Source: an uncultured Eubacteriales bacterium
GTDB taxonomy: Bacteria; Bacillota; Clostridia; Christensenellales; Aristaeellaceae
DNA: 64,000 nucleotides
Assembly: GCA_900318145.1 (NCBI GenBank)
Contig: ONJM01000005.1
Span: 60,237-124,236 of the forward strand
Direction: 5' to 3'
Under the pieces are notes generated by a model. The model searched no databases. It worked only from the letters and a program-made list of their open reading frames with translations, and had not been told where the DNA came from. A program made the position numbers and the translations under genes. Of this stretch, positions 1 through 64,000 are shown piece after piece. Each line of letters opens with the position of its first letter. Positions within the stretch are counted from its first letter, which is position 1.

Positions 1-2
1 TC

Positions 3-242
3 ACCGGCTCGGTCGTATACAATGCCGGCGTGAACGAGAAGTACAAGGCGCTGGCGCAGGAGGACATTCTGCCGCATCTGATCCTGCAGGTTGTGGTCAA
101 AGCGGAGAATGTTCATACCGACTGGGCGCAGGCGATTGTCGCTGCCTACCATTCCGATGAGTTCAAGGCATACCTTGAGAAGGAAAACGCCGCGGAAGGC
201 TTCTGGAAAGGCCTGTGGTGGATTCCGGACGAGCTGAAGTAA
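3..242 (+). CDS. metQ: MetQ/NlpA-family substrate-binding lipoprotein, 3' part only
   Basis: Only the last 79 codons are in the window; the reading frame is open from base 3 and ends at TAA 240-242. The residues match the C-terminal lobe of methionine-binding MetQ proteins (a region like VVYNAGVNEKY followed by a long helix HTDWAQAIVAAYHSDEFKAYL). It would bind methionine or a related amino acid outside the membrane and deliver it to the MetN-MetI importer encoded downstream. The next gene, 42 bp away, is a second and rearranged MetQ. The signal peptide and lipobox lie outside the window, so whether this copy is complete cannot be judged. Confidence 0.8.
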   Translation, partial: TGSVVYNAGVNEKYKALAQEDILPHLILQVVVKAENVHTDWAQAIVAAYHSDEFKAYLEKENAAEGFWKGLWWIPDELK

Positions 243-284
243 TCCGGCCCGGACCAAAGCGATCAACAAAGGAGGATAAAGAAA

Positions 285-1196
285 ATGAATAAATCTGTGA
301 AAAGGATCCTTTCGATTACTGCGGCACTGCTGCTGACCGTTCTGACTGCCGCCGCTTCTGCCGAAACGCTGCAGATCGGCATTCCGGATGACGGCACAAA
401 TCTGTCCAGAGGCATTAAGCTGCTGGAGACGGCCGGGCTGATTACCGTGAATCCCGAAGCGGGTTATACCCCTGAACTGGCGGACATCACCGGATATCTG
501 TATGACGTGGAGGTGGTTCCGGTACAGGCCAATACGCTGCCTTCCACCCTCGGGGATTTCGGAGCTTCCGCGATCAACGGCACCTATGCCATTCCGAATA
601 ACCTGATTCCTTCCCGGGACGGCCTGATCATTGAGAAACAGAGTGAAAGCGGAGACAACCCCTATGTGAATATTATCGTCGCCCGGACGGCGGATGCCGG
701 AAACGAAACCTACCGGAAGGTCGTGGCTGCCTACCAGACGCAGCTGGTTGCGGAGTTTCTGCTGGTGAATTATGAAGAAGCCTTCTTCCCGGCCTTCGCG
801 TACAGCAATGAAATCAGCCTGACCCCGGAAGAAGCGAAGGAGATCGTTGCCTATACTTCCGACAGGGAAGGAAAGGCCGTTGTAACGGTCGGCGTATGCG
901 GCGCGAACAACGATCAGTGGAAGGCGGTCCAGAAGGTACTGGACGATGAGAACGCGGGCATCTATATTGAACTTGTGGAATTTGATGCCTACAATCTGCC
1001 CAATGAGGCGCTGAACTCCGGTGAAATTGACCTGAACGCGTTTCAGCACAAGGCATATCTGAACAACGACGCGACGGTCAACGGCTATGACCTGACGGTC
1101 ATCGGCGATACACTGATTGCCCCGCTGACGCTGTATTCCGAAAAGTTTGACTCCCTGGACGCGCTGAAGGAAGCGGCGGGAGAAAAAGCGCAGTAA
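285..1196 (+). CDS. MetQ/NlpA-family binding protein with circularly permuted lobes
   Basis: This 303-residue secreted protein has a signal peptide (residues 1-26, ending AASA) without a lipobox cysteine. Its order of MetQ motifs is reversed. Residues 28-171 match the second half of a normal MetQ (PDDGTNLSRG at 34-43, INGTYA at 97-102, PYVNIIVAR at 126-134), and residues 198-298 match the first half (NEALNSGEIDLNAFQHKAYL at 240-259, then LYSEKFDSLDALKEAAG). A linker at 172-197 joins the old C-terminus to the old N-terminus. The new ends fall exactly at the loop that normally joins SLDEL to the IPNDPTN-like segment. Start: GGAGG lies 10 bases before ATG 285. It lies between a metQ end and metN, so it probably feeds the same importer. 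The permutation is read from motif order; function is inferred. Confidence 0.85.
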   Translation: MNKSVKRILSITAALLLTVLTAAASAETLQIGIPDDGTNLSRGIKLLETAGLITVNPEAGYTPELADITGYLYDVEVVPVQANTLPSTLGDFGASAINGTYAIPNNLIPSRDGLIIEKQSESGDNPYVNIIVARTADAGNETYRKVVAAYQTQLVAEFLLVNYEEAFFPAFAYSNEISLTPEEAKEIVAYTSDREGKAVVTVGVCGANNDQWKAVQKVLDDENAGIYIELVEFDAYNLPNEALNSGEIDLNAFQHKAYLNNDATVNGYDLTVIGDTLIAPLTLYSEKFDSLDALKEAAGEKAQ

Positions 1197-1229
1197 TCCG
1201 TAAGCCGGCAGACAGGAGAGGAGCGCACC

Positions 1230-2342
1230 ATGATTGAGATTCGGGAGCTGAATAAGACTTTTCGCCTCAAAACCGGGGATGTGGAAGCTGTCCGGGATGT
1301 ATCCCTGACAATCGGCGACGGTGTGATTTACGGGGTGATCGGATCCTCAGGCGCCGGGAAATCGACCCTGGTGCGCTGCCTCAATCTGCTGGAAATACCG
1401 GATTCAGGAACAATTATCCTGGACGGCGTCGGAGAAATTGTCCTGAAAAACGGGAAACCGTATCTGAACGGAAAGGAAATGACGTCCCGGCAGCAGAATG
1501 ACATGCGCCGGGGCATTGGCATGATCTTCCAGCATTTTAACCTGCTGGACCGCTGCACGGTATTCGAAAACGTCGCGTATCCGCTGATGCATACCGGACG
1601 GAGCCGGAAGCAGATTGAAGAGCGGGTGCGCGAGCTGCTGAAGCTGGTCGCCCTGGAGGATAAGATTGACGGGTATCCGTCCCAGCTGTCCGGAGGGCAG
1701 AAGCAGCGCGTGGCCATTGCCCGGGCGCTGGCTGCGGAACCCCGGATCCTGCTGTCGGACGAGGCAACCAGCGCGCTGGATCCGGAAGCGACTGAAGCGA
1801 TTCTGTCCCTGCTGCAGGAGGTTAACAGGAAGCTGGGGGTTACGGTTGTGCTGATAACGCATGAAATGGCGGTGATCAAGAGCATTGCCGACCGGGTGGC
1901 TGTAATGGAGGACGGCCGGGTTGTGGAAGAAGGATCCGTATATGAGATTTTTGCGGATCCGCAGGAGAAGATTACCCGGAAGTTTGTTGCCTCTTCCTCG
2001 CTGCTCGGCAAACTGGACAGGTTGCTGGAGGAGGATGCGGAACTGGTTCGGGTGCGGCCGGGGGAGATGCTGGTCCGTCTGATGTTCCAGAAGGACTGCG
2101 TCGGAGAGCATCTGCTGACGACGGCTGCCAGGAGATACGGCTTCGACCTGAACATTATCCTGGCAAACTCGGAATACCTTCACGGGAGCCCTATCGGAGG
2201 GATGGCCGGGATTATCAGCGGAGACCGGGAAAAAATTGAAATGGGACTGGCGTTCCTGCGGGAAAACCATGTCAGCGCGGAGGTGATCAGTGATGGAAGA
2301 GCTGATGAGGCAGATCACGCCGAATCTTTACCTGTATCGTGA
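1230..2342 (+). CDS. metN: Methionine ABC importer ATPase MetN
   Basis: The 370-residue protein is the cytoplasmic ATPase of the D/L-methionine importer. It has Walker A GSSGAGKST near residue 37, the signature LSGGQKQR near 153, Walker B ILLSDEATSALD near 174 and the switch histidine in ITHEM near 210. Residues from about 270 to 355 form the NIL ligand-sensing domain found at the end of MetN, which mediates feedback inhibition by methionine in characterised homologues. A short insertion near residue 70 (DGVGEIVLKNGKPYLNG) lengthens the region after the D-loop. It follows the permuted metQ by 33 bp and overlaps metI by 50 bp, so the genes are co-transcribed and probably translationally coupled. 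Confidence 0.95.
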   Translation: MIEIRELNKTFRLKTGDVEAVRDVSLTIGDGVIYGVIGSSGAGKSTLVRCLNLLEIPDSGTIILDGVGEIVLKNGKPYLNGKEMTSRQQNDMRRGIGMIFQHFNLLDRCTVFENVAYPLMHTGRSRKQIEERVRELLKLVALEDKIDGYPSQLSGGQKQRVAIARALAAEPRILLSDEATSALDPEATEAILSLLQEVNRKLGVTVVLITHEMAVIKSIADRVAVMEDGRVVEEGSVYEIFADPQEKITRKFVASSSLLGKLDRLLEEDAELVRVRPGEMLVRLMFQKDCVGEHLLTTAARRYGFDLNIILANSEYLHGSPIGGMAGIISGDREKIEMGLAFLRENHVSAEVISDGRADEADHAESLPVS

Positions 2343-3024
2343 CAAGTTTTACAAGAGCTGCCTTGCAACGGCGGAGATGTTCTGGAAGGCCGGCCTGATT
2401 GCCGGGTTGATCGGCCTGATGCTGGGGATCCTGCTGGTCATCACGAAAAAAGACGGAATAGCTCCAAAGCCGCTGGTATACCAGGCGACGAACCTGGTTA
2501 TCAACATATTCCGCTCCGTTCCGTTCATAATCCTGCTGATTTTCCTGATCCCCCTGACACGGGCGGTCGTCGGAACGGCAATCAATGTGAAAGGCGCTAT
2601 CCTGCCGCTGGTGTTCGGAACGGTACCTTTTTACAGCCGGCAGGTGGAGGTGGCGCTTTCCGGCGTCGATCCGGGAAAAGTGGAAGCTGCGCGAAGCATG
2701 GGCAGCGGCACGGCAGGACTGATCTTCCGTGTGTATCTCCGGGAAGCGGTGCCGGATCTGCTCCGTGTAACGACGGTGACCGCCATCAGCCTGATCGGAC
2801 TGACCACCATGGCCGGCGCGGTCGGGGCAGGCGGCATCGGATCTTTTGCGATCAATTACGGGCAGAATCAGAACCATCCGGACATTGTGAATGTGTGCGT
2901 GATTGTCCTGCTGATCGTTACTTTCATTCTGCAGAGTCTGGGAAACGGTCTTTCCCGGAGAACCACAAACCGCGGGCTGCTGAACCGCAGTCATCGCGCG
3001 AAGGAGAAGGAAGGGACTGTATGA
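2293..3024 (+). CDS. metI: Methionine ABC importer permease MetI
   Basis: This is the membrane subunit of the importer, about 243 residues with five hydrophobic segments and the EAA-loop sequence (EAARSMGSGTAGLIFRVYLR) that docks on MetN. ATG 2293 is preferred because GGAGG ends nine bases upstream inside metN; GTG 2290 directly before it is an alternative. The stop overlaps the start of the M20 gene as ATGA (3021-3024), which indicates translational coupling. Substrate is inferred from family and neighbours; MetI-type permeases can also carry other sulfur-containing amino acids or small peptides. Confidence 0.93.
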   Translation: MEELMRQITPNLYLYRDKFYKSCLATAEMFWKAGLIAGLIGLMLGILLVITKKDGIAPKPLVYQATNLVINIFRSVPFIILLIFLIPLTRAVVGTAINVKGAILPLVFGTVPFYSRQVEVALSGVDPGKVEAARSMGSGTAGLIFRVYLREAVPDLLRVTTVTAISLIGLTTMAGAVGAGGIGSFAINYGQNQNHPDIVNVCVIVLLIVTFILQSLGNGLSRRTTNRGLLNRSHRAKEKEGTV

Positions 3025-4226
3025 CACTTCAGGAAAAGATTCTGGATTACGCGGAAAAACAGTATCCCGCCTACCGGCAGATTGCGCTGGATATCCATGC
3101 GAATCCGGAGACAAGCAATCATGAATATTTCGCCTGCAGGACGCTGTCGGAGCAGCTGAAGGCGGAAGGGTTTGACGTCATGGTGGATGTCGCCGGCCAT
3201 CCGACAGGTTTTACGGGCGTATACAGGGCGAAGAAGCCGGGACCCGTACTGGTGTTCCTGGCGGAATTTGACGCGCTGCCCGGACTGGGACATGGCTGCG
3301 GCCATAACCTTTTCGGTCCGACATCCGTGCTGGCCGGCGCTTCCCTGAAGCAGGTGATTGAGGAGACCGGCGGAGAGATCCGCGTCTACGGCACCCCGGG
3401 GGAGGAAGGCGGAGAAAACGGCAGCGCGAAGGGAAGCTTTGTCCGGGAAGGATTTTTCCGGGATGTGGACGCCGCGCTGTGTGTGCATCCGGGATCAGAC
3501 CGTCATGAGCTGACCCACGCGGAAATTGCCTGCGCGCCGATCCGGATCGAGTTCAGGGGGAAAGCCTCTCACGCATCCTCAGCTCCTCACGAGGGCATTA
3601 ACGCGCTGGACGCGCTGGTGCTTGTCTTCAATGCCATCGGACTGCTGCGCCAGCAGCTGCCCCGGGACGTGCGGATTCACGGGATTGTAACCCGCGGTGG
3701 CGACGCGCCGAATATTATTCCGGATTATACCGAAGGGCGGTTTTATGTGCGCGCGGCAACGGTAAGCCGGATGATGGACGTGATTGAAAAGCTGAAGAAA
3801 ATTACGGAGGGCGCGGCGCTCCAGACCGGCTGTGAAGGCCTGCTGGAGCCTACGCAGCGCAACCTGATCCACAATGTGGTTCCGACACCGTCCTTTGACG
3901 AGGTCTACCTGAAGAACCTGCTTTCCCTGGGGGAAACCTACGAACCGCTGAACGTACCGCTGGGATCCTCCGATGTGGGCAATGTTTCCCAGGTGATTCC
4001 GACGATCCAGCCGATGATCCGGATCAGTGACGTTCCGGTAGCCGGGCACAGCACAGAAAAGCGGGAAGCCTGCAGGGCCGAAACCGGCCTGCGCTCTGTT
4101 GCGCTGGGAGCAAAGGTGCTGGCGTTGACCGCCCTGGACCTGCTCCGGTCACCGGAGCTGCTGAAAAAGATCCGGGAGGACCATGCCCGGGCTGTCGCGG
4201 AACAGGACAGAACGGCGGGCGTGTAG
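3021..4226 (+). CDS. M20-family amidohydrolase (aminoacylase/AbgB-PM20D2-like)
   Basis: The 401-residue cytoplasmic protein has the two-domain plan of M20 metallopeptidases: a catalytic domain with GHGCGHN and GTPGEEGGENG metal-site motifs, and an inserted dimerisation domain beginning near HAEIACAPIRIEFRGKASHA. Closest in style are the amidohydrolases that cleave N-acyl or small dipeptide bonds. It overlaps metI by four bases, so it is probably made with the importer and may release methionine or cysteine from an imported acylated or dipeptide form. That substrate is inference. ATG 3021 is chosen over an upstream in-frame ATG at 2895 because the extra 42 residues lie inside metI and do not look like M20. 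Confidence 0.88.
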   Translation: MTLQEKILDYAEKQYPAYRQIALDIHANPETSNHEYFACRTLSEQLKAEGFDVMVDVAGHPTGFTGVYRAKKPGPVLVFLAEFDALPGLGHGCGHNLFGPTSVLAGASLKQVIEETGGEIRVYGTPGEEGGENGSAKGSFVREGFFRDVDAALCVHPGSDRHELTHAEIACAPIRIEFRGKASHASSAPHEGINALDALVLVFNAIGLLRQQLPRDVRIHGIVTRGGDAPNIIPDYTEGRFYVRAATVSRMMDVIEKLKKITEGAALQTGCEGLLEPTQRNLIHNVVPTPSFDEVYLKNLLSLGETYEPLNVPLGSSDVGNVSQVIPTIQPMIRISDVPVAGHSTEKREACRAETGLRSVALGAKVLALTALDLLRSPELLKKIREDHARAVAEQDRTAGV

Positions 4227-4257
4227 GCGGAAGGGCAAGAGAAAGGCGGTATCGCTC

Positions 4258-4698
4258 ATGAAGTTTTCCACCAGAGTTGAATACGGGATGATTGCGCTGA
4301 CCGATATTGCGCTTCATTCCGAGAGCGGGTCCAGTGTTTCGGCGCCGGATATCGCAGAACGGCAGGGAATATCGCAGAAGTACCTGGAGCAGATCATGAC
4401 GCATCTGAAGCAGGCAGGGATTATCCGTGCCCAGAAAGGACTGCGGGGCGGATATACGCTGGCCCGGCCGGCGGACAGGATCCGGATGTCTGAGATCCTG
4501 AATGCCCTGGACAACAGCATCCTGGAGGAAACGGAATCCCGCGGGGACAGCGGGAGCCTGCGGGACGCGGTGAATGTCTGTCTGTGGCAGAAGATGAACC
4601 GGTCCATGATTGACTTCGCCGAAAACAAAACGTTCTCCGAATTCCTGGCGGAATGCAGGGAACAGCTGTCGGATGAATGGGATTTTTATGTAATCTGA
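4258..4698 (+). CDS. Rrf2-family transcriptional regulator, CymR-like
   Basis: The 146-residue protein starts with the canonical Rrf2 beginning (MKFSTRVEYGMIALTDIA) and has a winged helix with the recognition region QKYLEQIMTHLKQAGI and wing KGLRGGYTLARP. It lacks the three-cysteine cluster that binds Fe-S in IscR or NsrR (only two scattered cysteines), so it resembles the cluster-free CymR/Rrf2 type that controls sulfur amino acid metabolism. It is the last gene after the methionine importer and M20 gene, 31 bp downstream, which supports a role in sulfur-responsive control of this operon. ATG 4258 fits the family start; the in-frame ATG at 4183 lies inside the M20 gene. Confidence 0.88.
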   Translation: MKFSTRVEYGMIALTDIALHSESGSSVSAPDIAERQGISQKYLEQIMTHLKQAGIIRAQKGLRGGYTLARPADRIRMSEILNALDNSILEETESRGDSGSLRDAVNVCLWQKMNRSMIDFAENKTFSEFLAECREQLSDEWDFYVI

Positions 4699-4823
4699 CC
4701 GTCTTTGACAGAAGCCTGCGCACGACAGAAAAAACAGAAATCACCCCGGAGGAGCCGGCAGATCCGGCGGAGGGAATCTGCCCCGCGGCTGATATACGGG
4801 ATGAAATCTTTATGCTGAACGGA

Positions 4824-4853
4824 ACAAGGGGCAGGAGATTTCCTGCCCCTTGT
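4824..4853. terminator. Perfect 13-bp hairpin between convergent genes
   Basis: Arms 4824-4836 and 4841-4853 pair perfectly around a four-base loop and are GC-rich. It lies between the ends of the Rrf2 gene (+) and the DUF4342-like gene (-), where a bidirectional terminator is expected. There is no clear T-tract on either side, so termination efficiency is uncertain. Confidence 0.55.
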
Positions 4854-4883
4854 CCGTACCCTGTTAGACCGGATTATAACCGT

Positions 4884-5312
4884 TTATGCTTTATCAGAGT
4901 CATCGGAGTTTACATGAATGGTGGGGATGCCGTCCTCCCCGATGTCCTGATCAGCCGGATCGTCCGCGTTTTCTTCTCCTTCGGGACATCCTTCCGGATC
5001 ATCCGCGGAGAGATCATCCCAGGCTTTCTCAAATTCTTTCCTGACTGTCTTCGCGGCGGCAGCAGCGGTATCCGCGACCGTGCCGGCCGCTTCCTTCACG
5101 GCTTTTCCGATATCAATTTCCCTGCCGTCTTCATTTTCCAGATGAATATTGCATCCCAGAAGCGGCGCGGCAATCATGCCGGCAATGCTCAGCTTCGGCG
5201 CGATGAGCAGACCGGGCAGGGCAAAAATTCCGGGCACATTCACGATTTCCCTGCCATCCCGTTCAACCTTTACACGATATCCGGTCAGTTCTTCAAAAAA
5301 ATTCTTTGCCAT
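4884..5312 (-). CDS. DUF4342-like small protein
   Basis: About 142 residues. The N-terminal half resembles DUF4342: a short helix, then ERDGREIVNVPGIFALPGLL with a hydrophobic stretch through IAAPLLGCNIHLEN. An Ala-rich helix and a very acidic tail (DDPEGCPEGEENADDPADQD) follow. Start at 5312 (MAKNFF) is chosen because GGGAGG sits eight bases upstream on the - strand; an earlier ATG at 5339 would place that site inside the gene. It stands alone, divergent from the GntP permease gene. Function is unknown; a membrane- or envelope-associated role is only a guess from the hydrophobic segment. Confidence 0.7.
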   Translation of the reverse strand: MAKNFFEELTGYRVKVERDGREIVNVPGIFALPGLLIAPKLSIAGMIAAPLLGCNIHLENEDGREIDIGKAVKEAAGTVADTAAAAAKTVRKEFEKAWDDLSADDPEGCPEGEENADDPADQDIGEDGIPTIHVNSDDSDKA

Positions 5313-5460
5313 GTTTTTTTCCTCCCATTGTTTTTTCATTTCCGGCCATTCCCTGACCGCGATTCCATGATAATATCAGGGAAGGTCAGAATACAGGGCA
5401 TTCTGGGAGAAATATGAATGGTTATTTTTCTTTTCCCTTTTCTTTCAACGCTGAAACCGG

Positions 5461-5488
5461 TTGACGGTATGAAAAATCGTGGTAAAAT
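5461..5488 (+). promoter_or_regulatory. Sigma-A-type promoter for the GntP permease gene
   Basis: TTGACG at 5461-5466 and TAAAAT at 5483-5488 are separated by 16 bp, 52 bp before the permease start. It fits the housekeeping consensus with a slightly short spacer. Confidence 0.6.
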
Positions 5489-5539
5489 GAGGAAAAGAAC
5501 GGCATGGATGCCGGACAAACTGAATAGGAGGGGTTTCTT

Positions 5540-6898
5540 ATGACAGGGGTACCGCTCATTATAGCCTTTGTGGTGGCTATCGTTGCAATGATCCTGCTGA
5601 TCTCCAAACTGAAGGTTCATCCTTTCCTGGCGATTATGGGGATCTCCCTGCTGCTGGCGATTGCGGCCGGAATACCGCTGACGCAGATTCCGGGAGTCAT
5701 CGGCGCAGGTTTCTCGGGGACCTTCACTTCAATCGGTATCGTGATTATCCTGGGCGCGTTTATCGGCAGCGTTCTGGAGAAGACAGGCGCGGCGCTGAAA
5801 CTGGCGGACATGGTGATCCGGCTAGTCGGTGAGAAGAATCCCCAGCTGGCCATCGAACTGATGGGCTGGGTGGTTTCCATTCCTGTCTTCTGCGACAGCG
5901 GATTTGTCATCCTGAACCCGATCCGCAAGGCCCTGGTAAAGCGCACCGGCGTTTCCTCCGTGGCGATGACGGTCTGCCTTTCCTGCGGCCTGTATATTTC
6001 CCATGTATTTATTCCTCCGACCCCCGGCCCGATTGCCGCAGCGCAGACGCTGGGCGCGGGCGACTATCTGCTGCTGGTTATCGGTATCGGCCTGCTGTGC
6101 TCCATCTTCCCGCTGATCGCCGGCCTGATCTACGCAAAGTTCATCGGTAAGAAGATCAAGAGCGCGGATGAAATAAGCGGCAAAGGAGAAGTCGTCAAGA
6201 CCTATGAAGAACTGAAAGCGGAATTCGGCAAGCTGCCGGGCGGCTGGAACGCCATTGCGCCGCTGATTGTTCCGATCCTGCTGATGGGCCTGAGTTCTGT
6301 TTCCAGCATGGCCGGATGGACCGGATGGATTGCGGACGGGCTGACATTCCTGGGAACGCCCATCATGGCGCTTGCGGTTGGTACGATCCTGGCTATTATC
6401 CAGCTGCACACCTCCGGGAAACAGGGCGAGTTCTACAACCTGACCAACGACACACTGAAGACAGTCGGACCGATCCTGTTTGTAACGGCTGCGGGCGGCG
6501 TGCTCGGCAAGGTTATTTCTTCCTCCGACATGGTGAATTTCATCACACAGCACGCGAGCGCGCTGGAGGCGATCGGTATCTTCTTCCCGTTCCTGCTTGC
6601 CGCGATCCTCAAGAGCGCGCAGGGATCTTCCACCGTCGCGATTACGACAACAGCGGGCATTGTGGCGCCGCTGCTGCCGGTGCTTGGTTTTACCGCACCG
6701 ATTGATATTGCTCTGGTGGTTATGGCCATCGGCGCCGGCGCCATGACGGTCAGCCACGCGAATGACTCCTACTTCTGGGTGGTTACCAACTTCGGCGAGA
6801 TGAAACCGGAAGAGGGTTACAGGACGCAGACGCTGATGACGCTGGTGATCGGTATCGCGGCGATGATCGAAATCTTTATCCTGAGCCTGATTTTCTGA
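5540..6898 (+). CDS. GntP-family permease (gluconate/D-glycerate type)
   Basis: The 452-residue integral membrane protein has the many hydrophobic helices and signature stretches of GntP proton symporters (IGISLLLAIAAGIP region, CDSGFVILNPIRKAL near 115, and HANDSYFWVVTNFGEM near 405). GntP members take up sugar acids. Because the next gene is a glycerate kinase, D-glycerate is the most likely substrate, but gluconate cannot be excluded. Start ATG 5540 has GGAGGGG nine bases upstream. A terminator separates it from the kinase gene, so the two can be expressed at different levels. Confidence 0.9.
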   Translation: MTGVPLIIAFVVAIVAMILLISKLKVHPFLAIMGISLLLAIAAGIPLTQIPGVIGAGFSGTFTSIGIVIILGAFIGSVLEKTGAALKLADMVIRLVGEKNPQLAIELMGWVVSIPVFCDSGFVILNPIRKALVKRTGVSSVAMTVCLSCGLYISHVFIPPTPGPIAAAQTLGAGDYLLLVIGIGLLCSIFPLIAGLIYAKFIGKKIKSADEISGKGEVVKTYEELKAEFGKLPGGWNAIAPLIVPILLMGLSSVSSMAGWTGWIADGLTFLGTPIMALAVGTILAIIQLHTSGKQGEFYNLTNDTLKTVGPILFVTAAGGVLGKVISSSDMVNFITQHASALEAIGIFFPFLLAAILKSAQGSSTVAITTTAGIVAPLLPVLGFTAPIDIALVVMAIGAGAMTVSHANDSYFWVVTNFGEMKPEEGYRTQTLMTLVIGIAAMIEIFILSLIF

Positions 6899-6907
6899 TA
6901 AAAAACC

Positions 6908-6945
6908 GGGCGTACCGTGCGGGAAAAACACGGCACGCCCTTTTT
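6908..6945 (+). terminator. Intrinsic terminator after the GntP permease
   Basis: Arms GGGCGTACCGTG (6908-6919) and CACGGCACGCCC (6929-6940) form a 12-bp stem with one wobble pair, followed by five T (6941-6945). It lies only about 20 bp before the kinase start, so some read-through probably supplies the kinase gene. Confidence 0.8.
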
Positions 6946-6965
6946 GACTGACAGGGGGATCAACG

Positions 6966-8201
6966 ATGAATTCAGCTTTACGGAACGACGCGGACCGGAT
7001 TGTCCGGGACGCGATCACGGCGGTGCAGCCGGACGCGGCAGTCAGCAAGGCGCTGGCCGGAAGGGTGTTTCCGGGAAGGGTACTGCTGGTTGCGGCCGGA
7101 AAAGCCGCGTGGCAGATGGCAAAGGCAGCGTCTGACTGCCTGGGAGACCGGATTGAAAAAGGCGTGGTCGTGACCAAGTACGATCATGTGATGGGACCGA
7201 TTCCCGGCTGCGAATGCTTTGAGGCGGGACATCCCGTGCCGGATGAAAATTCTTTCCGCGGAACGCAGGCGGCGCTGGATCTGGTGTCTGACCTGACGGA
7301 GAAGGATACGGTGCTATTCCTGCTCAGCGGCGGCGGAAGCGCTCTGTTTGAAAAGCCGCTGGTACCCGGAGAAGAACTGCAGGATGTTACGCAGCAGCTG
7401 CTGGCCTGCGGTGCGGACATTGTGGAAATCAACACAATCCGGAAACGGCTGAGCCAGGTGAAGGGCGGACGCTTCGCGCAGATCTGCGCGCCGGCGAAAG
7501 TGATCGCGGTTGTACTGAGCGATATCCTCGGAGACCCGCTGGATATGATTGCTTCCGGACCGGCATGCCCGGACAGCACGACGGCGGCGGACGCTCAGCG
7601 TATTGCGGAGAAATACAGCCTGCGGCTGTCGGAAGAAGCGAAACGCCTGCTGAAAGTGGAAACGCCGAAGGTGCTGGACAACGTGGAAACACAGATCAAC
7701 GGCAGTGTACGCGAACTTTGCGCGGCGGCGGCAAAGACCTGCCGGGAACTGGGATATGAACCGGTACTGCTGACAGATCAGCTGCGCTGCCAGGCGAAAG
7801 AAGCCGGGAGCTTCCTGGCCAGCGTACTGCAGACATACCGGGGATGCGGGAAATCCATGGCCTTTATTGCCGGCGGGGAAACGGTAGTGATCCTGACCGG
7901 CAGGGGAAAAGGCGGACGGAACCAGGAACTGGCGCTGGCAGCCGGCAATGAAATCGGCGGTATGGAGGGCGCGGCTGTATTTTCCTTCGGAAGCGACGGA
8001 ACGGACGGACCGACGGACGCGGCCGGCGGATATACGGACGGAGACACAAAGGGAGCCCTGAAGGAAGCCGGGATCCTGATTGACGATGTTCTGAAGAACA
8101 ACGACGCCTATCACGCGCTTCAGAAGACGGGCGGACTGATTATAACCGGCCCGACGGGCACAAACGTGAACGATGTGGCGGTGGCGCTTCTCCGGGAGTA
8201 A
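6966..8201 (+). CDS. Glycerate 2-kinase, DUF4147/MOFRL family
   Basis: The 411-residue cytoplasmic enzyme has the DUF4147 N-terminal domain (VLLVAAGKAAWQMAKAA near 37, then FLLSGGGSALFEKP near 119, and NTIRKRLSQVKGGR near 154) and the C-terminal MOFRL domain (GGETVVILTGRGKGGRNQEL, ending GPTGTNVNDVAV). This family phosphorylates D-glycerate, usually to 2-phosphoglycerate, which enters lower glycolysis. With the preceding GntP permease it forms a two-gene glycerate uptake and use module. GGGGG lies eight bases before ATG 6966. Product position (2-phospho versus 3-phospho) is inferred from the family. Confidence 0.92.
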   Translation: MNSALRNDADRIVRDAITAVQPDAAVSKALAGRVFPGRVLLVAAGKAAWQMAKAASDCLGDRIEKGVVVTKYDHVMGPIPGCECFEAGHPVPDENSFRGTQAALDLVSDLTEKDTVLFLLSGGGSALFEKPLVPGEELQDVTQQLLACGADIVEINTIRKRLSQVKGGRFAQICAPAKVIAVVLSDILGDPLDMIASGPACPDSTTAADAQRIAEKYSLRLSEEAKRLLKVETPKVLDNVETQINGSVRELCAAAAKTCRELGYEPVLLTDQLRCQAKEAGSFLASVLQTYRGCGKSMAFIAGGETVVILTGRGKGGRNQELALAAGNEIGGMEGAAVFSFGSDGTDGPTDAAGGYTDGDTKGALKEAGILIDDVLKNNDAYHALQKTGGLIITGPTGTNVNDVAVALLRE

Positions 8202-8245
8202 AAACCCGGCGGCGCAGACCGGAATCCGCGGAATTATCCGGATAT

Positions 8246-8301
8246 TGAAAGCCGGGCAGTCAGCATCATCTGCTTTAACTGCCCGGCTTTCAGGTTTTTT
8301 T
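8246..8301 (+). terminator. Intrinsic terminator after glycerate kinase
   Basis: A perfect 15-bp stem (8246-8260 with 8278-8292) with a 17-base loop is followed by seven T at 8295-8301. The T-tract is on the + side only, so it serves the kinase gene; the convergent gene's stop codon lies inside the T-tract. Confidence 0.85.
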
Positions 8302-9784
8302 ACTTCAGATCTGTACGAATGATATATACCGTCTCCGCGGACATGCCTTCCGGCCTCAGATCATATCCGATATCCGCCAGATGGTCTTTTGCGGCGTTCC
8401 ACATATTCAGGGCGCCGGCCAGATCCTTTTCCGCAAGCGGAAGAAGTATCTCCGCCGCGCTTTTTTCAGCGGTGAGGATACTGTCTTTCAGGGTTTGTGT
8501 TCCGGTTTCCCGCAGCGTGGCTGCGCCGGTTGACACCAGCATCGCGCCGGCTGAGAGCGTGGCCGCGCCGCCGGAAGCCTGGGCGACACCGTCCGTATAA
8601 TCCTTCAGCCCCGTCACGAAAGCGTTCACCTGTTCCAGCTGCTCTTTCAGGGCTTCCAGCTGTTCCCGGGCGGCTGCCTTCAGCGTATCAGAGCCCAGCT
8701 GCGCAATCACCTCATCCAGGATATCGGCATAATTCTCCGCGGTCAGTACCGGCACCGTGATTCCGGCGTCTGCCAGGCCGGAAGCGGCAATCTGGCTGTT
8801 GGCTGTATTCAGGATCGCGGCAAAAATCTGTTCCGCGCCGCTGTTCAGGGCTTCGTTATTCTTTTTCAGCGCGGCAAGGCCGGTGTTCAGGGAAAGAGCG
8901 CCGTCCGATACCTTCTGCGCGCCTTCCGCCAAAGTGGCCGCGCCGGTATCCAGCGCCTTCAGTCCTTTGTTCAGCTCGTTGATCTTATCAGTGACTGCCT
9001 TCGTTTTTCCTTCCGTTCCGGGCAGATCGGTTCCGTTCTTCAGAGCCGTCAGCACGGCTGTGAGTTCTTTCAGCAGCGCTTCAGGATCCGCGCCGCCGAC
9101 CCGGGCGTCAATCTCCCTGCAAACCGCTTCCAGCGGATCGGAGGAACAGAAGGTCATCATCCAGCCAAGATCCGCGTGATCCGCGCGGAATGTTGCGGAG
9201 AAGGATACCGGCAGGTGCAGGGAAGCGTCCGTATTCGGCACAGCCCAACCCACCAGCACGGAGCGGTCCGCTTCCGTAAGTACAGCCGCGTTTTCCGTTT
9301 TCAGGCCGGAGACACCGTTTTCCGGCAGCGGCAGCGCGGAGAGAACAAGCACGGGCGCCTGCCCTTCCGTCCGGTAGGTAACGGTCAGGACAGCTTCGCC
9401 GGTTTTCTCTTTCAGGCCGTCCGCGGAAATCTCTTCCCCGTCCAGCGTCAGGGTCACGACCGGCAGTACGGCCGGAGACTTATCGGAGGTGCCCTGATAG
9501 ATCACGTTCTTTCCGTCCGCCTTCCAGGTGAGCGTTTCGCCTTCCAGGGTAAAGGCTTCATCTCCGCTGACGTTCTGAATGTCTGTCAGCATGGTGCGGT
9601 CAGCCAGCTCCTCAAGCTCTTCCGCATTCTCCAGGCGGATGCTGTCGGTAATGCTTTTCACAGTGCCGTCAGCGCCGGCGGTCACATAAACCCGTTCATG
9701 CTTCGTGTTCTCGGCCAGGGCGCCGGCGCATCCGAGTACCATGACCAGCGCCGTCAGCATCGCGATAATCTTTTTACTCATCAT
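8300..9784 (-). CDS. Secreted heptad-repeat (X-X-X-Leu-X-X-Gly) protein partnered with MMPL exporter
   Basis: The 494-residue protein has a signal peptide (MLTALVMVLGCAGALAE; a cysteine near residue 19 makes a lipobox possible but not convincing). A beta-rich N-terminal part is followed by long helical stretches with the repeat Leu-x-x-Gly/Ala seen in GAATLAEGAQKVSDGALSL and GGAATLSAGAMLVSTGAATL. Such heptad-repeat proteins occur beside YhgE/MMPL transporters and probably form a periplasm-like or wall-zone coiled stalk. It follows the MMPL gene by 16 bp in one operon. Start may be 9784 or the adjacent ATG at 9781, whose spacing from AAGGAAGG is better. No catalytic motif is visible. Confidence 0.8.
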   Translation of the reverse strand: MMSKKIIAMLTALVMVLGCAGALAENTKHERVYVTAGADGTVKSITDSIRLENAEELEELADRTMLTDIQNVSGDEAFTLEGETLTWKADGKNVIYQGTSDKSPAVLPVVTLTLDGEEISADGLKEKTGEAVLTVTYRTEGQAPVLVLSALPLPENGVSGLKTENAAVLTEADRSVLVGWAVPNTDASLHLPVSFSATFRADHADLGWMMTFCSSDPLEAVCREIDARVGGADPEALLKELTAVLTALKNGTDLPGTEGKTKAVTDKINELNKGLKALDTGAATLAEGAQKVSDGALSLNTGLAALKKNNEALNSGAEQIFAAILNTANSQIAASGLADAGITVPVLTAENYADILDEVIAQLGSDTLKAAAREQLEALKEQLEQVNAFVTGLKDYTDGVAQASGGAATLSAGAMLVSTGAATLRETGTQTLKDSILTAEKSAAEILLPLAEKDLAGALNMWNAAKDHLADIGYDLRPEGMSAETVYIIRTDLK

Positions 9785-9800
9785 AATCCTTCCTTTCCGG

Positions 9801-11870
9801 TCAGCAGGCAGCCTTTTTCATTCCGGCTGTCGTATGCACAATGACTTGATCCATAATCAGCAGCACTGCCGGCAGGAGCAGCAGTACCACCGCCACACTC
9901 AGCAGCGCGCCGCGGGCGATCAGCCTGCACATGGTGGAGATAATGGCCACGTTGGAATACAGGCCTACGCCGTAAGTGGCCGCGAAGAAACCGAGGCCGC
10001 TGACCAGCACGCTCTGCGCGGCGGAGGCGACAGCGTCCTGAACCGCTTCCTTTTTACCCTTGCCGGCAAGCCGGTTCTGCCTGTACCGGGTCGTCATCAG
10101 GATGGCGTAGTCCACCGTGGCACCCAGCTGGATTGTGGAGATCAGGATCGGCCCTACAAAGGGCAGCTCCTGCTTCAGGTAATACGGGATGCACAGGTTG
10201 GCCGCGATCGCGAGCTCGATTACCGCCACCAGCAGCACCGGCAGCGACAGGGACCGCTGCACCAGCAAGATGATCACAAAGATCGCGATGATCGAGATCA
10301 GGCTGACAACCGTAAAATCACGGTCTGTGCAGGCAATCAGGTCCTTCGTGCAGGGTGCTTCGCCGATCAGCATGCCTCCCTTGTCGTATTTTTTCAGGAT
10401 CGCGTTCAGACTGTCGATCTGCGCGTTTACTTCATCCGAGGAGATGACATAGGCACTGTTGACCAGCATCAGCTGATACCGGTCACCTTTCACCAGGGAC
10501 AGCGTGTCCTCCGGCAGAATCGATTCCGGAATCCCGGCGCCAAGCAGGCTGTCGATCCCGAGAACACTTTTCACGCCGTCCACCTGCCGCATTTCCTCCG
10601 CCATATTCCGGACGTCCTTTTGGGGAACGTCCGCGTCGACCAGCAGCAGATGTGCGGTGGACATGTCAAAAGTTTCTTCCAGCTTTTTATTCGCCCGGAC
10701 AGATTCCAGTTCCGGCGGCATGACCTTGCTCATATCGTAGTAGACATTCACATTCCTGTATCCGTAAAATGCCGGAATGACCATGATCAGCAGGACAGCG
10801 GCCAGTACTTTATAGTGATTGGTGACGAACCGGCCGATGCTGCTCACATCCGGCAGCAGCGGCCGGTGGCTCGTTTTTTCGATCGCGCCGTCCAGCGCCC
10901 GGATCACGCAGGGCAGCAGTGTTACCGTGCCCAGAACGCCCAGGACAACCCCCTTGCTCATCACGATTCCCAGATCTTTGCCTAATGTGAAACTCATGAA
11001 GCAGATGCTCACAAAGCCGGCGATCGTGGTCAGGGAGGAACCCAGCACAGAGGTGAAGGTCAGCCGGATGGCGTTCGCCATCGCTTCATCCCTGTCGTCT
11101 GTCAGGGTTTTCTGCTCCTTGTAGCTGTGCCACAGGAAAATGGAGTAATCCAGGGTCACAGCCAGCTGCAGTACGGCGGCTACCGCCTTGGTAATATAGC
11201 TGATTTCGCCCAGGAAATAATTGCTGCCCATGTTCCACAGCACGGAAACGGCGATACAGAGCAGGAAGATCAGCGGCAGCAGGAATGAGTCCATGGTTAG
11301 CGTCAGCACAACAGCGCACAGCGCCACGGCGATGGCGACATAGATCCCTTCCTGGTCCTCCACCAGCTGCCGGGTATCGGTTACGACCGCGGAAAGGCCG
11401 CTTACAAAGGTCTTTTCACCGGCGACCTTCCGCACCCGGCTGATGGCTTCCATGGTTTCCTCGGAGGAGGACCCTTCATCAAAGAAGACGGCGGAGAGCA
11501 TGCAGCCGCCCCGCTGGAACTTTTCCCGAATATCGTCCGGGATCATTTCCACGGGAAGCATTCCCTTTGTGAGGGAAGCGTAGCCGATGACGGAGTCCAC
11601 ATGCGGGATGTCCTTCAGGGCATTTTCCATATCCGCCTGTTCGCCGAGGCTCATGCCCTCCGTGACCAGCAGGGAAAAAGCTCCCTTGCCGAAATCCGTC
11701 AGCAGGATCTCCTGCCCCTGAACCGTTTCCAGATCCTGCGGCAGGTAATATAACAGGTCGTACTTTGTTTTTGTGCGGACCAGCCCCAGCACGGAGGGCA
11801 CCACCAGCGCGGCGCACAGGATGATGACCAGTACCCGATGCTGAACCAGTCCCCTGGTAAATCCTTTCAT
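9801..11870 (-). CDS. MMPL-family RND transporter
   Basis: About 689 residues in two similar halves, each with one leading membrane helix, a large outer domain and five further helices, giving about 12 helices. Motifs typical of MMPL/RND pumps include QLAVTLDYSIFLWHSYKEQK in the first half and LGATVDYAILMTTRYRQNR in the second, with the acidic residue in the middle of helix 4/10 that carries protons. It exports lipids or amphiphilic compounds in known members. Start at 11870 (MKGFTRG) is chosen because AGGAGG ends nine bases upstream; an ATG at 11924 would precede that site. It is divergent from the TetR gene, the likely repressor. Confidence 0.9.
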   Translation of the reverse strand: MKGFTRGLVQHRVLVIILCAALVVPSVLGLVRTKTKYDLLYYLPQDLETVQGQEILLTDFGKGAFSLLVTEGMSLGEQADMENALKDIPHVDSVIGYASLTKGMLPVEMIPDDIREKFQRGGCMLSAVFFDEGSSSEETMEAISRVRKVAGEKTFVSGLSAVVTDTRQLVEDQEGIYVAIAVALCAVVLTLTMDSFLLPLIFLLCIAVSVLWNMGSNYFLGEISYITKAVAAVLQLAVTLDYSIFLWHSYKEQKTLTDDRDEAMANAIRLTFTSVLGSSLTTIAGFVSICFMSFTLGKDLGIVMSKGVVLGVLGTVTLLPCVIRALDGAIEKTSHRPLLPDVSSIGRFVTNHYKVLAAVLLIMVIPAFYGYRNVNVYYDMSKVMPPELESVRANKKLEETFDMSTAHLLLVDADVPQKDVRNMAEEMRQVDGVKSVLGIDSLLGAGIPESILPEDTLSLVKGDRYQLMLVNSAYVISSDEVNAQIDSLNAILKKYDKGGMLIGEAPCTKDLIACTDRDFTVVSLISIIAIFVIILLVQRSLSLPVLLVAVIELAIAANLCIPYYLKQELPFVGPILISTIQLGATVDYAILMTTRYRQNRLAGKGKKEAVQDAVASAAQSVLVSGLGFFAATYGVGLYSNVAIISTMCRLIARGALLSVAVVLLLLPAVLLIMDQVIVHTTAGMKKAAC

Positions 11871-11911
11871 GTTTGTCTTCCTCCTGTTCGGTGCTTGTTT
11901 TGAACACCGTG

Positions 11912-11940
11912 TTGACTTTCTCAACGCTGTGAATTATAAT
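11912..11940 (+). promoter_or_regulatory. Promoter of the TetR gene
   Basis: TTGACT (11912-11917) and TATAAT (11935-11940) with a 17-bp spacer point toward the TetR gene. The TATAAT overlaps the -10 of the opposite promoter on the other strand. Confidence 0.75.
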
Positions 11941-11961
11941 GACCCTCGTGATCGGAATCAA
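11933..11961 (-). promoter_or_regulatory. Promoter of the MMPL operon
   Basis: Read on the - strand, TTGATT (11961-11956) and TATAAT (11938-11933) are 17 bp apart and drive the MMPL and heptad-repeat genes. Its -10 shares four base pairs with the -10 of the divergent TetR promoter. Confidence 0.75.
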
Positions 11962-11969
11962 TAATCAGA

Positions 11970-11995
11970 TTGATTAACGATCGTTTGTTAATCAA
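11970..11995. promoter_or_regulatory. Candidate TetR operator
   Basis: TTGATTAAC (11970-11978) and GTTAATCAA (11987-11995) form a perfect 9-bp inverted repeat with an 8-bp centre. It lies just upstream of the MMPL -35 element and just downstream of the TetR promoter start, where a bound dimer could repress both directions. Confidence 0.7.
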
Positions 11996-12062
11996 CATCG
12001 TTCCGCACTCCATCCGGATATTCAACAGAAAAGCGGAAACTGTTCAGGAAAGAAGGAGTTCC

Positions 12063-12638
12063 ATGGAAGAACAGAAAAAGGAAGACCGCCGCGTAAGGCG
12101 CACAAAAAAGATGCTGACCCAGGCCCTGATGCGGCTCATGCAGGAAAAACAGATCAAGGAGATCACAGTCAAAGAACTGACAGATCTGGCGGATATGAAC
12201 CGGGGCACTTTCTACCTGTATTACAGGGATGTGTACGACATGCTGGAAAAGCTGGAAGACAGCATGTTCGAGGCACTGGACAGCATTGCCGTTCTGCATG
12301 AAACGGACGCGGCCAGGCAGGAAACCAAACCGATCCTGCTGGATGTATTTCACTTTATTGAAGAAAATCAGGAGATTGTCCGGGTATTGATCAGTCCCCA
12401 CGGCGATATGAAATTCCTGCACCGCCTGTATGAAGTCATCCGGGAAAAGTGCCTGAACGGATTCCCGTTCGCCGCCGCGGCGGACAAAAAAAACGAAGCG
12501 GATTTTGATTACCGCTTCAGTTTTGTGATCTACGGCGCTGCCGGACTGATCCGCGCCTGGGTGAACCGGAACTGCGGGGAACCCGCCGTGCAGATGGCTG
12601 AGCTGGCGGATGCCCTGATCCGCCGCGGGAGCCTGTGA
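12063..12638 (+). CDS. TetR/AcrR-family regulator
   Basis: The 191-residue protein has the TetR helix-turn-helix near residues 25-50 (IKEITVKELTDLADMNRGTF followed by YLYYRD) and an all-helical C-terminal ligand domain of the type found with clostridial TetR regulators (FIEENQEIVRVLISPHGD). Start 12063 has AAGGAG four to five bases upstream; the open frame extends to 11970 but that stretch contains the operator. It is divergent from the MMPL exporter and very likely represses it until an exported compound binds. Confidence 0.88.
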   Translation: MEEQKKEDRRVRRTKKMLTQALMRLMQEKQIKEITVKELTDLADMNRGTFYLYYRDVYDMLEKLEDSMFEALDSIAVLHETDAARQETKPILLDVFHFIEENQEIVRVLISPHGDMKFLHRLYEVIREKCLNGFPFAAAADKKNEADFDYRFSFVIYGAAGLIRAWVNRNCGEPAVQMAELADALIRRGSL

Positions 12639-12746
12639 AGAATACTGGGGCAGCGGTATCCGCGGATCGGAGCAATCCGGACGAACAAACAGATGTTCAG
12701 CGGGCAACAGGGGGACGGCCGGGCGGATCCTGTTTATTTGCGGGAA

Positions 12747-14024
12747 TTACGGGCAGCGCTTCTGACAGCACTGCTTGTATTTTTTCCCGCTGCCGCAGGG
12801 GCATGGATCGTTGCGCGAAATGCTTCCGGAAGATTCCCGCTCTTTCTGAACCAGCGCTTCCATGATGTCCTTCCTGTTCATATGGCGGGATGAAAGAAGC
12901 ATGGCGTATTTCAGACGCGGGACGGCATAGGAAAAGAAAGATTTCAGACCTTCGCACAGGTAATACTGTCCGGCTTCACCGTCGGGCGACAGCGCGAAAC
13001 GGTCCTTGGGGCACCCTCCGTTGCAGAGAAACAGCCAGGGACAGGCACGGCAGGCAGCTGTCAGCCCGTCCTTTTTTTCTCTGCCGAAATGAATTTGCCG
13101 GGGGGAGGAAACCAGGGCTTGCAGGTCGTCCGCCAGCATGGAACCGATCCGGTATTCCGGACGCACAAAATGATCGCAGGCATATACGCTGCCGTCCTTT
13201 TCAATGACAGGCACCCGGCCGCAGGTTTCCTGCATCCAGCACAGGTTGGCTTTCTTTCCGCTCAGGACCAGAGCCATTTCACTGAACAGCTGCACTTCCG
13301 CTTTGTCCAGGTCATGGTATATCCACCGGGAAAACACGTCCTTCAGGAACTCGCCGTACTGCGCGGGGGATACGGAATCCTCCGTCACCCGGTTCTGATC
13401 GTCCCGGCGTACGATGGGGATGAACTGCATCCAGCCTGTGCCGAGATCCCGGAGGGTCTGGTAGACGAGGACGCCGTCCCGGGCCGTATCCGGGGTGACC
13501 GTGCAAAGCAGGTCCGGCTGGATGCCGTGGGCCTGCAGCAGGCGGATGCCCCGGACCACACGGTCAAAAGTGCCGCTGCCTGCCGTGTCCTTCCGGTAAC
13601 GGTCATGGATAAACGCCGGGCCGTCAATGCTGACACCGACATCAAAATGGTGTTCCGCCAGGAACCGGCACCAGGCTTCGTCCAGCATCAGGCCGTTGGT
13701 CTGCAGATTGTTCCAGCATTCCATCCCCGGGGGCAGAAGTTCCTGTTCCGCCCGGACGGCATCCCGGTAAAAATCCAGCCCCGCGAGCATCGGCTCACCG
13801 CCGTGCCAGGTGATCGTGACAGCCGGACCCGAAGCCGCTGTGAAATAACGCTCCAGAAGTTTCCGGAGCGCGGCGGGAGACATCCGGCCTGCGGCATTGC
13901 TGCCTGCGGTATGCAGATAATAGCAGTATTCGCAGCGCATATTGCAGGCGGAGCCCGCGGGCTTTACCATCAGGGAAAATGCCCCGCAGGCTCCGGTTTC
14001 TGAATTTTGATTCATAACAGTCAT
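12747..14024 (-). CDS. Anaerobic sulfatase-maturase-like radical SAM/SPASM protein with SEC-C tail
   Basis: The 425-residue protein begins with the radical SAM cluster motif C27-x3-C31-x2-C34 (CNMRCEYC) and has ITWHGGEPML, typical of anaerobic sulfatase-maturating enzymes, which turn a Cys or Ser of sulfatases into formylglycine. Further cysteines near 270-345 (CWMQETCGRVP, YACDHF, CRACPWLFLCNGGCPKDR) form the SPASM auxiliary clusters. The tail NDPCPCGSGKKYKQCC is a SEC-C zinc motif, also seen in some maturases. It overlaps the upstream hydrolase gene by four bases (ATGA). No sulfatase gene is in the window, so the protein modified is unknown. Confidence 0.88.
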   Translation of the reverse strand: MTVMNQNSETGACGAFSLMVKPAGSACNMRCEYCYYLHTAGSNAAGRMSPAALRKLLERYFTAASGPAVTITWHGGEPMLAGLDFYRDAVRAEQELLPPGMECWNNLQTNGLMLDEAWCRFLAEHHFDVGVSIDGPAFIHDRYRKDTAGSGTFDRVVRGIRLLQAHGIQPDLLCTVTPDTARDGVLVYQTLRDLGTGWMQFIPIVRRDDQNRVTEDSVSPAQYGEFLKDVFSRWIYHDLDKAEVQLFSEMALVLSGKKANLCWMQETCGRVPVIEKDGSVYACDHFVRPEYRIGSMLADDLQALVSSPRQIHFGREKKDGLTAACRACPWLFLCNGGCPKDRFALSPDGEAGQYYLCEGLKSFFSYAVPRLKYAMLLSSRHMNRKDIMEALVQKERESSGSISRNDPCPCGSGKKYKQCCQKRCP

Positions 14025-14800
14025 ATGGTTTTCAGGTGCCGTTCAAAGAAATCCAGTGTAACGTTCCAGGATTCCATGGCAGCCTCCTGGCGGTACATGG
14101 GTCTGTCATAATACCAGATGCCGTGGCCCGCGCCTTCATACCGGTGGAATTCGAAATCCTTTCCGCCGGCTTTCAGGTGTTCCTCAAGTACATTGACGTC
14201 CTCTTTCGTCGGACTCCTGTCGTCGTTTCCGAAGATGCCCAGCAGCGGGATCTTCAGCTGGCCGATGAAGTTGATCGGGGCTTTCGGACGGGCAGGGGTG
14301 AGCTGGTCTGCCGGCGCCATAACGCCGCCGCCCCAGCAGTCCACCGCACAGTCAAAGCCGGGGACCGTGCAGGCCGCAAGGAACGCATGCCTGCCGCCGG
14401 AACACATGCCGATCACGCCCACTTTTCCGCTGGACTGCGGCTGGGACCGGAGAAAGTCCAGACATCCCGCGGCATCGCCCATCACGCTGTCGTCATGCAC
14501 AAGGCCCGCGTCGCGCATCCGCGCGGATACTTCCGGCGGCGTACCGGCGCCGAAGTCCTGGTAGATATCCGGGCACAAAACGCTGTAACCGTGATTGGTG
14601 AAACGGTAACAGGTTTCGCGGCACCACTCGTCCCATCCGGGCATATGGGGAATCAGCACAATGCCCGGGTACGGCCCCGCGCCCAGCGGGCGGGACCAGT
14701 AGCCGTTGATTTGTTTGCCGTCGTGCCCCCTGAAGGACACCGTTTCCGCAATCAGCCCGGAATAAGCATCCGTCTGAAAGTCATTCCAGTGATTCTTCAT
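14021..14800 (-). CDS. Dienelactone hydrolase-family protein
   Basis: The 259-residue alpha/beta-hydrolase has the DLH-type cysteine nucleophile in GMCSGG (C133), the acid in GNDDRSP (about 192) and the histidine in GAGHGIWYY (H225). DLH enzymes open lactones or act as small esterases. It has no signal peptide, so it acts in the cytoplasm. It is first in an operon with the radical SAM maturase, with start ATG 14800 preceded by GAGGTGA on the - strand. The true substrate is unknown and the pairing with a sulfatase maturase does not explain it. Confidence 0.87.
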   Translation of the reverse strand: MKNHWNDFQTDAYSGLIAETVSFRGHDGKQINGYWSRPLGAGPYPGIVLIPHMPGWDEWCRETCYRFTNHGYSVLCPDIYQDFGAGTPPEVSARMRDAGLVHDDSVMGDAAGCLDFLRSQPQSSGKVGVIGMCSGGRHAFLAACTVPGFDCAVDCWGGGVMAPADQLTPARPKAPINFIGQLKIPLLGIFGNDDRSPTKEDVNVLEEHLKAGGKDFEFHRYEGAGHGIWYYDRPMYRQEAAMESWNVTLDFFERHLKTI

Positions 14801-14982
14801 ACGGTTTGCTTCACCTCGCTCTCGTTTTTTTCGCTTGTTCGGGATAAGGATAATGTATCATATATCGGCCGGGAAAAAAAGCATCATGATGAACATCCCG
14901 GTGAACTTCCGCGCGGAAACAGGTATGCTTCCCATCTTTCTTCCGCAGGAGGCCGGCACGGTCAAAAAGAAGAAGTGAACCC

Positions 14983-15011
14983 TTGCCGGAATGAACGGTA
15001 TTCTGTACAAT
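14983..15011 (+). promoter_or_regulatory. Promoter of the nucleotidyltransferase gene
   Basis: TTGCCG (14983-14988) and TACAAT (15006-15011) are 17 bp apart, 60 bp before the gene start. Confidence 0.55.
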
Positions 15012-15031
15012 CTGGTCATGACGAAGTATCA

Positions 15032-15050
15032 CTGATCTGCTTCAGATCAG
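15032..15050. repeat. Perfect inverted repeat in the leader of the nucleotidyltransferase gene
   Basis: CTGATCTG and CAGATCAG flank a three-base centre just downstream of the predicted transcription start and before the AAGGAG at about 15056. It may be an operator or an mRNA hairpin that affects translation. Confidence 0.5.
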
Positions 15051-15070
15051 ATCGTAAGGAGTTTATACAG

Positions 15071-16357
15071 ATGAACTCACTGGAAACCAGAAACAGAAAA
15101 ATCATAGACGCGGTGATCCGGAAGGAACAGGCGGTATGTCCGGGGTCAGTGGCGCTGATCGGAATCTACGGATCTTTTCAGACGGGAGATATTCATCCGC
15201 GGTCTGACCTGGACCTGCTGATCCTGATCAACGATGACCGCGGATGGCAGCTGGGCAAGGCTTTTATCCAGGAAGACATGGATGTGGGGCATGATCTTTA
15301 CTGCACGACCTGGGAAAGCCTGCGGCAGGACGCTGAATATGAACATCCCCATATCTCGAAACTGATGGATTCGCGAATCGTGTACTGCGCGGATGAAAAG
15401 TACCGGGAAGAACTGGAATCGCTGCGGGAACAGGTGCGGAAGAAGCTGGCGGAACCGTTCGGGGAAGAAGATTACCGGAAAGCGGAGAAGGAACTGAAAG
15501 AGGCGCGCTGCTGTTACGCGGACGCCATGGCCATGGATGAACTGAACGAGGTCCGCCGGAGTGCCGGCGGCGCGATCTTCTTTGCGGAAAACGCCGTTGC
15601 GCTGCTGAACAAAACCTATTTCCGCAAAGGCGTCAGCCGGCGCTATGAAGAGCTGGACGCTATGGAGAAAAAACCTGACAATCTTTGCGGAATGATTGAA
15701 AACGTGCTGGCGGCAGCAACCGTGAATGGCCTGAAGGAACAGCTGACGCTGCTGATGAAGGGACTGGCGGCCTGTTTTACGCAGGCAAAGCGGCAGCTGC
15801 CGCGGGAGAAAAAGCCGGCCGGCGCGGACACCCTGTCCGGAACCTATGAGGAAATGTTCTCCAACTGGCACGGGAAGATGGCGCTGGCGGCGGAAAGAGG
15901 CGACCGGCATCTGGCCTTCATGAGCCTGGAAAGCCTGAATGAGATGCTGAAGGATATCAGCAGTGAGGTCGGTATCGGAACGTATGATGTCCTTTCTGTA
16001 TATGATCCCGGGGATCTGCGGAAGACTGCGGACGGGTTTGACCGGATCCTGCGGCAGTATCTGCAGGAATATGAAAAGGCAGGGCTGCGACCCGCGCGAT
16101 ACGCGGATGCGGACGAGTTTGCCGCGGCATATCTGAAATCGGACAGCGGGCAGGGCATTTCCGGGCAGGAAATCAGGCCGCCGGAAGCCGCAGGCACGGT
16201 GGACCGTGCCGCAATTACGGATGTGAACACCATTGCTGAACTGGCTTGTGAACTGTGGCCGGATCATACCCTGAAAGAAATGGCGGCGGAGTTTCAGGAC
16301 CTGCTGGCCGGGAAAGAAGAAGCGAACCGGATTGTAGCTTATGTCAGAAAGATCTGA
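15071..16357 (+). CDS. Nucleotidyltransferase with appended AAC(6')-like N-terminal fragment
   Basis: The 428-residue protein starts with a pol-beta-type nucleotidyltransferase domain (GIYGSFQTGDIHPRSDLDLL near 28-48, with the Gly-Ser and Asp-x-Asp active-site residues), followed by helical regions to about 370. The last 45 or so residues (TIAELACELWPDHTLKEMAA onward) look like the first part of an aminoglycoside 6'-N-acetyltransferase and then stop at AYVRKI, before any acetyl-CoA site. The gene may therefore be a truncated bifunctional or fused gene. Start ATG 15071 has AAGGAG at good spacing; the open frame runs upstream to 14036 but there overlaps the hydrolase gene antisense. Antibiotic modification is possible but not shown. 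Confidence 0.75.
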   Translation: MNSLETRNRKIIDAVIRKEQAVCPGSVALIGIYGSFQTGDIHPRSDLDLLILINDDRGWQLGKAFIQEDMDVGHDLYCTTWESLRQDAEYEHPHISKLMDSRIVYCADEKYREELESLREQVRKKLAEPFGEEDYRKAEKELKEARCCYADAMAMDELNEVRRSAGGAIFFAENAVALLNKTYFRKGVSRRYEELDAMEKKPDNLCGMIENVLAAATVNGLKEQLTLLMKGLAACFTQAKRQLPREKKPAGADTLSGTYEEMFSNWHGKMALAAERGDRHLAFMSLESLNEMLKDISSEVGIGTYDVLSVYDPGDLRKTADGFDRILRQYLQEYEKAGLRPARYADADEFAAAYLKSDSGQGISGQEIRPPEAAGTVDRAAITDVNTIAELACELWPDHTLKEMAAEFQDLLAGKEEANRIVAYVRKI

Positions 16358-16386
16358 ATGGACGCGGGGAAGGAAAACGGTTCAGT

Positions 16387-18324
16387 TTACTCATGAGAGC
16401 TGTCCTTCCTTTCCGATTCGCGTTCTGTTGTTCCTTCTTTCAGGATGATTACCGCGTCCGGGTCAAACTTGCGGTCCATGGTATGGGCGGCTTTCCGGTT
16501 GGCTACGGTATCGAAGACGATTGAGAAATCATAATCCGGGGGATACAGCTCTGAAGCCGGGACGAGAAGCTTCAGCCGGTTGTGGCGTACGGTCAGTTTC
16601 CGTCCCTGCAGCTGGATGATGACATTGCCGTCTTCATCCGACGGCCGGTAAACGATGGCGTTCTTTTTATCCGGCAGAAGCAGGACGCTGTCTCCCATGG
16701 TGAAACGCTCAAAACTTCCTTCTTTCCGGAGGCTCCGGCGCTGCAGGAGGGTAGCCGGAACCGGCATCGGGCGGTGCCGCCCTTCCGGCCTGGTGTCCGT
16801 TCCCTGATCCGTTACCTGCCGGGCCCGGGCAAGGAGTCCTTCGTCCATCCCCAGCCGCCGGGCAATTTCGATGGCGCAGCTTTTTCCGCTTTTGCCGAGC
16901 TCCAGGCGGTAAAGGGGCTGCAGGGTGACCTGATCAAAAGCCATCCGGGCGGATATTACGTGTTCGGTCTGTTCCGCCCATTGCTTGATCTTCGGGTCAT
17001 GCGTGGTGACCATAAAGAAGCAGCTGCGGCGGAGCAGTTCCTCCAGGACAGCCGCGGCGAGCCCGGAACCTTCCGCGGGATCCGTACCGCTGCCGAGCTC
17101 GTCCAGCAGCACCAGGCTGTCCCGGCTGCATTCCCGCAGGATGCGGATCACATTGGTCATGTGGCCGGAGAAAGTGGACAGATTCTGGCTGATGCTCTGG
17201 CTGTCTCCGATATCGCAGAGCACCCGGTCCATCATCCCGATGACGGTTCCTTCACCACAGGGAATGTGGAGCCCGCTCTGCGCCATCAGAGTGAGCAGGC
17301 CGACGGTTTTGAGACAGACGGTTTTTCCGCCGGTGTTCGGCCCTGTGACCGCGATGCCGGCATCCGGCAGGGACAGATCCAGGCTGAGCGGCACGCAGGT
17401 TTCCGGGTTCAGCAGCGGATGCCGGGCATCCGCCAGGCGGATCCGGCGCTCTGCCGTGATTTCCGCCGGGCGGGCATTCATATCTAGGCTCAGCTTGGCC
17501 CGGGCGAAGATCACATCCAGGTCTGTCATGACGCGGACCGCGTCTTCCAGCGGCTGCGCTTCGGCAGCGACCCGGTCGCTGAGTTCCCAGAGAATACGGC
17601 GTTCTTCCGTATCGATATCGACCAGCAGCTGATCCAGCTCCTGGCGCATGGAACGGACCGCGGAAGGCTCCATGAATACGGTGGAGCCTTTCCCGGAAAC
17701 TTCCACAATATGGCCGGGAAACTGATTCCGGAAGCGGTTCTGGACAGGCAGTACATAGGTTCCGCCCCGCCGGGTGATATATGTATCAGCCAGTTCCTTT
17801 TTGTGGTGTGAAATGAGCTGGTTCAGTTTTTCACGGATTCCCTGTTCTGTATGTTCCCGCTGACGGCGCAGATTCCGCAGGGCCGGAGAGGCGTCATCCA
17901 GCACGGCATCCTCCCGGACGGAGCGTCCGATATCCTCCTCCAGGAGACTCAGTTCGGGCAGTTCCGTGTACCAGGAGGCGATGGCGGCGCTGTACGCGGC
18001 CGCTCCCTGCAGGTAGCGGCGCAGGCGCCGTGTGGCCGCGCAGAAGCGCGCGACAGCGCAGAGGTCCGCGGAAGAAAGCATGCCGCCCTGGAGCGCCGCC
18101 GCCAGGCCGGACTGCGTGTTTTCTGTTTCCGTTAGGGGCGGAGTCCCCGCGTTTTCCATCACGCGGCGGGCGGCTGTGGTTTCCTCCATCCGCGCGCGGC
18201 AAAGGCTCTCATTCAGGATGGGCTCCGTTCCGCCCAGGATCCGGCGCGCGGACCGGGAGACTGCCCGTTCCTGCAATTGTTCAATGATATGGTCAAAACC
18301 AAGTGAAAGCATATCCTGTGTCAT
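16387..18324 (-). CDS. MutS2-like ATPase lacking the Smr nuclease domain
   Basis: The 645-residue protein matches MutS2: an N-terminal helical region starting LGFDHIIEQL, clamp and coiled-coil parts (SHHKKELADTYITRRGGTYV), then the ABC-type ATPase with Walker A TGPNTGGKT near 318, DIGDSQSISQNLSTFSGHM, and Walker B VLLDELGSGTDPAEG. After a small KOW-like barrel (GDSVLLLPDKKNAIVY) it ends without the Smr endonuclease domain of full MutS2, which is about 780 residues. Proteins of this shorter kind may act in ribosome or recombination quality control rather than mismatch repair. The stop is 30 bp from the end of the convergent nucleotidyltransferase gene. Confidence 0.85.
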   Translation of the reverse strand: MTQDMLSLGFDHIIEQLQERAVSRSARRILGGTEPILNESLCRARMEETTAARRVMENAGTPPLTETENTQSGLAAALQGGMLSSADLCAVARFCAATRRLRRYLQGAAAYSAAIASWYTELPELSLLEEDIGRSVREDAVLDDASPALRNLRRQREHTEQGIREKLNQLISHHKKELADTYITRRGGTYVLPVQNRFRNQFPGHIVEVSGKGSTVFMEPSAVRSMRQELDQLLVDIDTEERRILWELSDRVAAEAQPLEDAVRVMTDLDVIFARAKLSLDMNARPAEITAERRIRLADARHPLLNPETCVPLSLDLSLPDAGIAVTGPNTGGKTVCLKTVGLLTLMAQSGLHIPCGEGTVIGMMDRVLCDIGDSQSISQNLSTFSGHMTNVIRILRECSRDSLVLLDELGSGTDPAEGSGLAAAVLEELLRRSCFFMVTTHDPKIKQWAEQTEHVISARMAFDQVTLQPLYRLELGKSGKSCAIEIARRLGMDEGLLARARQVTDQGTDTRPEGRHRPMPVPATLLQRRSLRKEGSFERFTMGDSVLLLPDKKNAIVYRPSDEDGNVIIQLQGRKLTVRHNRLKLLVPASELYPPDYDFSIVFDTVANRKAAHTMDRKFDPDAVIILKEGTTERESERKDSSHE

Positions 18325-18843
18325 GGTGATCCCTCTTGTTCATTATTGATATGACATGAACAAGAACCGGAGAATGCGGCAGGGGAGCACCGGAAAAAGG
18401 TAAACAAAAAAGTGCCCGGACTCTGCCTGTACCGCGCCATGGCATCAGCAAACAAGCGGTCATGCCGCCGCTTTCTTTTGTTCAGCCATGTTCCCCGTTA
18501 CAGAACAGTCTCCAAACACACCTCGTGATGCAGGATTGCCTGTTCATCAAAAATCAGGATCACTGCGCTGAAATTATAATCCGGACAGCGGTTCCCTGTC
18601 AATTGGAAGTTGCCTGTTCGCTGCCTTTTCGGTAAAATGCTGACTGAATGAAAAACGGGAAGCTTCCGATTGCCGGAAGGACGAAAACGGTCCGAAGGGA
18701 ACGGCCGTATGAGCAGGCTGCCTGTGTGGAAGACGGGGAGCTGAAACAATTGATCTGAATGTGTCAAAAACAGCTACAGGCAATTGTGATATATTTTTAC
18801 GGCCGGGAATATCATATGATCCTTCCGAAAGGAGGGCGTGTCC
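18325..18843. other. 519-bp intergenic region between divergent genes
   Basis: No convincing gene is seen. It contains a small hairpin near 18460-18480 (AAGCGG/CCGCTT arms with a T-rich tail) and a good promoter (next entry). A 36-codon open frame starts near 18648 but has no ribosome-binding site. Confidence 0.5.
18610..18638 (+). promoter_or_regulatory. Promoter-like sequence
   Basis: TTGCCT (18610-18615) and TAAAAT (18633-18638) with a 17-bp spacer point toward the CD3324-like gene about 200 bp downstream. The long leader is unexplained, so it may be a chance match. Confidence 0.4.
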
Positions 18844-19590
18844 ATGGGATACAGAAACGCGCAGGATATTTTTCCGAAAGGGCTCCTGAGACAGATCCAG
18901 CGGTATGTGGCCGGCGAGACGATTTATATTCCGGCCCGGGACGGGCGGAAAGCCTGGGGTGAAACATCCGGATACCAGCGCTATATCCGGGAAAGAAACG
19001 AAGAAATCCGCGCCGGCTTTGCTGCCGGCCTGACGGCTGAAGAGCTGATGGACAAATACGCGCTCTCCTACGATTCCATTAAACGGATCGTGTACAACAG
19101 GAAGGAGACCGCAATGCTGAAATACAGCGCCACACTGTCCGCCGCGAAAGCCTACGCCGACGCGGGAAAACTGGACGCCTGGATCCATCTGTACCTGAAT
19201 GAGGAAGGACGGAATATTCCTTTCTCTGACGGCCTGAAACTGTTTGACCGGTACTATATCAGTCCGGCGCTGTTTCCGGTCAGTTTCTTCAAACGATGCA
19301 CCGGGCCGGAACCGGAGATGAAGTACCGGATCGACAGGGACTGGTGGGAGCATCGGATCCGGGAACTGGAGAAGGCGATTCCGGAAAATGATGATCTGCC
19401 TCCCCTGATCATCCATTATACGGAGGGGAAATTTGAACTGAACGACGGGAACCATCGCCATAAGGCATATGAGAATCTGGGGATTGAAAAAGCCTGGGTG
19501 ATCATCTGGATTACGGAAAAGGAAGAACTGGATGATTTCATGGAAAAATACGGCGACTATGTCAGAAACTGCAGGGTTATCCGAAAATAA
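18844..19590 (+). CDS. CD3324-type HTH domain fused to a ParB-like domain
   Basis: The 248-residue protein joins two parts. Residues 1-85 match the CD3324/Mor-like DNA-binding family (YRNAQDIFPKGLLRQIQRYV, a WGETSGYQRYI stretch, then an HTH ending DSIKRIVYNRKE). Residues about 150-235 resemble a ParB/sulfiredoxin-like fold (PLIIHYTEGKFELNDGNHRH followed by KAYENLG), where GNHRHKA recalls the ParB GxxR box. Between them lies a helical segment with ACYLHLY-like features (KLDAWIHLYLNEEG). ATG 18844 has GGAGG eight bases upstream. It is probably a regulator; its target is unknown. Confidence 0.7.
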   Translation: MGYRNAQDIFPKGLLRQIQRYVAGETIYIPARDGRKAWGETSGYQRYIRERNEEIRAGFAAGLTAEELMDKYALSYDSIKRIVYNRKETAMLKYSATLSAAKAYADAGKLDAWIHLYLNEEGRNIPFSDGLKLFDRYYISPALFPVSFFKRCTGPEPEMKYRIDRDWWEHRIRELEKAIPENDDLPPLIIHYTEGKFELNDGNHRHKAYENLGIEKAWVIIWITEKEELDDFMEKYGDYVRNCRVIRK

Positions 19591-19649
19591 GGCGGTGAAG
19601 TTGACAGATCGGCTTCCCCGGTAACGGCAGACAGGAAGACGGATGAATC

Positions 19650-19684
19650 ACCGGCAGCTGCGTAAAAAGCAGACTGCCGGTTTT
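19650..19684 (+). terminator. Hairpin after the CD3324-like gene
   Basis: ACCGGCAG (19650-19657) pairs with CTGCCGGT (19674-19681) and is followed by a short T stretch. The T-tract has only four T, so it is a weak terminator. Confidence 0.5.
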
Positions 19685-19747
19685 CAGCTGTCACGGGACA
19701 GAACAGACCAGATGAGGCGTGTCATGGGAAGCGGCCGATATGGTTTC

Positions 19748-19778
19748 TTGACTTAGAGTCAGCTTTAAGATATATGAT
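19748..19778 (+). promoter_or_regulatory. MerR-type promoter (19-bp spacer) for the SDR gene
   Basis: TTGACT (19748-19753) and TATGAT (19773-19778) are separated by 19 bp. The spacer carries an imperfect dyad, CTTAGAG...CTTTAAG. A long spacer with an internal dyad is the hallmark of promoters twisted by MerR-family activators, and the sequence resembles those of AdhR-like regulators that respond to reactive aldehydes. No MerR gene is near. Confidence 0.6.
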
Positions 19779-19806
19779 GTAAAAAAAGACGCTGGAGGAC
19801 CTGCGG

Positions 19807-20559
19807 ATGTATAACGTAAAGGGAAAATGGGCGCTGATTACCGGCGTGGCGCGGGGGATCGGTTATCTGACCGCAAAGTTTATGGCGGAGCAGGGATGCA
19901 ATCTGATTCTGCACAGCCGTGATATTGCGCATACGGAAAAAGTACTGGCGGAAGTTCGTTCTGCCGGTGTTTCCGCCTGTTCAGTAGCGGCAGATCTCAA
20001 TGATCCGGACGCTGTGAAAAGGATGCTGGCGGAGATCGACGGACTCGGCGTGGATGTGGATATTGTGCTGAACAACGCGGGACTGCAGATTGCCTATCGG
20101 ACAGACTATTGCGAGACGCCGGTATCCGACTATGAGATCAGCTTCCGGGTGAACACCATTGCCCCGGCAATGATCTGCTACCATTTCCTGCCGAAAATGA
20201 TCAGAAAGGGAACCGGCAGGATCCTGAACACGACCAGCGGTATCGCGCTGGATGTATGCCAGGCGGGATATTCCGCCAGCAAGGCGGCGCTGGACAAGAT
20301 CACCATCGATCTTGGAAGCAAAGTGCAGGGAACGGATGTGCTGATTAATCTGACGGATCCCGGCTGGTGCCGGACAGATCTGGGCGGAGCGCAGGCGCCT
20401 AACGCGCCGGAGAGCGCGATCCCCGGAATTGTTGTCGGCGTTTTCGTAAATGACGGAAAATCAGGCCGGTATCTCGGCGCGCAGAACTTCTCCGGGATGA
20501 CACTGGAAGATGCTGTCCGGAAGGCGGAAAAAGAATTCGACAGTCCGTACGGAAAATAA
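19807..20559 (+). CDS. Short-chain dehydrogenase/reductase
   Basis: The 250-residue protein has the Rossmann nucleotide motif TGVARGIG (12-19), NNAG near 95, catalytic Ser in TTSGIA and the YSASK pair (Y155, K159), all needed for SDR activity. The loop PGWCRTDLGG follows, as in classical SDRs. The cofactor is not certain. It is the first gene after a MerR-type promoter and is followed 102 bp later by a flavin reductase-like gene, suggesting a small redox or detoxification unit. GGAGG lies about eight bases before ATG 19807. Confidence 0.88.
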   Translation: MYNVKGKWALITGVARGIGYLTAKFMAEQGCNLILHSRDIAHTEKVLAEVRSAGVSACSVAADLNDPDAVKRMLAEIDGLGVDVDIVLNNAGLQIAYRTDYCETPVSDYEISFRVNTIAPAMICYHFLPKMIRKGTGRILNTTSGIALDVCQAGYSASKAALDKITIDLGSKVQGTDVLINLTDPGWCRTDLGGAQAPNAPESAIPGIVVGVFVNDGKSGRYLGAQNFSGMTLEDAVRKAEKEFDSPYGK

Positions 20560-20661
20560 ACGGGAAGCAGGAGCGCAGGCAATGCGCTTATGAGCATTGA
20601 GGGCGGAAGGGAAACAAAGCGGAGGGCTTCCGGAGGACGATCACGCGGGAGGATTGATGCT

Positions 20662-21240
20662 GTGAAAGAGAAAGTCAACATCACTGATTACGCAAATCTG
20701 ATTGCCAAAGTGCTGCCGAAGGGGATTCTGCTGAACACAAACGGCGACAAATTCAACACCATGGTTATCGGCTGGGGCCATCTGGGCACATTGTGGAGCA
20801 GGCCGACATTCCATGTCTACGTTCGCCAGGGAAGATATACAAAAAGTCAGCTGGATAAAACCGGGGAGTTTACGGTCAGCATACCGCTGGATCTGCCGGA
20901 CGCGAGGATCAACAAAATCTGCGGCTGGCAGTCCGGATATCAGATTGACAAAGTAAAGGAAGCGGGACTGGAACTGGAGGAAGCGGAGGTTATCCATACG
21001 CCCGGGATCAGACAATATCCGCTGACCGTTGAATGCAGGGTTCTTTACGCGCAGGATCAGGATCTTGACAGGATTCCGGAAGATATCCGCAGCAGGATGT
21101 ATCCGCAGGATGTGGACGGGACCTATCCGATGGCAAACCGGGATTCTCATACCATGTATGTCGGGGAGATAGTGGACGCCTATGTGATCCGTGAACAGGA
21201 CCGCGGCATGGACAAAAAGCCTGAAGGCAGCGGGCGTTGA
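20662..21240 (+). CDS. Flavin reductase-like (FMN-binding split barrel) protein
   Basis: About 192 residues with the flavin reductase-like fold: an N-terminal VLPKGILLNTNGDKFNTMV strand pair, GWGHLGTLWSRPTFHVYVR and GEFTVSIPLD. Members bind FMN and reduce it or use it in oxidoreduction. GTG 20662 is chosen because GGGAGG sits nine bases before it; an upstream ATG (20590) would add 24 basic residues unlike the family. The last dozen residues (DRGMDKKPEGSGR) run into a fragment of another gene in a different frame, so the original C-terminus may have been replaced. Confidence 0.78.
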   Translation: MKEKVNITDYANLIAKVLPKGILLNTNGDKFNTMVIGWGHLGTLWSRPTFHVYVRQGRYTKSQLDKTGEFTVSIPLDLPDARINKICGWQSGYQIDKVKEAGLELEEAEVIHTPGIRQYPLTVECRVLYAQDQDLDRIPEDIRSRMYPQDVDGTYPMANRDSHTMYVGEIVDAYVIREQDRGMDKKPEGSGR

Positions 21241-21370
21241 AGCTGAGGCGGATGTGTATCCCACAGACGTGCACGCTTTTGATATGCTCTTTCCGGAGCA
21301 GGAGACCGCAAAGCGGGCCAGCGAGAAACTGCTGGAACAGGTTGGCTTTGCGCTTGCGCGGAAAGTCTGA
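21221..21370 (+). pseudogene. C-terminal remnant of an alpha/beta-hydrolase (esterase/lipase type)
   Basis: A 49-codon open stretch without a start reads LKAAGVEAEADVYPTDVHAF and then DMLFPEQETAKRASEKLLEQ, the usual end of hormone-sensitive-lipase-type esterases, including the His in the DVHAF motif. It overlaps the end of the flavin reductase gene in another frame, so a deletion probably joined the two genes. Confidence 0.65.
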
Positions 21371-21441
21371 AAGGCCAGGGATAACCGGACAGCAGATTAC
21401 ACTCCGGCAGCGAAAGCAGCCGTCTCAGCTTTACGAAAATG

Positions 21442-21470
21442 TTGACTTGTGAAAAATCATAAAGTATGTG
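21442..21470 (+). promoter_or_regulatory. Possible promoter of the GNAT gene
   Basis: TTGACT (21442-21447) is followed after 17 bp by TATGTG (21465-21470), 112 bp before the acetyltransferase start. The -10 is a weak match. Confidence 0.4.
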
Positions 21471-21582
21471 ACCGATGATATCCCGCTGTATTCCCAGGGG
21501 CGAACCGGCACGGTATATCACTGTAAACTTCGGGACTTTCGGATGATGGAAAGCCTGTAATGATCATCAAGGGGAGTGCGCT

Positions 21583-22065
21583 ATGATTGAGTTCAGAAAG
21601 TTTTCTGACTTTCCGAGGGGTACCATGTACGATATCCTGCAGGATGCTTATTCCTTTGATGCCAGGAACAAACAGGTCTGGGACAGGAACTGGAAGGAAT
21701 CGGACGATTTCTTTTATGACAATCCCGGAATTGCCGACAAATACAGCCTGGTTTCCTGCCTGGACGGAAAACCCATCGGGTTTGTGACGTGGGATCCGCG
21801 CAACAGGCCTGAATACGTCGAGATCGGTCACAACGGGATCCGCGAACAATATAAAGGCCGTGGATACGGCCGGCTGCAGCTGGAGGAAGCAATCCGGAGG
21901 ATACGAACGTACGAGGGACTGAAGCGGATTATCGTCTGCACAAACAGCAGCCTGATTGCTCCGAAGAATTATGAATCCGCCGGCTTTGTCCTGTACGACA
22001 GAAAACCGAACGAAACGGAAAGCGCTTTTACCGGGGATTATCTTTATTATGAGATGATTCTGTAA
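21583..22065 (+). CDS. GNAT-family N-acetyltransferase
   Basis: The 160-residue protein has the GNAT acetyl-CoA loop at about residues 88-96 (QYKGRGYGRLQLEEAI; motif Q/RxxGxG/A), preceded by VEIGHNGIRE and followed by IIVCTNSSLIAPKNYESAGF, the usual strand-and-Asn/Tyr region. Its acceptor is unknown. GGGGAG lies about seven bases before ATG 21583. It is followed 43 bp later by a deaminase gene in the same direction. Confidence 0.85.
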   Translation: MIEFRKFSDFPRGTMYDILQDAYSFDARNKQVWDRNWKESDDFFYDNPGIADKYSLVSCLDGKPIGFVTWDPRNRPEYVEIGHNGIREQYKGRGYGRLQLEEAIRRIRTYEGLKRIIVCTNSSLIAPKNYESAGFVLYDRKPNETESAFTGDYLYYEMIL

Positions 22066-22108
22066 ATGAGAACGGTATGATATCAAAAACGCAGGAGAAT
22101 ACTGACAG

Positions 22109-22636
22109 ATGGGCCATGAAAAATATATGAAGCGCTGTTATGAACTGGCTGTACGGGCAGGGAAAAAAGGATTCGACACCTTTGGCGCTGTGCTTGTTCA
22201 TAACGGGCAGATCCTTGAAGAAGCTGAAAACACAGCGGACTGGGACAAAGGCATTTTCGGCCATGCGGAATTCAACCTGGTGCATCAGTGCGCGAACAAG
22301 TATTCCGACGCGGTGCTGAGGGAATCCACACTGTACACAAGCTGCGCTCCCTGCGAGCGCTGCCTTTGCGCCATCGCTTCCCTGGGCGTTGAGAACGTCG
22401 TTTTCGGTGTATCCTATGAGGCGTTTTCGCAGCTGACTCCCGGCGAGGCATCCCCGATTGACAGGGAAGACCTGCTCCGAAAGCTTGGGATCCGGATGAA
22501 ACTGACCGGTCCGGTTCTTGAAGATGAAGGGATGCATGTTTTCGAATGGTGGGGCGGAGACTGCCGCCCGCTGGAGGAATTGATCGCGGAAATGGCGGAG
22601 GTAAAGAGAAAGATAATGAGGAATGGCGGCGAATGA
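22109..22636 (+). CDS. Nucleoside/base deaminase (CDA superfamily)
   Basis: The 175-residue enzyme has the zinc motifs HAE (GHAEFN near 52) and PCxxC (CAPCERCLC near 80) that define cytidine-deaminase-like enzymes. The length and the TSCAPCERC form resemble guanine/nucleoside deaminases of the GuaD/TadA group acting on a free base or nucleoside. The C-terminal helix (EELIAEMAEVKRKIM) is extra. AGGAG lies 11 bases before ATG 22109. The stop overlaps a small phosphatase fragment (22636). Confidence 0.85.
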   Translation: MGHEKYMKRCYELAVRAGKKGFDTFGAVLVHNGQILEEAENTADWDKGIFGHAEFNLVHQCANKYSDAVLRESTLYTSCAPCERCLCAIASLGVENVVFGVSYEAFSQLTPGEASPIDREDLLRKLGIRMKLTGPVLEDEGMHVFEWWGGDCRPLEELIAEMAEVKRKIMRNGGE

Positions 22637-22686
22637 TGAAGAATGACATCAAAGTGCTGTTTATCTGCCATGGCAGCAATGACTGA
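22636..22686 (+). pseudogene. 5' tip of a low-molecular-weight protein-tyrosine phosphatase gene
   Basis: Sixteen codons (MKNDIKVLFICHGSND) match the first strand and start of the P-loop of LMW phosphatases (normally VLFVCHGNICRS) and then stop, before the catalytic Arg. The start overlaps the deaminase stop (TGATG), so it was probably the next gene of that operon. A second truncated copy of the same 5' tip lies at 25510. Confidence 0.65.
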
Positions 22687-22761
22687 GGGGTTGGTGGGAC
22701 AAACCTGAATCGCGGCAGGCAAAAAGGAAACGAAAAAAGGCCACCCTACATATTTTATAGG

Positions 22762-22791
22762 TTGTATTATATCTATTTTTAGTGATATTAT
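22762..22791 (+). promoter_or_regulatory. Possible promoter of the phd-doc operon
   Basis: TTGTAT (22762-22767) and TATTAT (22786-22791) are 18 bp apart in an AT-rich stretch, 25 bp before the Phd gene start. Confidence 0.45.
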
Positions 22792-22815
22792 GTTAACTAA
22801 AGGAGGGATAAACGC

Positions 22816-23058
22816 ATGAATATCGATACAAATTCGATTGTGACTGCGACAGAAGCCAATCAGAACTTTTCCCGTGTGGCCAGGCTTGCTGAAAAGCGGG
22901 GAAGAGTTGTTGTGTTCAAAAACAACCGGCCCAAACTGCTTGTAATCGATCTAGATACAGAACCTCAGATTGAAATGAGTGAGGACGAAAAACTGGAGTT
23001 TGTTGCCGGCAGGATTCTGCGGGAGCACCGGGCTGCGTTTGAGGAGTTGGCGAAATGA
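22816..23058 (+). CDS. phd: Phd/YefM-type antitoxin
   Basis: The 80-residue protein has the Phd/YefM N-terminal DNA-binding fold (IVTATEANQNFSRVARLAEK, then RVVVFKNNRPKLLVI) and an acidic, helical C-terminus that would wrap around Doc. It probably represses its own operon and neutralises the toxin. Start ATG 22816 has GGAGGG eight bases upstream. The stop overlaps the Doc start as ATGA (23055-23058). Confidence 0.9.
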   Translation: MNIDTNSIVTATEANQNFSRVARLAEKRGRVVVFKNNRPKLLVIDLDTEPQIEMSEDEKLEFVAGRILREHRAAFEELAK

Positions 23059-23432
23059 TTAAGTTCTCAAAAGAGAAAGTATTACTCCTGCATCAGCTCA
23101 TGGCTGAAGCGACAGGCGGAAGTGTCGGTGTAAGGGATGAAGGGCTGCTGGATTCGGCGCTTGAAGGAGTCTTTGCCGGATTCGGTGATCAGGAATTTTA
23201 TCCGACCAAGGAAGAAAAAGGGGCAAGGCTTGGCTATACGCTGATCTCCAACCATGCTTTTATTGATGGAAATAAGCGGATCGGTGTGTATATTATGCTG
23301 TCCTTCCTGGAAATGAACGGGATCCGCTTGCAATGCACCGATGATGAATTGGTAGATATCGGCCTTTCCGTTGCCTCGGGCAGAATGAGATATGAAGAAC
23401 TGCTTCAATGGGTTCTGGATCACAAGGCATAA
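23055..23432 (+). CDS. doc: Doc-type Fic toxin
   Basis: The 125-residue protein has the Fic motif NHAFIDGNKRIG (about 66-77), with the catalytic His and the GNKR of Doc. Known Doc proteins phosphorylate elongation factor Tu and stop translation. The small size and the partner Phd gene identify a classic addiction module. It is in a chromosomal junction zone next to an ICE, where such modules stabilise the region. Confidence 0.92.
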   Translation: MIKFSKEKVLLLHQLMAEATGGSVGVRDEGLLDSALEGVFAGFGDQEFYPTKEEKGARLGYTLISNHAFIDGNKRIGVYIMLSFLEMNGIRLQCTDDELVDIGLSVASGRMRYEELLQWVLDHKA

Positions 23433-23940
23433 ATATGCTTTTCTTTGTTGGTGACTTAATCGATTCACTATTGGTTTCTCAAACTCAAACACAGTAATAT
23501 GATTTATGATACTACCGTTTTACTACCTTTGGTGATACGATGCCATGAAAATGAATTCCGAACCGTTCAGGATTCTAAATTTAACAGCTATGCGGAACAA
23601 GGATGTTCGGCAAAAACGACATTGCATTGTCGATTTTGCCGAATGATCGTTGTATATGCCTGGACAGCGGAGAACTGGGGATTGATCGGTGTGCGGAAAT
23701 AATTGCCCGGTTATATTGAATGCGGTAAGGTTTGAAGACTTGACAAATGTCAATTTGGCACGATACGTGCGTTGAAACGCAGACACGATACAGCAATGTA
23801 AAGAAACTTCTCTAATCGAAAAAATCCACAGTCTGCATGAGATTTCGATTTCATCCTTGACTTGCCTTGGGCACAATGGTAATATCTATTCGAAAACTTT
23901 TACAGTATTGTTGTATTTTTCGGATAGGGAGGCTTCCGGA
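23433..23940. other. 508-bp AT-rich gap between Doc and the DUF4143 ATPase
   Basis: No credible gene is present: open frames here lack ribosome-binding sites and family features. It contains an ACTACCGTTTTACTACC sequence at 23511 that recurs in form near 25348, and the 16-bp inverted repeat listed next. Confidence 0.5.
23606..23643. repeat. 16-bp inverted repeat containing TTTTGCCG motif
   Basis: Arms 23606-23621 and 23628-23643 (TTCGGCAAAA... and ...TTTTGCCGAA) pair with one mismatch around a six-base loop. The right arm, ATTTTGCCGAATGAT, is very close to GTTTTGCCGAGTGAT at 25402-25416 beyond the ATPase gene. Confidence 0.6.
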
Positions 23941-25266
23941 ATGGAGTTTGGCCGCGAACGCTATTTGAAGCAGTTGCTGGAACGGGAATATAATGGCCTG
24001 ATTAAAGTCATTACCGGGATGCGGCGCAGCGGCAAATCGTTTTTGATGAATGAACTATTCTATCGCGCTCTGATAAAAAAAGGGGTTTCTGATGGGCAGA
24101 TTATTCGTTTTGCCTTTGATATGGATGAGGATATCGACCTTCTGGAAGACTATTTTCCTGACGAACCGACACGTGTGCTGAACGAACGTAATGAATATGT
24201 TGTTAATGCCAGGAAATTCCGGGCTTTTATCAGGAATCACACACGAGATACAGAACCATATTATCTGCTGCTGGACGAAGTTCAGTTGTTGGAAGGCTTC
24301 ACGGGCACATTGAATGGTTTCCTCAGACATCGGAATCTGGATGTTTATGTGACGGGATCTAATTCCCGATTTTTATCTTCGGATATTGCTACAGAATTTA
24401 AAGGCCGGGGATCTGTGATACATGTACTTCCCCTGTCTTTCCGGGAATACTGTGAAGGGCTGCAGTTGGAACCGACACATGCCTGGCCGGATTATCTGGA
24501 AACAGGCGGTTTGCCCCTGGTAGCCCTGATGAGGAGCAGAAGCGAACGCATGGGCTATCTGAAGAACCTGAGCGAGGAAACATATCTCAAGGACATTATT
24601 CAGCATCACCATATCCGGAAAACAGCAGAACTGGGAGAGACTCTTGATATTGTTGCTTCCTCTATTGGCAGTCCGGTCAATGTCCTCAGACTGACAAACA
24701 CATTCAAAAGCGTAATAAAAAAAGAGATATCAGATGACACAATCTCAACGTTTATTGATTATTTTGAAGATTCCTTTCTGATTTCCAGAGCGCAACGGTA
24801 TGATGTGCGGGGAAGAAAATATATCGGTGCACTGAACAAACTGTATTTTGAGGACGTCGGAGTCCGCAATGCGAGGCTGAATTTCCGGCAGGTAGAGGAA
24901 TCGCATCTGATGGAAAACATCCTGTACAATGAATTGCGTTATCGTGGATACAATGTAGATATCGGCGAGGTCGGCATCAGGGAAAAAACAGACCGCAGGG
25001 ATCTGAACGGGAAGCCGGTTTATGCTCAGAAAATGCTTGAGGTAGACTTTATTGCCTCCAATGGAAGCAGTAAGTATTATATCCAGTCTGCTTTATCTCT
25101 GCCTGATGAAGAAAAAGAAGCACAGGAAAAAAGACCGCTATACCGTATTGATGACTCATTTACAAAACTGATAGTGACGAAAAACGGATTGCATACCCGG
25201 CAGGATGAAAAGGGCGTGATGATCGTCGACCTGTTTCATTTCCTGATGAATGACGATATCGTCTAA
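23941..25266 (+). CDS. AAA-type ATPase with DUF4143 domain
   Basis: The 441-residue protein has Walker A GMRRSGKS (26-33), Walker B YYLLLDEVQ near 106, and the sensor-like YVTGSNSRFLSS near 145; the C-terminal half is the DUF4143 domain with a nuclease-like fold (LMENILYNELRYRGYNVDIG and EVDFIA). Such proteins are widespread in anaerobes and often in defence or mobile regions; function is unproven. ATG 23941 has GGGAGG eight bases upstream; an upstream in-frame ATG at 23857 lacks one. Codon use is more AT-rich than the genes on the left, which suggests transfer. Confidence 0.85.
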   Translation: MEFGRERYLKQLLEREYNGLIKVITGMRRSGKSFLMNELFYRALIKKGVSDGQIIRFAFDMDEDIDLLEDYFPDEPTRVLNERNEYVVNARKFRAFIRNHTRDTEPYYLLLDEVQLLEGFTGTLNGFLRHRNLDVYVTGSNSRFLSSDIATEFKGRGSVIHVLPLSFREYCEGLQLEPTHAWPDYLETGGLPLVALMRSRSERMGYLKNLSEETYLKDIIQHHHIRKTAELGETLDIVASSIGSPVNVLRLTNTFKSVIKKEISDDTISTFIDYFEDSFLISRAQRYDVRGRKYIGALNKLYFEDVGVRNARLNFRQVEESHLMENILYNELRYRGYNVDIGEVGIREKTDRRDLNGKPVYAQKMLEVDFIASNGSSKYYIQSALSLPDEEKEAQEKRPLYRIDDSFTKLIVTKNGLHTRQDEKGVMIVDLFHFLMNDDIV

Positions 25267-25380
25267 GAGGAAAAACCACGGTATAAAGAAGATTGATTAT
25301 CTGCTTTGGAGCAGACGGGAGGAGAAATCCGAGTAGTAGAAAAATCCCGTTTTACTACTTTTTTACTACTTTTGGCGGCC

Positions 25381-25500
25381 TCGATTTGCCGCATTTTGCC
25401 GCGTTTTGCCGAGTGATGAATTTCATTTTGGGAGACGCGGGACAGATTTGACCCGCAGGAAACTGCGCAAAACGCGGCATCCTGCGGCATTAGGAGGCAT
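25381..25500. repeat. Inverted arrangement of 10-bp iterons
   Basis: Three 10-bp units at 25381-25410 each end in TTTGCC, and three more at 25471-25500 each end in GGCAT; read on the other strand the latter give ATGCC. The two blocks therefore face each other around a 60-bp centre. One-helical-turn spacing suggests a protein-binding array, such as a partition, replication or recombination site. It lies 370 bp before parA. Confidence 0.55.
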
Positions 25501-25509
25501 CTTGTACCA

Positions 25510-25563
25510 GTGATCAAGATTTTATTTATCTGCCACGGCAAAGTACAGCATGGAACTCTGTAA
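25510..25563 (+). pseudogene. Second 5' tip of a low-molecular-weight phosphatase gene
   Basis: GTG ATC AAG onward reads MIKILFICHGKVQHGTL and stops, again matching the first strand and P-loop start of LMW phosphatases and breaking at the same place as the copy at 22636. The two share TTTATCTGCCA and then GGCA. Confidence 0.5.
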
Positions 25564-25747
25564 GTCTCAAATACCAACAACAAAGAAATGGATTATAAAT
25601 AATTAATACGCCAGCCTTACGCCAAAGAACTCTTTCGTGAAGAATCATGGCGAAAATTGCCAGTGAAATCCAGAACATGGCCGAAAAATCAATCGGCCGT
25701 GTTTTGAGTTTTGGTGACGGTTTCCAAAATGCTGCTTTTGAGTTGCA

Positions 25748-25776
25748 TTGCATAAGGCACATATATCGTCTACATT
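25748..25776 (+). promoter_or_regulatory. Promoter of the parA operon
   Basis: TTGCAT (25748-25753) and TACATT (25771-25776) are 17 bp apart, about 95 bp before parA, with a terminator-like hairpin in the leader. Confidence 0.5.
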
Positions 25777-25796
25777 GTTTCTTATGTTAGTATATG

Positions 25797-25838
25797 AAGT
25801 GTTCAGATCCTGTCATGACGTTCTGAACACTTTTCTTT
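25797..25838 (+). terminator. Terminator/attenuator in the parA leader
   Basis: AAGTGTTCAGA (25797-25807) pairs perfectly with TCTGAACACTT (25822-25832) and a T-rich run TTTTCTTTT follows. Lying between promoter and parA, it could reduce expression of the ICE genes unless bypassed. Confidence 0.7.
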
Positions 25839-25869
25839 TGCTCATCTTTCATCAACGGAGGTTTTGTCT

Positions 25870-26691
25870 ATGAACTCAAAAGTCATTGCGCTGGCCAATC
25901 AGAAAGGCGGGGTCAGCAAAACAACCACGACAGCCAATCTGGGTATCGGACTGGCAAATGCCGGGAAGAAGGTACTGTTGATTGATCTCGATCCGCAAGC
26001 CAGTCTGACAATTTCACTGGGTTATCCGAAACCGGAGGAGCTGCCCTGTACCATTACAGACCTGATGATTAGGAGCATCACCAACAAGCCAATCTGTCCG
26101 GAAGATGCGATTATCCATCATGAAGAGGGTGTGGATCTAATTCCATCCAGCATTGAGCTTTCCGGCATGGAAGCTTCATTGGTCAATGTCATGAGCCGGG
26201 AAACGGTCCTCCGGCAAGTGCTGGAAGAGGTTGCCGGACGGTACGACTATACGCTGATTGACTGTATGCCGTCCCTGGGGATGTTGACGATCAATGCTCT
26301 GACGGCAGCGGACAGCGTGGTGATACCGGTGCAGGCACAGTATCTGCCAGCAAAAGGCATGGAACAGCTTCTACAGACGATCTCCAAGGTACACCGGCAG
26401 ATCAATCACAATCTGAAGATTGACGGAATCCTGCTGGCCATGGTGGATAACCGGACGAATTACTCTAAAGAAATTACGGCGCTGCTGAAGGATACCTACG
26501 GCGGCAAGATCCGGATCTTCTCTACAGAGATTCCCCATTCCGTCCGGGCGGCAGAAATCAGCGCGGAAGGGAAAAGCATATTCCGGCATGATTCGAAGGG
26601 AAAGGTTGCCGAAGCCTACCGGGAATTGACAAAGGAGGTGTTGCAGAATGAAAGGCAGCGGCAAAAACATCAGTCTGACTTCGTACGATGA
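25870..26691 (+). CDS. parA: ParA-family partition ATPase
   Basis: The 273-residue protein begins with the deviant Walker A KGGVSKTT (about 11-18), followed by VLLIDLDPQASLTISLG (Walker A') and the LIDCMPSLGMLTIN motif. It belongs to ParA ATPases that segregate DNA with ParB. It is used here to stabilise the ICE. ATG 25870 has GGAGG eight bases upstream; a TTG six bases earlier is less likely. The parB start lies 44 bp inside its end. Confidence 0.92.
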   Translation: MNSKVIALANQKGGVSKTTTTANLGIGLANAGKKVLLIDLDPQASLTISLGYPKPEELPCTITDLMIRSITNKPICPEDAIIHHEEGVDLIPSSIELSGMEASLVNVMSRETVLRQVLEEVAGRYDYTLIDCMPSLGMLTINALTAADSVVIPVQAQYLPAKGMEQLLQTISKVHRQINHNLKIDGILLAMVDNRTNYSKEITALLKDTYGGKIRIFSTEIPHSVRAAEISAEGKSIFRHDSKGKVAEAYRELTKEVLQNERQRQKHQSDFVR

Positions 26692-27571
26692 TATCTTTAC
26701 ATCGGAAGAAAGCCGGACAGAAGCAAAGAGGGAGAAGATTGAGGAAATCCCGCTTTCACAACTCTTTCCTTTTAAGAATCATCCCTTCAAGGTACTGGAT
26801 GATAATCGGATGCTGGAAATCACAGAGAGCATCCGGGAGCACGGCGTACTGGTTCCCTGTATCGCCCGCCCTAGACCGGAAGGCGGTTATGAGCTGATTT
26901 CCGGGCACCGACGAAGGCGGGCCTGCGAACTGGCCGGGCTGGAATCTATGCCGGTCATCGTCCGGGAAATCGACGATGACAGAGCGATCATTGACATGGT
27001 TGACAGCAATCTTCAGCGGGAGAACATCCTGCCCAGCGAACGTGCTTTTGCGTTTAAGATGAAACTGGAAGCGTTGAAGCATCAGGGGTTGCGAACTTCG
27101 TGCCAAATTGGCACGAAGTTCAGAGCAGATGAAAAAGTAGCTCAGGATGCTGATGAAAGTGCCCGAACAGTGCAGCGTTTTATCCGTCTGACCTATCTGA
27201 TACCGCCTATGTTGGATCTGGTGGATGAACGGAAAATCGCTTTCAATCCTGCTGTAGAACTGTCCTTTCTGAAACCGGAGGAACAGAAGATCGTCATGGC
27301 ATCTATGGAGAATGCCGTAACATCCCCGTCCCTGTCCCAGGCACAACGGATCAAGAAACTGAGCCAGGACGGAGAACTGACAGAAGCTACCGTGGATAAG
27401 ATCTTTGCGGAGATCAAAAAACCGCCGCTGGATGTCAGTTTCCTGCGAAATCCGAAAATCCGGAAATACTTTCCTAAATCCTATTCGGACGAACGGGTCG
27501 CGGAAACAATCCTGAAACTGGTGGAAATGTGGCATAAACAGCAGATAAAGAAGCAGGAACAGAGCAGGTAG
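26648..27571 (+). CDS. parB: ParB-family partition protein
   Basis: The 307-residue protein has the ParB N-terminal domain (KNHPFKVLDDNRMLEITESI, LISGHRRRRACELAGL with the GHRR box, NLQRENILPSERAFA) and a central HTH (ARTVQRFIRLTYLIPPML). It would bind a centromere site and the ParA partner. AGGAGG lies nine bases before ATG 26648, inside parA, so translation is coupled. A perfect DNA palindrome at 27093-27121 lies within its coding sequence between the two domains. Confidence 0.9.
   Translation: MKGSGKNISLTSYDDIFTSEESRTEAKREKIEEIPLSQLFPFKNHPFKVLDDNRMLEITESIREHGVLVPCIARPRPEGGYELISGHRRRRACELAGLESMPVIVREIDDDRAIIDMVDSNLQRENILPSERAFAFKMKLEALKHQGLRTSCQIGTKFRADEKVAQDADESARTVQRFIRLTYLIPPMLDLVDERKIAFNPAVELSFLKPEEQKIVMASMENAVTSPSLSQAQRIKKLSQDGELTEATVDKIFAEIKKPPLDVSFLRNPKIRKYFPKSYSDERVAETILKLVEMWHKQQIKKQEQSR
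27093..27121. repeat. Perfect 14-bp palindrome inside parB
   Basis: GAACTTCGTGCCAA (27093-27106) and TTGGCACGAAGTTC (27108-27121) are exact inverse complements around one base. It encodes residues CQIGTKF between the ParB domains. It may be a ParB-binding site, an mRNA hairpin, or a small inserted palindrome. Confidence 0.75.
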
Positions 27572-27593
27572 CCGAGCGGAAGGAGGATCGGAA

Positions 27594-28571
27594 GTGTCTG
27601 AGATTTTCAAGATCCAGAAGAACAGTAATTATACCGCGATGTCCAACATTCATCTTCAGGATCGAAAACTGAGCCTGAAAGCGAAAGGCCTGCTTTCCCT
27701 GATGCTGTCGCTGCCCGCGGAAAAGTGGAAATACTCCATCAAAGGGCTTTCCAGTATCTGCCGGGACGGTGTGGATTCTGTCCGGGAAGGGATCAAGGAG
27801 CTGGAAAGGGCCGGGTATATCCGACGATCCCGGGAAAGGAAGGAATCTGGCAAACTCGGTGCTGCGGTGTATCTGATCTACGAAGAGCCGCAGATAAAAG
27901 CTCCAGACCCGGCTTCTCCTGTGTTGGATGAACCAATGCAGGAAAATTCTATACTGGGAAAACCTGTGTTGGAAAAACCTATATTGGAAAATCCAACACA
28001 GGTAAATCCAATGCAGGAGAATCCTGCACAGGAAAGACCTGCGTTGGATAATCCCATACAATCAAATACTAATAGACCAAACACGAATGAAGAAAAAGAG
28101 AAAGAAAAAACTACTCATTCATCAATGATCAATCCATCAAGTATCAATCGATCCATCCGGGAACCGGACACTTCGGCAGTAACGGTTCCGGCTGGCCTGC
28201 CGGGGGTGCGGCGCAGGCTGTCCGGAGCGAAATTGACGGAATGGGTAAAGGATCAGATTGATTATGAGGATCTCTGCATGGATCATAATCGGGATACGAT
28301 TGACAATATCGTTTCGCTGATCACAGAGGTGCTTTCGACGAAGTGTGATCACTTTACGATGTCCGGGAAACAGGTGCCTGCGGATCTGGTATATGAGCGC
28401 TTCCGGCAGATCAGCTTCATGGATATCGAGTATATCTTCGAATGTCTGGAGAAAAGCTGCAGCAAGATCCGTAACATCAAGCAGTATTGGTTCACAGCTT
28501 TGTTCAACGCCCCGGCTTCCCGGAGCAACTACTACGACGCCGAAGTGCGGCATGACTTCTGCTTTGGATAA
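27594..28571 (+). CDS. DUF6017/helix-turn-helix replication-type protein
   Basis: The 325-residue protein has an N-terminal winged helix (LSLKAKGLLSLMLSLPAEKW, then VREGIKELERAGYIRRSRER) and the DUF6017 C-terminus (KIRNIKQYWFTALFNAPASR). Such proteins resemble replication initiators of Firmicutes ICEs and plasmids. A linker of nine pentapeptide repeats (residues about 112-156) separates the domains. GTG 27594 has GGAGG seven bases upstream. It follows parAB, as is usual in this ICE type. Confidence 0.8.
   Translation: MSEIFKIQKNSNYTAMSNIHLQDRKLSLKAKGLLSLMLSLPAEKWKYSIKGLSSICRDGVDSVREGIKELERAGYIRRSRERKESGKLGAAVYLIYEEPQIKAPDPASPVLDEPMQENSILGKPVLEKPILENPTQVNPMQENPAQERPALDNPIQSNTNRPNTNEEKEKEKTTHSSMINPSSINRSIREPDTSAVTVPAGLPGVRRRLSGAKLTEWVKDQIDYEDLCMDHNRDTIDNIVSLITEVLSTKCDHFTMSGKQVPADLVYERFRQISFMDIEYIFECLEKSCSKIRNIKQYWFTALFNAPASRSNYYDAEVRHDFCFG
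27927..28061 (+). repeat. Nine 15-bp repeats encoding xNPxQ-type pentapeptides
   Basis: The units encode peptides such as DEPMQ, EKPIL, ENPTQ, VNPMQ and ENPAQ in perfect 15-bp phase. They form the linker of the DUF6017 protein and could change in number by slippage. Confidence 0.7.
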
Positions 28572-28588
28572 GGAGATGAAGAACACGG

Positions 28589-29671
28589 ATGAAAAACGGA
28601 TATCCCAGAAAACGGAAACGGTCAGCAAAGCCTTTCATTATTGCCCTTGCGGTTTTCATGACAGGGGCGATAACGGTGGCGCTGGCTTATGTAAACGGCG
28701 ATTACAGCGATTATCTGGCTGCGCAAAAGGAACAGGATGCGCTGAAGCGGGATCTGCGGCATACCTGGGAGGATGAAATGCCGCTGATTTCTGAAGAAGA
28801 CTACGCTGCTGAGATTCCGGTCAGAGAACCCGGAGATGCCAGAGAAGCTATCCTTCAGACACGCCCGCCCAACATGATTGAATCCCAGGGCGTGGAAACA
28901 CAGGAGACGGAAGTTCTGTCAGAGTTTCAGCAAGCTGCCCTGCCGGAAGAAGAGGATGACCTGATCCCATTCCGGGAACAGGAAGCGGACGGGAGTCAAC
29001 CAGCAGAAACCGGTGGTCAAAAGGGACCGGGCAAACCGGGAACCCCGGGAGGAACGGGAGAAACCGTGACAGCTCCGCCGCATCAGATCGGCCTGTATAC
29101 CGGCATTGACCTGACGGCGGCAAAGGCGAAGAACAAAGATTTTATCGCCTGGATCACGATCCCGGGAACCAAGGTTGATTATCCGGTTGTGCTGACAGAC
29201 AACATGGATTACTATCTGTCTCATGGATTCACCGGTAAAGTCAGCAAGCTGGGAACCCTGTTTTCCCTCGGGAAGACAGATTACAAAACGCCCGGAAAGA
29301 ACATTGCGATCTACGGGCATCATATCACTGATACGAGCAGCGGCCAGAAAATGTTTCGACCGCTGCTTTCTTATAAGCAGAAAAGCTTCTGGGAAAACCA
29401 CCAGACAATCTATCTGGACTCCCTGTATCACTGCGGAAAATACAGGATTTTTGCTGTGATCAATATGGTCAAGGACGAGTGGGCCCCTTCCACAGCCGCG
29501 TTTGCCAATGACAGCGATTTTCTGGCTTTTATTCATCTGGCAAAGTCCAAATCACTGTACAGCACCGGTGTTGAAGTCACGGAAACAGACAGAATCATTA
29601 CCCTGATCACCTGTGACCGCAGCTATGCCTCCAAAGATGGGCGGCTGGTGGTCATGGCAGTGGAAGAATAA
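28589..29671 (+). CDS. Class B sortase
   Basis: The 360-residue membrane-anchored transpeptidase has an N-terminal membrane helix (FIIALAVFMTGAITVALAYV), a disordered acidic and Gly/Pro-rich stretch, and the sortase domain with His in IAIYGHHITD (about 241), Cys in LITCDRSY (341) and Arg in DGRLVVMA (about 351). It joins cell-surface proteins to the wall or to each other. The gene for its probable substrate, the giant adhesin, starts 20 bp downstream. AAGGAG lies about 13 bases before ATG 28589, a long but usable spacing. Confidence 0.92.
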   Translation: MKNGYPRKRKRSAKPFIIALAVFMTGAITVALAYVNGDYSDYLAAQKEQDALKRDLRHTWEDEMPLISEEDYAAEIPVREPGDAREAILQTRPPNMIESQGVETQETEVLSEFQQAALPEEEDDLIPFREQEADGSQPAETGGQKGPGKPGTPGGTGETVTAPPHQIGLYTGIDLTAAKAKNKDFIAWITIPGTKVDYPVVLTDNMDYYLSHGFTGKVSKLGTLFSLGKTDYKTPGKNIAIYGHHITDTSSGQKMFRPLLSYKQKSFWENHQTIYLDSLYHCGKYRIFAVINMVKDEWAPSTAAFANDSDFLAFIHLAKSKSLYSTGVEVTETDRIITLITCDRSYASKDGRLVVMAVEE

Positions 29672-29691
29672 ACAAAACGGAGGAAACCAAA

Positions 29692-32600
29692 GTGAACAAG
29701 ATCTTTCGGCGCACGGTCGCGCTGGTGTTAGCTATGATCCTGATGATAATCGCGATTCCCTTTACGGTTTACGCGGAGAACGATGAAACCGTTGATATGG
29801 AGGAAACCGAAGAAATGATTTCCGAAGATGAGGACGAAGACGAGGAAGAAACCGAAGACGAAGACGAGGATTCGGAAGAGAATTGGGACGAAGATTCGGA
29901 AGAAGAGACGGACGATGAACCGGATGAAGATGATGAAACAGAGAATGATGACGAATCATCTCCGTCAGATGAGGAAACGCATCCTTCATTTGAGGATATG
30001 GAAGCAGTGCCGACTGGCATGGAATGGCCCGAGGAAGATCCGGACGAAGAAGATCCGGGCGCAGACCTGGAAGACTGGTATCTGGACTATATCGATGAAA
30101 CGGCAGATGATCCGGACACCGGCACGGAAACTCCGGAAGATGAGCCGGACGGATCATCTTCACCAGAAGAACCTGATCAGGAACCGGAGAAGCCTGCAAA
30201 AGATCCGGACAGAGAACATACTGCCAATGATTTTGAAGAATACCTCTGGAGCTATTATGATGGCAGCATCCTGAAATATCTGATCTATGAGCAGGGACAT
30301 GCTTATTTCATGACAGACCGTCCGATGAAGGTTTACCACGGTGCGGATCAGAAGGAAGAAGATCATTTCTTTACATTGACAGAAGAAGGGACGATTCTTC
30401 TGGGAACTGCTTTTGCGGAACAGTGGAATTCGATCAGCATTCAGGTTTGGTTTGTTTCTCCCTCTCTGGAAGTGATGAGCGGATATGTGGATTACCGCGA
30501 ACTTCAGGAGGAAGTGACAGTGCTGACGGAAGAGGAAGCGGTATCCCGGACATACGAACAGGATTACGCCTGGGTGAATACCGGTGAGGAAGAACAGATC
30601 GTTTTTGTTGCCGCCGGTGAAAAGGCAGAAACACAGGTTCCAGTGATCATTCCCGAAGAACCGCCAGTACAGGAACTCCCCATGGAGCCGGCAGCAGAGG
30701 AGCCGGAAGAAACTGAACTCCCTTCCGAAGAGCCGGTAACTGACCAGGTTACAGAGGAACCGGCTGCTACAGAGGAGTCCGTCTCCGAACCTGATCCTTC
30801 GGATGCTCCGGAAGAAACAGAGGAACCGGTTGTTGAAACAGAAGAACCGACCACTGAGCCGGAAAAGCCGGAGACAACGGAGAAACCTTCTGAAGAACCG
30901 GCAACAGAGGAACCGGAAGAGACAGAAATTCCTGAAGAGGAGCCTACTGAGGAGCCGGAAACTGAGGAGATCGAAGCAGAAAGGATTGAAACCGGCGATT
31001 ATCTGGCTGTCACGAAGGATACCAGAGCCTTTCTGGAAACAAGCGAAAATGCCTATGCGGGTAATTTCGTGAGTGACGCAACCGTGCAGATTGTCGATAT
31101 CATCGAGAATAAAGAAGGCGTATGGTATAGCGTATATTATCTGTATGGCGATACGCTTGTTGACGACCGCATAAAATGGACGGAGACCGGAACGGTTTAT
31201 ATTTTGGGGGACGAAGCGAAACCCGCCAACAATGAAGAATTGACCATGACGGATTATGCGCTGACAGCCGCACCGGTTCGCCGGAATACACTTCGTGCAA
31301 CCAAAAGCGCTTCTACTACGCCGATGAACGGTTTTTCCCTGAAAACAATTCATGTAGATATTCCGACGCTTCACGCCGGCCAGACCGGTGTGTATGGCAG
31401 TTCTGGGAAAGACAGTGATTATCCGCAGATCGCGTCTCTTTCCGGGCATGGTGCAATCTACGCCACGCCACATTATCTGGACGGTTGGACAGTCTACTGC
31501 CTGGAACATACGTATGACGGTCCCGGAGAAGGCAGCGGAAGTAATCAGACACCCAAAGGGCCGTATGTAATTGTGGATATTGACAGTTATTTGAATGATC
31601 CCGGATACAGCGGGATCATTTTTTCATACAAAACCATGCACGCAATCGCATGGGTATTGCGGCATACCTATCCCTTTATGGCGCTGGATCGAAGTGATTC
31701 GAACAACCTGACCTGGAGCCGTGTTGCAGGACAGTTTGCGATCCGGCAGGTAATCCGGGAAATGGAAGGTGCGCAGTACGTCCGGAGTTATTGGAACATG
31801 GATAACTTCTATGTTGCTTCCGGACAGGCCCCTTCTGTATATCTGGAATATGCCCGTTGGCTTGCTGCAAACGGTATTGCCAGAGGAAAGATTACCGGCA
31901 AGATTACTGTGAGCGATAAATCCGTTGTCAAATCCGGAGACAGTTATATCGGAACGGTCAAGCTTTCGACTGACGCGGATTATATCCGGATTGCCAAAGG
32001 ATCATATACTATCACCGGAAACGGTGCCGGGGATGATTCAAGTTACTACTACCTCAACAGCGGCGATACTATTCAGATAACTTCCAGTGTCAACGGGTTT
32101 TCCATTACCGTGGAATCCGTGAACTCGGATGCGGAGGAAGCAAGCTTTTTGGTGGGTGTTCCCAGCGTAGAGATCCAGAAAGTCATAATTCCCGTTGAAG
32201 GATATCCTTATCCGATGAAATCCAAGGAAGTAAGCTTCGAGGTTGTCATCCAGTACGGAGATCTGACGGTGACAAAGCGCCGTGACCGAGGAGATCAGCG
32301 TGTGCTTGCCGGAGCGACCTTTCAGCTGTATTACGCAAGCAGTCAGGCCGTAGGCAGTCCGGTAACGACAGGCGCAGACGGAATTGCCAGATGGACAGGG
32401 CTGGAATATGGCACCTACTATTTACAGGAAACGTCAGCTCCATCTGGTTATCAGCTGGACAGCAGCATGATAACAATTGGTATTGACAGTGCTTCTGTCA
32501 CATATACAGCTAATGATCCGCCAATTATCGGATCGGTAAAAGTCATCAAAAAGGAAAAAGACAAAACCATCCCGCTTGTGGGGGCCAAATATGAACTGGT

Positions 32601-35600
32601 GACGAAAAGTGGCAGTTCATATACCAGAGCGATCAGCGCGGTGGATGGAAGCCAACTTCCGATCCTGACAACCGACGGTAACGGTGAAGCTGTGTGGCAG
32701 AATGTGGTGGAACAGGGCGATTACTATGTTCATGAGGTTCAGGCCCCTGAAGGATACCTGATTGATAACGGCTATTATGCCGTCAAGGTATCTTCCAATA
32801 ACACGATTGTCTCGAAAGACGTGACAGACCCGATCATCAAAGGGAAAATCAAGATCGTGAAAAAGGATCAGCTCACCAAAGAACCTCTGGCCGGTGCAGA
32901 GTTTACTGTGACCAGGATTTCCGCGCCACCTTCCTATAACGGTTCCGGCGTCGGTGAAGTCGTGGCCGTTCTGACCACAGACGCGAATGGAAATGCAGAA
33001 ACCGGATGGCTGACATACGGCAAATACAAAGTTGAAGAAACCAAGGTTCCCGCACATTATGTAAACAGCCATTATTCAACCGATATCGAAGCGTATGAAG
33101 ACGGAAAAACCTATACAATTACCATTGAAAACGAGCCGACCAAAGGTTGGATTCAGATAACCAAAAAAGACACTCTGGACAATCATCCAATCGCTGGTGT
33201 TCAGTTTGACATTTGGCAGAACGGGCATGTTGTCAGTACGATGACCACCAACAGCAACGGAGTTGCCTTGTCGGAACCGTTAAACAAAGGTAAGTATACG
33301 GTGAAGGAGCATGCAAATCCGGAAGGATATGTTGCGGAACTTTACACAACAGATTGCGTTGTTCAAAGTGATGTCACAACAAACCTTGAAGCGGGTAATA
33401 CACCCATTCGGTTCAAAGTAAAGATCATAAAAAAGGATCAACTGACAGAAAAGCCCCTGGCTGGTGCGGAGTTCACAATTGTCCGCAAGAAAGGCTTGCC
33501 TTCACATGGCACTGAAGGTATTGGCGATATCGTTGCAACACTGGTAACAGATCAGAACGGTGAAGCTGTATCGGACTTGCTGACCTGGGGAGAATATGAG
33601 ATTCGTGAAAGCAAGGTGCCGGTTCACTTTGTGGACAATCACTATACCATTACAGTTTCAGGCACTGAAAATAACAAAACATATACCATCACCGTCGAGA
33701 ACGAGCCGACCAAGGGTTATATCAAACTGGTGAAAACAGACAAACTGGATCGCTGCCCTATCGAGGGAGTTCAGTTTGATATCTACTACAATGACCAGTA
33801 CGGAACCGGTCTTGCCGGGACGATGACCACCAACGCAGACGGTGTTGCAGTTTCCCCTGCGCTGCGCAAGGGAAAGTACATCGTGAAGGAACACGCGAAC
33901 CCAACCGGTTATACCTCTGAACTGCTGGAATTCGATCCGGTAGTTGTAAAATCGGATGAAACCACGAATATCAGCGGGACAGATACGCCGATTCAGGGAC
34001 GGATCAGGATCATCAAAAAGGATCAGCTGACCAAAGAGGCCCTGGCTGGCGCGGAATTCACTGTAACCCGTATTTCCGGCCTGCCCTCCCATAAGGGAAG
34101 TAATGACGGAGAAGTCGTTGCTGTGATCACAACGGATGCGGACGGCATCGCTGTCACTCCGCTGCTGACATGGGGCAAGTATAAGGTTGAGGAAACCAAA
34201 GTCCCTGCTCACTTCGTGGACAATCACTATTCCACCGAAGTGGTCATTGATACAGAAGACCTGAAAACCTATGAGATTGAAGTGGAGAATGAGCCGACCA
34301 AAGGCTGGATCAGGCTGACAAAGAAAGACCGGAAGAACGGCAACGGGATTGCGGGCGTTCAGTTTGATATCTACTACAACGATCAGTATGGTGAAGGTCT
34401 TGCGACTACCATGGTCACAGACGAAAACGGCATTGCCATGTCTGAACCAATCCGTAAGGGCAAGTACATTGTAAAGGAACACGGCGCGACTGCCGGATAT
34501 CTCTTCGAAGAGGTCACGATCAACTGTACCGTGAAATCAGATGAGATTACAGATGTTTCCGCGACAAACCTGCCTGTGCAGGTAAAGCTCCGGCTGTATA
34601 AGCGGGATAAGGATGAGTATACCGGCAATCCGGAAGATACTCCCGGTACCCGCGGAGACGGTGTACTGACCGGCGCGGTCTTCCAGATTATTGCTGGAGA
34701 AAACATCACTGACCGACAGGGTAATATCCTGTACCGGAAAGGTGAAATCGTCATCGAAAGCCTGAAGACTGCCGGAACAGATGCTTCTGTGATTACGGAT
34801 GAACTGTGGCCCGGTGTGTATGAACTGGTGGAACTGACGCCGCCTACGGGCTATCAGGCCAGCGATACGCATGTGCGCATCGACGCGACCAGTGCTGCAA
34901 GTCAGTCTGAGGAAGCAGTTATCACCTATGTGGGAGTCAAAACCAATGAGATCCTGTACGGAAACTACGGCTTTGTGAAATTCCTGGGCGATAACGAGAT
35001 CCACGATGACGCGGGCATCATCGAAGAGCCTGAAAAGGGCGCTGTTTTCGAGGTTTATCTGAAGTCTGCCGGAAGCTATGAGAATGCCCGGAAGTTTGAA
35101 CGGGACAAGATCACCACAGACAAATACGGCAAAGCAAAAACCAAGCTGCTGCCATATGGCGTGTATACGGTAAAACAGATCAAGGGCAAAGCTGGATACG
35201 CGATCAAATCTCCCTTTGATATCTTTATCACAGGAACGGAAGATCCCCAGAATCCCCCGAGCCTGATCGTGAACAATGAAGCTGTTCGTTACCGCCTGAA
35301 GTTCATTAAGGTGGATGCCGAGACAGGCAGGATTGTAACTGTTGCCAATACCGCTTTCAAACTGAAGGATGCGAACGGCGAATATGTGACGCAGACTGTC
35401 CATTATCCCAGCAAGAAGACCATTGATACCTTCTACACAGATGAAGACGGAACGGTCATGCTGCCGGAAACTGTACGACGCGGTCTGTATTTCATCGAAG
35501 AGTTCAAAGCGCCTGAAGGATATCTGATCCAGACGGAAGAGCTGGCGGTTTTCGTGGGCGATGAGAACATGAATGAACCCGGTGAAGCGTATCTGCTGGA

Positions 35601-37884
35601 GTTCACGATTGAAGATGAACCTGTAAAAGGCAGAATCAAACTGGAAAAGACTGGCCTGCAGCTGATCGGCTTCAAGGAAAAGGAAGATCGGTTCGGAAAT
35701 ACAATCATGCAGCCTGTCTATAAGGAGAAGCGTCTGGAAGGCGCAGTTTTCGAAATCCATGCCGCGGAAGACATCATCGGCAAGGACGGCACGGAATGGT
35801 ATACGCAGGATGAACTTGTGGGAACCATTACCACCACTGCTGACGGAGAGAATGTATCCGATGAACTGCCTCTGGGCAAGTATTACCTGATTGAAATCTC
35901 CGCGCCTGAAGGATATGCCTTCCCGGATACCCGTTATGAAGCGGAACTGAAATACGCGGATGATCATACGCCTCTGGTGGAGATCACCGTCACTGCCGGG
36001 AATGACTTTATTCCCAGTGAGATCAACCTGTATAAAGAAAAGGAGATCACTGAGACCCGGCAGGATGATACCTCCATCCGTCAGGTGATCGTGAACGCTC
36101 CCGGCGAAGGGTTCGTCTTCGGCCTGTTCAATGATACGGATATCCATTATGCGGGCGGTACTCTGCTTGCGGATACACTAATGGCAGAAGGAACAACCGG
36201 TACTGACGGTACCCTGACCTTTGAGGGATATTATCCGCATGGACGGTATTATATCCGTGAGCTTGCCGCTCCGGATGGATGGAAACTGAACACGGAAGCC
36301 TGCTATATCGAGACAAAGCCTGCTGATATCGGATCTGATCAGAAGATCCATGTCTCCGCCGAAAAGGTGCATGATGAACTGATCTGGTACCCTGTCACGC
36401 TGACCAAGACGGATATCACCGGAGAACACACGATCCCCGGTGCGCTGATCGAAGTCATGGATGCGAACGGAGAAGTGATCTACCGCGCAGAGACTGACCA
36501 GAACGGCGAGATCCCGAATATTCCCGTGGTTCCCGGAAAGTACACGTTCCGTGAAATCCTAGCCCCGAGCGGCTATGCGCTGAATGAAGCAGTGATGACG
36601 TTCACTGTGGATGAGCACGGCGGAATCACCGGCGACACAACGATTCGTGACGATTTCACAAGGGTACTGCTGCTGAAGCATGACGAGAACGGACGACCGC
36701 TTGCCGGCGTGGAGTTCTCTCTGATCCGCTCTGACGGAAAGATCGTAATGACTGCACGGTCTGATGCAGAAGGACAGATCCTCTTCGAGAAGATTCACTA
36801 TGGAAGCTATACCATTGAGGAAACAAAGACCCTTGCCGGATACCAGAAGCACGATGTAAAGATCGACCTGACTGTGGATGGCCGGTTTATCAATCAGGAA
36901 AAGCCGATTGAAACGATTGTGAACTATCCGATCATCGTAAAGCTGAAGAAGGTGGATCAGGACGGAAACATCCTGCCCAGTGCGGAATACGCGCTGATCA
37001 ACGAATTCGGAGAGCAGATGATGATTGCAGTCTCTGACGCAAACGGCATCATTACCTTTGAGAAGGTTCCCTATGGGAAGTACAAGATGAAAGAACTGGC
37101 CGCGCCTGAAGGCTACCTGCTGAGCATGGAAATCACAGAGATCATCATTGACGATAACTACCGGAACAGTGAAGAACCTGTAGCAACACTGGTGAATCAT
37201 CTGAAGCGGATCAAGTACATCAAGGTGGACACCAGCGGGAAATACCTGCCTGGTGTGGAGTTCAGCCTGATCAATGCCAGTACCGGAGAGGTCGTGGAAG
37301 TCGTCACCAGCAATGACAAGGGCGAATTCATCTTCACGAAGTTCGATTATGGCTTCTGGAAGATCGAAGAAACAAAGGTACCGGAAGGATTCAGCAAGAT
37401 GAAGGATATCACGCTGAATGTGGACAGTGACTGGGTTGAGCCTGCTCCCTTTACCTGTGTGAACATTCCGAACATCTATGAATTCGTGAAGGCCGACAAC
37501 GAAGGCAATCCCATGGTCGGCGTCAAGTTCAATCTGGAAGACACCGAAGGCAATGTGCTCCGTGAACTGATTTCCGGAGAGAACGGCCTGGTGACGGTGG
37601 ATAATCTGGAGCCCGGAACCTATGTGATCCGGGAAACAGAAACGCTGGAAGGCTTCACTGTCAGCGGAGAGACCATAGAGATCGTGATTGACGAGAACTA
37701 TGTAGTCACAGATGAACTGCCCGTCTTCGTGAATTATCCGGAAATCCAAACCGGCGTTGATTTTGAGATCACACCTGTCATGTATGCCGGCTGCGCGGTG
37801 ATGCTGATCGGTCTGATTGCGATGATTGCAACCGGAATCAGAAGCCGGAAGCACAGGAGGAAGAACAGAAAAGCCAGGAGATAA
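29692..37884 (+). CDS. Giant thioester- and Cna_B-domain surface adhesin
   Basis: The 2730-residue protein has a signal peptide (1-28), an Asp/Glu-rich stretch to about 190, a Glu-Pro-Thr-rich part (about 317-433), and a thioester-type domain: Cys603 in WTVYCLE and Gln681 in AGQFAIRQ, like the YC and TQxA motifs of adhesins that bind covalently to host or cell surfaces. From about 860 to 2680 there are some 18 Cna_B/SpaA beta-domains, usually with Lys near the start, and motifs such as LAGAEF and EETKVP. Three pairs (32839-34572) are near-identical. The end has PEIQTG (2683-2688), a membrane helix and a basic tail, not a classical LPxTG signal. Start is GTG 29692 with GGAGG eight bases upstream. 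Confidence 0.88.
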   Translation: MNKIFRRTVALVLAMILMIIAIPFTVYAENDETVDMEETEEMISEDEDEDEEETEDEDEDSEENWDEDSEEETDDEPDEDDETENDDESSPSDEETHPSFEDMEAVPTGMEWPEEDPDEEDPGADLEDWYLDYIDETADDPDTGTETPEDEPDGSSSPEEPDQEPEKPAKDPDREHTANDFEEYLWSYYDGSILKYLIYEQGHAYFMTDRPMKVYHGADQKEEDHFFTLTEEGTILLGTAFAEQWNSISIQVWFVSPSLEVMSGYVDYRELQEEVTVLTEEEAVSRTYEQDYAWVNTGEEEQIVFVAAGEKAETQVPVIIPEEPPVQELPMEPAAEEPEETELPSEEPVTDQVTEEPAATEESVSEPDPSDAPEETEEPVVETEEPTTEPEKPETTEKPSEEPATEEPEETEIPEEEPTEEPETEEIEAERIETGDYLAVTKDTRAFLETSENAYAGNFVSDATVQIVDIIENKEGVWYSVYYLYGDTLVDDRIKWTETGTVYILGDEAKPANNEELTMTDYALTAAPVRRNTLRATKSASTTPMNGFSLKTIHVDIPTLHAGQTGVYGSSGKDSDYPQIASLSGHGAIYATPHYLDGWTVYCLEHTYDGPGEGSGSNQTPKGPYVIVDIDSYLNDPGYSGIIFSYKTMHAIAWVLRHTYPFMALDRSDSNNLTWSRVAGQFAIRQVIREMEGAQYVRSYWNMDNFYVASGQAPSVYLEYARWLAANGIARGKITGKITVSDKSVVKSGDSYIGTVKLSTDADYIRIAKGSYTITGNGAGDDSSYYYLNSGDTIQITSSVNGFSITVESVNSDAEEASFLVGVPSVEIQKVIIPVEGYPYPMKSKEVSFEVVIQYGDLTVTKRRDRGDQRVLAGATFQLYYASSQAVGSPVTTGADGIARWTGLEYGTYYLQETSAPSGYQLDSSMITIGIDSASVTYTANDPPIIGSVKVIKKEKDKTIPLVGAKYELVTKSGSSYTRAISAVDGSQLPILTTDGNGEAVWQNVVEQGDYYVHEVQAPEGYLIDNGYYAVKVSSNNTIVSKDVTDPIIKGKIKIVKKDQLTKEPLAGAEFTVTRISAPPSYNGSGVGEVVAVLTTDANGNAETGWLTYGKYKVEETKVPAHYVNSHYSTDIEAYEDGKTYTITIENEPTKGWIQITKKDTLDNHPIAGVQFDIWQNGHVVSTMTTNSNGVALSEPLNKGKYTVKEHANPEGYVAELYTTDCVVQSDVTTNLEAGNTPIRFKVKIIKKDQLTEKPLAGAEFTIVRKKGLPSHGTEGIGDIVATLVTDQNGEAVSDLLTWGEYEIRESKVPVHFVDNHYTITVSGTENNKTYTITVENEPTKGYIKLVKTDKLDRCPIEGVQFDIYYNDQYGTGLAGTMTTNADGVAVSPALRKGKYIVKEHANPTGYTSELLEFDPVVVKSDETTNISGTDTPIQGRIRIIKKDQLTKEALAGAEFTVTRISGLPSHKGSNDGEVVAVITTDADGIAVTPLLTWGKYKVEETKVPAHFVDNHYSTEVVIDTEDLKTYEIEVENEPTKGWIRLTKKDRKNGNGIAGVQFDIYYNDQYGEGLATTMVTDENGIAMSEPIRKGKYIVKEHGATAGYLFEEVTINCTVKSDEITDVSATNLPVQVKLRLYKRDKDEYTGNPEDTPGTRGDGVLTGAVFQIIAGENITDRQGNILYRKGEIVIESLKTAGTDASVITDELWPGVYELVELTPPTGYQASDTHVRIDATSAASQSEEAVITYVGVKTNEILYGNYGFVKFLGDNEIHDDAGIIEEPEKGAVFEVYLKSAGSYENARKFERDKITTDKYGKAKTKLLPYGVYTVKQIKGKAGYAIKSPFDIFITGTEDPQNPPSLIVNNEAVRYRLKFIKVDAETGRIVTVANTAFKLKDANGEYVTQTVHYPSKKTIDTFYTDEDGTVMLPETVRRGLYFIEEFKAPEGYLIQTEELAVFVGDENMNEPGEAYLLEFTIEDEPVKGRIKLEKTGLQLIGFKEKEDRFGNTIMQPVYKEKRLEGAVFEIHAAEDIIGKDGTEWYTQDELVGTITTTADGENVSDELPLGKYYLIEISAPEGYAFPDTRYEAELKYADDHTPLVEITVTAGNDFIPSEINLYKEKEITETRQDDTSIRQVIVNAPGEGFVFGLFNDTDIHYAGGTLLADTLMAEGTTGTDGTLTFEGYYPHGRYYIRELAAPDGWKLNTEACYIETKPADIGSDQKIHVSAEKVHDELIWYPVTLTKTDITGEHTIPGALIEVMDANGEVIYRAETDQNGEIPNIPVVPGKYTFREILAPSGYALNEAVMTFTVDEHGGITGDTTIRDDFTRVLLLKHDENGRPLAGVEFSLIRSDGKIVMTARSDAEGQILFEKIHYGSYTIEETKTLAGYQKHDVKIDLTVDGRFINQEKPIETIVNYPIIVKLKKVDQDGNILPSAEYALINEFGEQMMIAVSDANGIITFEKVPYGKYKMKELAAPEGYLLSMEITEIIIDDNYRNSEEPVATLVNHLKRIKYIKVDTSGKYLPGVEFSLINASTGEVVEVVTSNDKGEFIFTKFDYGFWKIEETKVPEGFSKMKDITLNVDSDWVEPAPFTCVNIPNIYEFVKADNEGNPMVGVKFNLEDTEGNVLRELISGENGLVTVDNLEPGTYVIRETETLEGFTVSGETIEIVIDENYVVTDELPVFVNYPEIQTGVDFEITPVMYAGCAVMLIGLIAMIATGIRSRKHRRKNRKARR
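32839..34572 (+). repeat. Three tandem ~575-bp repeats in the adhesin gene
   Basis: Each unit encodes two Cna_B domains: one starting KKDQLTKEPLAGAEF-like and one KGWIQITKKD-like. Units start near 32839, 33409 and 33994 (570 and 585 bp apart). Domains are diverged but clearly alike, so copy number could change by recombination. Confidence 0.85.
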
Positions 37885-37959
37885 CAGCATTTGACATCCT
37901 TAATGAAACCGGAAGGAGGTGCTATTCTGACAATGAGGAAAGGGATAGGAGGTGCAATC

Positions 37960-38259
37960 ATGTTTCTGGTAAAGCTTCCGTTCAGGATAGCAGCCCTGCC
38001 GGTGATTCTGGCGATGATGGCAGTCCACTTTGTGGCGGCGATCATCGCGGGACTGTCTTCGGTAATCACAAACCTACTGGGAACGATCGCAATCGGAACA
38101 GCAGCCTGCATCTGGATGTTCCGGCTGGGAACAGACGCGGATGCCTACGGAATGCTGGTTTTTGGAATTGCGCTGATCATATTCCCGCATATCGCAGAAT
38201 GGCTGCTGAACAAAGCGGCGGATATCACCGGAAGGCTTATTGCTTTTGTGATTCCATGA
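37960..38259 (+). CDS. CD1845-family small membrane protein
   Basis: The 99-residue protein is mostly hydrophobic, with three to four membrane segments (ALPVILAMMAVHFVAAIIAG; GMLVFGIALIIFPHIAEWLL). Small membrane proteins of this kind occur at this place in Tn1549-like ICEs, where they are named CD1845. ATG 37960 has AGGAGG seven bases upstream; the open frame begins earlier at 37891. Function is unknown, but it may belong to the transfer apparatus or cell-surface complex. Confidence 0.65.
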   Translation: MFLVKLPFRIAALPVILAMMAVHFVAAIIAGLSSVITNLLGTIAIGTAACIWMFRLGTDADAYGMLVFGIALIIFPHIAEWLLNKAADITGRLIAFVIP

Positions 38260-38268
38260 TATGACCGG

Positions 38269-38297
38269 TTGAAAAACAAACGGCTTTGATGTATTAT
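38269..38297 (+). promoter_or_regulatory. Promoter of the Rpn gene
   Basis: TTGAAA (38269-38274) and TATTAT (38292-38297) are 17 bp apart, 26 bp before the Rpn start. It gives this cargo gene its own transcription unit. Confidence 0.65.
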
Positions 38298-38322
38298 TAT
38301 CAATGGAAGGACGGTGTTCGGT

Positions 38323-39126
38323 ATGAACTACGAGCAGCAGCATGAAGAGGATCTTCAGCGCATCAGAGGCTTCCGCCTGATTGACGACGACTTCATGAAT
38401 GCCTGTTTCGATAACAATATCGAAGACACTGAGCTTATTCTCCGCATCATTCTGAATCGCCCGGATATTTCCGTCAAGAGTGTTCGGACACAGCAGGTGT
38501 TAAAGAACCTGCAAGGCAGAGATATCTGGCTCGATATCGACGCCAAGGATCAGGATGACAATGAGATTGACGTTGAGATCCAGCGTTCTGACAAGGGTGC
38601 TGACCGGAAACGTGCAAGATATCATTCCAGTATGCTGGATGCACACTCTCTCCAGCCGAAGGAAGATTTCAGTGCGTTGCGGGACAATTACGTGATCTTC
38701 ATCACAGAGAATGATGTGATCGGAAAAAGTAAACCGCTGTATCGCATTGAACGCCGTATCGAAGAGACCGGTGAGCTGTTTAACGACGGCGAGCATATCA
38801 TCTATGTTAACGGCGCTGATCGGGACGGTTCCACAGAGCTCGGGAAATTGATGCATGATTTCTTCTGTACAGATCCTGACGACATGAATTACCAGCAGCT
38901 GGCAAAAAAGGCCAGATACTTCAAAGAGAACGAGGAGGGACGAGCTGCGATGTGTAAAGTATTAGAAGACATGAGAAATGAAGCCGCTACGGCTGCAGCC
39001 GAACTCAAGAGTATTGAGATTGCACAGAGGATGCTCGCAGGTGGGATAACTGTTGAAAAAGTTGCTGAGTATTCTGGCTTGACGCTGGAAAAAGTGCAGG
39101 AACTGGCGCAGCAGAGAAGCGCATAA
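38323..39126 (+). CDS. Rpn/PD-(D/E)XK nuclease-family protein
   Basis: The 267-residue protein matches the Rpn/transposase_31-like family: RLIDDDFMNACFDNNIEDTE, then LDIDAKDQDDNEIDVEIQRS, which holds the Asp...(Glu/Asp)xK-like nuclease residues, and a C-terminal helical region. Members have been linked to recombination-promoting DNA cleavage and to phage defence in some hosts. Its own promoter and terminator suggest a separate cassette inside the ICE. ATG 38323 is preferred over GTG 38314, though the GGAAGG spacing (12) is long. Confidence 0.82.
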   Translation: MNYEQQHEEDLQRIRGFRLIDDDFMNACFDNNIEDTELILRIILNRPDISVKSVRTQQVLKNLQGRDIWLDIDAKDQDDNEIDVEIQRSDKGADRKRARYHSSMLDAHSLQPKEDFSALRDNYVIFITENDVIGKSKPLYRIERRIEETGELFNDGEHIIYVNGADRDGSTELGKLMHDFFCTDPDDMNYQQLAKKARYFKENEEGRAAMCKVLEDMRNEAATAAAELKSIEIAQRMLAGGITVEKVAEYSGLTLEKVQELAQQRSA

Positions 39127-39154
39127 ACCAAGCAATCGTAGATTAATAAGGAAG

Positions 39155-39187
39155 AAAACGCTTACGGATACACCGCAGGCGTTTTTC
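39155..39187 (+). terminator. Terminator of the Rpn gene
   Basis: AAAACGC (39155-39161) pairs with GCGTTTT (39179-39185) and T/C-rich bases follow, about 30 bp after the Rpn stop. Confidence 0.6.
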
Positions 39188-39210
39188 TTTTCCCCGAAAG
39201 GAGGAATTTC

Positions 39211-39699
39211 ATGCAGGAAGAAGTAGAGCATCGGAGCGTAACGCTCATCATTAACTCAGCAAAATTTAGCGGCAGAGTGCTGAAAACCGCAATTTCCAAG
39301 TATATGGCACATCGAAGAAATGTTCGCCATGAAAAGAAAACGCAGGATGTTACGCCGCACGGCAAAATGTCCGTCAAACAGCTGGCGGAACAGAACCAGG
39401 GTCTAAACAGCTTCGAAATGCAGAAAGATGACGGGATCAAACAGTTTGAGCATGTATGTCGGAAGTACGGCGTGGATTATGCCGTCCGGAAGGTCAAAAG
39501 TGACAACCCGAAATACATCATCTTTTTCAAGGGACGGGATCAGGACGCCATCACCGCAGCATTCTCCGAATTTATGGACAAGCAAGTGAAGAGAAAGAAC
39601 CGTCAACCGCTGAGGAGGCAGGTTGCACAGGTAATGCCGCTGATGAACCATCCGGACCCCAACAGGGATCGGAACAGAAATCCGGTGCACAGCAGATGA
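39211..39699 (+). CDS. PcfB-family protein (DUF3801)
   Basis: The 162-residue soluble protein has the PcfB-type fold: VEHRSVTLIINSAKFSGRVL at the start, VRHGKMSVKQLAEQ-like section near 50 and IIFFKGRDQDAITAAFSEFM near 110. PcfB proteins of Gram-positive conjugation systems link DNA or relaxosome to the coupling protein. It overlaps virD4-like gene by four bases, the usual order. Exact role in this ICE is inferred from homologues. Confidence 0.85.
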   Translation: MQEEVEHRSVTLIINSAKFSGRVLKTAISKYMAHRRNVRHEKKTQDVTPHGKMSVKQLAEQNQGLNSFEMQKDDGIKQFEHVCRKYGVDYAVRKVKSDNPKYIIFFKGRDQDAITAAFSEFMDKQVKRKNRQPLRRQVAQVMPLMNHPDPNRDRNRNPVHSR

Positions 39700-41552
39700 A
39701 AAAGAAAAATCTGAAGAAACTGCTGATCCTGAACATTCCATATGTATTCGTCGGCCTTTTCACGACAAAACTGGCGGAAGGCTGGCGGCTGGCGGAAGGC
39801 GTGAATGCTTCCCAGAAGTTTCTGCATCTCATGACCGGGCTGAAGGCGGCCTTTGAAACCATACTTCCCAGTTTTCATCCTACGGATCTCCTGTTTGGAG
39901 CGTTGGTCGGCGGTGCTTTGCGTCTGGCCGTATACATTAAAAGCAAGAATGCCAAGAAATTCCGGAAGAACAGGGAGTACGGTTCAGCCCGCTGGGGCAC
40001 TCCGGAAGATATCAAGCCATTTATGGACCCGGATTTCCGGCAGAACGTCATCCTGACACAGACTGAGCGCCTGATGCTTTCCAACCGGCCGATGAACCCC
40101 GCCTATGCGCGGAATAAGAATGTGTTGGTCATCGGCGGCTCCGGCAGCGGTAAAACCAGGTTCTTTGTCCTGGCAAATCTGCTGCAATGCCACAGCTCTT
40201 ATATCGTGACCGATCCCAAAGGTGATCTGGTAGTGCGAACCGGTTCTCTTCTGAAGAAAAAAGGTTATAAGATCCGGATTCTGAACACGATCAATTTCAG
40301 CAAGAGCATGCGATATAACCCCTTCGCCTATGTTCACAACGAAAAGGATATCCTGAAACTGGTGAATACCCTGATCCTGAACACCAAAGGCGAAGGCCAG
40401 AGCGGCGATCCGTTCTGGGAAAAAGCTGAAACCCTGCTGCTGACAGCGCTGATCGGTTATATGTATTACCATATGCTGCCGGAAGAACAGACCTTTTCAA
40501 AACTGCTGCAGATGCTGAATCTCATGGAAGTCCGGGAGGATGACGAGGATTTCAAGAATCCGATTGATCTCCTCTTTCAGCAGGCAGAGAAAGAAAATCC
40601 CGGGGATTTCGCTGTCCGGCAGTATAAGAAATATAAACTGAGCGCCGGAAAAACAGCCAAATCCATTCTGGTCAGTGTCGGTGCGCGGTTGGCTCCCTTT
40701 GACATTCAGGAACTTCGCTCACTGACATCAGGTGATGAGCTTTGCCTGAACGAGATCGGTGACAGGAAAACGGCGCTGTTCATTATCATGTCCGATACAG
40801 ACAGCACCTTCAATTTTCTGATCAGCCTGTGTTACAGCCAGCTTTTTAATTTGCTCTGTGAAAAAGCAGATGAGAGCCCAGGCTCACGCCTGAAAGTACA
40901 TGTGCGCTGCCTGATCGACGAAATGGCGAATATCGGGAAGATTCCAAATCTGGAAAAGCTGATCGCCACGATCCGCAGCCGGGAGATATCCGCCTGCCTG
41001 ATTCTTCAGGCACAATCGCAGCTGAAAGCGAACTATAAGGACAATGCGGAAACCATTGTCGGAAACTGTGACAGCGTTTTATTCCTTGGCGGGAAGGAAC
41101 GGACGACCCTCAAGGAATTAACGGAGGCTTTAGGCCGGGAAACCATCGACACATATAACACGGGTGAGTCCCGCGGCCGTGAGGTCTCACATAGCCTGAA
41201 CTACCAAAAGCTTGGAAAGGAGTTGATGTCCGTAGATGAACTGGCCACGCTGGACGGCGGGAAATGTATCCTGCAGCTGCGTGGTGTCCGCCCGTTCCTT
41301 TCTGACAAGTATGATGTGACCAAGCACCCCTGGTACAAATACCTGTCAGACTCAGATCCGAAAAACGCCTTTGACGTTGAACGGTTTCTGTCGACCGAGC
41401 TTCCTGTAAGACCGGAAGATACTTCAGAAGTATTCGAAATGGATCTGGAGGAAGCAGAAATAGATGAGGATGATTCTGATGACTGGTACGATGAAGATAC
41501 CGATTGGAATGGAGACGAGCCCATGGATTATGGCGCTGCCTTGTGGAATTAA
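39696..41552 (+). CDS. VirD4/PcfC-type coupling protein
   Basis: The 618-residue ATPase brings the relaxosome to the type IV secretion channel. It starts with two membrane segments (NIPYVFVGLFTTKLAEGW and LLFGALVGGALRLAVYI), then Walker A GGSGSGKTR (about 147) and Walker B CLIDEMANIG (about 405). The acidic tail ends in SDDWYDEDTDWNGDEPMDYG. Start ATG 39696 overlaps pcfB. A terminator hairpin covers its stop codon. Confidence 0.94.
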   Translation: MKKKNLKKLLILNIPYVFVGLFTTKLAEGWRLAEGVNASQKFLHLMTGLKAAFETILPSFHPTDLLFGALVGGALRLAVYIKSKNAKKFRKNREYGSARWGTPEDIKPFMDPDFRQNVILTQTERLMLSNRPMNPAYARNKNVLVIGGSGSGKTRFFVLANLLQCHSSYIVTDPKGDLVVRTGSLLKKKGYKIRILNTINFSKSMRYNPFAYVHNEKDILKLVNTLILNTKGEGQSGDPFWEKAETLLLTALIGYMYYHMLPEEQTFSKLLQMLNLMEVREDDEDFKNPIDLLFQQAEKENPGDFAVRQYKKYKLSAGKTAKSILVSVGARLAPFDIQELRSLTSGDELCLNEIGDRKTALFIIMSDTDSTFNFLISLCYSQLFNLLCEKADESPGSRLKVHVRCLIDEMANIGKIPNLEKLIATIRSREISACLILQAQSQLKANYKDNAETIVGNCDSVLFLGGKERTTLKELTEALGRETIDTYNTGESRGREVSHSLNYQKLGKELMSVDELATLDGGKCILQLRGVRPFLSDKYDVTKHPWYKYLSDSDPKNAFDVERFLSTELPVRPEDTSEVFEMDLEEAEIDEDDSDDWYDEDTDWNGDEPMDYGAALWN

Positions 41553-41566
41553 GGCGGCGCTTTTTT
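41533..41566 (+). terminator. Intrinsic terminator overlapping the virD4 stop
   Basis: GCGCTGCCTT (41533-41542) pairs with AAGGCGGCGC (41551-41560) with one wobble, followed by six T (41561-41566). It would reduce transcription into the downstream transfer genes. Confidence 0.75.
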
Positions 41567-41613
41567 CTACCCATCACAACAAAACGCATATGCGAAAAAC
41601 GGAGGATAACTGT

Positions 41614-41832
41614 ATGGATTTTTTCAATAACGCGGTAAACGTTCTGCAGACGGTAGTGATTGCCCTTGGCGCCGGTCTCGGCATCTGGGGCGGTGTGAAC
41701 CTGATGGAGGGCTACGGCAACGACAACCCCGGCGCGAAGAGCCAGGGCATGAAGCAGCTCATGGCCGGCGGCGGCGTTGCCCTGATGGGCACCGTGCTGG
41801 TTCCGCTTCTGAGCGGCCTGTTCTCTGCCTGA
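41614..41832 (+). CDS. Maff2-family mobile-element protein
   Basis: The 72-residue protein has two hydrophobic segments (TVVIALGAGLGIWGGVNL and AGGGVALMGTVLVPLLSGL) with a short polar loop, the Maff2 pattern. It lies between VirD4 and VirB6-like genes, where other systems encode a TrbC/VirB2 pilin-like protein, so a structural membrane role is plausible. ATG 41614 has GGAGG eight bases upstream. Confidence 0.85.
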   Translation: MDFFNNAVNVLQTVVIALGAGLGIWGGVNLMEGYGNDNPGAKSQGMKQLMAGGGVALMGTVLVPLLSGLFSA

Positions 41833-41847
41833 TGCATTACGAGTTTC

Positions 41848-41877
41848 GGCAGGGCTTCCCTTTCCGGAAGCCCTGCC
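41848..41877 (+). other. Strong 12-bp hairpin before the VirB6-like gene
   Basis: GGCAGGGCTTCC (41848-41859) pairs perfectly with GGAAGCCCTGCC (41866-41877), right before the AGGAGG of the next gene. It lacks a T-tract, so it is more likely a stability or processing element than a terminator. Confidence 0.6.
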
Positions 41878-41895
41878 CTTGGAGGTGATCCCTGA

Positions 41896-42765
41896 TTGAA
41901 TTTCATATGGGATAAGATAACCGAATGGTTAAAGGGACTGCTGATCAGCGGCATCATGGGAAACCTGGAGGGCTTGTTTGACAGTGTGAACGAGAAGATC
42001 AATGAAGTTGCCGGAACGGTCGGCGCAACGCCGCAATCATGGAACGGCAGCGTGTTCAACATGATCAAAAGCCTGTCGGAAAATGTGATCGTTCCCATTG
42101 CCGGAATCATCCTGACTTTTGTGATGTGCTACGAACTGATCCAGATGGTCATAGACAAAAACAGCTTTCACGACTTTGAAACATTCATGTTTTTCAAATG
42201 GGTGTTCAAGACTTTTCTGGCTGTCCTAATCGTGACCAATACCTGGAATATCATCATGGGTATCTTCGATGTGGCCCATAACGTGGTAAATCAGGCGGCG
42301 GGTGTGATCGTATCGGAAGCCAGTCTGGATATCTCCAACGTGGTTACGGATATGGAAGCCAGCCTGCAGGCCATGGATATTGGTCCGCTCTTTGGACTGT
42401 GGTTCCAGACGCTGCTGGTCGGCATGATCTCATGGATTCTGTCCGTCTGCATTTTCATTATCGTGTACGGCAGAATGATCGAAGTCTATCTGGTGACTTC
42501 GCTGGGTCCGATCCCGCTGGCTACCATGGCAAACCATGAATGGGGGCATATGGGGCAGAATTATCTGCGCAGTTTGCTGGCACTGGCATTCCAGGCATTC
42601 CTGATCATTGTCTGCGTAGCGATTTACGCGGTGCTGGTTCAGACGATTTCCGTGGAAAGCGATGTGATTGCCGCAGTATGGACATGCATCGGATATTCCG
42701 TGCTGCTCTGCTTTACCCTGTTCAAGACCAGCAGCCTGTCAAAAGTTGTATTCGGCGCGCATTAG
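41896..42765 (+). CDS. VirB6/TrbL-like transfer membrane protein (CD1112 type)
   Basis: The 289-residue protein has about six membrane helices, a conserved N-terminal WDKITEWLKG region and ending CFTLFKTSSLSKVVFG. Homologues form the inner-membrane part of the conjugation channel. TTG 41896 is the likely start, with AGGAGGTGA eight to ten bases upstream; no in-frame ATG is nearer. It is followed by the PrgI gene 22 bp later. Confidence 0.85.
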   Translation: MNFIWDKITEWLKGLLISGIMGNLEGLFDSVNEKINEVAGTVGATPQSWNGSVFNMIKSLSENVIVPIAGIILTFVMCYELIQMVIDKNSFHDFETFMFFKWVFKTFLAVLIVTNTWNIIMGIFDVAHNVVNQAAGVIVSEASLDISNVVTDMEASLQAMDIGPLFGLWFQTLLVGMISWILSVCIFIIVYGRMIEVYLVTSLGPIPLATMANHEWGHMGQNYLRSLLALAFQAFLIIVCVAIYAVLVQTISVESDVIAAVWTCIGYSVLLCFTLFKTSSLSKVVFGAH

Positions 42766-42787
42766 CGCTGTGAAGGAGGTATGCGAT

Positions 42788-43171
42788 ATGGCATACGTAA
42801 CGGTTCCCAAAGACCTGTCAAAGGTCAAAACCAAATTCATTTTCAATCTGACAAAGCGTCAGGTTTTCTGCTTCGGATGCGGCATTCTGGTTGGACTGCC
42901 GCTTTTCTTTTTGGTACGGGGTTCTCTCCCGACCACCCTTTCCGCGCTGCTCATGATCATTGTCATGATGCCGTTTTTCCTGCTCGCCCTGTATGAGAAA
43001 AACGGAGAGCCGCTGGAAAAGTACATCGGGCATATCTGGCAGACGAAAGTCAAGCGGCCGAAAAAGCGGCCCTATCAGACACAAAACTTCTATGCCATGG
43101 TAACCAAACAGGCACAGATGGACCGGGAGGTAAGAGCAATTGTCAAAGGCAAAAAACAAAGAACGGCATAA
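42788..43171 (+). CDS. PrgI-family (VirB3-like) protein
   Basis: The 127-residue protein begins MAYVTVPKDLSKVKTKFI, then has two membrane segments (QVFCFGCGILVGLPLFFLVR; LSALLMIIVMMPFFLLALY) and a basic tail. PrgI proteins resemble VirB3 and work next to VirB4. AGGAGG lies about eight bases before ATG 42788. The VirB4 gene starts inside its end in another frame. Confidence 0.88.
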   Translation: MAYVTVPKDLSKVKTKFIFNLTKRQVFCFGCGILVGLPLFFLVRGSLPTTLSALLMIIVMMPFFLLALYEKNGEPLEKYIGHIWQTKVKRPKKRPYQTQNFYAMVTKQAQMDREVRAIVKGKKQRTA

Positions 43172-45566
43172 CAAGCCTGTCAAGCTGACCCGTGCGGAGA
43201 AAAAAGAGCTTGCGGCGATCGTCCAGAAGTACAAACAGAAAGGAAACGGTCCGCACAGCGCGCAGGAAACTATTCCGTATCAGCGTATGTGGCCGGACGG
43301 CCTGTGCGTCGTGGATGACTGCCATTATACGAAAACAATCCAGTTTGAGGATATCAACTACCAGCTGGCACAGGAAGATGATCAGCAGACGATTTTAAAC
43401 GGCTGGGGGAACTTCCTGAACTACTTCGATCCGTCGGTCAGCGTTCAGTTTTCTTTTCTGGATCTGTCCATCGGCCTGGAGGTTTTTGAACGCGGCATCA
43501 TGATCCCGCTGAAGGGCGACGAGTTTGACAGCAGCCGGGAAGAGCTGGCAAATCTGCTGAAAAGTCAGCTGGCAAAAGGCTGTAATGGTCAGACAAAAAC
43601 AAAATATATTACCTTCGGCGTGGACGCGGACAATTATAAATCCGCAAAGCTCCGGCTGGAACGGATTGAACTGCATATCCTGAACGACCTGAAGCATCTG
43701 GGCGTCCGAGCGTATTCCCTGAACGGGAAAGAGCGCCTTGCAATCATGCACGGCATGTTCCATATGGATACGCAGGAACCGTTCCGCTTTGAATGGCCCT
43801 GGCTGGTGCCCTCCGGTCTGTCCACAAAAGACTTCATCGCTCCCAGCAGCTTTGAATTCGGGGACGGAAGAATGTTCCGGATCGGCGAAAAGTATGCTTC
43901 GGTTTCTTTCCTGCAGATTCTGGCTCCGGAACTGGGCGACCGGATTCTGGCGGATTTCCTGGATATGGAAAGAAGTCTTGTGGTTTCCATGCATCTCAAG
44001 GCGCTGGATCAGGCGGATGTGATCAAGACGATCAAACGCCGGATTACCGATCTGGACAAAACAAAGATTGAGGAACAGAAAAAAGCCGTCCGCAGCGGAT
44101 ATGATATGGACATTATTCCCAGCGATCTGGCTACCTATGGCGCTGCGGCGAAAGACCTGCTCCAGGATCTGATGAATCACAATGAACGGATGTTTCAGTT
44201 CACTTTCATGATCATGAACACGGCGGACAGTAAGCGTCAGCTGAAAAATGTAATTGATCAGGCCAAAGCCATCGCTACACAGCATAACTGTTCCCTGATT
44301 CCGCTGGATTTTCAGCAGGAAGACGGCTTGATTGCCTGTCTGCCTCTGGGCAAGAATCCGATTCAGATCAGCCGGGAAATGACGACCAGCGCAACGGCGA
44401 TCATCATTCCGTTTACCACCCAGGAGCTGTTCCAGACGGAAGGTCGGCCGCTGTACTGCGGACTGAATGCGCTGAGCAACAATATCATCATGATCGACCG
44501 GCTGAATCAGAAAAACCCGAACGGCATCATTCTGGGCACCCCCGGCAGCGGTAAATCTTTCTGCGCGAAGCGGGAACTGATCAGCACTTTCCTGATGACC
44601 GACGACGATATCATGATCTGCGATCCGGAGGGTGAATACTATCCGGTCGTTCAGCGCTTCAAGGGACAGGTGATCCGGATTTCGCCCACGAGCACGGATT
44701 ACATCAATCCCATGGATCTGAACCTGAACTACAGTGACGATGATAACCCGCTTTCCCTGAAATCAGATTTCATCCTGTCCCTGTGTGAACTGGTCATCGG
44801 CGGCCGTGAGGGTCTGCAGCCGATTGAAAAAACGGTAATCGACCGTGCGGTACGGCAGGTTTATCAGCCGTTCATGAATGATCCGATTCCGGAGAAACTG
44901 CCGATTCTCGGAGATCTGTACAACGCGCTTCTAAACATGGAGGAAAAAGAAGCGCATCATATTGCAACGGCGTTGGAAATCTATGTTTCCGGTTCCCTGA
45001 ACCTGTTCAATCACCGGACAAACGTAGATATCAATAATCGTCTGGTCTGCTATGACATCAAGGAGCTGGGTAAGCAGCTGAAAAAGCTGGGTATGCTGAT
45101 CGTTCAGGATCAGGTCTGGGGCCGCGTGACGGCAAACCGGGAAGCCGGAAAGTATACCCGGTATTTTATCGATGAATTCCACCTGCTTCTGCGGGAAGAA
45201 CAGACAGCCATGTACAGCGTGGAGATCTGGAAACGCTTCCGGAAATGGGGCGGTATTCCGACTGGTATTACCCAGAACGTGAAAGACCTGCTGGCCAGCC
45301 GGGACATTGAGAATATTCTGGAAAACTCGGACTACATCGTCATGCTGAACCAGGCTCCGGGTGACCGGGAGGTGCTGGCGCAGAAACTGAACATCTCTCC
45401 GCATCAGCTGACGCACGTGACCGGCGTAGGTCCCGGCGAAGGTCTTCTGTGTTATGGAAGCGTCATCCTGCCTTTTGTGGATCACTTCCCGAAGGATATG
45501 GAACTCTACAAGATTATGTCCACAAAACCGTCGGATCGTATCGCGGAAGCGAAGAATCCTGCGTAA
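43140..45566 (+). CDS. VirB4-like conjugation ATPase
   Basis: The 808-residue ATPase energises the type IV secretion channel. It has Walker A GTPGSGKSF (about 466) after RLNQKNPNGIILG, Walker B FIDEFHLLL (about 677), and TQNVKDLL and ENSDYIVMLNQAPGDR at the end, as in VirB4/TraC-type proteins. The start is TTG 43140, 32 bp inside the PrgI gene, with GGGAGG nine bases upstream. Confidence 0.93.
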   Translation: MSKAKNKERHNKPVKLTRAEKKELAAIVQKYKQKGNGPHSAQETIPYQRMWPDGLCVVDDCHYTKTIQFEDINYQLAQEDDQQTILNGWGNFLNYFDPSVSVQFSFLDLSIGLEVFERGIMIPLKGDEFDSSREELANLLKSQLAKGCNGQTKTKYITFGVDADNYKSAKLRLERIELHILNDLKHLGVRAYSLNGKERLAIMHGMFHMDTQEPFRFEWPWLVPSGLSTKDFIAPSSFEFGDGRMFRIGEKYASVSFLQILAPELGDRILADFLDMERSLVVSMHLKALDQADVIKTIKRRITDLDKTKIEEQKKAVRSGYDMDIIPSDLATYGAAAKDLLQDLMNHNERMFQFTFMIMNTADSKRQLKNVIDQAKAIATQHNCSLIPLDFQQEDGLIACLPLGKNPIQISREMTTSATAIIIPFTTQELFQTEGRPLYCGLNALSNNIIMIDRLNQKNPNGIILGTPGSGKSFCAKRELISTFLMTDDDIMICDPEGEYYPVVQRFKGQVIRISPTSTDYINPMDLNLNYSDDDNPLSLKSDFILSLCELVIGGREGLQPIEKTVIDRAVRQVYQPFMNDPIPEKLPILGDLYNALLNMEEKEAHHIATALEIYVSGSLNLFNHRTNVDINNRLVCYDIKELGKQLKKLGMLIVQDQVWGRVTANREAGKYTRYFIDEFHLLLREEQTAMYSVEIWKRFRKWGGIPTGITQNVKDLLASRDIENILENSDYIVMLNQAPGDREVLAQKLNISPHQLTHVTGVGPGEGLLCYGSVILPFVDHFPKDMELYKIMSTKPSDRIAEAKNPA

Positions 45567-45582
45567 TCGGAGGGAAAAGTAT

Positions 45583-45804
45583 ATGAAGACAATGATCATT
45601 GTAGTGTTCACTTTACTGATTCTGATGTTCGTGATCATCCTCTACTGTTCTCTGGTTGTGGCGTCAAGGGAAGATGATCTGATGGAAAAGATGCATATCC
45701 AATGGATGAAGGATCATCCGGAGCTTCAGGTTGTTCCCAAAGAGGATGAACACAAAGAAGAGAAAAGAGATATGCCTTCTGAGACGGAGGTGCTGCCGCC
45801 GTGA
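45583..45804 (+). CDS. Small single-pass membrane protein
   Basis: The 73-residue protein has one N-terminal membrane helix (MIIVVFTLLILMFVIILYCSL) and a charged tail. It is not assigned to a family. Position between VirB4 and the cell-wall hydrolase genes suggests a transfer role. ATG 45583 has GGAGGG eight bases upstream; its stop overlaps the next start as GTGA. Confidence 0.65.
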   Translation: MKTMIIVVFTLLILMFVIILYCSLVVASREDDLMEKMHIQWMKDHPELQVVPKEDEHKEEKRDMPSETEVLPP

Positions 45805-47231
45805 AGGAAGACAAAAAGTCCCTGTCAGATTTCACTGTAAAGCCGGTTACAAAAGCTGTCAAAGAAGCGACTGAAAAGGAATTGTCAAAATATGAAGAGG
45901 ATAACACCGGACTGCAGGCGGTTCATACCGCCGAACAGTCCGGTTCCTCTGCATATCAGATGGGGAAACGCGCCTTTGAAGTTCGTCAGCATAAGAAAAA
46001 CGATTATGCTGTCAAAACCAAAGCGCCTGGTGAGAGTAATGCCATGTCCAAAGCCTATCAGAAAAAAGATATCCAGAAAGGTTACCGCGCTGCAAAGTCG
46101 GGCAGGAAAACAGGAAACAAGGCAGCGCGAAAAGCTGCCAGTGAAACGAAAGACGCGACAGAGAAAACTGCCGCTTTTTTTGTTCGGCACCGGCGCGGCT
46201 TTGTGTGGCTGGCGTTGGGAGCCATGCTGGTTTTCATCATTCAAGGTATCTCTGCCTGTTCTCCTCTGGTGGAATCGGCATTGCAGGCAGTTGTGATCGG
46301 CACTTATCCGGCATCGGAGGATGACGTCCGCGCTGCAGAACGGGTATATGCCAACAAGGAGAAAGAATTGAAGGATGAGATGGATCATTATGAACGGTAT
46401 CATCCGGGATATGATCACTATTCCGTGGAATATCAGGAGATCTGGCATGATCCGTATGCACTGATTGCGATCATTTCCGCCGTCAAGAACGGTGAAGAAT
46501 GGACGATTGACGACGCTATGCCGATCATCGAGAAATACTTCAAATGGCAGTACGTCAAAACCGAGACGATCACGACGGAAACGAAGTGGAAAACGGAGAT
46601 TGTGGACGGTGAGGAGGTCGATGTTCCGTATGAGGAAACCACCTGTACGGTTACACTGAAAAACAAAAACCTGTCCCATTCCCCGGTCTATACCATGAGC
46701 CATCAGCAAATGGGCATGTACGCCCTGTATATGGCGACCCACGGCAACATGGACGGTATTTTCCGCGGTCCGCACTGTTCGCAGCTGAAAGACCCGTATG
46801 TCTGGGATGTGCCTCAGGAATACATTGATGCAGATCCCAAGTTTGCCCTGTTGCTCGAGGAAGCCAATAAACGGATCGGATATCCGTATGTCTGGGGCGG
46901 CTATACGCCGGAAACCAGTTTTGACTGTTCCGGTTTTGTGTCCTGGGTATTCACTTCCACCGGAGTCCGGAACATCGGCCATGCTGGCGCGACCGGCCTG
47001 TATAACATGAGCCGTCATATCAGCGAAGCGGAAGCCCTGCCGGGAGATGTGGTTTTCTTCACCCATACGCTGGGCGAAGGTGAAGACGGAAACGACGGAA
47101 TTACCCATTGCGGACTGTATGTCGGCAACGGGATGATGATCCATTGCGGAAATCCCTGCGGGTATCAGGATATTCACAGTTCTTATTACAACAACAAGAT
47201 TGCAGGATTCGGGAGATTGTACGAAAGATGA
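45801..47231 (+). CDS. NlpC/P60 cell-wall hydrolase (CD1108-like)
   Basis: The 476-residue protein has a basic, disordered N-terminus, a membrane helix near 130-155 (RGFVWLALGAMLVFIIQGIS), a central helical part, and a C-terminal NlpC/P60 domain with catalytic Cys375 (SFDCSGFVSW) and His near 435 (ITHCGLYVGNG). It would cut peptidoglycan at the transfer channel. GTG 45801 overlaps the preceding gene; GGAGGTG precedes it. Confidence 0.9.
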   Translation: MKEDKKSLSDFTVKPVTKAVKEATEKELSKYEEDNTGLQAVHTAEQSGSSAYQMGKRAFEVRQHKKNDYAVKTKAPGESNAMSKAYQKKDIQKGYRAAKSGRKTGNKAARKAASETKDATEKTAAFFVRHRRGFVWLALGAMLVFIIQGISACSPLVESALQAVVIGTYPASEDDVRAAERVYANKEKELKDEMDHYERYHPGYDHYSVEYQEIWHDPYALIAIISAVKNGEEWTIDDAMPIIEKYFKWQYVKTETITTETKWKTEIVDGEEVDVPYEETTCTVTLKNKNLSHSPVYTMSHQQMGMYALYMATHGNMDGIFRGPHCSQLKDPYVWDVPQEYIDADPKFALLLEEANKRIGYPYVWGGYTPETSFDCSGFVSWVFTSTGVRNIGHAGATGLYNMSRHISEAEALPGDVVFFTHTLGEGEDGNDGITHCGLYVGNGMMIHCGNPCGYQDIHSSYYNNKIAGFGRLYER

Positions 47232-47533
47232 GCAGAAGAAACGAAACCAATGCTGAACGGCTGGCCAGGCACCGCATTGATCTGGAGCGCTGCCTGGAAA
47301 ACCGAAAAAAACTGAATGAACGGATTGCCCGTTTGGAAGAACGGATCACGCAGGAAGAAAACCAGGAATATCTGGCGATCATTCACAGCGAATCCATTAC
47401 CCTGGAAGATCTGCGGCGGATGATTCATGATCCGATACCGCAGGGAACAAATAAAGTGCCTGCCCATATGGCGCAGATGAATATGAAGGAGATTCAAGAC
47501 AATGAAACTGAAGATGAATCGGAAAACGCTTAA
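47228..47533 (+). CDS. DUF4315-family protein
   Basis: The 101-residue protein is helical and charged, with a coiled-coil stretch (RLARHRIDLERCLENRKKLN; RIARLEERITQEENQEYLAI). It belongs to DUF4315, found only in ICEs of this type, and lies between the cell-wall hydrolase and DUF4366 genes. Role unknown. Start ATG 47228 overlaps the preceding stop (ATGA); its end overlaps the next gene by 32 bp. Confidence 0.78.
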   Translation: MSRRNETNAERLARHRIDLERCLENRKKLNERIARLEERITQEENQEYLAIIHSESITLEDLRRMIHDPIPQGTNKVPAHMAQMNMKEIQDNETEDESENA

Positions 47534-49220
47534 CTCGATTGCTATTGGCATTATGGCCCTGCTGACAGTCCTGATGCTGATTCTTGGTGGCTTCTTGCGG
47601 CTTGATACTGCCGGAGCGGAAACCGAGCTTGAGGTGACGGACATTGATTCTGATGAAATCGGATTGAACGAGGAAATCGAACCGGCAGAAGATACATCGT
47701 ATGAATCGGAGGATGAACCGGACGAATCCTACGAAGAGCCGGCAGATCCAACGGAAGCTCCGATTGAAGATCCAACGGAAGCGCCGACCGAGGAACCGGC
47801 AACAGAACCGGCCGAGGAGCCTACGGAAGAACCGACCACTGAACCGACAGATACTCCCGTGCAGCCTACGCCGGTGATCATGGATCAGTTATTCAAAATC
47901 GAAATCGTTGCCCCGAAGAACTGGACAAATGACAAAACCCGGAAAGTCAGGGTCAAAGTATGGCAGCTTACGGATGAGACCTGGGCCAGAGCGCAATACA
48001 AGCTGGACAACGGGGACTGGGCTGTGATTAAAGAAAAGTTCACACTGTTGGACGGTTATTATTATGTGGATCTTGAACTGACGGACAACTGCCTGCTGAC
48101 AGTGCGGCTGAACATCGAAAGCGGCGTCTTCATGGATGAAAAAAAGGAGATCCGGATCTTTGACCGTACAGCTCCGATCGTCACAGCCGGTTTCAATGAT
48201 ACCCTCCTTCATGTAGAAGCGCTGGACGATCTGTCCGGCACTGCCGGTGCGCAGGTGAACGGCCTGCTGTTCACAACGCTGGAAAACGGGAAACTGGATG
48301 TACGGATGGAAGATGTCCTGCTGACCTATAAACAGCTGGCGATCCGGGCTTACGACTATGCCGGGAATTTCAGCGATCCGGTTGTGCTGGATAATCCCTA
48401 TTATGTTTCGGTTACCCCAACGCCGAAACCGACGCAGAAACCTACAGCAAAACCAACAGAAAAGCCCACGACCAAACCCACCAAAAAACCGACAAGCACA
48501 AGTACAGCCACGGAAGAACCCGAAGCAACGCGGGAACCGGTCACGGTTGCGACGGCAACGCCGGTACCCGAAAACACCCAGTATCCGTATCCCTATCAGG
48601 TTCCATATCAAACCGCAGAGCCGGTGGTGATCGTGATCACGCCGGAACCGGTAGTTACCCCGGAACCAGAAGTCCGGACGGAATATGTGCCGATTGGTCC
48701 CGGTCAGCCCTTTACCAGCGGCGGGAATATGCAGACCCTGGATGTGCTGTATTCTGCGGCAACCAACAAACAGTTCATCACCGTGCAGTCCCGGAACGGC
48801 CAGACCTATTACCTGGTCATTGATTATGACAAGCCGATTGATGAAGAGAATGAACTGTATGAGACCTATTTTCTGAACCTGGTGGATGACCGGGATCTTA
48901 TGAGCGTTCTTTCCGAAGAGGAAATTGTTCCGACGCCGACTCCGGAAATCATCTATGTGACACCTGAACCGACTTCCATGCCCCTGCCGACATCGCCTCC
49001 GACGGCGGAACCGGAGAAGCCGGAAAAACAGGGCATGAATCAGACGAGTCTCCTGGCTTTGCTGGTACTTCTCCTCGCGGGCGGTGGCGCGGCATTCTTC
49101 TTCATGAAAAAGAAGAAGGGTAATGTCCCGGCCAACCGGATGCTGGATGAATCCAGCTTTGATGACGATGAGGACGAAGAAGAGGAAGAATCCGACGAGG
49201 AGGACGGCGGCAATGAGTAA
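47502..49220 (+). CDS. DUF4366-type large extracytoplasmic membrane protein
   Basis: The 572-residue protein has an N-terminal membrane helix (SIAIGIMALLTVLMLILGGF), a Glu-Pro-Thr-rich segment (about 60-125), an Ig-like folded part near 130-300, a second Thr/Pro/Lys-rich linker (about 305-390), the DUF4366 domain and a C-terminal helix followed by an acidic tail. The arrangement suggests a long surface stalk of the transfer apparatus. The first methionine codon (47502) is used; topoisomerase III starts at 49213, inside its end. Confidence 0.82.
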   Translation: MKLKMNRKTLNSIAIGIMALLTVLMLILGGFLRLDTAGAETELEVTDIDSDEIGLNEEIEPAEDTSYESEDEPDESYEEPADPTEAPIEDPTEAPTEEPATEPAEEPTEEPTTEPTDTPVQPTPVIMDQLFKIEIVAPKNWTNDKTRKVRVKVWQLTDETWARAQYKLDNGDWAVIKEKFTLLDGYYYVDLELTDNCLLTVRLNIESGVFMDEKKEIRIFDRTAPIVTAGFNDTLLHVEALDDLSGTAGAQVNGLLFTTLENGKLDVRMEDVLLTYKQLAIRAYDYAGNFSDPVVLDNPYYVSVTPTPKPTQKPTAKPTEKPTTKPTKKPTSTSTATEEPEATREPVTVATATPVPENTQYPYPYQVPYQTAEPVVIVITPEPVVTPEPEVRTEYVPIGPGQPFTSGGNMQTLDVLYSAATNKQFITVQSRNGQTYYLVIDYDKPIDEENELYETYFLNLVDDRDLMSVLSEEEIVPTPTPEIIYVTPEPTSMPLPTSPPTAEPEKPEKQGMNQTSLLALLVLLLAGGGAAFFFMKKKKGNVPANRMLDESSFDDDEDEEEEESDEEDGGNE

Positions 49221-51378
49221 GGAGGCAAATCGGATCTGGACGCCGCATAAACTGATCATAGCGGAAAAACCTTCTGTGGCCCGGACAATTGCGGAAGTGC
49301 TGGGAGTGAGCCAACAGGATGATCCGAAGCATATTCGGTATCTGTTCAATGATGAATGGATTATCAGCTGGTGCATCGGGCATCTGGTGGAACTGGCCAT
49401 GCCGCAGGATTATGACAAACGGTACGAAAAATGGCGGGGAGAGGATCTTCCGATCCTCCCCCAACCATGGAAGTACACCATCACAAAGAAAACAAAGGAT
49501 CAGTTTGAGATGCTTTCCTTCCTGCTGACTCATGAAAAAGTGACGGAAGTGGTTTGCGCAACGGATGCCGGACGCGAGGGCGAGCTGATCTTCCGTCTGG
49601 TCTATCATCAGTGTGGCAGTGATAAACCGGTAAAGCGCCTTTGGATCTCTTCCCTGGAGGAAAGCGCGATCCGAGACGGGATGAACCATCTCCGGGACAG
49701 CAGCGATTTCGATCTGCTTTATGAAGCGGCGCTTTGTCGCCAGAAAGCGGACTGGCTGGTAGGGATCAACGCCAGTCGGACCTTTTCCCTGATCTATTCC
49801 CAGACGATGAATATCGGGCGTGTCATGACGCCGACCCTGTTTCTGGTGACGGAACGGGAAAACGCAATCGCGAGATTCAAGCCGGAAAAGTTCTATACAG
49901 TGCAGCTTAGCTGCGGTTTCCCGGCTTCTGGTGAAAGGCTGAAAGATCCGGAAGAAGCAAAACGGATTGCAGCAGCCTGTTCCATGAAAACCGCCCGGGT
50001 TTTGAAGGTGGAACGCCGTGAAAAGAAGGAAAACCCGCCGAAACTGTATGATCTGACCACGCTACAGCGGGACGCGAACCGGATTTTCGGTTTTACGGCG
50101 CAGCAGACGTTGGATTATGCCCAGGCGCTGTATGAAAAGAAACTGATCACTTATCCCAGGACGGACAGCCAGTACCTGACGGACGATATGGAGGAAAGTA
50201 TCGCAGGCCTTGTACCGCTGGTGGCGAATTGTTTTCCGTATATCAGCGGTATGGCGATTACCACAGATGTCCGGCAGGTGATCAACAGCGAAAAAGTGAC
50301 AGATCATCACGCGATCATTCCCACAAAAGCAATGACGACCCTGCCCTGGGGAGACATTCCGGCGCAGGAAAAGGTTTTGCTCAGCCTGATTTGCAATCGC
50401 CTGATCTGCGCAACCAGCGCGCCGCATGAGTATTCTGAAACTGAAGTGGTCGTGGAATGTGAAGGCCATTACTTTACCGGAAAAGGAAAATCCGAAGTAC
50501 AGGTTGGCTGGAAACTACCTCATGAGCTTTTCATGAACAGCATGAAACAGAAAAATGAAGAAAGTGAAGATCCTCAAAAAGAAAGAGTCTACAACATTCA
50601 GGAGGTTCAGCCGGGGCAGAGGATCTATCCTTGCCTTTCCTCAGTAAAAGAAGGAGAAACCACACCGCCGAAGCATTTCACAGAGGACACTTTGCTGGCT
50701 GCGATGGAAAATGCCGGCACGGAAGGACTGCCGGAAGACGCGGAGCGCAGGGGCCTTGGGACGCCCGCAACCCGCGCGGGCATTCTCGAAAAACTGGTGC
50801 AGGCAGAAATGCTGGAGAGAAAAGGCGCTGGGAAACAGCGTGAATTATTTCCGACGGATAAAGGAAAAATGGTGATCGCGGCAGTTCCAGCCCTGCTGAA
50901 ACATCCGATCCTGACAACAGAGTGGGAGGTAAAGCTAAAGGAAATCGAGCACGGTAACGAAAAACCCGAAGTCTTTCTGGAAGACATCGAAAAGCTGATT
51001 GGCCGGGTTATGAGAATGGATCATCCCGAAGGGTGTGAAATGTATCTGGCCAACAAAGATAAGGTTGGCGTTTGCCCTTCCTGCGGTGCGCCGGTGATCG
51101 AACATTCCGAAGGATTCTTTTGTGAAAACCGGCTGTGCCGTTTTGCGATCTGGAAAGACAACCGCTTTTTCACCAGTAAAAAGAAAAAAGTCACTTGGAA
51201 TCTGGTGACGATTCTGCTGAAAGAAAAAATGGTCGAAGCGACAGATCTTTATTCTCCCAAAACCGGAAAAACCTATTCCGCAACCATCGTGCTGGAAACA
51301 GATGAGGAAGGCCGTTCCCGCTTCAAGCTGATCTATCAGGGAAAAGAACGGAAGCCGAAGGGGGTGATGACGTCATGA
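49213..51378 (+). CDS. topB: DNA topoisomerase III (type IA)
   Basis: The 721-residue enzyme has the TOPRIM start LIIAEKPSVARTIAEVLG, the acid motif CATDAGREGELIFRL near 115, the catalytic tyrosine in KLITYPRTDSQYL near 312, and a C-terminal zinc ribbon-like CPSCG...CENRLCRF. It would relax or unlink single-stranded DNA during conjugal transfer. ATG 49213 has GGAGG nine bases upstream inside the previous gene; an upstream in-frame start at 49123 is not needed. It overlaps the DUF4316-like gene by four bases. Confidence 0.94.
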   Translation: MSKEANRIWTPHKLIIAEKPSVARTIAEVLGVSQQDDPKHIRYLFNDEWIISWCIGHLVELAMPQDYDKRYEKWRGEDLPILPQPWKYTITKKTKDQFEMLSFLLTHEKVTEVVCATDAGREGELIFRLVYHQCGSDKPVKRLWISSLEESAIRDGMNHLRDSSDFDLLYEAALCRQKADWLVGINASRTFSLIYSQTMNIGRVMTPTLFLVTERENAIARFKPEKFYTVQLSCGFPASGERLKDPEEAKRIAAACSMKTARVLKVERREKKENPPKLYDLTTLQRDANRIFGFTAQQTLDYAQALYEKKLITYPRTDSQYLTDDMEESIAGLVPLVANCFPYISGMAITTDVRQVINSEKVTDHHAIIPTKAMTTLPWGDIPAQEKVLLSLICNRLICATSAPHEYSETEVVVECEGHYFTGKGKSEVQVGWKLPHELFMNSMKQKNEESEDPQKERVYNIQEVQPGQRIYPCLSSVKEGETTPPKHFTEDTLLAAMENAGTEGLPEDAERRGLGTPATRAGILEKLVQAEMLERKGAGKQRELFPTDKGKMVIAAVPALLKHPILTTEWEVKLKEIEHGNEKPEVFLEDIEKLIGRVMRMDHPEGCEMYLANKDKVGVCPSCGAPVIEHSEGFFCENRLCRFAIWKDNRFFTSKKKKVTWNLVTILLKEKMVEATDLYSPKTGKTYSATIVLETDEEGRSRFKLIYQGKERKPKGVMTS

Positions 51379-51956
51379 ACGAACAGGAATTTCTGTCAGC
51401 CCCCGGAGACGGGTTTGCGATCTATCAGCTGAAGCATGACATCTCCACCCGGGATCTGCGGTTTGCTTCCATGGCACTGGTGGAAAAATCCGGAAAGAAG
51501 ATTGACCACGGAAATTATGAACTGATCTATACCGGAAAGCTGGAACAGACGGCGGATCTGGAACAGCACGCAATTCTGGAGGAACTGTATGCCCGGTTCA
51601 ATCTGGCGATTCCCGAAGATTTCGCCAGCCACAGCCTGTCCATGAGCGACATCGTTGCCCTGCGGCAGTCCGGCCATATATCCTTTCACTATGTGGATAC
51701 CTTCGGATTCCGTGATGTCAAAGGATTTCTCCCGGACAACCTGCTCCACAGTGCGGAGATCGGCATGGAGGACGATTACAACATGATTGACGGTATCGTT
51801 GGCAACAACAGGATCAATCCGGCCCGGGAAGAGAGAACAGAACCGCCGAAAAAGGAGCTTTTACCGCTTCGGGAACAACTGAAACAGGTTATGAAAGAAC
51901 ACGGACAGCATCAGCATCCTGGCGGGGCAGTAAAAGTTCCCAGCCTGGAACTGTGA
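51375..51956 (+). CDS. YodL/DUF4316-like ICE protein
   Basis: The 193-residue protein begins with a YodL-like stretch (GDGFAIYQLKHDISTRDLRF) and has the HYVDTFGFRDVKGFLPDN region found in DUF4316 proteins of Tn1549-like elements. It has no membrane helix. Its role is unknown, possibly in DNA processing given its position after topoisomerase III. The start overlaps the topoisomerase stop as ATGA. Confidence 0.72.
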   Translation: MNEQEFLSAPGDGFAIYQLKHDISTRDLRFASMALVEKSGKKIDHGNYELIYTGKLEQTADLEQHAILEELYARFNLAIPEDFASHSLSMSDIVALRQSGHISFHYVDTFGFRDVKGFLPDNLLHSAEIGMEDDYNMIDGIVGNNRINPAREERTEPPKKELLPLREQLKQVMKEHGQHQHPGGAVKVPSLEL

Positions 51957-51968
51957 AAGGAGGATGCC

Positions 51969-52178
51969 ATGCCGGATTTCACAGAGGATGAGATCATGCT
52001 GATCAGGCTTTACTACGAAAGCAAAAAGGACTGGCTGATTGGTAATCTGATGACCATGCTTTCAGAAACTACCGCGGAAGAAACTGAACTGCGGCAGACC
52101 ACAGAAGGTCTGATCCGAAAACTGTCCGCACTGGACAGCGATCAATTCAAAGGAATCAGGGAATTGATTCTTGGTTAA
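51969..52178 (+). CDS. TTRAP-type transposon-transfer assisting protein
   Basis: The 69-residue protein (DFTEDEIMLIRLYYESKKDW, helical to the end) matches the TTRAP family of small proteins located before methylase-helicase genes in these ICEs. GGAGG lies five bases before ATG 51969. A strong intrinsic terminator follows it. Confidence 0.75.
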   Translation: MPDFTEDEIMLIRLYYESKKDWLIGNLMTMLSETTAEETELRQTTEGLIRKLSALDSDQFKGIRELILG

Positions 52179-52183
52179 CACCG

Positions 52184-52217
52184 GCCGGGAGCTTCAAACC
52201 TCCCGGCTCATTTTTTT
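52184..52217 (+). terminator. Intrinsic terminator before the methylase-helicase gene
   Basis: GCCGGGAG (52184-52191) pairs with CTCCCGGC (52200-52207) around an eight-base loop; seven T follow at 52211-52217. The next gene starts 21 bp later. Confidence 0.8.
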
Positions 52218-52237
52218 GAGAACAGGAGGTAAACCCC

Positions 52238-55200
52238 TTGCCTGCAAATGCTTTAGCCTATAAGCAGATGGCAGAGGATACGGCAAAACGGATCACGGGC
52301 AGTTATCAGGACTGGACTGCATTTTTGCAGACTGCTGCCCGTCTGTATAAGTATCCCTACCATGAACAACTCATGATCTTTGCGCAGCGCCCGGATGCAA
52401 CAGCCTGTGCAGAGTACGGACTTTGGAACAAAACTATGCGCCGGTATGTCCGGCGCGGCTCCAAGGGAATCGCGCTGATTGACCCGACAACAGATATCCC
52501 TCGAATCCGATATGTTTTTGATGTATCGGATACCGGTGCCCGGCAGAATTCCCTGACACCGTTCCTTTGGGAACTCGGAGAACCGCATGTGGACGCTGTT
52601 CACGCTGCGCTGGAAAACCGTTACGGTGTAAGCAATCCCGCCCTGGTGGATCAGCTCCAGACCATTGCCGGAACGCTTGCCCGGGATTACTGGGAAGAAA
52701 ATAAAAAAGATATCATCGACATCGTTGACGGTTCCTATCTGGAAGGATACGATGAGTTCAACGTAGGAGCTTCCTTCCGGAACGCTGCGGCAGTCAGCAT
52801 CTCCTACGTCCTGATGTCCCGGTGCGGGATGGAACCGGATGCGGCCTTTACCCATGAGGATTTCATGAGCGTGTTCGACTGGAATACACCGGAAGCTATA
52901 ACCGCCCTGGGTACAGCCGTCAGCCAGATCAGTGAGCAGGTGCTCCGGCAGATTGAAATCACAGTGAAGAACGTGGAAAGGAGTTTGCAAAATGAGCGAG
53001 ATTCAGTATCAGAGCAGCGGGGATTATCTGATCCCGAACCTGACCGTGGAGGAAACGCGGCCCCTGACGAAGTACGGACGGATGCGGAAGAAATACCTTC
53101 AGGCGAACCGTCCGGTACTGTTCAACAATCTCCTGCTGAGCGGACAGCTGCAGAACCATCTCCTGGAGACGGAAGAGACAGCGAACCGGAGACTCGAGGA
53201 GATGATCCGGAACATGGCGCAGGAGAGCGGCGTGACGGAAGATCTGAAAGCGGCGGATCAGATGAAATGGGTGGGCCTGATGAACACCCTGAAGGCGCAG
53301 GCGGAAGAGATCATTCTGGAAGAACTGATCTACGCCTGACAGATGAACCGGAAATCGCGCAGGAGCAACCGGTACAAAAGGGACAACGGGCAGCAGAAGA
53401 ACAGGTAGAGCAGTTGTCCCTTTTCCCCAGCGAGGAAGAACAGATCAAAACCGTGGATGCGATCAGAATCCACAGACCCATCGGAACGGAGCGGAGCGAC
53501 CGCCCCGTTCTTGCTTTATCTGATGAAGAAATTGATCATGTCCTGCGCCGCGGTTCCGGCTTTGAAGGCGGAAAACTGCGGATCGCCGCCCTTTACGCCC
53601 AGAATCCGACGCCGGTGGATGCCCGGGTTTTCCTGAGCAATGAATACGGGGTTGGCGGGCACAGTCATACCTTCCTGGACGGAACCAGCGGGTTTATTGA
53701 CTACAACTCCCGCGGAATGCAATTCCGTCGTTGGAAAACCAATGAAGAAATGACCCTGCGCTGGCATGTGGTAGAGCGTCATATCCGGGATATGATGGAG
53801 AAAGGCACATACCTCACGCCGCAGGAACAGCAACGCTTTGAGGAAATGCAGCGGGACTTTGCCGGAGAGGAAATGCCGCTTCCGCAGCCCCGGATGCATT
53901 ATCCACCTGCGGTGAATCCCGAACCCAGCGGATATGTTTCCACGAACCGGATTATTACCCAAATGGATATTGAACGGACGCTCCGTGAATGGAACGGCGA
54001 TATCCAGAGCAAGCATGCCATAGAACGCTATGTCCGGGAAGGCCATACGACGGAAGAGATTGCGGAACGCCTGCGTGAAACATATGGCGGGGATCTTTCG
54101 GCGCTTCCGGTCACCGTGAACGATGAACCGCGAGAAGTACTGTGGACAGATGCCGCAAACGCCCTGAATCGGTTGGTCTGGGACAACGAGTTTTACACTG
54201 AAGAAGAACAGGAACGCCTGGATGATATAGATCCTGTCGCAATTCGTGAAAACCTTGAAAAAGAAGGCATCGTAAACGGTGAAGTCGTTGAGCAGGAAGC
54301 AGAAACATCCGTTCAGGAACCGCTTCGTCCCGTTGAACGGCTCATTCCGGAGCATGACGGTATTCCCGCAATGCGGGAAATCACGATTGACCTGACTCCC
54401 CGGCAGCAGGAGACCCCCAATTTTTCCTGGGATCTGCATCCCGGGGATACGGTCTATATGGACGGCAGGGAGTTCATCGTGGAAGAAAACCGGCCTTTTG
54501 ATGTCAGTTTCAGCGATCCGGCTTTTCCGTATCCGATTCTTCGGGCAGAAGGAAAAGAATCATTGGAGTGGGTACTGGCCCGGGATGAACGGAATAACAA
54601 ATACCGAATCAGTCCGGAAACTCAGGCAACAGAGATATCAGAAAACACGCAGCCTGAACAACCGGAAGCTCAGGCAGAAACAGAGCGTGTTCCGCAAATT
54701 GCGGCAGAAAACTTCCGCATCACAGACGATCATCTGGGTGAAGGCGGTCAGAAAACCAAGTATGCCAACAATGTGGCAGCAATCCGGACGCTGAAAACCA
54801 TTGAAGCGGAAAACCGGCAGGCTACGCCGGAAGAACAGGAAATCTTGTCCCGGTATGTCGGCTGGGGCGGCATTCCGCAGGCATTTGATGAGCGTAATCT
54901 CGCTTGGGATGCGGAATATACCGAACTGAAAAGTCTCCTGACCGATGAAGAGTATGAAATGGCGCGAGCGTCTACTCTGAACGCCCACTACACTTCGCCT
55001 GTCGTTATTCGTGCCATGTATGACGCGGTGGAACAGATGGGTTTCCGGACAGGAAACATTCTGGAACCGTCATGCGGCGTTGGCAACTTCTTCGGCCTTC
55101 TGCCGGAGAACATGGCAGACAGCCGGCTGTACGGTGTGGAACTGGACAGCATTACCGGCAGAATTGCGCAATATCTGTATCCGCAGGCCGATATCATGGT

Positions 55201-58200
55201 CACCGGCTTTGAAAAAACGGATCGCCGTGATTTCTTTGATCTGGCGATTGGCAATGTACCCTTTGGTTCCTATAAGCTTTCGGACAAACGCTTTGACAAG
55301 CAGAATTTCCTGATTCACGACTATTTCTTCGCAAAAGCGTTGGATCAGGTCCGTCCGGGTGGCATTGTGGCGTTTATCACTTCCAAGGGCACCATGGATA
55401 AACAATCCCCCGAAGTCAGGCAGTATATCGCGCAACGGGCTGAACTGCTCGGTGCAATCCGCCTGCCGAATAACGCTTTCAGGGCAAATGCCGGCACTGA
55501 AGTCACCAGCGACATCATTTTCCTTCAAAAACGGGAACAGCCTATTGATATTGAACCGGACTGGGTGCATTTAGGCCTGACGGAAGACGGTATCCCAATC
55601 AACAGTTATTTCGTGGAACATCCGGAAATGGTACTGGGTACCATGGCCTGGGATGACAGTATGTACGGCAACCGGCAGGAAACAGCCTGTCTCCCGATCG
55701 AAGGCGCGGATCTGTCAGAGCAGCTGGCGGCAGCAGTCCGAAGCATCACAGGTGAATATCATGCTGTGGAAATGCCGGATCTGGCAGACGGAGAAGAAAT
55801 CCGGGAAAGCATTCCCGCTGATCCGGACGTGAAAAACTTCTCCTACACGGTTGTGGATGATAAGGTCTATTACCGGGAAAACTCCGTCATGGTACGCCCG
55901 GAACTGAACGCGACCACTCAGGAACGGAACAAGGGCATGGTTGCCCTGCGGGACTGCGTTCATCGTCTGATGGATGCCCAGCTGAACGATGACAGCGAAG
56001 AAACAATCCATGCGCTACAGCAGGAATTGAACCAGCGGTATGACGACTATACCGCGAAATACGGACTGATCAACAGCCGTGCCAACGCACTGGCTTTCAG
56101 TGACGATTCAGCCTATTACCTGCTCTGTTCCCTGGAAATCCTGAATGAAAACGGTGAACTGGAACGTAAAGCGGACATGTTTACCAAACGGACGATCCGT
56201 CAGCAGCATGTGATTGAGCATGTGGATACGGCAGTGGAAGCACTGGCGGTCTCCATTTCGGAAAAAGCCAGGGTGGATGTGCCGTACATGGCGGAACTGA
56301 CCGGAAAAGATGAGGATGAGATCGCGGATGAATTGACAGGAATCATTTTTCAGATTCCCGGCCCGCTGGACGAGGACGGCCGCGCTACCTTTGTGACAGC
56401 GGATGAATATCTGTCCGGGAACGTCCGTCAAAAGCTCCGGGAAGCAGAGGACGCAGCGGAAATGTCTCCATATTTCGATGTGAATGTGCAGGCACTGAAA
56501 GCCGCACAGCCCAAGGATCTGGACGCATCGGAGATTGACGTACGCCTCGGAGCGACCTGGGTCGGAAAACAGTATATTCAGCAATTCATGGAGGAAATCC
56601 TGGAAATCCCGTTCTATCAGCGGCGGGCCATACAGGTTCAGTTTTCAGAATATACCGCGGAATGGCATATCAATGGGAAAAACGTACCGTCCTACAGCAA
56701 TGTGCCGGTCAATATTACCTACGGAACTGACCGGGCGAACGCCCTGAGGATTCTGGAAGATACGCTGAATTTGCGGGACATCCGGATCTACGATACGATA
56801 CAGGACGCGGACGGCAAGGAACGCCGGGTGCTGAACCAGAAGGAAACGACCCTGGCACAACAGAAACAGCAGGCATTGAAAAACGTTTTTCAGGAATGGA
56901 TCTGGAAAGATCCGCAGCGCCGGGAAACGCTTGTTCAGCGGTACAATGAGAAGTTCAATTCCATCCGTACCCGGGAATATGACGGCAGCCATATCACTTT
57001 TTCCGGAATGAACCCGGAAATTGTTCTCCGGGAACACCAACGGAACGCGATCGCCCATATCATCTATGGCGGAAATACCCTGCTGGCCCATCAGGTCGGT
57101 GCCGGAAAAACCTTTGAAATGACCGGAGCAGCCATGGAAAGCAAACGCCTTGGCCTTTGCCAGAAAAGCATGTTTGTCGTGCCGAATCACCTGACAGAAC
57201 AGTGGGCGGCAGAGTTTCTGAGGCTGTATCCGTCCGCTAAGATCTTGGTTACAACGAAAAAAGACTTTGAAAAAGCCAACCGGAAGAAGTTCTGTGCCCG
57301 GATTGCCACCGGTGATTATGACGCTGTGATCATCGGCCACAGCCAGTTTGAACGGATTCCAGTTTCCCAGGAACGGCAGGAACGTTTGCTGAAAGAGCAG
57401 ATCGACGAACTGACCACCGGTATTCAGGAACTGAAAATGAGCCGGGGCGAACAGTTCAGCATCAAACAGCTGGAACGAACGAAAAAGCAACTGGAAGGCA
57501 GGCTCAGAAAGCTTCAGGCAACAGAAAAGAAAGATGATGTAGTCACTTTTGAGCAGCTGGGCGTGGATCGGCTGTTTGTGGATGAAGCCCACAGCCACAA
57601 AAACCTGTTCCTGACCACAAAAATGCGGAACGTTGCCGGCCTTTCCACCAGCGAAGCGCAGAAATCCACGGATATGTTCCTGAAATGCCGGTATATGGAT
57701 GAAATCACCGGCGGCCGCGGCGTGATCTTTGCCACGGGCACGCCGGTGACCAATTCCATGACGGAACTGTATACCATGCAGCGGTATCTGCAGTACGGAA
57801 CGTTGAAAAGAAACAATATGACGCATTTCGACTGCTGGGCCTCCACTTTCGGGGAAACGGTAACGGCGATTGAGCTGGCTCCGGAAGGTACCGGATATCG
57901 TGCCAGAACACGTTTTGCCAAGTTTTTCAACCTGCCTGAGCTGATGACTATGTTCAAAGAAATCGCGGATATCAAAACAGCGGATCAGCTGCACCTGCCC
58001 ACGCCGGAAGTACATTATGAAACAGTGGTCGCTCAACCGACAGAGCACCAGAAAGCCATGATCGCGGAACTCTCCGAACGGGCTTCCCGGATTCACGGCG
58101 GCAGCGTCGATCCCCGGGTAGACAATATGCTGAAGATCACCAGTGATGGCAGAAAGCTGGGACTGGATCAGCGGCTGATCAATCCTCTGCTCCCGGACGA

Positions 58201-59620
58201 TCCCGGCAGCAAAGTGAATGCTTGCGTGAACAATGTCTTCCGAATCTGGCAGGAAGGAACGCCGGAAAAACTGACACAGCTGATTTTCTGTGATATCTCC
58301 ACTCCCAAAGGCAAGGCCGGAAAAGATCAGGCAAAAGAAAAAAAGGATCTGACGGAACCATCCGCTCCGGAACCCACATTACCGGATGATGACTTTGGAG
58401 ATCTGCCACCGGAAGGAACTGAACAGGCAGGGAGCCTGTTTAGCGCTGAAAAGAGCAATGACTTTTCCGTTTACGAGGATATCCGGGACAAGCTGATTGC
58501 CCGAGGTGTTCCGCCGGAGGAAATCGCTTTTATCCACGATGCGGATACGGAAGTCAAAAAGAAAGAGCTTTTTGCGAAAGTCCGTTCTGGACAGGTGCGT
58601 ATTCTTATGGGCAGTACCGCCAAGATGGGAGCCGGAACCAACGTGCAGGATCGCCTGATCGCCTCCCATGATCTGGACTGCCCCTGGCGTCCCGGAGATC
58701 TGGAACAGCGGGCAGGCCGAATTGTCCGTCAGGGTAATTTGAATCCGGATGTGCATATCTACCGGTATGTGACGGAAGGCTCCTTTGACAGCTATCTCTG
58801 GCAAACAGTGGAAAACAAGCAAAAGTTCATCTCCCAGATTATGACCTCCAAATCGCCGGTTCGCTCCTGTGAAGACGTGGACGAAACGGCGCTTTCTTAT
58901 GCGGAGATCAAGGCGCTGTGCGCCGGGGATGACCGCATCAAAGAGAAGATGGCGCTGGATGTGGATGTCGCCCGCCTGAGATTGATGAAAGCTGAACACC
59001 AGAGCAACCAATACCGGTTGGAAGATCAACTGCTGAAACAGTTTCCTCGGGAAATCGAGCAGAATCGCGGATACCTGGTCGGTCTGCAGAAGGATCTGGA
59101 TATACTGGCGGCTCATCCGCTGCCGGAAAAGGATTTCATCGGCATGACAGTCAATGGTACTCATTTTACGGAAAAGGACAAAGCCGGAGAAGCAATTCTG
59201 GAAGCCTGCAAAACCATCACGGACGACAAGGATCATCTGATCGGCGAATATCGGGGGCTTCAAATGTCTCTGTCTTATAACGCTTTCGCCGGTCAGTACA
59301 TCCTGACGATGAAGGGCGAAATGTCCCATTCAGTGGATATCGGCACCAGTGCTCTGGGCAATATGACCCGGATTGACAATGCCCTGAATAACATTCCTGT
59401 CCGGATGCAAAACATCGAAGGAAAACTGGAAAGCCTGAATCAGCAGATGGCAACCGCCCGTGCTGAATTAGGGAAACCTTTCCCACAGGAAGCAGAATTC
59501 AGGCAGAAAAGCGAACGGCTGGCAGAGCTGGACGCCGCGCTGAACATGGATAATGCTCATAAACCCCAGACACAGGAACAGGAAAAACCAAACAAACGAA
59601 ACAGAGAGGAAGCGAGATAA
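52238..59620 (+). CDS. Giant methylase-helicase (SNF2/DEAD-type, LtrC-like) ICE protein
   Basis: The 2460-residue protein starts with an ArdC/LtrC-like region (GSYQDWTAFLQTAARLYKYP) and a disordered linker at 250-370 that overlaps tnpV. The N6-methylase part has motif I EPSCGVGNFFG (about 942) and IGNVPFGS (about 1004, in place of NPPF). The helicase part has Walker A HQVGAGKT (about 1616), DEAHSHKN (about 1783) and QRAGRIVRQGN (about 2156). It probably unwinds and methylates transferred DNA, protecting it from restriction. TTG 52238 is the start, with AGGAGG eight to nine bases upstream. The methylase motif variant may be weak or inactive. Confidence 0.9.
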   Translation: MPANALAYKQMAEDTAKRITGSYQDWTAFLQTAARLYKYPYHEQLMIFAQRPDATACAEYGLWNKTMRRYVRRGSKGIALIDPTTDIPRIRYVFDVSDTGARQNSLTPFLWELGEPHVDAVHAALENRYGVSNPALVDQLQTIAGTLARDYWEENKKDIIDIVDGSYLEGYDEFNVGASFRNAAAVSISYVLMSRCGMEPDAAFTHEDFMSVFDWNTPEAITALGTAVSQISEQVLRQIEITVKNVERSLQNERDSVSEQRGLSDPEPDRGGNAAPDEVRTDAEEIPSGEPSGTVQQSPAERTAAEPSPGDGRDSEPETRGDDPEHGAGERRDGRSESGGSDEMGGPDEHPEGAGGRDHSGRTDLRLTDEPEIAQEQPVQKGQRAAEEQVEQLSLFPSEEEQIKTVDAIRIHRPIGTERSDRPVLALSDEEIDHVLRRGSGFEGGKLRIAALYAQNPTPVDARVFLSNEYGVGGHSHTFLDGTSGFIDYNSRGMQFRRWKTNEEMTLRWHVVERHIRDMMEKGTYLTPQEQQRFEEMQRDFAGEEMPLPQPRMHYPPAVNPEPSGYVSTNRIITQMDIERTLREWNGDIQSKHAIERYVREGHTTEEIAERLRETYGGDLSALPVTVNDEPREVLWTDAANALNRLVWDNEFYTEEEQERLDDIDPVAIRENLEKEGIVNGEVVEQEAETSVQEPLRPVERLIPEHDGIPAMREITIDLTPRQQETPNFSWDLHPGDTVYMDGREFIVEENRPFDVSFSDPAFPYPILRAEGKESLEWVLARDERNNKYRISPETQATEISENTQPEQPEAQAETERVPQIAAENFRITDDHLGEGGQKTKYANNVAAIRTLKTIEAENRQATPEEQEILSRYVGWGGIPQAFDERNLAWDAEYTELKSLLTDEEYEMARASTLNAHYTSPVVIRAMYDAVEQMGFRTGNILEPSCGVGNFFGLLPENMADSRLYGVELDSITGRIAQYLYPQADIMVTGFEKTDRRDFFDLAIGNVPFGSYKLSDKRFDKQNFLIHDYFFAKALDQVRPGGIVAFITSKGTMDKQSPEVRQYIAQRAELLGAIRLPNNAFRANAGTEVTSDIIFLQKREQPIDIEPDWVHLGLTEDGIPINSYFVEHPEMVLGTMAWDDSMYGNRQETACLPIEGADLSEQLAAAVRSITGEYHAVEMPDLADGEEIRESIPADPDVKNFSYTVVDDKVYYRENSVMVRPELNATTQERNKGMVALRDCVHRLMDAQLNDDSEETIHALQQELNQRYDDYTAKYGLINSRANALAFSDDSAYYLLCSLEILNENGELERKADMFTKRTIRQQHVIEHVDTAVEALAVSISEKARVDVPYMAELTGKDEDEIADELTGIIFQIPGPLDEDGRATFVTADEYLSGNVRQKLREAEDAAEMSPYFDVNVQALKAAQPKDLDASEIDVRLGATWVGKQYIQQFMEEILEIPFYQRRAIQVQFSEYTAEWHINGKNVPSYSNVPVNITYGTDRANALRILEDTLNLRDIRIYDTIQDADGKERRVLNQKETTLAQQKQQALKNVFQEWIWKDPQRRETLVQRYNEKFNSIRTREYDGSHITFSGMNPEIVLREHQRNAIAHIIYGGNTLLAHQVGAGKTFEMTGAAMESKRLGLCQKSMFVVPNHLTEQWAAEFLRLYPSAKILVTTKKDFEKANRKKFCARIATGDYDAVIIGHSQFERIPVSQERQERLLKEQIDELTTGIQELKMSRGEQFSIKQLERTKKQLEGRLRKLQATEKKDDVVTFEQLGVDRLFVDEAHSHKNLFLTTKMRNVAGLSTSEAQKSTDMFLKCRYMDEITGGRGVIFATGTPVTNSMTELYTMQRYLQYGTLKRNNMTHFDCWASTFGETVTAIELAPEGTGYRARTRFAKFFNLPELMTMFKEIADIKTADQLHLPTPEVHYETVVAQPTEHQKAMIAELSERASRIHGGSVDPRVDNMLKITSDGRKLGLDQRLINPLLPDDPGSKVNACVNNVFRIWQEGTPEKLTQLIFCDISTPKGKAGKDQAKEKKDLTEPSAPEPTLPDDDFGDLPPEGTEQAGSLFSAEKSNDFSVYEDIRDKLIARGVPPEEIAFIHDADTEVKKKELFAKVRSGQVRILMGSTAKMGAGTNVQDRLIASHDLDCPWRPGDLEQRAGRIVRQGNLNPDVHIYRYVTEGSFDSYLWQTVENKQKFISQIMTSKSPVRSCEDVDETALSYAEIKALCAGDDRIKEKMALDVDVARLRLMKAEHQSNQYRLEDQLLKQFPREIEQNRGYLVGLQKDLDILAAHPLPEKDFIGMTVNGTHFTEKDKAGEAILEACKTITDDKDHLIGEYRGLQMSLSYNAFAGQYILTMKGEMSHSVDIGTSALGNMTRIDNALNNIPVRMQNIEGKLESLNQQMATARAELGKPFPQEAEFRQKSERLAELDAALNMDNAHKPQTQEQEKPNKRNREEAR
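52992..53339 (+). CDS. tnpV: TnpV-family protein nested out of frame in the helicase gene
   Basis: A 115-residue open frame lies entirely inside the methylase-helicase gene in another frame of the same strand. Its protein (LTKYGRMRKKYLQANRPVLF, then WVGLMNTLKAQAEEIILEEL) matches TnpV proteins known from Tn4451-type elements. It has its own AAAGGAG eight bases before ATG 52992. In the helicase frame the same bases encode a disordered, Gly/Glu/Pro-rich linker with no fold, so the conserved product here is probably TnpV. Confidence 0.8.
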   Translation: MSEIQYQSSGDYLIPNLTVEETRPLTKYGRMRKKYLQANRPVLFNNLLLSGQLQNHLLETEETANRRLEEMIRNMAQESGVTEDLKAADQMKWVGLMNTLKAQAEEIILEELIYA

Positions 59621-60136
59621 ATGGATGAAAACATGGATTACAAAGCGATCCCCGTTTACCGGGAAACATCGGTCTATGCCCGGAAAAACGACGAACTGGA
59701 GTTATACCGGGCGTCTTCTGCCGCGAACAGGGCCTGCAAGCATGTGATCGAAGAATCGATCCGGGAACATTTTGACGGGATGCGCCTTCCCAGAAGCATC
59801 GTACCGCCGATTCTGGACACTTTCGGCGCAGATCGCGTCAGCTATGTGCTGGTGAATACGCTCCAGAGCAAAAGTTGGGACGGCAGATTCGGCAAGGATA
59901 ATCTGGAATGGGCACAGACCATCCCGATTATCCCGGACCTGGCCGATTCCATTAACAAGAACAGTTTCTGCGTGGTGGAAACCCATCCGGCAGTCTTGGA
60001 CGGCTTCATCCGCCATGTCCGGAAGGCTATTGAGGAGCGATCCCGCCCGACGCTGGCGGAGCAGCTGAAATCGGTCATGTCCAATCCGCCGTCCGGAAAG
60101 CATGACAGGCCCAAGGCCCACGGGATGGAGCGCTGA
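59621..60136 (+). CDS. DUF3849-family protein
   Basis: The 171-residue protein contains the DUF3849 pattern (AIPVYRETSVYARKNDELEL; VLVNTLQSKSWDGRFGKDNL) seen downstream of these methylase-helicase genes. The last 30 residues are Pro/Lys-rich. It begins immediately after the helicase stop, with GAGAGGAAG upstream, so it is co-translated. Role unknown. Confidence 0.82.
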   Translation: MDENMDYKAIPVYRETSVYARKNDELELYRASSAANRACKHVIEESIREHFDGMRLPRSIVPPILDTFGADRVSYVLVNTLQSKSWDGRFGKDNLEWAQTIPIIPDLADSINKNSFCVVETHPAVLDGFIRHVRKAIEERSRPTLAEQLKSVMSNPPSGKHDRPKAHGMER

Positions 60137-60137
60137 C

Positions 60138-60479
60138 ATGCACAACAGAAAAAGGTCCATCCTGATCCGGTTCTATGTCACTCCGGAAGAGCTGCAAATG
60201 CTGGAGCAGAAACAGGAAGAATGTCGAATGACCAGCCGGGAGGCCATGATCCGAAAACTGATCTTTGAAGGCAGCATCCTGACGCTGGACATTCCCGAAA
60301 TCCGGGAACTGTCCGCGAATCTGGGACGCTGCGCCGGTAGCCTGAACCAGATAGCCAAACGGGTCAATATCACCGGGAGACTGTATGAAAACGACCTGAA
60401 AGAAACGAAAAGCAACTTGAACGACATGACAGAAATGATCCGGAGGATCTATCAGCAGCTGACAGAAATCAAAACATGA
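60138..60479 (+). CDS. mobC: MobC-type relaxosome protein
   Basis: The 113-residue protein has a ribbon-helix-helix N-terminus (RSILIRFYVTPEELQMLEQK) and a C-terminal helical part (LSANLGRCAGSLNQIAKRVN) like MobC proteins, which melt oriT DNA and help relaxase. GGAG lies seven bases before ATG 60138. It is followed by a terminator-like hairpin and then the relaxase. Confidence 0.85.
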   Translation: MHNRKRSILIRFYVTPEELQMLEQKQEECRMTSREAMIRKLIFEGSILTLDIPEIRELSANLGRCAGSLNQIAKRVNITGRLYENDLKETKSNLNDMTEMIRRIYQQLTEIKT

Positions 60480-60486
60480 CTGAAGT

Positions 60487-60529
60487 GGGGGGACGCTGTG
60501 CTAATGACACGGTGTTCTCCCGCTTTTTT
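60487..60529 (+). terminator. Terminator-like hairpin before the relaxase gene
   Basis: A 14-bp stem (60487-60500 with 60508-60521) with several G-T wobbles surrounds CTAATGA and is followed by six T (60524-60529). The wobbles favour an RNA structure over a DNA one, so an attenuator fits better than oriT, though oriT could also lie nearby. Confidence 0.6.
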
Positions 60530-60553
60530 CATAGCGAAAAGGAGAAGCACACC

Positions 60554-61993
60554 ATGGCGACAACCAATCTGATTCCCATCCATACGGCCAAAGGCTTGAC
60601 CGCAGGGAAATCCATTGCAAAAGTGATCAAATACGTCAAAAACCCGGAAAAGACAGAGAACGGCAGCCTGGTCACCGCTTTTGCCTGCAATCCGCAGATC
60701 GCGGATCAGGAATTTGCCTACATGAAGCGCCTTTATATTGACCGTACCGGCAGAAAACGCGGCAAGGATGATGTGATCGCGTATCATCTCCGGCAGTCCT
60801 TTCAGCCGGGAGAGATCACCCCGGAAGAGGCCAATCGCCTCGGCAGAGAGCTGGCACAGCGGTTTACCCACGGAAATCATGCTTTCATCGTAGCCACCCA
60901 TACGGACAGGCACCATATTCACAACCATATCATTTTCAGCGCGGTGAATCTGGAATATGACCAGAAGTTCCGCAACTTCTGGGGTTCCTCCAAGGCTCTC
61001 CGGCAATTGAACGACGTGATTTGTCTTGAAAACGGCTATTCCGTCATCGAAAACCCCAAAGAAAAAGAGAGCAAAAAGTATAACAAGTGGCTGGAAACTC
61101 ACGAAACAAAGAAGAAAATTACCCAGCGGGACAATCTGAAGGCAGTCATTGACGCGGCACTGGCCCAAAACCCGAAAGATCTCCCGGAACTGCTGACTCT
61201 TCTGCGAAAAGACGGGTTTGAAATCAAACATGGAAAGCATATCTCCGTAAAAGGCCAGGGAGAACAGCGCTTCAAACGGCTGGATTCCCTAGGGGACGGA
61301 TACACGCAGAATGATCTGACAGAACGTCTTTCAGAGAACAATAATTCACAAACCGCATGTCCACCCCAGAAGAGAAGACCGGACAGTATTACCCGCCCGG
61401 ATGACAGAAAAGTCAATCTGCTGGTGGATATCCAGTCCAGGCTCCAGAAGGCCAAGGGCCCGGGGTACGAAAAATGGGCGAAGCGCTTCAACCTGAAGGA
61501 AATGGCAAAAACCTTCAGCTACCTGCGGGAGCATAACCTTTTAAACCGCGCGGAACTGGACAGAAGGACAGGCGACGCCTGCTTCCGGACGAACAACGCA
61601 GTGCAGCGGATTAACGCTATCAACGTCCGGCAGGCAGAACTGAAAAAGCTCCGCTCAGCGATCATCCAATATTCCAAGACCCGGGAAATCTACGCCCAGT
61701 ACAAGAAATCCAACTGGTCGCCGAAGTTCCGCCGACAGCATGAGCAGGAGATCGAAGCCCACAAGGAAGCTAAAAAGGTTTTTGACAGTCTCCCGTCAAA
61801 GCGAATCCCGAAAATGAAAGACATACAGGCAGAGTACGACCGTCTGCAGGAAGAGAAAACCGCCATAGACCGCCAGTACAAAGCCGACAAACAGGAAATG
61901 CGTCAGTTGCTGATCGTTCAGGACAACGTCCGGCGCATTCTGGATACAGACCCCCGGAAGGAGGACAGGAAAATTGGCAGAAGCACAAGATAA
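60554..61993 (+). CDS. MOBP-type relaxase
   Basis: The 479-residue enzyme nicks oriT and carries the single strand. It has the N-terminal Tyr in KYVKNPEKTE (about 34), the metal motif HTDRHHIHNH near 116, and a helical C-terminus with charged coiled coil (QEIEAHKEAKKVFDSLPSKR). It follows MobC directly. ATG 60554 is preceded by GGAGAAG; the upstream in-frame start at 60476 lies before the terminator hairpin and is rejected. Confidence 0.92.
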   Translation: MATTNLIPIHTAKGLTAGKSIAKVIKYVKNPEKTENGSLVTAFACNPQIADQEFAYMKRLYIDRTGRKRGKDDVIAYHLRQSFQPGEITPEEANRLGRELAQRFTHGNHAFIVATHTDRHHIHNHIIFSAVNLEYDQKFRNFWGSSKALRQLNDVICLENGYSVIENPKEKESKKYNKWLETHETKKKITQRDNLKAVIDAALAQNPKDLPELLTLLRKDGFEIKHGKHISVKGQGEQRFKRLDSLGDGYTQNDLTERLSENNNSQTACPPQKRRPDSITRPDDRKVNLLVDIQSRLQKAKGPGYEKWAKRFNLKEMAKTFSYLREHNLLNRAELDRRTGDACFRTNNAVQRINAINVRQAELKKLRSAIIQYSKTREIYAQYKKSNWSPKFRRQHEQEIEAHKEAKKVFDSLPSKRIPKMKDIQAEYDRLQEEKTAIDRQYKADKQEMRQLLIVQDNVRRILDTDPRKEDRKIGRSTR

Positions 61994-62138
61994 TTGGAGG
62001 AAGTGTTTCGCAGAAACGCACAGCCGCATGGGCCTCCCATGCTTGAAAACAGAGGGGTTTGGGGATTCCTCACCAACAAGCATCTTGCCTTTGGGCGGCA
62101 GCCAAGGCATTGCTTGCGAATCTTGTCCGCAATCATAA
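61974..62138 (+). CDS. Possible small protein after the relaxase
   Basis: A 54-codon frame from TTG 61974 overlaps the relaxase end. It has AAGGAGG nine bases upstream, matching the style of other TTG starts in this ICE. It encodes LAEAQDNWRKCFAETHSRM and ends ACESCPQS; family not recognised. Translation is likely but unproven. Confidence 0.5.
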   Translation: MAEAQDNWRKCFAETHSRMGLPCLKTEGFGDSSPTSILPLGGSQGIACESCPQS

Positions 62139-62256
62139 ATACAATGTCCAAGCGAACTGATGATCAAACTCTGTCAGAATAACAGAAGCGGCACAAATCT
62201 CAGCAAAAGAGGCTAACTTGCATGACTAATCAGTTTTCGTTGCGAGGGGTTTTTTA

Positions 62257-62285
62257 TTGAATTTGTTTGGTCTTTAGACTATAAT
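62257..62285 (+). promoter_or_regulatory. Promoter-like sequence without gene
   Basis: TTGAAT (62257-62262) and TATAAT (62280-62285) with a 17-bp spacer match the housekeeping consensus well. Just after it, AGGTGTTG (62292-62299) and CAACACCT (62320-62327) form an 8-bp hairpin. No gene follows within 300 bp, so it may make a small RNA or be left over from a lost gene. Confidence 0.45.
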
Positions 62286-62618
62286 AAAACAAGGTGTTGG
62301 GTTGGGGGATTATGCTTATCAACACCTGCTGAAATGTGCGAAATGCAACAGAAACCCCAAACAATATTCGTGTATTCGCGCTGGAGTGCTCTTATTGTTG
62401 CAGTGGCTTGCTGGGCAGATAATCATTCTATAAAAAGCGCAATCAGGCGAGATGAAACTTTCATGTCGTCATAGTGTAATTATGTCAAAAAACAGAAATT
62501 GAATAAATCTATTATAGGATTGTAGCCCCATAACGGCTGAGTGTATCAAAGAGCAAGCAATCATACCAGAACAGTATAAGAACGGGTGAAACCATAATTC
62601 GACTGTATGATAATAATC

Positions 62619-63102
62619 AAACAGTGTTTTACCAGAACATAACAAGAAGAATGACAGGAAAGAGGTTTAAATAGGGCTAACGATCTGATAAATACAAAAT
62701 CGTTTGGAGCAGAAGCTCTTTCTTCAGTCAGATATCGGGTGATTGTATTTCCAACAGTGAGAATTAAAGGAACACATATCAGATTCTCGGTTTTGCTCTG
62801 GTGTCAAGATTGTCACGCTTTGCTATTCTATATCGAAAAAGCGAAGCCAAATAATATCACACGCCCTGATTCCGGTAGACATTCCCAGCAGAATCATGAC
62901 TGCACCCCTTAATGGGATTGCTTCATCAATTGTGACCGCTTTTATCTGATTCTGTTATTCGTGATCAAGCACAGGAATAATACGGTTGTGTCGAGGAAAG
63001 TGAATGCCTGTCAGAGCAGCAAGAAGATCGTTAAGATATCGACAGATTTTCAGCAATTCGCAAAGCATTGATGAGTAATAGGCAGATCATATTAATGTCC
63101 AT
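62619..63102 (-). pseudogene. Decayed tyrosine recombinase/integrase
   Basis: Read on the - strand from ATG 63102 (GGAGG ten bases before), parts of a tyrosine recombinase appear but with stops and frameshifts: RIIPVLDHE, then IPLRGAVMILLGMSTGIRAC with the box-I Arg, DIIWLRFFDIE, QSKTENLICVPLILTVGNTI and YLTEERASAPNDFVFIRSLA. The C-terminal box (HxxR and the catalytic Tyr) is missing. It probably once belonged to an integrated element in this region. Confidence 0.65.
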
Positions 63103-63261
63103 ACTTGAAACACCTCCTTCTAGTGTTCCAAGCATTACCGATCCCCCCCCGGCGGCAAAATAACCTTACCACGCACACTGAATAGAGGAAAGGCTGCTTC
63201 CGGTATCCGGAATAATCACGAGAGTTTTCTCTGCTTTTGGTCGCTCGTCACGAATGATAGG

Positions 63262-63556
63262 GTTGCGGAGCTTGTCAAAAAACTGTTATGACGCATTTGC
63301 CTACAATGTGACAGTCAGGATCACCTCTGATTAAATTCGGATTACTGATGACGGTATCGGAATGACAGAAGATATCATCCGCAATGCTTGGGCTATTGTG
63401 GCTACTTCAAGCAAGAAAGCAAAGCCGACTGTTGAACGTGATGGTGAGATCCGGAAGGTGTCAGGATATGTATATGTTTCTTCAGATGAGATGAAAGCTC
63501 AAAAATATAATAACGAAGGAGGATGTGGACGCTGCGCAGTACTCACGTGTGATTGA
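63262..63556 (+). pseudogene. Decayed GHKL-type ATPase fragment
   Basis: In parts it reads VAELVK, then DAFAYNVTVRIT, stop, IRITDDGIGMTEDIIRNAW, matching the ATP-binding N and G1 boxes of Hsp90/histidine-kinase-like ATPases. A six-A run gives a frameshift, an in-frame TAA follows, and the G2 region is replaced by unrelated residues. No function is expected. Confidence 0.55.
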
Positions 63557-63801
63557 TGAACAGAATTGAAATCAATAGTAGAGGTTCTCTCATAGAAGTA
63601 TTAAAAAATGCACCGTCAACAGCATTTCCGAACTTTGGAAGCAAGAGCTATTTTGAAAAATATATCGAGCTAGATAAGCATTTCGCAGAATATCCTGTAG
63701 AGATGGGAGCCATGAAGAGTGAAATTGAAAAATCTATATCCGAAATGATGCATCAACTCAAGACAATTATGTTGATAAAAGATGAAAAGACTAACTATTA
63801 A
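63556..63801 (+). CDS. Hypothetical small protein
   Basis: An 81-residue frame from ATG 63556 (MNRIEINSRGSLIEVLKNAP onward), helical and charged. No family recognised and no ribosome-binding site at usual distance. It may be another broken piece of the AT-rich flank. Confidence 0.3.
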   Translation: MNRIEINSRGSLIEVLKNAPSTAFPNFGSKSYFEKYIELDKHFAEYPVEMGAMKSEIEKSISEMMHQLKTIMLIKDEKTNY

Positions 63802-64000
63802 AAGTCAAATTCCTGAGAGGAGGTGCGGACAAGAAAAAACACTCCGGAGAGCGACAAAAATGTCAAATTACGGGATTTATTCAGAAAATCTCTGGAAAAT
63901 GATGTTGCGGGACGCGAAAAGTGAGAATTTCGTGTCCCACTGGGGATGCGGTATACAATATCCCAAATGCAGCATAGAAAAAAACTATGCAGCGTAGAAT

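Follow-up and report, generated by a model that had tools for sequence, protein, structure and literature searches.

The DNA analysed here is a stretch of 64,000 nucleotides (the window). It opens with the end of a normal-order metQ gene, followed by a second metQ gene whose two halves stand in swapped order and by metN-like and metI-like genes. The features at this end of the window are as follows.

1..242, + strand: 3' end of a divergent normal-order MetQ paralog (whole gene L024:4616-5479; PF03180 profile positions 170-228, 26 bits against 27)
271..275, + strand: Shine-Dalgarno-like GGAGG ahead of the permuted metQ (read from the sequence)
285..1196, + strand: permuted metQ gene, 303 aa, with an ATG start (PDB, Pfam and half-model matches)
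285..362, + strand: likely signal peptide, residues 1-26, ending in ASA, no lipobox (read from the sequence; lipobox pattern)
369..779, + strand: C-terminal MetQ half placed first, residues 29-165, with R42, N98 and N129 inside
780..878, + strand: linker of about 33 residues bridging the old termini, C to N (half-models; low model confidence at residues 194-203)
879..1175, + strand: N-terminal MetQ half placed last, residues 199-297, with Y236, F253, H255 and Y258 inside
1230..2342, + strand: metN-like ABC ATPase with a NIL domain (TIGR02314, 365.7 bits, under the cut-off of 499.7)
2290..3024, + strand: metI-like permease (NF008049, 165.3 bits, under the cut-off of 212)
3021..4226, + strand: M20-family peptidase/amidohydrolase-like gene directly 3' of metI (M20_dimer, 39.5 bits, over the cut-off; Peptidase_M20, 20.9 against 24.6, below it)
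4258..4698, + strand: Rrf2-family regulator (family match)

The order of the halves was established by profile and sequence comparison. PF03180 (NlpA lipoprotein, MetQ/NlpA), the sole Pfam family found for the window protein at E ≤ 0.01, matched the 303-residue open reading frame in two stretches (E = 4.5e-55, 186.8 bits against a gathering score of 27). The best stretch placed residues 30-171 on profile positions 99-236 of 236, and the N-terminal half came after it. Against E. coli MetQ (4YAH), residues 29-157 corresponded to chain positions 131-257, and residues 194-297 to positions 27-130. Twenty-one of the 22 PDB sequences matching the window protein did so in two stretches, and 4NTL did so in one. 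The colinear order that goes with PF03180 membership, N-half then C-half, is thus replaced by C then N. The sequence-only reading had described this exchange, with a signal peptide in front and a linker joining the old ends; the motifs quoted there stand in the order given, and the Pfam and 4YAH matches, the signal peptide and the linker all agree with it. The protein did not reach the NCBIfam cut-offs for MetQ (NF008285, 166.2 against 374; TIGR00363, 146.9 against 228.85), at least in part because such models penalise a permuted chain. All three permuted proteins tested fell under these cut-offs.

To follow the permuted form through related bacteria, we searched genome sets of increasing breadth, which overlap. 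Within the genus, 42 of 45 genomes had a match and 41 of 45 carried a permuted gene, a count resting on single alignments that span both halves rather than on gene-by-gene reading. Orthologs of the window type (66-91% identity) were present in seven other genomes of the genus; the gene of G023 was cut by contig ends. A second permuted paralog, about 30% identical, spanned both query halves in 37 genus genomes. In the family set, a profile of 13 permuted proteins gave both-half matches in 40 of 120 genomes and 17 of 50 genera, that of G104 with an internal stop. In the order set, the permuted form was found in 9 of 200 genomes, from families f1, f31 and f24. Both-half matches came from at least 19 of 391 genomes in the class set (152 genomes matching at E ≤ 1e-30) and from at least 3 of 398 in the phylum set (202 matching at E ≤ 1e-30). 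These two counts are lower bounds because few candidates were scored per genome and only those with E ≤ 1e-30 were kept; divergent permuted genes, such as the f24 gene (E = 1.3e-22 in the order set), would escape this threshold. G138 was left out of the family count, since its match runs across two tandem normal genes. The remaining genomes listed matched one half at a time, or across tandem normal genes (G681, G459, G928 and G1060).

Named genomes, searched with the junction region alone, yielded at least 482 relatives. Among the best 80 of these, 79 were permuted and one was a C-half alone; the permuted carriers included Ruminococcus bromii YE282, Oscillibacter valericigenes An907, Oscillibacter sp. 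ER4 and MSJ-31, and many rumen and gut MAGs. We also built two half-models from 13 permuted proteins and applied them to the open reading frames of 140 loci (L001-L140). The separation was clean, with 75 C-N and 77 N-C frames, both counts including repeats of a gene, and a few cut frames besides. As a check, 14 further genes were read, namely 13 family-set genes and the divergent one of f24, and 14 of 14 proved permuted; these stand outside the tree, linker, lipobox and ligand-residue tallies. The f24 protein itself (L287:2193-3098, genome G343) is a very divergent permuted MetQ-like protein, its halves scoring 27 and 50 bits.

The permuted proteins fell into three clades, namely A (that of the window, with LNAFQHKAYL), B (FAHxPYQ; the paralog of the same family as the window) and C (ANYFQHxPYL; class-wide). 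In clade A, 32-38 residues separate the half-models, and in B and C the distance is 26-32, compared with 2-9 in normal MetQ. Median linker lengths were 32, 27 and 26 in A, B and C, respectively, and the linkers also differ in sequence. A lipobox, scored by a simple pattern, occurs in 93 of 94 sequences of clade C and in 52 of 72 normal ones, but in only 2 of 24 for each of A and B. Rows with almost no leader were omitted here, giving 24 clade A sequences as against 25 in the ligand tally below. The lipobox cysteine expected of a MetQ lipoprotein is absent from the window protein. Most clade A and B binding proteins are thus without a lipobox, unlike the class-wide clade C.

Structure prediction had been proposed as a check in the sequence-only reading. 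AlphaFold2 produced confident models of the window protein (pLDDT 86.3, pTM 0.82) and of the R. bromii protein (pLDDT 94.4, pTM 0.87). In the window model, confidence drops at residues 194-203, and the old N-half opens without a strand. In Foldseek, parts of the window model aligned with MetQ chains over 94 columns at 1.4 Å (3TQW) and 144 columns at 2.7 Å (4K3F), and parts of the R. bromii model over 88 columns at 1.0 Å (4YAH) and 136 at 4.7 Å (4K3F). Judging by the alignment lengths, the aligned parts would be the two MetQ halves. The best matches of the window model, however, were other folds with poor full-length alignment (4H1X, TM 0.46, 8.1 Å). For R. bromii, MetQ alignments of greater length (133-154 columns) fitted only at 4.4-5.9 Å, which may perhaps reflect an open/closed difference. 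A PDB sequence search with the R. bromii protein returned 22 relatives, and all 22 matched in two stretches; therefore, no solved permuted MetQ was found.

In Neisseria MetQ, one lobe contributes R156, N213 and N238 to methionine binding, and the opposite lobe contributes Y81, F98, H100 and Y103 (PMC6739813). All seven are kept in the window protein, as R42, N98, N129, Y236, F253, H255 and Y258, respectively, placed by motif spacing and alignment from that list. The two sets lie in separate halves and belong to opposite lobes by the same paper, and the cut thus falls at the interlobe crossover, as had been claimed from the letters. Across 143 distinct permuted sequences (25 A, 24 B, 94 C), the seven residues are almost always retained. 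Clade A shows a single change of Y103 to F and a single gap at R156, and clade C one F98 to V and one gap each at Y81, F98, H100 and Y103; there are no other exceptions. In 23 of 24 genomes, which were picked by hand, not at random, among permuted carriers, no MetQ other than the permuted one passed the Pfam cut-off. The exception was Oscillibacter sp. ER4, with a normal MetQ besides the permuted one; R. bromii had one further weak PF03180 match, below the cut-off. The permuted form seems able to replace normal MetQ.

The adjacent genes expected of a MetNIQ importer are in place downstream, with MetN and MetI as best NCBIfam matches (both under their cut-offs), and the ABC importer operon seen in the sequence-only reading is supported. 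MetN lies downstream in 132 of the 143 permuted genes (3 of these also having MetI upstream), and 9 of 143 show neither; among normal metQ genes, MetI lies upstream in 68 of 79. The order Q-N-I thus prevails for permuted metQ in both permuted lineages, and N-I-Q for normal metQ. Two clade A genes of family f31 sit last (N-I-Q with Q permuted), as tandem normal genes do. A methionine or SAM riboswitch was found in none of 16 loci, and the sole T-box lay on the opposite strand of L149. A separate observation concerns L282:1446-3185 (G430), a 579-residue chain with an extra N-terminal region before a normal-order MetQ; by its letters, this region looks like an amino-acid-binding domain.

Judging from these residues and neighbours, the permuted protein is most likely an ordinary methionine-capturing subunit for MetNI. 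Its chain would start at the crossover between the lobes and run through the old C-terminal half and the linker of about 33 residues into the old N-terminal half. Most likely it adopts the usual two-lobed fold; methionine would be held in the cleft by the usual residues and passed on to MetN and MetI, the products of the next two genes.

Three other accounts of the protein were weighed. An assembly or frameshift artefact might be suspected in a window that comes from a 63-contig, 88% complete assembly, yet the orthologs from seven other members of the genus share the same order and are read as C-N by the half-models. More distant relatives are permuted in genomes of one or two contigs (G001, G031, G021, G569, G718). 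Assembly error is ruled out by the orthologs at 66-91% identity, and an artefact of any kind has a negligible probability; in the related genomes that the sequence-only reading wished to see searched, the permuted order recurs. A chance match is excluded by the E-values and the orthologs. Against four chosen orthologs, simple counting gave dN/dS of about 0.05 to 0.19 (from dN 0.034/dS 0.67 to dN 0.244/dS 1.27), and permuted metQ is therefore under purifying selection. The MetQ-type substrate-binding protein at 285-1196 is genuine, conserved and circularly permuted. It could also be a MetQ relative serving another ligand, such as a peptide, a sulfur compound or an amino acid other than methionine. 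The sub-threshold MetN and MetI scores, the MetQ score of 166.2 against 374 (partly, at least, a result of the permutation), the long clade A branch (1.28, MetQ tree) and the M20-like gene in the cluster would all suit this idea. Nevertheless, we consider it unlikely, given that all seven methionine-contact residues are present in the window protein while the neighbouring normal-order paralog lacks four, and that the permuted gene is the only MetQ over the cut-off in 23 of the 24 hand-picked genomes. The permutation might, finally, be adaptive: with the membrane anchor at the interlobe crossover instead of the old N-terminus, MetQ would be tethered to MetNI in another way. The lipobox of clade C would agree with this, and something similar was suggested for the permuted T. 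pallidum Tp0684 by its authors (PMC4990184). Because the lipobox is lacking in most A and B sequences (22 of 24 each), a lipid anchor is not the general reason for the permutation, and this account appears improbable, somewhat more so than a change of ligand.

The sequence-only reading had taken the normal-order MetQ directly upstream for the sister copy of the permuted gene. Its whole gene has the N then C order, matches TIGR00363 in one stretch and is the last gene of its own complete N-I-Q operon, with MetN-like and MetI-like genes upstream (L024:2629-5479, ending at window position 242). At the positions of N213, N238, Y81 and F98 it has T, L, L and E, so that four of the seven ligand residues are lacking, and together with five relatives from the genus it sits on a very long branch (2.78, MetQ tree). 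The separate operon, the branch and the missing residues speak against the idea of a sister copy, which this paralog probably is not; its residues suggest that it has probably changed its ligand.

Better candidates for the starting material were found elsewhere. Tandem normal-order metQ pairs end N-I-Q-Q operons at five loci (L062, L102, L103, L114 and L115; families f1, f63 and f212), and G138, G681 and G459 carry such operons with two normal MetQs. Three of the five lie in MetNI operons related to that of the window. Each copy is in the normal order, in contrast to the permuted gene, but copies side by side are material for a permutation. The permuted form probably arose from such tandem copies through loss of the outer halves of the pair. 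For clade A, the simplest path would lead from N-I-Q through N-I-Q-Q and N-I-Q(permuted) to Q(permuted)-N-I, the last step being without explanation. N-I-Q-Q is the intermediate that duplication and deletion need, and its occurrence supports this origin for the window lineage. The proposed route, a tandem duplication from which the outer halves were then lost, is thus supported in general by N-I-Q-Q operons related to the window's, but not with the upstream MetQ as the partner.

We then asked how often the permutation occurred, using quick trees of MetQ, MetN and MetI. In the MetQ tree (139 rows, halves set in one order), the permuted proteins formed two separate groups, A and B+C, with two label changes. 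Clade A grouped with the MetQs of G138, G681 and G459 (support 91), and in the N-half tree it grouped at 100 with exactly seven normal MetQs, from G138, G681, G459 and G013. A single permuted clade was not rejected by MetQ (p = 0.334 for the whole protein, 0.438 for the N half, 0.692 for the C half), and the one-origin tree of the C half was better by 9.2 log units. This test used 89 of the 139 rows, near-copies being thinned and eight long or divergent rows omitted. The partner genes were more informative. In the MetN+MetI tree of 73 pairs, 17 clade A operons fell in a group of support 100 with the normal-order operons of G138, G681, G459 and G013, and 26 B+C operons formed another group of support 100 among other normal operons. 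A single clade holding every permuted operon was rejected by MetN+MetI (p-AU = 8.7e-49, 73 operons), and by the single partners as well (68 rows; MetN, 0.00225; MetI, 0.00485). The 73 operons came from 82 loci; twelve MetQ rows were omitted for a short MetN or MetI, three as second MetQs of one operon, and rows without both partners on one side were also skipped. Five further rows, the G138 operon among them, were dropped from the single-partner trees, leaving the 68.

With a single origin of the permuted operons rejected by the MetN and MetI trees, an identical cut at the interlobe crossover was probably made twice, the second time in another Clostridia lineage, that of clades B and C, which include Ruminococcus bromii and Oscillibacter. 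The competing account is one permutation in a single Clostridia lineage, after which the gene was carried into an unrelated MetNI operon and took the place of its normal metQ. In favour of this account, the MetQ tree does not reject one permuted clade; the cut also lies in nearly the same place in A and in B/C (the C part starts at Pfam profile positions 93-99), and both lineages mostly stand first in the operon. We still regard it as unlikely. Clade A keeps company with the tandem normal MetQs of G138, G681 and G459, joined by G013 in the N-half tree, and its neighbours in the MetQ tree come from the same genomes as in the partner trees. The linkers differ in both length and sequence, and two f31 members of clade A stand last, like tandem normal genes. 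On balance, we favour, with some reserve, an identical cut that evolved twice in Clostridia, with N-I-Q-Q operons, extant today, as the route in at least one case, the permuted protein replacing normal MetQ as the methionine receptor of many cells in both lineages. For the explanation as a whole, a genuine permuted MetQ that most likely captures methionine for MetNI, probably derived from tandem copies and probably cut twice at the same place, our confidence is high.

Compared with MetQ/NlpA of E. coli and Neisseria, the permuted protein is homologous over both halves, has the same seven ligand residues and is encoded beside metN-like and metI-like genes. It differs in its swapped halves, the new termini at the interlobe crossover and the linker of 26-38 residues joining the old ends; the permuted gene is mostly first in the operon and the normal one last, and the window protein is without a lipobox. 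Natural permutation of ABC-importer binding proteins has a precedent in another family. Treponema pallidum Tp0684 (MglB-2, 'Type Ic / Cluster Bc') is, according to PMC4990184, a naturally permuted glucose-binding protein of an ABC importer that still binds its ligand, with relatives also in gut Gram-positive bacteria. The likeness is that of a naturally circularly permuted importer protein; the same paper describes a sugar binder of Type I / Cluster B in which the first three N-lobe strands have been relocated and line up poorly with the corresponding part of the normal form. A Tp0684-like MglB sugar binder was rejected as an identity for the window protein, PF03180 being its only Pfam family. 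In the sequence-only reading, the MetQ family was not known to include a described natural permutation, and a search of the open literature, judged by titles and the start of abstracts, likewise found no paper about a permuted MetQ.

Natural circular permutations are usually regarded as end points whose path is lost. Here, normal, tandem and permuted genes occur in related operons and the cut was seemingly made twice; therefore, each step of the duplication-and-deletion model is open to testing. Colinear family models put the permuted MetQs under their cut-offs, though common gut bacteria carry such proteins. If binding holds, a two-lobed binding protein would tolerate termini at the crossover between its lobes, which bears on biosensor design.
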